Shown in pieces: positions 1-6,004 of a DNA stretch of 6,004 nucleotides. The notes beneath the pieces are model-generated. The model was not told the DNA's origin. It ran no database searches and was given only the letters and a program-made list of their open reading frames with translations. Within the stretch, counting starts at the first letter, position 1. The number at the start of each line of letters is the position of its first letter. A program made the position numbers and the translations under genes. This DNA comes from Acidobacteriota bacterium (GTDB lineage Bacteria; Acidobacteriota; Vicinamibacteria; Vicinamibacterales; UBA8438), in the NCBI GenBank assembly GCA_011523485.1, contig WTGR01000236.1, forward strand, positions 1 to 6,004, read 5' to 3'.

Positions 1-51
1 CGGGCCACGGGATTTTAAGTCCCGAGTGTCTACCAGTTCCACCACCTCGGC
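1..51 (-). tRNA. tRNA-Leu (UAA anticodon), 3' part outside window
   Basis: Read on the minus strand, the sequence begins GCCGAGGTGGTGG at position 51, then shows a leucine-type D arm (GGTAGACAC) and an anticodon arm with stem CGGGA/TCCCG around the seven-base loop CTTAAAA. This puts TAA at the anticodon, so it reads UUA leucine codons. The first bases of the long variable arm follow before the window ends; the T arm and acceptor 3' strand are not visible. The 5' end is placed by analogy with bacterial tRNA-Leu. It lies downstream of the tolC-like gene on the same strand, about 100 nt past its stop codon. Confidence 0.93.
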
Positions 52-95
52 ATCGACCGCACCAAGGGCCACCGACTGTAGCGGGATGGTACCGT

Positions 96-122
96 TACGC
101 GCCGGGGCCCGCCACCGTTCGG
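96..122 (-). promoter_or_regulatory. Possible promoter for tRNA-Leu resembling the repeated ECF-like element
   Basis: The minus strand has the same CCGGCGCGTA ten-mer (96-105) that ends each of the elements upstream of the tolC-like and sigma genes. At the position where those carry CGTAAT, this site has CCGAAC (117-122), which includes a GAAC core like many ECF -35 boxes. The intervening 11 bases do not match apart from a short C run. The predicted transcription start would be about 35-40 nt before the tRNA 5' end. CCGGCGCG-type words are common in GC-rich DNA, so this is a weak call. No clear sigma-70 promoter was seen here; TACAGT at 78-83 on the minus strand is a possible -10 without a convincing -35. 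Confidence 0.25.
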
Positions 123-150
123 CACGTCTCGTGCTGCCAGGGGGCCCTGG
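122..150 (-). terminator. Weak hairpin pair after the tolC-like gene
   Basis: Just after the TAG stop of the tolC-like gene, the minus strand contains a self-complementary CCAGGGCCCCCTGG (137-150) and then a small hairpin with GCACG/CGTGC arms around three bases (122-134). There is no following T run, so it lacks the second half of a standard intrinsic terminator. It may reduce read-through into the tRNA, or be only GC-rich chance structure. Confidence 0.25.
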
Positions 151-152
151 TT

Positions 153-1817
153 CTATGGTCCGCCGACGACCACGGTCACGCCGGTACCGGCGCGCGACGC
201 GCGTTGCGCGCGGTCGAACTCGATCAGTGCGCGCTGGTAGTCGAGTATCGCGCGCAGCTCCAGCTCCCGGGCGGCCGCCAGCTCGCGCTGCATCTGGACG
301 ACCAGATAGTTGGTCGACAGCCCGACCTCGAACTTGATCTCCTCCGCCCGAAGCTGCTCTTCCGCGAGCTCCCGGGCGACGACCGCAGCCTGAATGCTCT
401 CCTGGATCGCTTCTATCTGGAGCGCGGCATCGGTCACCTCACCGACGATCTGGATCTCGATCCATTCGAGCTGGACCTCGTTCTGCCGAAGCTCCAGGCG
501 CACCCGCTCGTAGGCGGCCTCGTCCGCGCTCCGACCCAGCGGGTAGCTCATCTGCACCTGGACGCTCCAGATCGGGTAGTTCGCCCCGACGATGTCGCCG
601 ACCGCGTCCCGGTAGCCACCCGGAATCACCGCTCCGCCGCCCCCCAGGATCTCCTCGAACGTGCTCCCGGAAGGCAGAAGTCGGGGACCGCCCTGGCCGG
701 TCAACTGATAGCTTCCGACCAGATCGAGAGCGGGCAGCCTGCTGTTCCGCAGGTTCTCGGCGGTGGCGTTGTTGCTGTCGATCCGGAGCCGCGCCCGGGC
801 GATGTCGGTGCGCCGGTCGAGCGCCGTTCGGATCGCTCCCTCGAGGTCGATCGGCATCGCATCCGTCCGCGGCTCGTCCGTCGGGTTGATCTCCGCGTTC
901 CACAGCTCGTCCGTCCTGCCGTCGACGATGAGCAGCTTGAGAGCCAGCTCGTTGGTTCGCAGCACGCGAACCGCATCGGCCAGCGACTGCCGCCGCAGCG
1001 CGGCCTCCGCCCGCGCCTGCACGACCTCGATCTCTCCCACCATGCCGATCTCGACACGCGCGCGATTGTCGCGCACGAGTTGCTCGGCCAGCGCCAGCGA
1101 CTGTCGCTGCACCGCGACGGCCGCGCGCGCATGGACCAGCTCCCAGTACGCCAGCCGGACGTCGGCGAGCGTGTTTACGACGGTCTCCTCGAGGTCGACG
1201 TCGGAGATGTTGCGGTCGATCCGGGAAACGACGAGTTGCGTCCGCTCATTGTCGGTTCGGAAGCCCCGCAGCAACGGTTGCGTGTACGTCAGGCTCGCGG
1301 TCGCGGCGAGGCTCGGGTTGAAGTTCGTGAAGGTGTTGGTCGACTCCAGGCGGCTGCTGTTCCAGGTCACGTCGTACCGACCGCCGCCCCACCGCACCCG
1401 CTGGCTGACGCCGATGTCGTAGCTGCCCCGATCGGTGACGATGGATGCGCCGCCGAGCCCGCCGCCGTCCAGCAGCGAGCGGCTGGGCTGGGTGGCCTGG
1501 TTGAGGCCGAAGCCGGAGGCAGCCAGAGGCAGAAACGCCGCGTTGGCGGTGGCGACCTGCGCGTCCCGCACGAGTGGATTGATGCGCTGGACCGCGATCT
1601 GGCGGTTGCGTTCGAAGGCTCGCTCGACCGCGCCGGCGAGCGTCAGATCGAACCGCCGTATCGTTCGAGGGTCGTCTCCGATCCGACGCGCAGCTTCGGC
1701 GACTGCACCGGAGAGCGTCGTTTCGAACGGCTGGGCCTGCGCAGCACGCGCCGTCGGAAGCGTCGATCCGCCGACGACCAACCCGAGCACGAAGATGGTG
1801 CGAACTGAACTCGGCAA
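153..1817 (-). CDS. TolC-family outer-membrane efflux protein
   Basis: A 554-residue protein of the TolC/OEP family, whose trimers form an outer-membrane beta-barrel with a long periplasmic alpha-helical tunnel that receives substrates from an inner-membrane pump. Residues 1 to about 28 form a signal peptide: a hydrophobic core, then two possible AxA cleavage sites (ARA at 23-25, AQA at 26-28). The mature part shows two long helical regions. Near the C terminus is the family-typical stretch FEVGLSTNYLVVQMQREL, followed by an LDYQRALIEFDRA helix. Length is normal to slightly long. The start is TTG at 1815-1817, chosen because a strong GGGAGGGA ribosome site precedes it and the signal peptide begins there; the ATG at 1828-1830 is out of frame. 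No adaptor (membrane-fusion) or pump gene is in the window, so the substrate is unknown. The family call is firm; a more specific name is not supported. Confidence 0.95.
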   Translation of the reverse strand: MPSSVRTIFVLGLVVGGSTLPTARAAQAQPFETTLSGAVAEAARRIGDDPRTIRRFDLTLAGAVERAFERNRQIAVQRINPLVRDAQVATANAAFLPLAASGFGLNQATQPSRSLLDGGGLGGASIVTDRGSYDIGVSQRVRWGGGRYDVTWNSSRLESTNTFTNFNPSLAATASLTYTQPLLRGFRTDNERTQLVVSRIDRNISDVDLEETVVNTLADVRLAYWELVHARAAVAVQRQSLALAEQLVRDNRARVEIGMVGEIEVVQARAEAALRRQSLADAVRVLRTNELALKLLIVDGRTDELWNAEINPTDEPRTDAMPIDLEGAIRTALDRRTDIARARLRIDSNNATAENLRNSRLPALDLVGSYQLTGQGGPRLLPSGSTFEEILGGGGAVIPGGYRDAVGDIVGANYPIWSVQVQMSYPLGRSADEAAYERVRLELRQNEVQLEWIEIQIVGEVTDAALQIEAIQESIQAAVVARELAEEQLRAEEIKFEVGLSTNYLVVQMQRELAAARELELRAILDYQRALIEFDRAQRASRAGTGVTVVVGGP

Positions 1818-1820
1818 GCG

Positions 1821-1828
1821 TCCCTCCC
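1821..1828 (-). promoter_or_regulatory. Strong ribosome binding site deciding a TTG start
   Basis: The minus strand reads GGGAGGGA followed by CGC and then TTG, so the GGAGG core lies 5 nt from the TTG codon of the tolC-like gene. The site overlaps an out-of-frame ATG (1828-1830), which would otherwise mislead start selection. Confidence 0.7.
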
Positions 1829-1856
1829 ATGACCCGGCAGTGCGCGTGGCAGCAGC

Positions 1857-1890
1857 GACAATACGCGCCGGGCACGCTTGTCATTACGGC
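1857..1890 (-). promoter_or_regulatory. Candidate ECF-type promoter element, tolC-proximal copy
   Basis: This 34-bp sequence is repeated without a mismatch at 1929-1962. On the minus strand it carries GTAAT, a 17-nt spacer ending in CCGGCG, then CGTATTGTC. That layout (about 17 nt between an AA-containing upstream box and a CGTA/CGTC downstream box) is typical of ECF sigma promoters. The CGTA box is at 1862-1865, so a transcript would begin near 1855 and leave a leader of about 40 nt before the TTG start. The TACGCGCCGG-N11-ATTACG core (plus strand) also occurs upstream of the ECF sigma gene in this window. The repeat is certain; the promoter role is inferred. Confidence 0.6.
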
Positions 1891-1928
1891 TCGAGCACGA
1901 CTGCGGGGACCGCCTCGGCGCGGCACGA

Positions 1929-1962
1929 GACAATACGCGCCGGGCACGCTTGTCATTACGGC
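1929..1962 (-). promoter_or_regulatory. Candidate ECF-type promoter element, tolC-distal copy
   Basis: An exact copy of the 34-bp element at 1857-1890, 72 bp further upstream of the tolC-like gene and in the same orientation. The 38 bp between the copies are not repeated, and identity stops sharply at both ends. It could be a second start site, a sigma or regulator holding site, or the result of a recent local duplication. Confidence 0.6.
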
Positions 1963-2053
1963 GAGGCGGCGCTGGCTCGAACCGCCGAGAACGGGATCGA
2001 ACGCACCGGCCGACGCGCGAGCCCCTGAAGCCCTCGTCGCACCGGGCTGGGGG

Positions 2054-3685
2054 TCAGACCCGCGCCGTGGCGGCTCCGCTGCCGCGATACGTGGCCAGCG
2101 CCCAGGCGAACAGCCCCCCGACACCGATCAACGTCAGCGCCAGGTTCGCAATCCAGCCGACGAGGGGCAGGTTGACGGCGACGAAGACGGCGAGCAGGCC
2201 GACCAGCAGGGCCGGCGCCGGCCCGCCGACGCCGCGCGGGCCGAGCAGCGTGCGGCCGAGGAAGAGCGCGATCGGGATCTTGGCCAGGTAGATCGCGAGC
2301 GCCCAGAGGCCGAGCAGAACGATCGCCAGCGGCAATCCAACCAGCGTCATCGCTGCAACCAGCGCGGCGACCGGGGCGGCGATGACGCACAGGAACCCGA
2401 CGCCGAGTGTCCGCAGCGCCACCGACGGCGTCTCGAGCCGGACGGTCGCGGCGCCGGGCGCGAGCCACAACAGCAGCCCCCCGGCAATCAGGGCGGCGAC
2501 CAGCCACAGAGACTGCCGCAAGTAGAACGACGCTGTGAGGTAACGGCTCGGCGAAGCGCCGTCCCCCGCAAGTCGAACCACCGGCTCGCTCGCGAGCGTC
2601 GCCGCCGGGTCGATGCGCAGGTCGCCGGGGTGACGGACCTCCGCGATCAATGCCCCGCCGATGTGACCGCGCGACCCGACGGTGATGCGTTGGGCCGCGG
2701 CGTCGACGTTCCGCTGGACGGGTCCCGCGATATCGATGCTGCCGCCGGCGGCCCGTACGCCGTGGGCGATCTCGCCGTGCACCGACAGCACGTTGCTGTA
2801 GCTGGCGACGCCGCGGCCGACGCGGCTTCCCTGCGCGATGCGGGTTTCCTGCGAGAATGTGAACAGGCTCCCGTCCACCCGGCCCTGCACGGTGACGAAC
2901 TGGGCGCCCGTGAATACGGAGCCCCCGACCCCGCCCTCCAGATCCAGGGACTGCGACCACGAGATCACGCTACCCTGCACCGTACCGCGGATCGTTACCG
3001 TCGTTGCGTAGACGATGAGGTCGCCGGTCACGACGCCATCTACGAACACTCGCGATCCGTAGGCAAGGAGCGCATCGTCGATCTTCTCGTCGGCGAGGAT
3101 CTCCACGTCGTCGTCAGACGTTCTGACCACGAAGGCCTCGGCGGGAACTGCGACCGCTGCGAAAACCATCGCCGACAGAGCCGGCATCGTCGCGCGCCGG
3201 GCCCTGTGAGGCACGAACAGCACGACGAGCAGCAGCATGAGAATCGCGGCCGCAGCCTGGCCAACCACGGTCACCATCGACGTCAGCAAGGTACCGACCT
3301 GCACAACGACGATGATGCCGGCAAACAGCCAGGTCAGAAGACCGGACGCATGAAAGGGGCTGACCCATTCCAGGAAGGGCGGAACCTTCCACGCCGTCGC
3401 CACCGCCGCACCCGCGAGGACAGACACCGCGGCGACGACCAGCACCGGATTCCACCACCCGTTGCCGACAGCCGAGCGGCCGCCGTTCGAGACGACCGGA
3501 TCGGCCGTGGCGACGTCGAGCGCGCCTGCATGCAGCGCCTCCACGAGCACCCTGCGCTCGGCGCGCAACTCCGCCAGCGCGGCGCGGCACGATGCGCAAT
3601 TTGCGACTTGCTCCCGGACGGCCGCGGCCACGGCCGGCTCGTCGTCCGCCAGCATCATCAGGGTCGGTTCGTCGGGACACGTCAT
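2054..3685 (-). CDS. Membrane anti-sigma factor fused to a bactofilin-like beta-helix domain
   Basis: A 543-residue protein, probably the anti-sigma partner of the ECF sigma factor encoded just upstream. The N-terminal 45 or so residues resemble a zinc-binding anti-sigma domain: Cys3, then Cys30-x2-Cys33 in VANCASCRAAL. The histidine expected four residues before the first Cys of the pair is Gln26. Hydrophobic segments follow at about 79-98, 115-137, 140-158 and 168-185; the last looks like a signal peptide ending in VPAEAF. Residues about 190-372 form short glycine-rich beta repeats (GVVTGDLIVYA, GTVQGSVISWS, GRVDGSLFTFS), as in bactofilin-like polymer-forming proteins. Several more membrane helices fill 392-532. 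The reading frame stays open upstream to 4531, but the start used here (ATG 3683-3685) overlaps the sigma stop as ATGA, with AGGAAG 5 nt before it. Membrane topology, and therefore the side on which the beta-helix lies, is uncertain. Confidence 0.85.
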   Translation of the reverse strand: MTCPDEPTLMMLADDEPAVAAAVREQVANCASCRAALAELRAERRVLVEALHAGALDVATADPVVSNGGRSAVGNGWWNPVLVVAAVSVLAGAAVATAWKVPPFLEWVSPFHASGLLTWLFAGIIVVVQVGTLLTSMVTVVGQAAAAILMLLLVVLFVPHRARRATMPALSAMVFAAVAVPAEAFVVRTSDDDVEILADEKIDDALLAYGSRVFVDGVVTGDLIVYATTVTIRGTVQGSVISWSQSLDLEGGVGGSVFTGAQFVTVQGRVDGSLFTFSQETRIAQGSRVGRGVASYSNVLSVHGEIAHGVRAAGGSIDIAGPVQRNVDAAAQRITVGSRGHIGGALIAEVRHPGDLRIDPAATLASEPVVRLAGDGASPSRYLTASFYLRQSLWLVAALIAGGLLLWLAPGAATVRLETPSVALRTLGVGFLCVIAAPVAALVAAMTLVGLPLAIVLLGLWALAIYLAKIPIALFLGRTLLGPRGVGGPAPALLVGLLAVFVAVNLPLVGWIANLALTLIGVGGLFAWALATYRGSGAATARV

Positions 3686-3696
3686 TGGCTCTTCCT
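3682..3696 (-). promoter_or_regulatory. ATGA start/stop overlap with ribosome site coupling sigma and anti-sigma
   Basis: The sigma TGA (3682-3684) and the anti-sigma ATG (3683-3685) share bases as ATGA. AGGAAG at 3691-3696, inside the last sigma codons, lies 5 nt from the ATG. Translational coupling of this sort is common for ECF sigma/anti-sigma pairs and would keep the two products in balance. Confidence 0.8.
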
Positions 3697-4290
3697 GTTC
3701 GGCGCGGTCAGCATCCGCCGCAACTGCTTTCGGCCGCGAAACACCAGCACGGCGACATGACCGGGCTCGATACCGAGGATCGCGCCGATCTCCGCGTAGG
3801 CGAGCTCGTGGAAATAGGCCAGCACCAGCGGCACGCGGTACTTGACCGGCAGCGCGGCGACCGCCTCGCGGACCTGCCGGCCGCGTTCCCGCGCCAGCAG
3901 GGCGGTCAACGGGCCCGGCTCCCGCGCCGGCGCCGCCACCCGCTCGACGTCCACCGTCTCGAACAGCCGCGTCTCCCGGCCGCGCCGCCGCAGCCGATCG
4001 AGGCAGTGATGGCTCGCGACCGCGAGGATCCAGTGCGAGAACGGCCGCTCCGGGTCGTACTGCTCGAAGCGTTGCCGGCCGCGCAGGAACACCTCCTGCG
4101 CCGCGTCCTCCGCCTCGTCGGGGGAGCCGAGCAGGTAGCGGCAGGTCTGCAGCACGCGCCGGGACTGGGCTCGATAGAGGGTGTCGAAGTCGGCGTCGGC
4201 GTCGGCCCCCGCCGCCGTCTCTACCCGCCGAACGCCGGTCATCGCCAGCGGGCGAAGCATGCCGCCGGCCAGCGCGGTCACCGCGTTCAT
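3682..4290 (-). CDS. ECF-type RNA polymerase sigma factor
   Basis: A 202-residue sigma factor of the extracytoplasmic-function class, which directs RNA polymerase to a small set of promoters once released from its anti-sigma factor. Sigma region 2 spans about residues 35-103: FDTLYRAQSRRVLQTCRYLL, the conserved DEAEDAAQEVF (58-68), and FSHWILAVASHHCLDRLRRR. A linker leads to region 4 at about 138-194, with VAALPVKYRVPLVLAYF and the helix-turn-helix AYAEIGAILGIEPGHVAVLVFRGRKQLRR. There is no extra C-terminal domain. The annotated start is ATG at 4290, where a GGAAGGG lies rather far upstream; Met11 (4260) or Met17 (4242) are possible, since the first 30 residues are not conserved sigma sequence. 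It overlaps the anti-sigma gene by ATGA. Two copies of a possible ECF promoter lie upstream, suggesting autoregulation. Confidence 0.93.
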   Translation of the reverse strand: MNAVTALAGGMLRPLAMTGVRRVETAAGADADADFDTLYRAQSRRVLQTCRYLLGSPDEAEDAAQEVFLRGRQRFEQYDPERPFSHWILAVASHHCLDRLRRRGRETRLFETVDVERVAAPAREPGPLTALLARERGRQVREAVAALPVKYRVPLVLAYFHELAYAEIGAILGIEPGHVAVLVFRGRKQLRRMLTAPNRKSQ

Positions 4291-4378
4291 CCGCGCGCCC
4301 GGCCCTTCCGCATCCCGCTCCCCGGGCGCGACGGCGACACGCCCGGCACTGCCCCGGTCCCGAGCACCCGCACCATGC

Positions 4379-4413
4379 CCATACTACGCGCCGGAAGACA
4401 ACGGGATTACGAC
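4379..4413 (-). promoter_or_regulatory. Candidate ECF-type promoter element, sigma-proximal copy
   Basis: The minus strand carries GTAATCCC, then TTCCGGCG, then CGTAGTATGG. The GTAAT and CGTA boxes are 17 nt apart, as in the elements upstream of the tolC-like gene, with which it shares TACGCGCCGG-N11-ATTACG exactly (plus strand, 4385-4411). A transcript would start near 4378 and leave a leader of about 88 nt before the ATG at 4290, or longer if the sigma start is internal. Location directly upstream of an ECF sigma/anti-sigma pair fits autoregulation, a common feature of this class. Promoter function is inferred. Confidence 0.6.
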
Positions 4414-4450
4414 TCCGTTTCCCCAAGGGACCGTCAACCGCGGAACGGGG

Positions 4451-4485
4451 CCATACGACGCGCCGGAAGACGCCGGGATTGCGAC
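4451..4485 (-). promoter_or_regulatory. Candidate ECF-type promoter element, sigma-distal copy
   Basis: This copy matches 4379-4413 with 4 differences in 35 positions and is offset by exactly 72 bp. It has GCAAT in place of GTAAT and CGTCGTATGG in place of CGTAGTATGG on the minus strand, while the TCTTCCGGCGCGT block is unchanged. CGTC is also an accepted ECF -10 form. It may be a weaker second promoter or a decayed duplicate. Confidence 0.5.
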
Positions 4486-4570
4486 GCTGCCGGAAGGGGC
4501 CGATGGCGACGGCCGCAATGTGACGCGGCATGCACCGCGGAGCACCCGCGACGGTGCGCGCCGCCGGCGG

Positions 4571-4921
4571 TCAGTTCGGCCGGGCGCTGCCCCGCACGTT
4601 GGCGAGGACACGGGTGATGGTGGCGGTGAGGGTGTCGACGTCGCCCTCGAAGGGGCCCGCCACGACCGCCCCGCTCGGGATCTCGATGGCGATCGCGATG
4701 CCGCCGTCGACCGGCGTCACGATCCAACTGAAGCCGCGCAAGGCGACCGAGCGCTCGTCCGCGTCCGGGTTCTGCACCTGGTCGAACGCGCCGAGCGTCA
4801 GCTCGAGCACGCGACGGACGTCGTCGTCCGCCCACGCCGTGGGCTCGGGCCCCTCGAAGTCGACGTCGGTCTCGACGACGTCCTCCTTGCCCTTGAGCAG
4901 GACCTCCACCTTGAACGTCAT
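4571..4921 (-). CDS. Small soluble protein of unknown function, coupled to the YyaL-like gene
   Basis: I do not recognise this 116-residue protein. It has no signal peptide, membrane segment or cysteine. It looks like a compact alpha/beta fold: strand MTFKVEVLLKG, an acidic stretch (residues about 12-35), helix DDDVRRVLELTLGAFDQVQ, strand SVALRGFSWIVTPVDGGIAIAIEIP, and a C-terminal helix DVDTLTATITRVLANVRG. Its ATG (4919-4921) overlaps the TGA of the upstream YyaL-like gene as ATGA, with GAGGA at 4929-4933 seven nt before it, so the two are probably translated together. Codon use and GC richness look like its neighbours. The coupling suggests a shared process with the YyaL-like protein, but nothing in the sequence gives the activity. 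Confidence 0.8.
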   Translation of the reverse strand: MTFKVEVLLKGKEDVVETDVDFEGPEPTAWADDDVRRVLELTLGAFDQVQNPDADERSVALRGFSWIVTPVDGGIAIAIEIPSGAVVAGPFEGDVDTLTATITRVLANVRGSARPN

Positions 4922-6004
4922 CCCCGGATCCTCGCAAGCTGTTCGTCCAGCCGCGCCGGATCGGTGACCGGCTCCCGGCAGGTGAAGTTAGTGCAGACGT
5001 ACGCCGTGGGGCGCCCCTCGATCTCCCGCAGGGCGCCGACGAAGGGCAGCCGCTTACCAAGGCGGGCCTGCCCGTCGCCCGGCGTCACGCGCAGCCGCAC
5101 CGCGAACGGGAGGTAGCGCGCCGCCACCACCCGCTCGAGCGCGCGGGTCTCGGGCGCGTCGGGATCCCCGACGATCACGATCTGCGTGGCCGGGGCGTGA
5201 TAGCGAACCAGAGCCGCCATCATCAGCGGCACGGCCCGCGCAGCCTGCCCGAGACGCGTCCCGAACCGGCCGAGCGTCTTCTCCACCCGGGCCGCCGCGT
5301 CCGGGTCCTCGCGCAGGTGCGACAGCGTAAGCAGATTCTCGATCGCCACCGAGCTGGCGGCGGGCTCGGCGCCGTCGTACTCCTCCTTGACCCGCAGGAG
5401 CACGGAGGGGTCATCCCCGGTGGTCGCGAACCAGCCGCCCCCCTCGTCGTCCCAGAACAGCGCGTCCTGCCGGGCCTGCAGCTCGACAGCCCAGTCGAGC
5501 CACGCTGGATCGCCGGCGGTCTGGAACAGCTCCAGCAACCCCCAGACCAGATACGCGTAGTCCTCGGCGTAACCGTCGATGGACACCGCGCCGTCGCGGG
5601 CGCGCCGCCGCAGGATGCGCCGATCGGGGTCCCACAGCCGTTCCCGTGCGAACGTCGCCGCCCGGGTCGCGGCTTCGAGGCTCCGCTCGGCCGCCGCGCC
5701 GTCCAGCACGTGCGCGGCCCGCGCCAGGGCCGCGATCATCAGGCCGTTCCAGGCCGCGAGCACCTTGTCGTCGAGATGCGGACGGGGCCGCTTCTCGCGC
5801 GCGTCGAACAGCGTCCTCCGCGCCGCGCCCAGCGTCGCCGTGACGTCGTCCACGGTGCGGCCGGTCAGCTTCGCGATCTCGCCGACGTCCTGCTGGAGGA
5901 AGGGGATGTTCCGGCCCTTGAACTCCCCCATCGGATCCTGCGGGGCGTTGCCCCCGGCCTGGATCCCGAGCCGGCGCTTCGCCACCTCCGCGTCGGCGCC
6001 CAGC
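4918..6004 (-). CDS. YyaL/SSP411-family protein, C-terminal part (5' end outside window)
   Basis: The visible 361 residues are the C-terminal half of a YyaL (DUF255, spermatogenesis-associated protein 20) family protein. Full-length members have an N-terminal thioredoxin-like domain and a C-terminal alpha/alpha-toroid like that of six-hairpin sugar-processing enzymes. Visible hallmarks are GEFKGRNIPFL, RPRPHLDDKVLAAWNGLMIA, SIDGYAEDYAYLVWGLLELFQ, DDEGGGWFATTGDD and the ending YVCTNFTCREPV with its paired cysteines. The frame is open to the window edge; the GTG at 5985 is an internal Val codon (preceding residues LGADAE), not a start. The N-terminal domain lies beyond 6004 and was not seen. 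The biochemical role of the family is poorly established. It is followed by the 116-residue gene with an ATGA overlap. Confidence 0.92.
   Translation of the reverse strand, partial: LGADAEVAKRRLGIQAGGNAPQDPMGEFKGRNIPFLQQDVGEIAKLTGRTVDDVTATLGAARRTLFDAREKRPRPHLDDKVLAAWNGLMIAALARAAHVLDGAAAERSLEAATRAATFARERLWDPDRRILRRRARDGAVSIDGYAEDYAYLVWGLLELFQTAGDPAWLDWAVELQARQDALFWDDEGGGWFATTGDDPSVLLRVKEEYDGAEPAASSVAIENLLTLSHLREDPDAAARVEKTLGRFGTRLGQAARAVPLMMAALVRYHAPATQIVIVGDPDAPETRALERVVAARYLPFAVRLRVTPGDGQARLGKRLPFVGALREIEGRPTAYVCTNFTCREPVTDPARLDEQLARIRG

Follow-up and report, generated by a model that had tools for sequence, protein, structure and literature searches.

The window, the whole stretch of 6,004 nucleotides analyzed here, carries on its minus strand a tolC-like gene for an outer membrane efflux protein (153–1817; Pfam OEP, 1.4e-36; G001 orthologue, 92%), whose start codon is TTG with GGAGGGA ahead of it. 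An ECF sigma factor gene (3682–4290, minus strand) encodes Sigma70_r2 and r4_2 and matches sigma70-ECF TIGR02937 above the cut-off. Adjoining it is the gene of an anti-sigma-like protein with a bactofilin-like C-terminal part (2054–3685, minus strand). A Pfam search of this protein itself gave no match, and its description is taken from domains precomputed on some of its homologues, namely, PF13490 (source name zf-HC2) and PF04519/PF26514 (source name bactofilin). Upstream of the sigma operon, also on the minus strand, lie the genes of a conserved 116-aa protein (4571–4921), with 91 to 98% orthologues in L001, L002, L003, and L093, and of a conserved protein that continues past the window edge (4918–6003), with 90 to 94% orthologues at the same place in the same loci. 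Searches of Pfam and NCBIfam gave no match for the former and no family match for the latter.

The sequence CGTAAT-N11-CCGGCGCGTA occurs exactly at 1862–1888, 1934–1960, and 4385–4411 and with 2 mismatches at 4457–4483; the promoter is on the minus strand and reads GTAAT, 17 nt, CGTA. A preliminary description of this DNA had reported a promoter-like element at these four sites, in two pairs with a 72-bp period before the sigma operon and the tolC-like gene, and had recognized the geometry of an ECF promoter in it; both observations were borne out. When up to 3 mismatches were allowed, the window contained 5 matches, compared to 0.13 expected from shuffles, and the fifth (96–122, 3 mismatches) is probably a chance match.

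The duplicated units exceed the motif in length at both loci. Ahead of tolC, 34 bp are identical with a period of 72 bp. The gene-proximal promoter copy (copy 2, 1857–1890, minus strand) has a single orthologous copy in G001 (L001:12367), and a 38-bp insert (1891–1928) separates it from the distal copy (copy 1, 1929–1962, minus strand), which was delimited by the exact repeat, the motif match, and empty-site comparison. The sigma unit is 35 bp long with 89% identity, again with a period of 72 bp. Its proximal copy (4379–4413, minus strand) retains GTAAT-N17-CGTA and has single orthologous copies in G155 and G001, and beyond a 37-bp insert (4414–4450), the distal copy (4451–4485, minus strand) has decayed to GCAAT and CGTC.

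Promoter conservation and empty sites

The motif GTAAT-N16/17-CGTA was found upstream of the sigma gene at 9 of 17 loci under the strict definition, compared to about 2.5% of random pieces from the same loci; all five distant relatives L130 to L134 are among the nine. The relaxed motif was found at 11 of 17 loci (null, 2.5 to 4% over strict and relaxed). G155, G001, and G002 each have one copy ahead of the sigma gene, and in G001 the promoter is single at both places, sigma and tolC. The sigma promoter of the relative G003 is also doubled, at 73 bp. The conservation at 9 of 17 loci and the single G001 copies at both places support the earlier proposal that the sigma factor acts on its own operon and on tolC, and it is very likely, judging from sequence, that this ECF-type promoter drives both. 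Truncated tolC copies lie behind a third G001 site and behind a G003 site. The strict motif gave 6 matches in four of the five sigma-bearing genomes and the reversed pattern gave 0. When the motif was widened slightly and 162 genomes from the order were scanned, it gave 32 matches versus 33 for the reversed pattern (counted from the list of hits), and no wider regulon was therefore found with the motif alone.

Relative to single-copy relatives, each doubling in the window is an insertion in which a target duplication of 34 to 35 bp encloses 37 to 38 bp of unrelated DNA. Compared with the empty site of G001, which lacks the insert, the tolC pair has a target duplication of 34 bp and an insert of 38 bp, a net gain of 72 bp. 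The sigma pair compared with the empty site of G155, likewise lacking the insert, gave 35, 37, and 72 bp, respectively. Empty sites were found for 6 of the 51 pairs tested, both window pairs included, and the other 45 had no qualifying empty-site match in the sampled DNA. Among the matches listed (up to 6 per pair), the net insertion was 70 to 75 bp, the target duplication was 32 to 40 bp, save for 30 (twice) and 45 (once), and the insert was 34 to 40 bp, save for 28 (once) and 41 (twice). Two of the six pairs (L190 and L297) have as their empty site a dispersed-repeat copy and not a clear orthologue.

The inter-copy segments contain no clean copies of the flanks. For the two window pairs they showed at most weak likeness, with uncorrected P values of 0.056 and 0.036 among 51 comparisons. 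The segments had been described as unrelated apart from the word GGGACCG; the shared word is weak at these P values. Tandem duplication of a 72-bp unit was rejected, since any match of the segments to the flanks does not go beyond such weak values.

Dispersed repeat pairs in a relative

G003, a relative from the same group, contained 44 isolated repeat-insert-repeat pairs with a period of 69 to 75 bp in 1.05 Mb (41.9 per Mb), compared to 2.5 per Mb for a bin of equal width at other periods. The sequence differs from pair to pair. These pairs came from 218 pairs with periods of 25 to 300 bp, of which 114 lying in clusters of more than 3 within 800 bp, which represent canonical arrays and tandem-repeat genes, were removed; from the remaining 104, the 44 with a period of 68 to 79 bp and a matched segment of at most 48 bp were used. 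Earlier passes covered less sequence, and their filters differed slightly. A peak at 70 to 74 bp was also prominent in the unrestricted histogram (periods 25 to 300). The G003 sample is nonrandom, having been taken by contig number together with stretches around sigma, tolC-fragment, and cas genes. No pairs of this kind were found in 75 control loci (L006 to L080, 1.14 Mb), which are more distant sigma relatives, mostly of other phyla with some Acidobacteria. G155 had 2 pairs in 0.63 Mb, which is about background, and G001 had 3 in 0.50 Mb.

With a simple gene caller, 34 of the 44 pairs were less than 50% coding, compared to 18% of random windows. Eight of the 10 mainly coding pairs have a period of 72 bp, which is in frame, and some of these 10 may be protein repeats; among the other 34, a period divisible by 3 was found in 10. 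By location, 32 sites were intergenic, 8 coding, and 4 unclassified. The intergenic sites lay between tandem (24), divergent (5), and convergent (3) genes. For intergenic positions drawn at random, the shares were 56%, 23%, and 21%, and because both the divergent and the convergent class fell below expectation, there is no clear promoter preference in G003.

The relatives are represented by MAG contigs and the window itself is a fragment, which would suit an assembly artefact or a simple tandem duplication. This explanation is very unlikely. Copy-to-copy mismatches were present in 27 of the 44 pairs, so the pairs look aged, unlike assembly copies, and the intergenic bias, the frame conservation within genes, the occurrence of empty sites in several genomes, and the lack of cleanly copied flanks in the inserts all argue against it.

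The preliminary description took the doubling to be functional, with the copies roughly seven helical turns apart. That would be the case if a tandem ECF promoter with a fixed spacing of about 72 bp were kept for a stronger or tuned response, with two polymerases bound on the same face of the helix. At ECF promoters of this family, three duplications that differ in their inserts (window tolC, window sigma, and G003 sigma) indeed have periods of 72, 72, and 73 bp with the whole promoter core inside each, for which random placement in the pre-insertion intergenic regions gives a chance of about 5 to 7% each by our own post hoc arithmetic from the coordinates. When the doubled pattern was searched for with a 16-nt gap separating the first copy's boxes, the sigma operon was also the one place in G003 that matched, and the other 5 genomes had no match. 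Selection on spacing is nonetheless improbable as the cause and was not favored, since the promoters are single in G155, G001, and G002, the doublings are insertions with target duplication, and the geometry is widespread at unrelated sites, being shared by 43 others in the G003 sample. Alignment of the window sigma pair with G155 and G001 showed that the distal copy carries the substitutions in the −35 and in the −10 and that the two substitutions of the proximal copy lie in the noncontact N11, and the copies found are explicable without selection on spacing. A functional role of the doubled state is still conceivable, as the G003 sigma promoter is doubled too and all three duplications include the core.

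CRISPR array geometry and the origin of the inserts

G003 has a canonical type I-G CRISPR array (L272:55–1610) with a 37-bp matched repeat, spacers of about 34 to 38 bp, and a period of 71 to 75 bp, and Cas1, Cas2, Cas4, Cas3g, Csb1, and Csb2 are encoded beside it. The mean period was 72.25 bp for the dispersed pairs (n = 44) and 73.0 bp for the array (n = 21). The dispersed periods did not differ from 23 array periods in a KS test (P = 0.38), in which shape was compared only within 68 to 79 bp, the range of preselection. The cas evidence for a Cas1-Cas2 reading comes from G003, a relative, and not from the window's own genome. The cas1 gene is present in five of the six genomes of the group; G155 and G001 have Cas1 and arrays of 36 to 37 bp, yet few pairs.

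The doubled promoters and the dispersed pairs are probably attributable to off-target spacer integration by Cas1-Cas2 (with Cas4). The CRISPR adaptation enzyme would occasionally put spacers outside the array, attacking a target of about 36 bp at both ends on opposite strands, and gap repair would then copy the target to either side of the spacer. Because the duplication exceeds the promoter core in length, a site shorter than the duplication would survive intact in one copy or more, with two copies if the hit is on the site. In the window, the insertions may have struck two ECF promoters belonging to the same regulon, whereby two genes would have gained tandem promoters, with the proximal copy held by selection and the distal copy drifting. 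In this explanation, the insertions happened to copy promoters; targeting to, or selection at, promoters may have contributed, given the whole core in all three events.

Alternatively, another insertion or repair mechanism, such as templated insertion at staggered breaks or an unrelated integrase, could add about 36 bp and duplicate about 36 bp, with the array match being coincidental. In the 22 low-mismatch pairs, the duplicated targets showed no target motif, were not enriched in hairpins (4.73 versus 4.69), and did not resemble the CRISPR repeat (7.23 versus 7.08). C was the commonest base at the outer border position (52%; G, 25%), and neither likeness to a leader-repeat junction nor a border G preference, known from other CRISPR types, was found in these pairs. 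For a type II-A integrase in vitro, PMC6895254 describes off-target sites that prefer G and resemble the leader-repeat junction. Exact duplication lengths were scattered and not fixed (12 at 34 to 43 bp and 5 at 23 to 29 bp). No full-length match to an insert was found elsewhere in the 3.8 Mb of sequence examined, and an exact search of IMG/VR with three insert cores found nothing. Inserts had 69 short matches of at least 16 bp in G003, and reversed inserts had 49. The absent motif, the variable duplication length, the insert source not found, and the low pair load in the two Cas1-bearing relatives favor another mechanism. Against it, the dispersed periods resemble those of the array in the same genome, the inserts have no full-length copies in the sampled 14% of the G003 genome, and we know of no other enzyme giving both a 30- to 40-bp duplication and a 30- to 40-bp insert. 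Overall, such a mechanism appears unlikely.

Spacer integration is commonly described as limited to CRISPR arrays, with leaks being rare, and no report in print was found of off-target integration at a scale of dozens per Mb. If off-target integration by Cas1-Cas2 is correct, the integrase of a natural genome with array-geometry insertions at a density of dozens per megabase would be mutating its own host, leaving a distinctive footprint whose copies could be ranked by age and giving duplicated promoters a one-step origin. The period of isolated pairs would then be expected to track the array type in each genome. A broader and rather speculative proposal is that the adaptation machinery could be a genome-wide generator of regulatory variation. 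It would place spacers in ordinary intergenic DNA, with hundreds of insertions in a genome, would be either attracted to active promoters or retained there, the promoters of the ECF sigma factor being an example, and would produce tandem promoters in one step with the original unbroken.

Comparison with known systems

In E. coli, off-target Cas1-Cas2 spacer integration is described after overexpression of Cas1-Cas2 (PMC11788318, citing Nivala et al. 2018), at sites near IHF-like motifs (PMC9456107, citing Nivala et al. 2018). The present case, as far as those accounts go, is the same in that spacer-sized DNA lies outside any CRISPR array, and a spacer-length insert with a repeat-length duplication, the mark of off-target integration, was found at the 6 empty sites. 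Nivala et al. 2018 reportedly also name a few natural cases, from two genera. Unlike the E. coli case as described, the type I-G genome G003 has dozens of natural cases in 1 Mb, a target motif was sought without success, and the duplicated DNA includes regulatory elements.

The dispersed pairs are like the type I-G array of G003 in period and in repeat and spacer sizes. Their repeats, unlike those of the array, are unrelated to the CRISPR repeat and to each other, and the pairs were therefore not considered a canonical array, in which several units share one repeat. The repeats of CreTA, as presented in PMC9458426, also lie outside arrays, often one or two, as here, and make CRISPR-resembling RNAs, whereas the repeats here are unlike the CRISPR repeat. 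CreTA-like ectopic repeats were ruled out on this dissimilarity.

ECF sigma-anti-sigma operons with autoregulated promoters are well known. The operon in the window is like these in having an ECF sigma gene, an adjoining anti-sigma-like gene, and GTAAT-N16/17-CGTA upstream, and it is unlike the usual ECF operon in that the promoter, in the window as in G003, is doubled by insertion.

Gene content and the ECF promoter motif

The main genes of the window all lie on the minus strand and encode a conserved protein (4918-6003), a 116-aa conserved protein (4571-4921), the ECF sigma factor (3682-4290), an anti-sigma-like protein (2054-3685; zf-HC2 and bactofilin domains in some homologues) and the tolC-like product (153-1817). 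The closest identified relatives were metagenome-assembled Acidobacteria, one of them from the Vicinamibacterales. Between the related genome G155 and the window, the sigma factor was 94% identical and both genes upstream of it 94-98%. The anti-sigma/bactofilin gene of G155 (L093:10385-12043) was only 65% identical to that of the window, and a database protein was 95% identical to the window protein. This gene may have undergone allelic replacement between the two.

The motif copies of the preliminary description were confirmed, three exact and one with two mismatches, as were the two pairs with 72-bp spacing (repeats of 34 and 35 bp, period exactly 72 bp). At up to three mismatches, the window contained five matches versus 0.13 expected. 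The fifth (96-122, minus strand, three mismatches), between tolC and a tRNA-like sequence, is probably a chance match. The sequence after tolC at 1-50 was read by eye as a partial tRNA-Leu (TAA anticodon); ARAGORN called no gene. In G003 and G155 the locus lacks tolC, and the anti-sigma gene is followed by a sequence resembling tRNA-Leu (L003:9515-9605 and L093:12255-12345). Truncated tolC copies were present elsewhere in G001 and G003 (L094:7386-8200; L095:7990-8242; C64, C13 and C15 of G001), G001 also having three 3'-end fragments with 88-91% identity. The ECF promoter was attached to two truncated copies, and one of these also carried the anti-sigma gene's 3' end.

GTAAT-N16/17-CGTA was found upstream of the sigma gene at 9 of 17 loci and in about 2.5% of random pieces of those loci. 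The nine include all five distant relatives (L130-L134), with different sequence between the boxes. Not even a relaxed GTAAT/CGTA match was found upstream of sigma at six of the 17 loci (G002, G004, G005, L006, L007 and L013); by eye, G002 reads GTAGT and AGTA there. The motif of G004 and G005 lies after the anti-sigma gene and before an ABC-type ATPase-like gene (read by eye), and G001 has a single copy before the sigma operon and another before tolC. Because of this position and conservation, the proposal that the sigma factor controls itself and tolC is well supported at the sequence level, and the window promoters are apparently ordinary ECF promoters.

Doubling of the promoters by insertion

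The 72-bp doubling had been regarded as a functional design. This view was not sustained, as the sigma promoter is single in G155, G001 and G002, with the window's flanking sequence continuing uninterrupted around it, and the doubling is attributable to insertion. Pairing upstream of orthologous sigma genes did not hold in these three genomes but did in G003, at 73 bp and with a different insert. Alignment of the window sigma operon with G155 gave a target duplication of 35 bp and an insert of 37 bp; for tolC, alignment with G001 gave 34 and 38 bp. The window inserts were not clean copies of the flanks. G003 has a second insertion, of 71 bp, at the sigma/anti-sigma junction, which is empty in the window, G155, G002, G001, G004 and G005. 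As read from these alignments, the promoter doubling is an insertion, and the insertion process is well shown.

In the distal copy of the window sigma pair, the -35 box is changed from GTAAT to GCAAT and the -10 box from CGTA to CGTC (alignment read by eye). The two substitutions in the proximal copy both fall in the non-contact spacer. The distal copy of the G003 sigma promoter departs again (GTAGT). This suggests that the proximal copy is under selection and the distal one drifting, although GTAGT stands alone in G002.

All three promoter duplications include the whole promoter core in nearly the same register. Any site shorter than the duplication would survive such an insertion in one or more intact copies, so the core-containing duplications cannot be explained by loss of function. 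By post hoc arithmetic, an insertion falling at random within the intergenic regions would cover the core with a probability of about 5-7% in each case. With loss of function failing and chance at this level, insertion may have been targeted to promoters, or doubled promoters may have been retained. Across G003, the pairs did not clearly favour intergenic regions with promoters.

Repeat-insert-repeat pairs across genomes

Isolated near-identical direct repeats flanking an unrelated insert were scanned for over periods of 25-300 bp. G003 yielded 44 pairs with a period of 69-75 bp in 1.05 Mb (41.9 per Mb), versus a background of 2.5 per Mb per equal-width bin in the rest of the range. Without preselection, 41 pairs fell at 70-74 bp and at most 6 in any other 5-bp bin. 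Extrapolated from this non-random sample, the whole-genome load would be about 300 pairs at 7.6 Mb. G001 had 3 pairs in 0.50 Mb (6.1 per Mb versus a background of 1.0; matched segments 23-33 bp), G155 had 2 in 0.63 Mb (3.2 versus 1.7, not clearly raised) and G004 had 1 in 0.04 Mb (20-bp match, period 78). The pair scan found none in G002 (0.05 Mb), G005 (0.06 Mb), the small loci of L130-L179 (0.17 Mb) or 75 control loci from more distant sigma relatives (1.14 Mb).

The G003 pairs all differed in sequence, and 27 of the 44 had copy-to-copy mismatches. According to a simple gene caller made for this analysis, 34 of 44 were mainly non-coding, versus 18% of random windows; among the ten mainly coding pairs, eight had a period of 72 bp. 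Both are as expected if indiscriminate insertion was filtered by selection; protein repeats are a possible alternative for some of the ten. In L246, two of the pairs are back to back. Adjacent or triple copies (L246:16645-16851; L182:7121-7320; L250:14497-14679) have the look of repeated insertions into a single place, as if a small array were arising.

An empty site was detectable for 6 of 51 sites (44 from G003, two from the window, five from G155/G001), namely both window sites and four G003 sites; among the matches listed, lengths with and without the insertion differed by a net 70-75 bp. For L190 and L297, the empty site was an uninserted copy of a dispersed repeat. Dispersed repeats of about 60-120 bp, common to G003, G001 and G155, contain or adjoin several insertion sites (L190, L297 and L309).

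Comparison with CRISPR spacer integration

When Cas1-Cas2 integrates a spacer, the target repeat is duplicated and a copy flanks the spacer at either end. The G003 CRISPR array (matched repeat 37 bp, periods 71-75 bp) lies beside type I-G cas genes (Cas3g, Csb2, Csb1/Cas7g, Cas4, Cas1 and Cas2), and the dispersed pairs share its geometry. The periods differed little, with means of 72.25 bp for the dispersed pairs (n=44) and 73.0 bp for the array (n=21). A KS test against 23 array periods gave p 0.38, which concerns only the shape within 68-79 bp, the dispersed set having been chosen in this range after the peak was seen. Cas1 was present in five of the six group genomes, G002 being the exception. 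We consider it fairly likely that the promoter doubling is collateral of off-target spacer integration, with confidence slightly reduced because the period test sat inside a preselected range and G155 was not above background.

The duplicated targets had no common motif, hairpin or CRISPR-repeat resemblance; their exact length scatters, and their commonest border base was C, not G. Matching searches of the sampled sequence and, for three insert cores, of IMG/VR found no source for the inserts, and related genomes with Cas1 had few pairs. We therefore only infer the enzyme, Cas1-Cas2, unlike the insertion process itself.

Published work describes off-target integration in vitro by a type II-A enzyme (PMC6895254) and in E. 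coli upon Cas1-Cas2 overexpression (Nivala et al. 2018, cited in PMC11788318). Among the titles and abstract starts listed from an open-access library, there was no report of dispersed array-geometry insertions at such density. The E. coli study reportedly names a few natural off-target cases too. Off-target spacer integration is thus a known reaction, the scale of which would be unexpected here.
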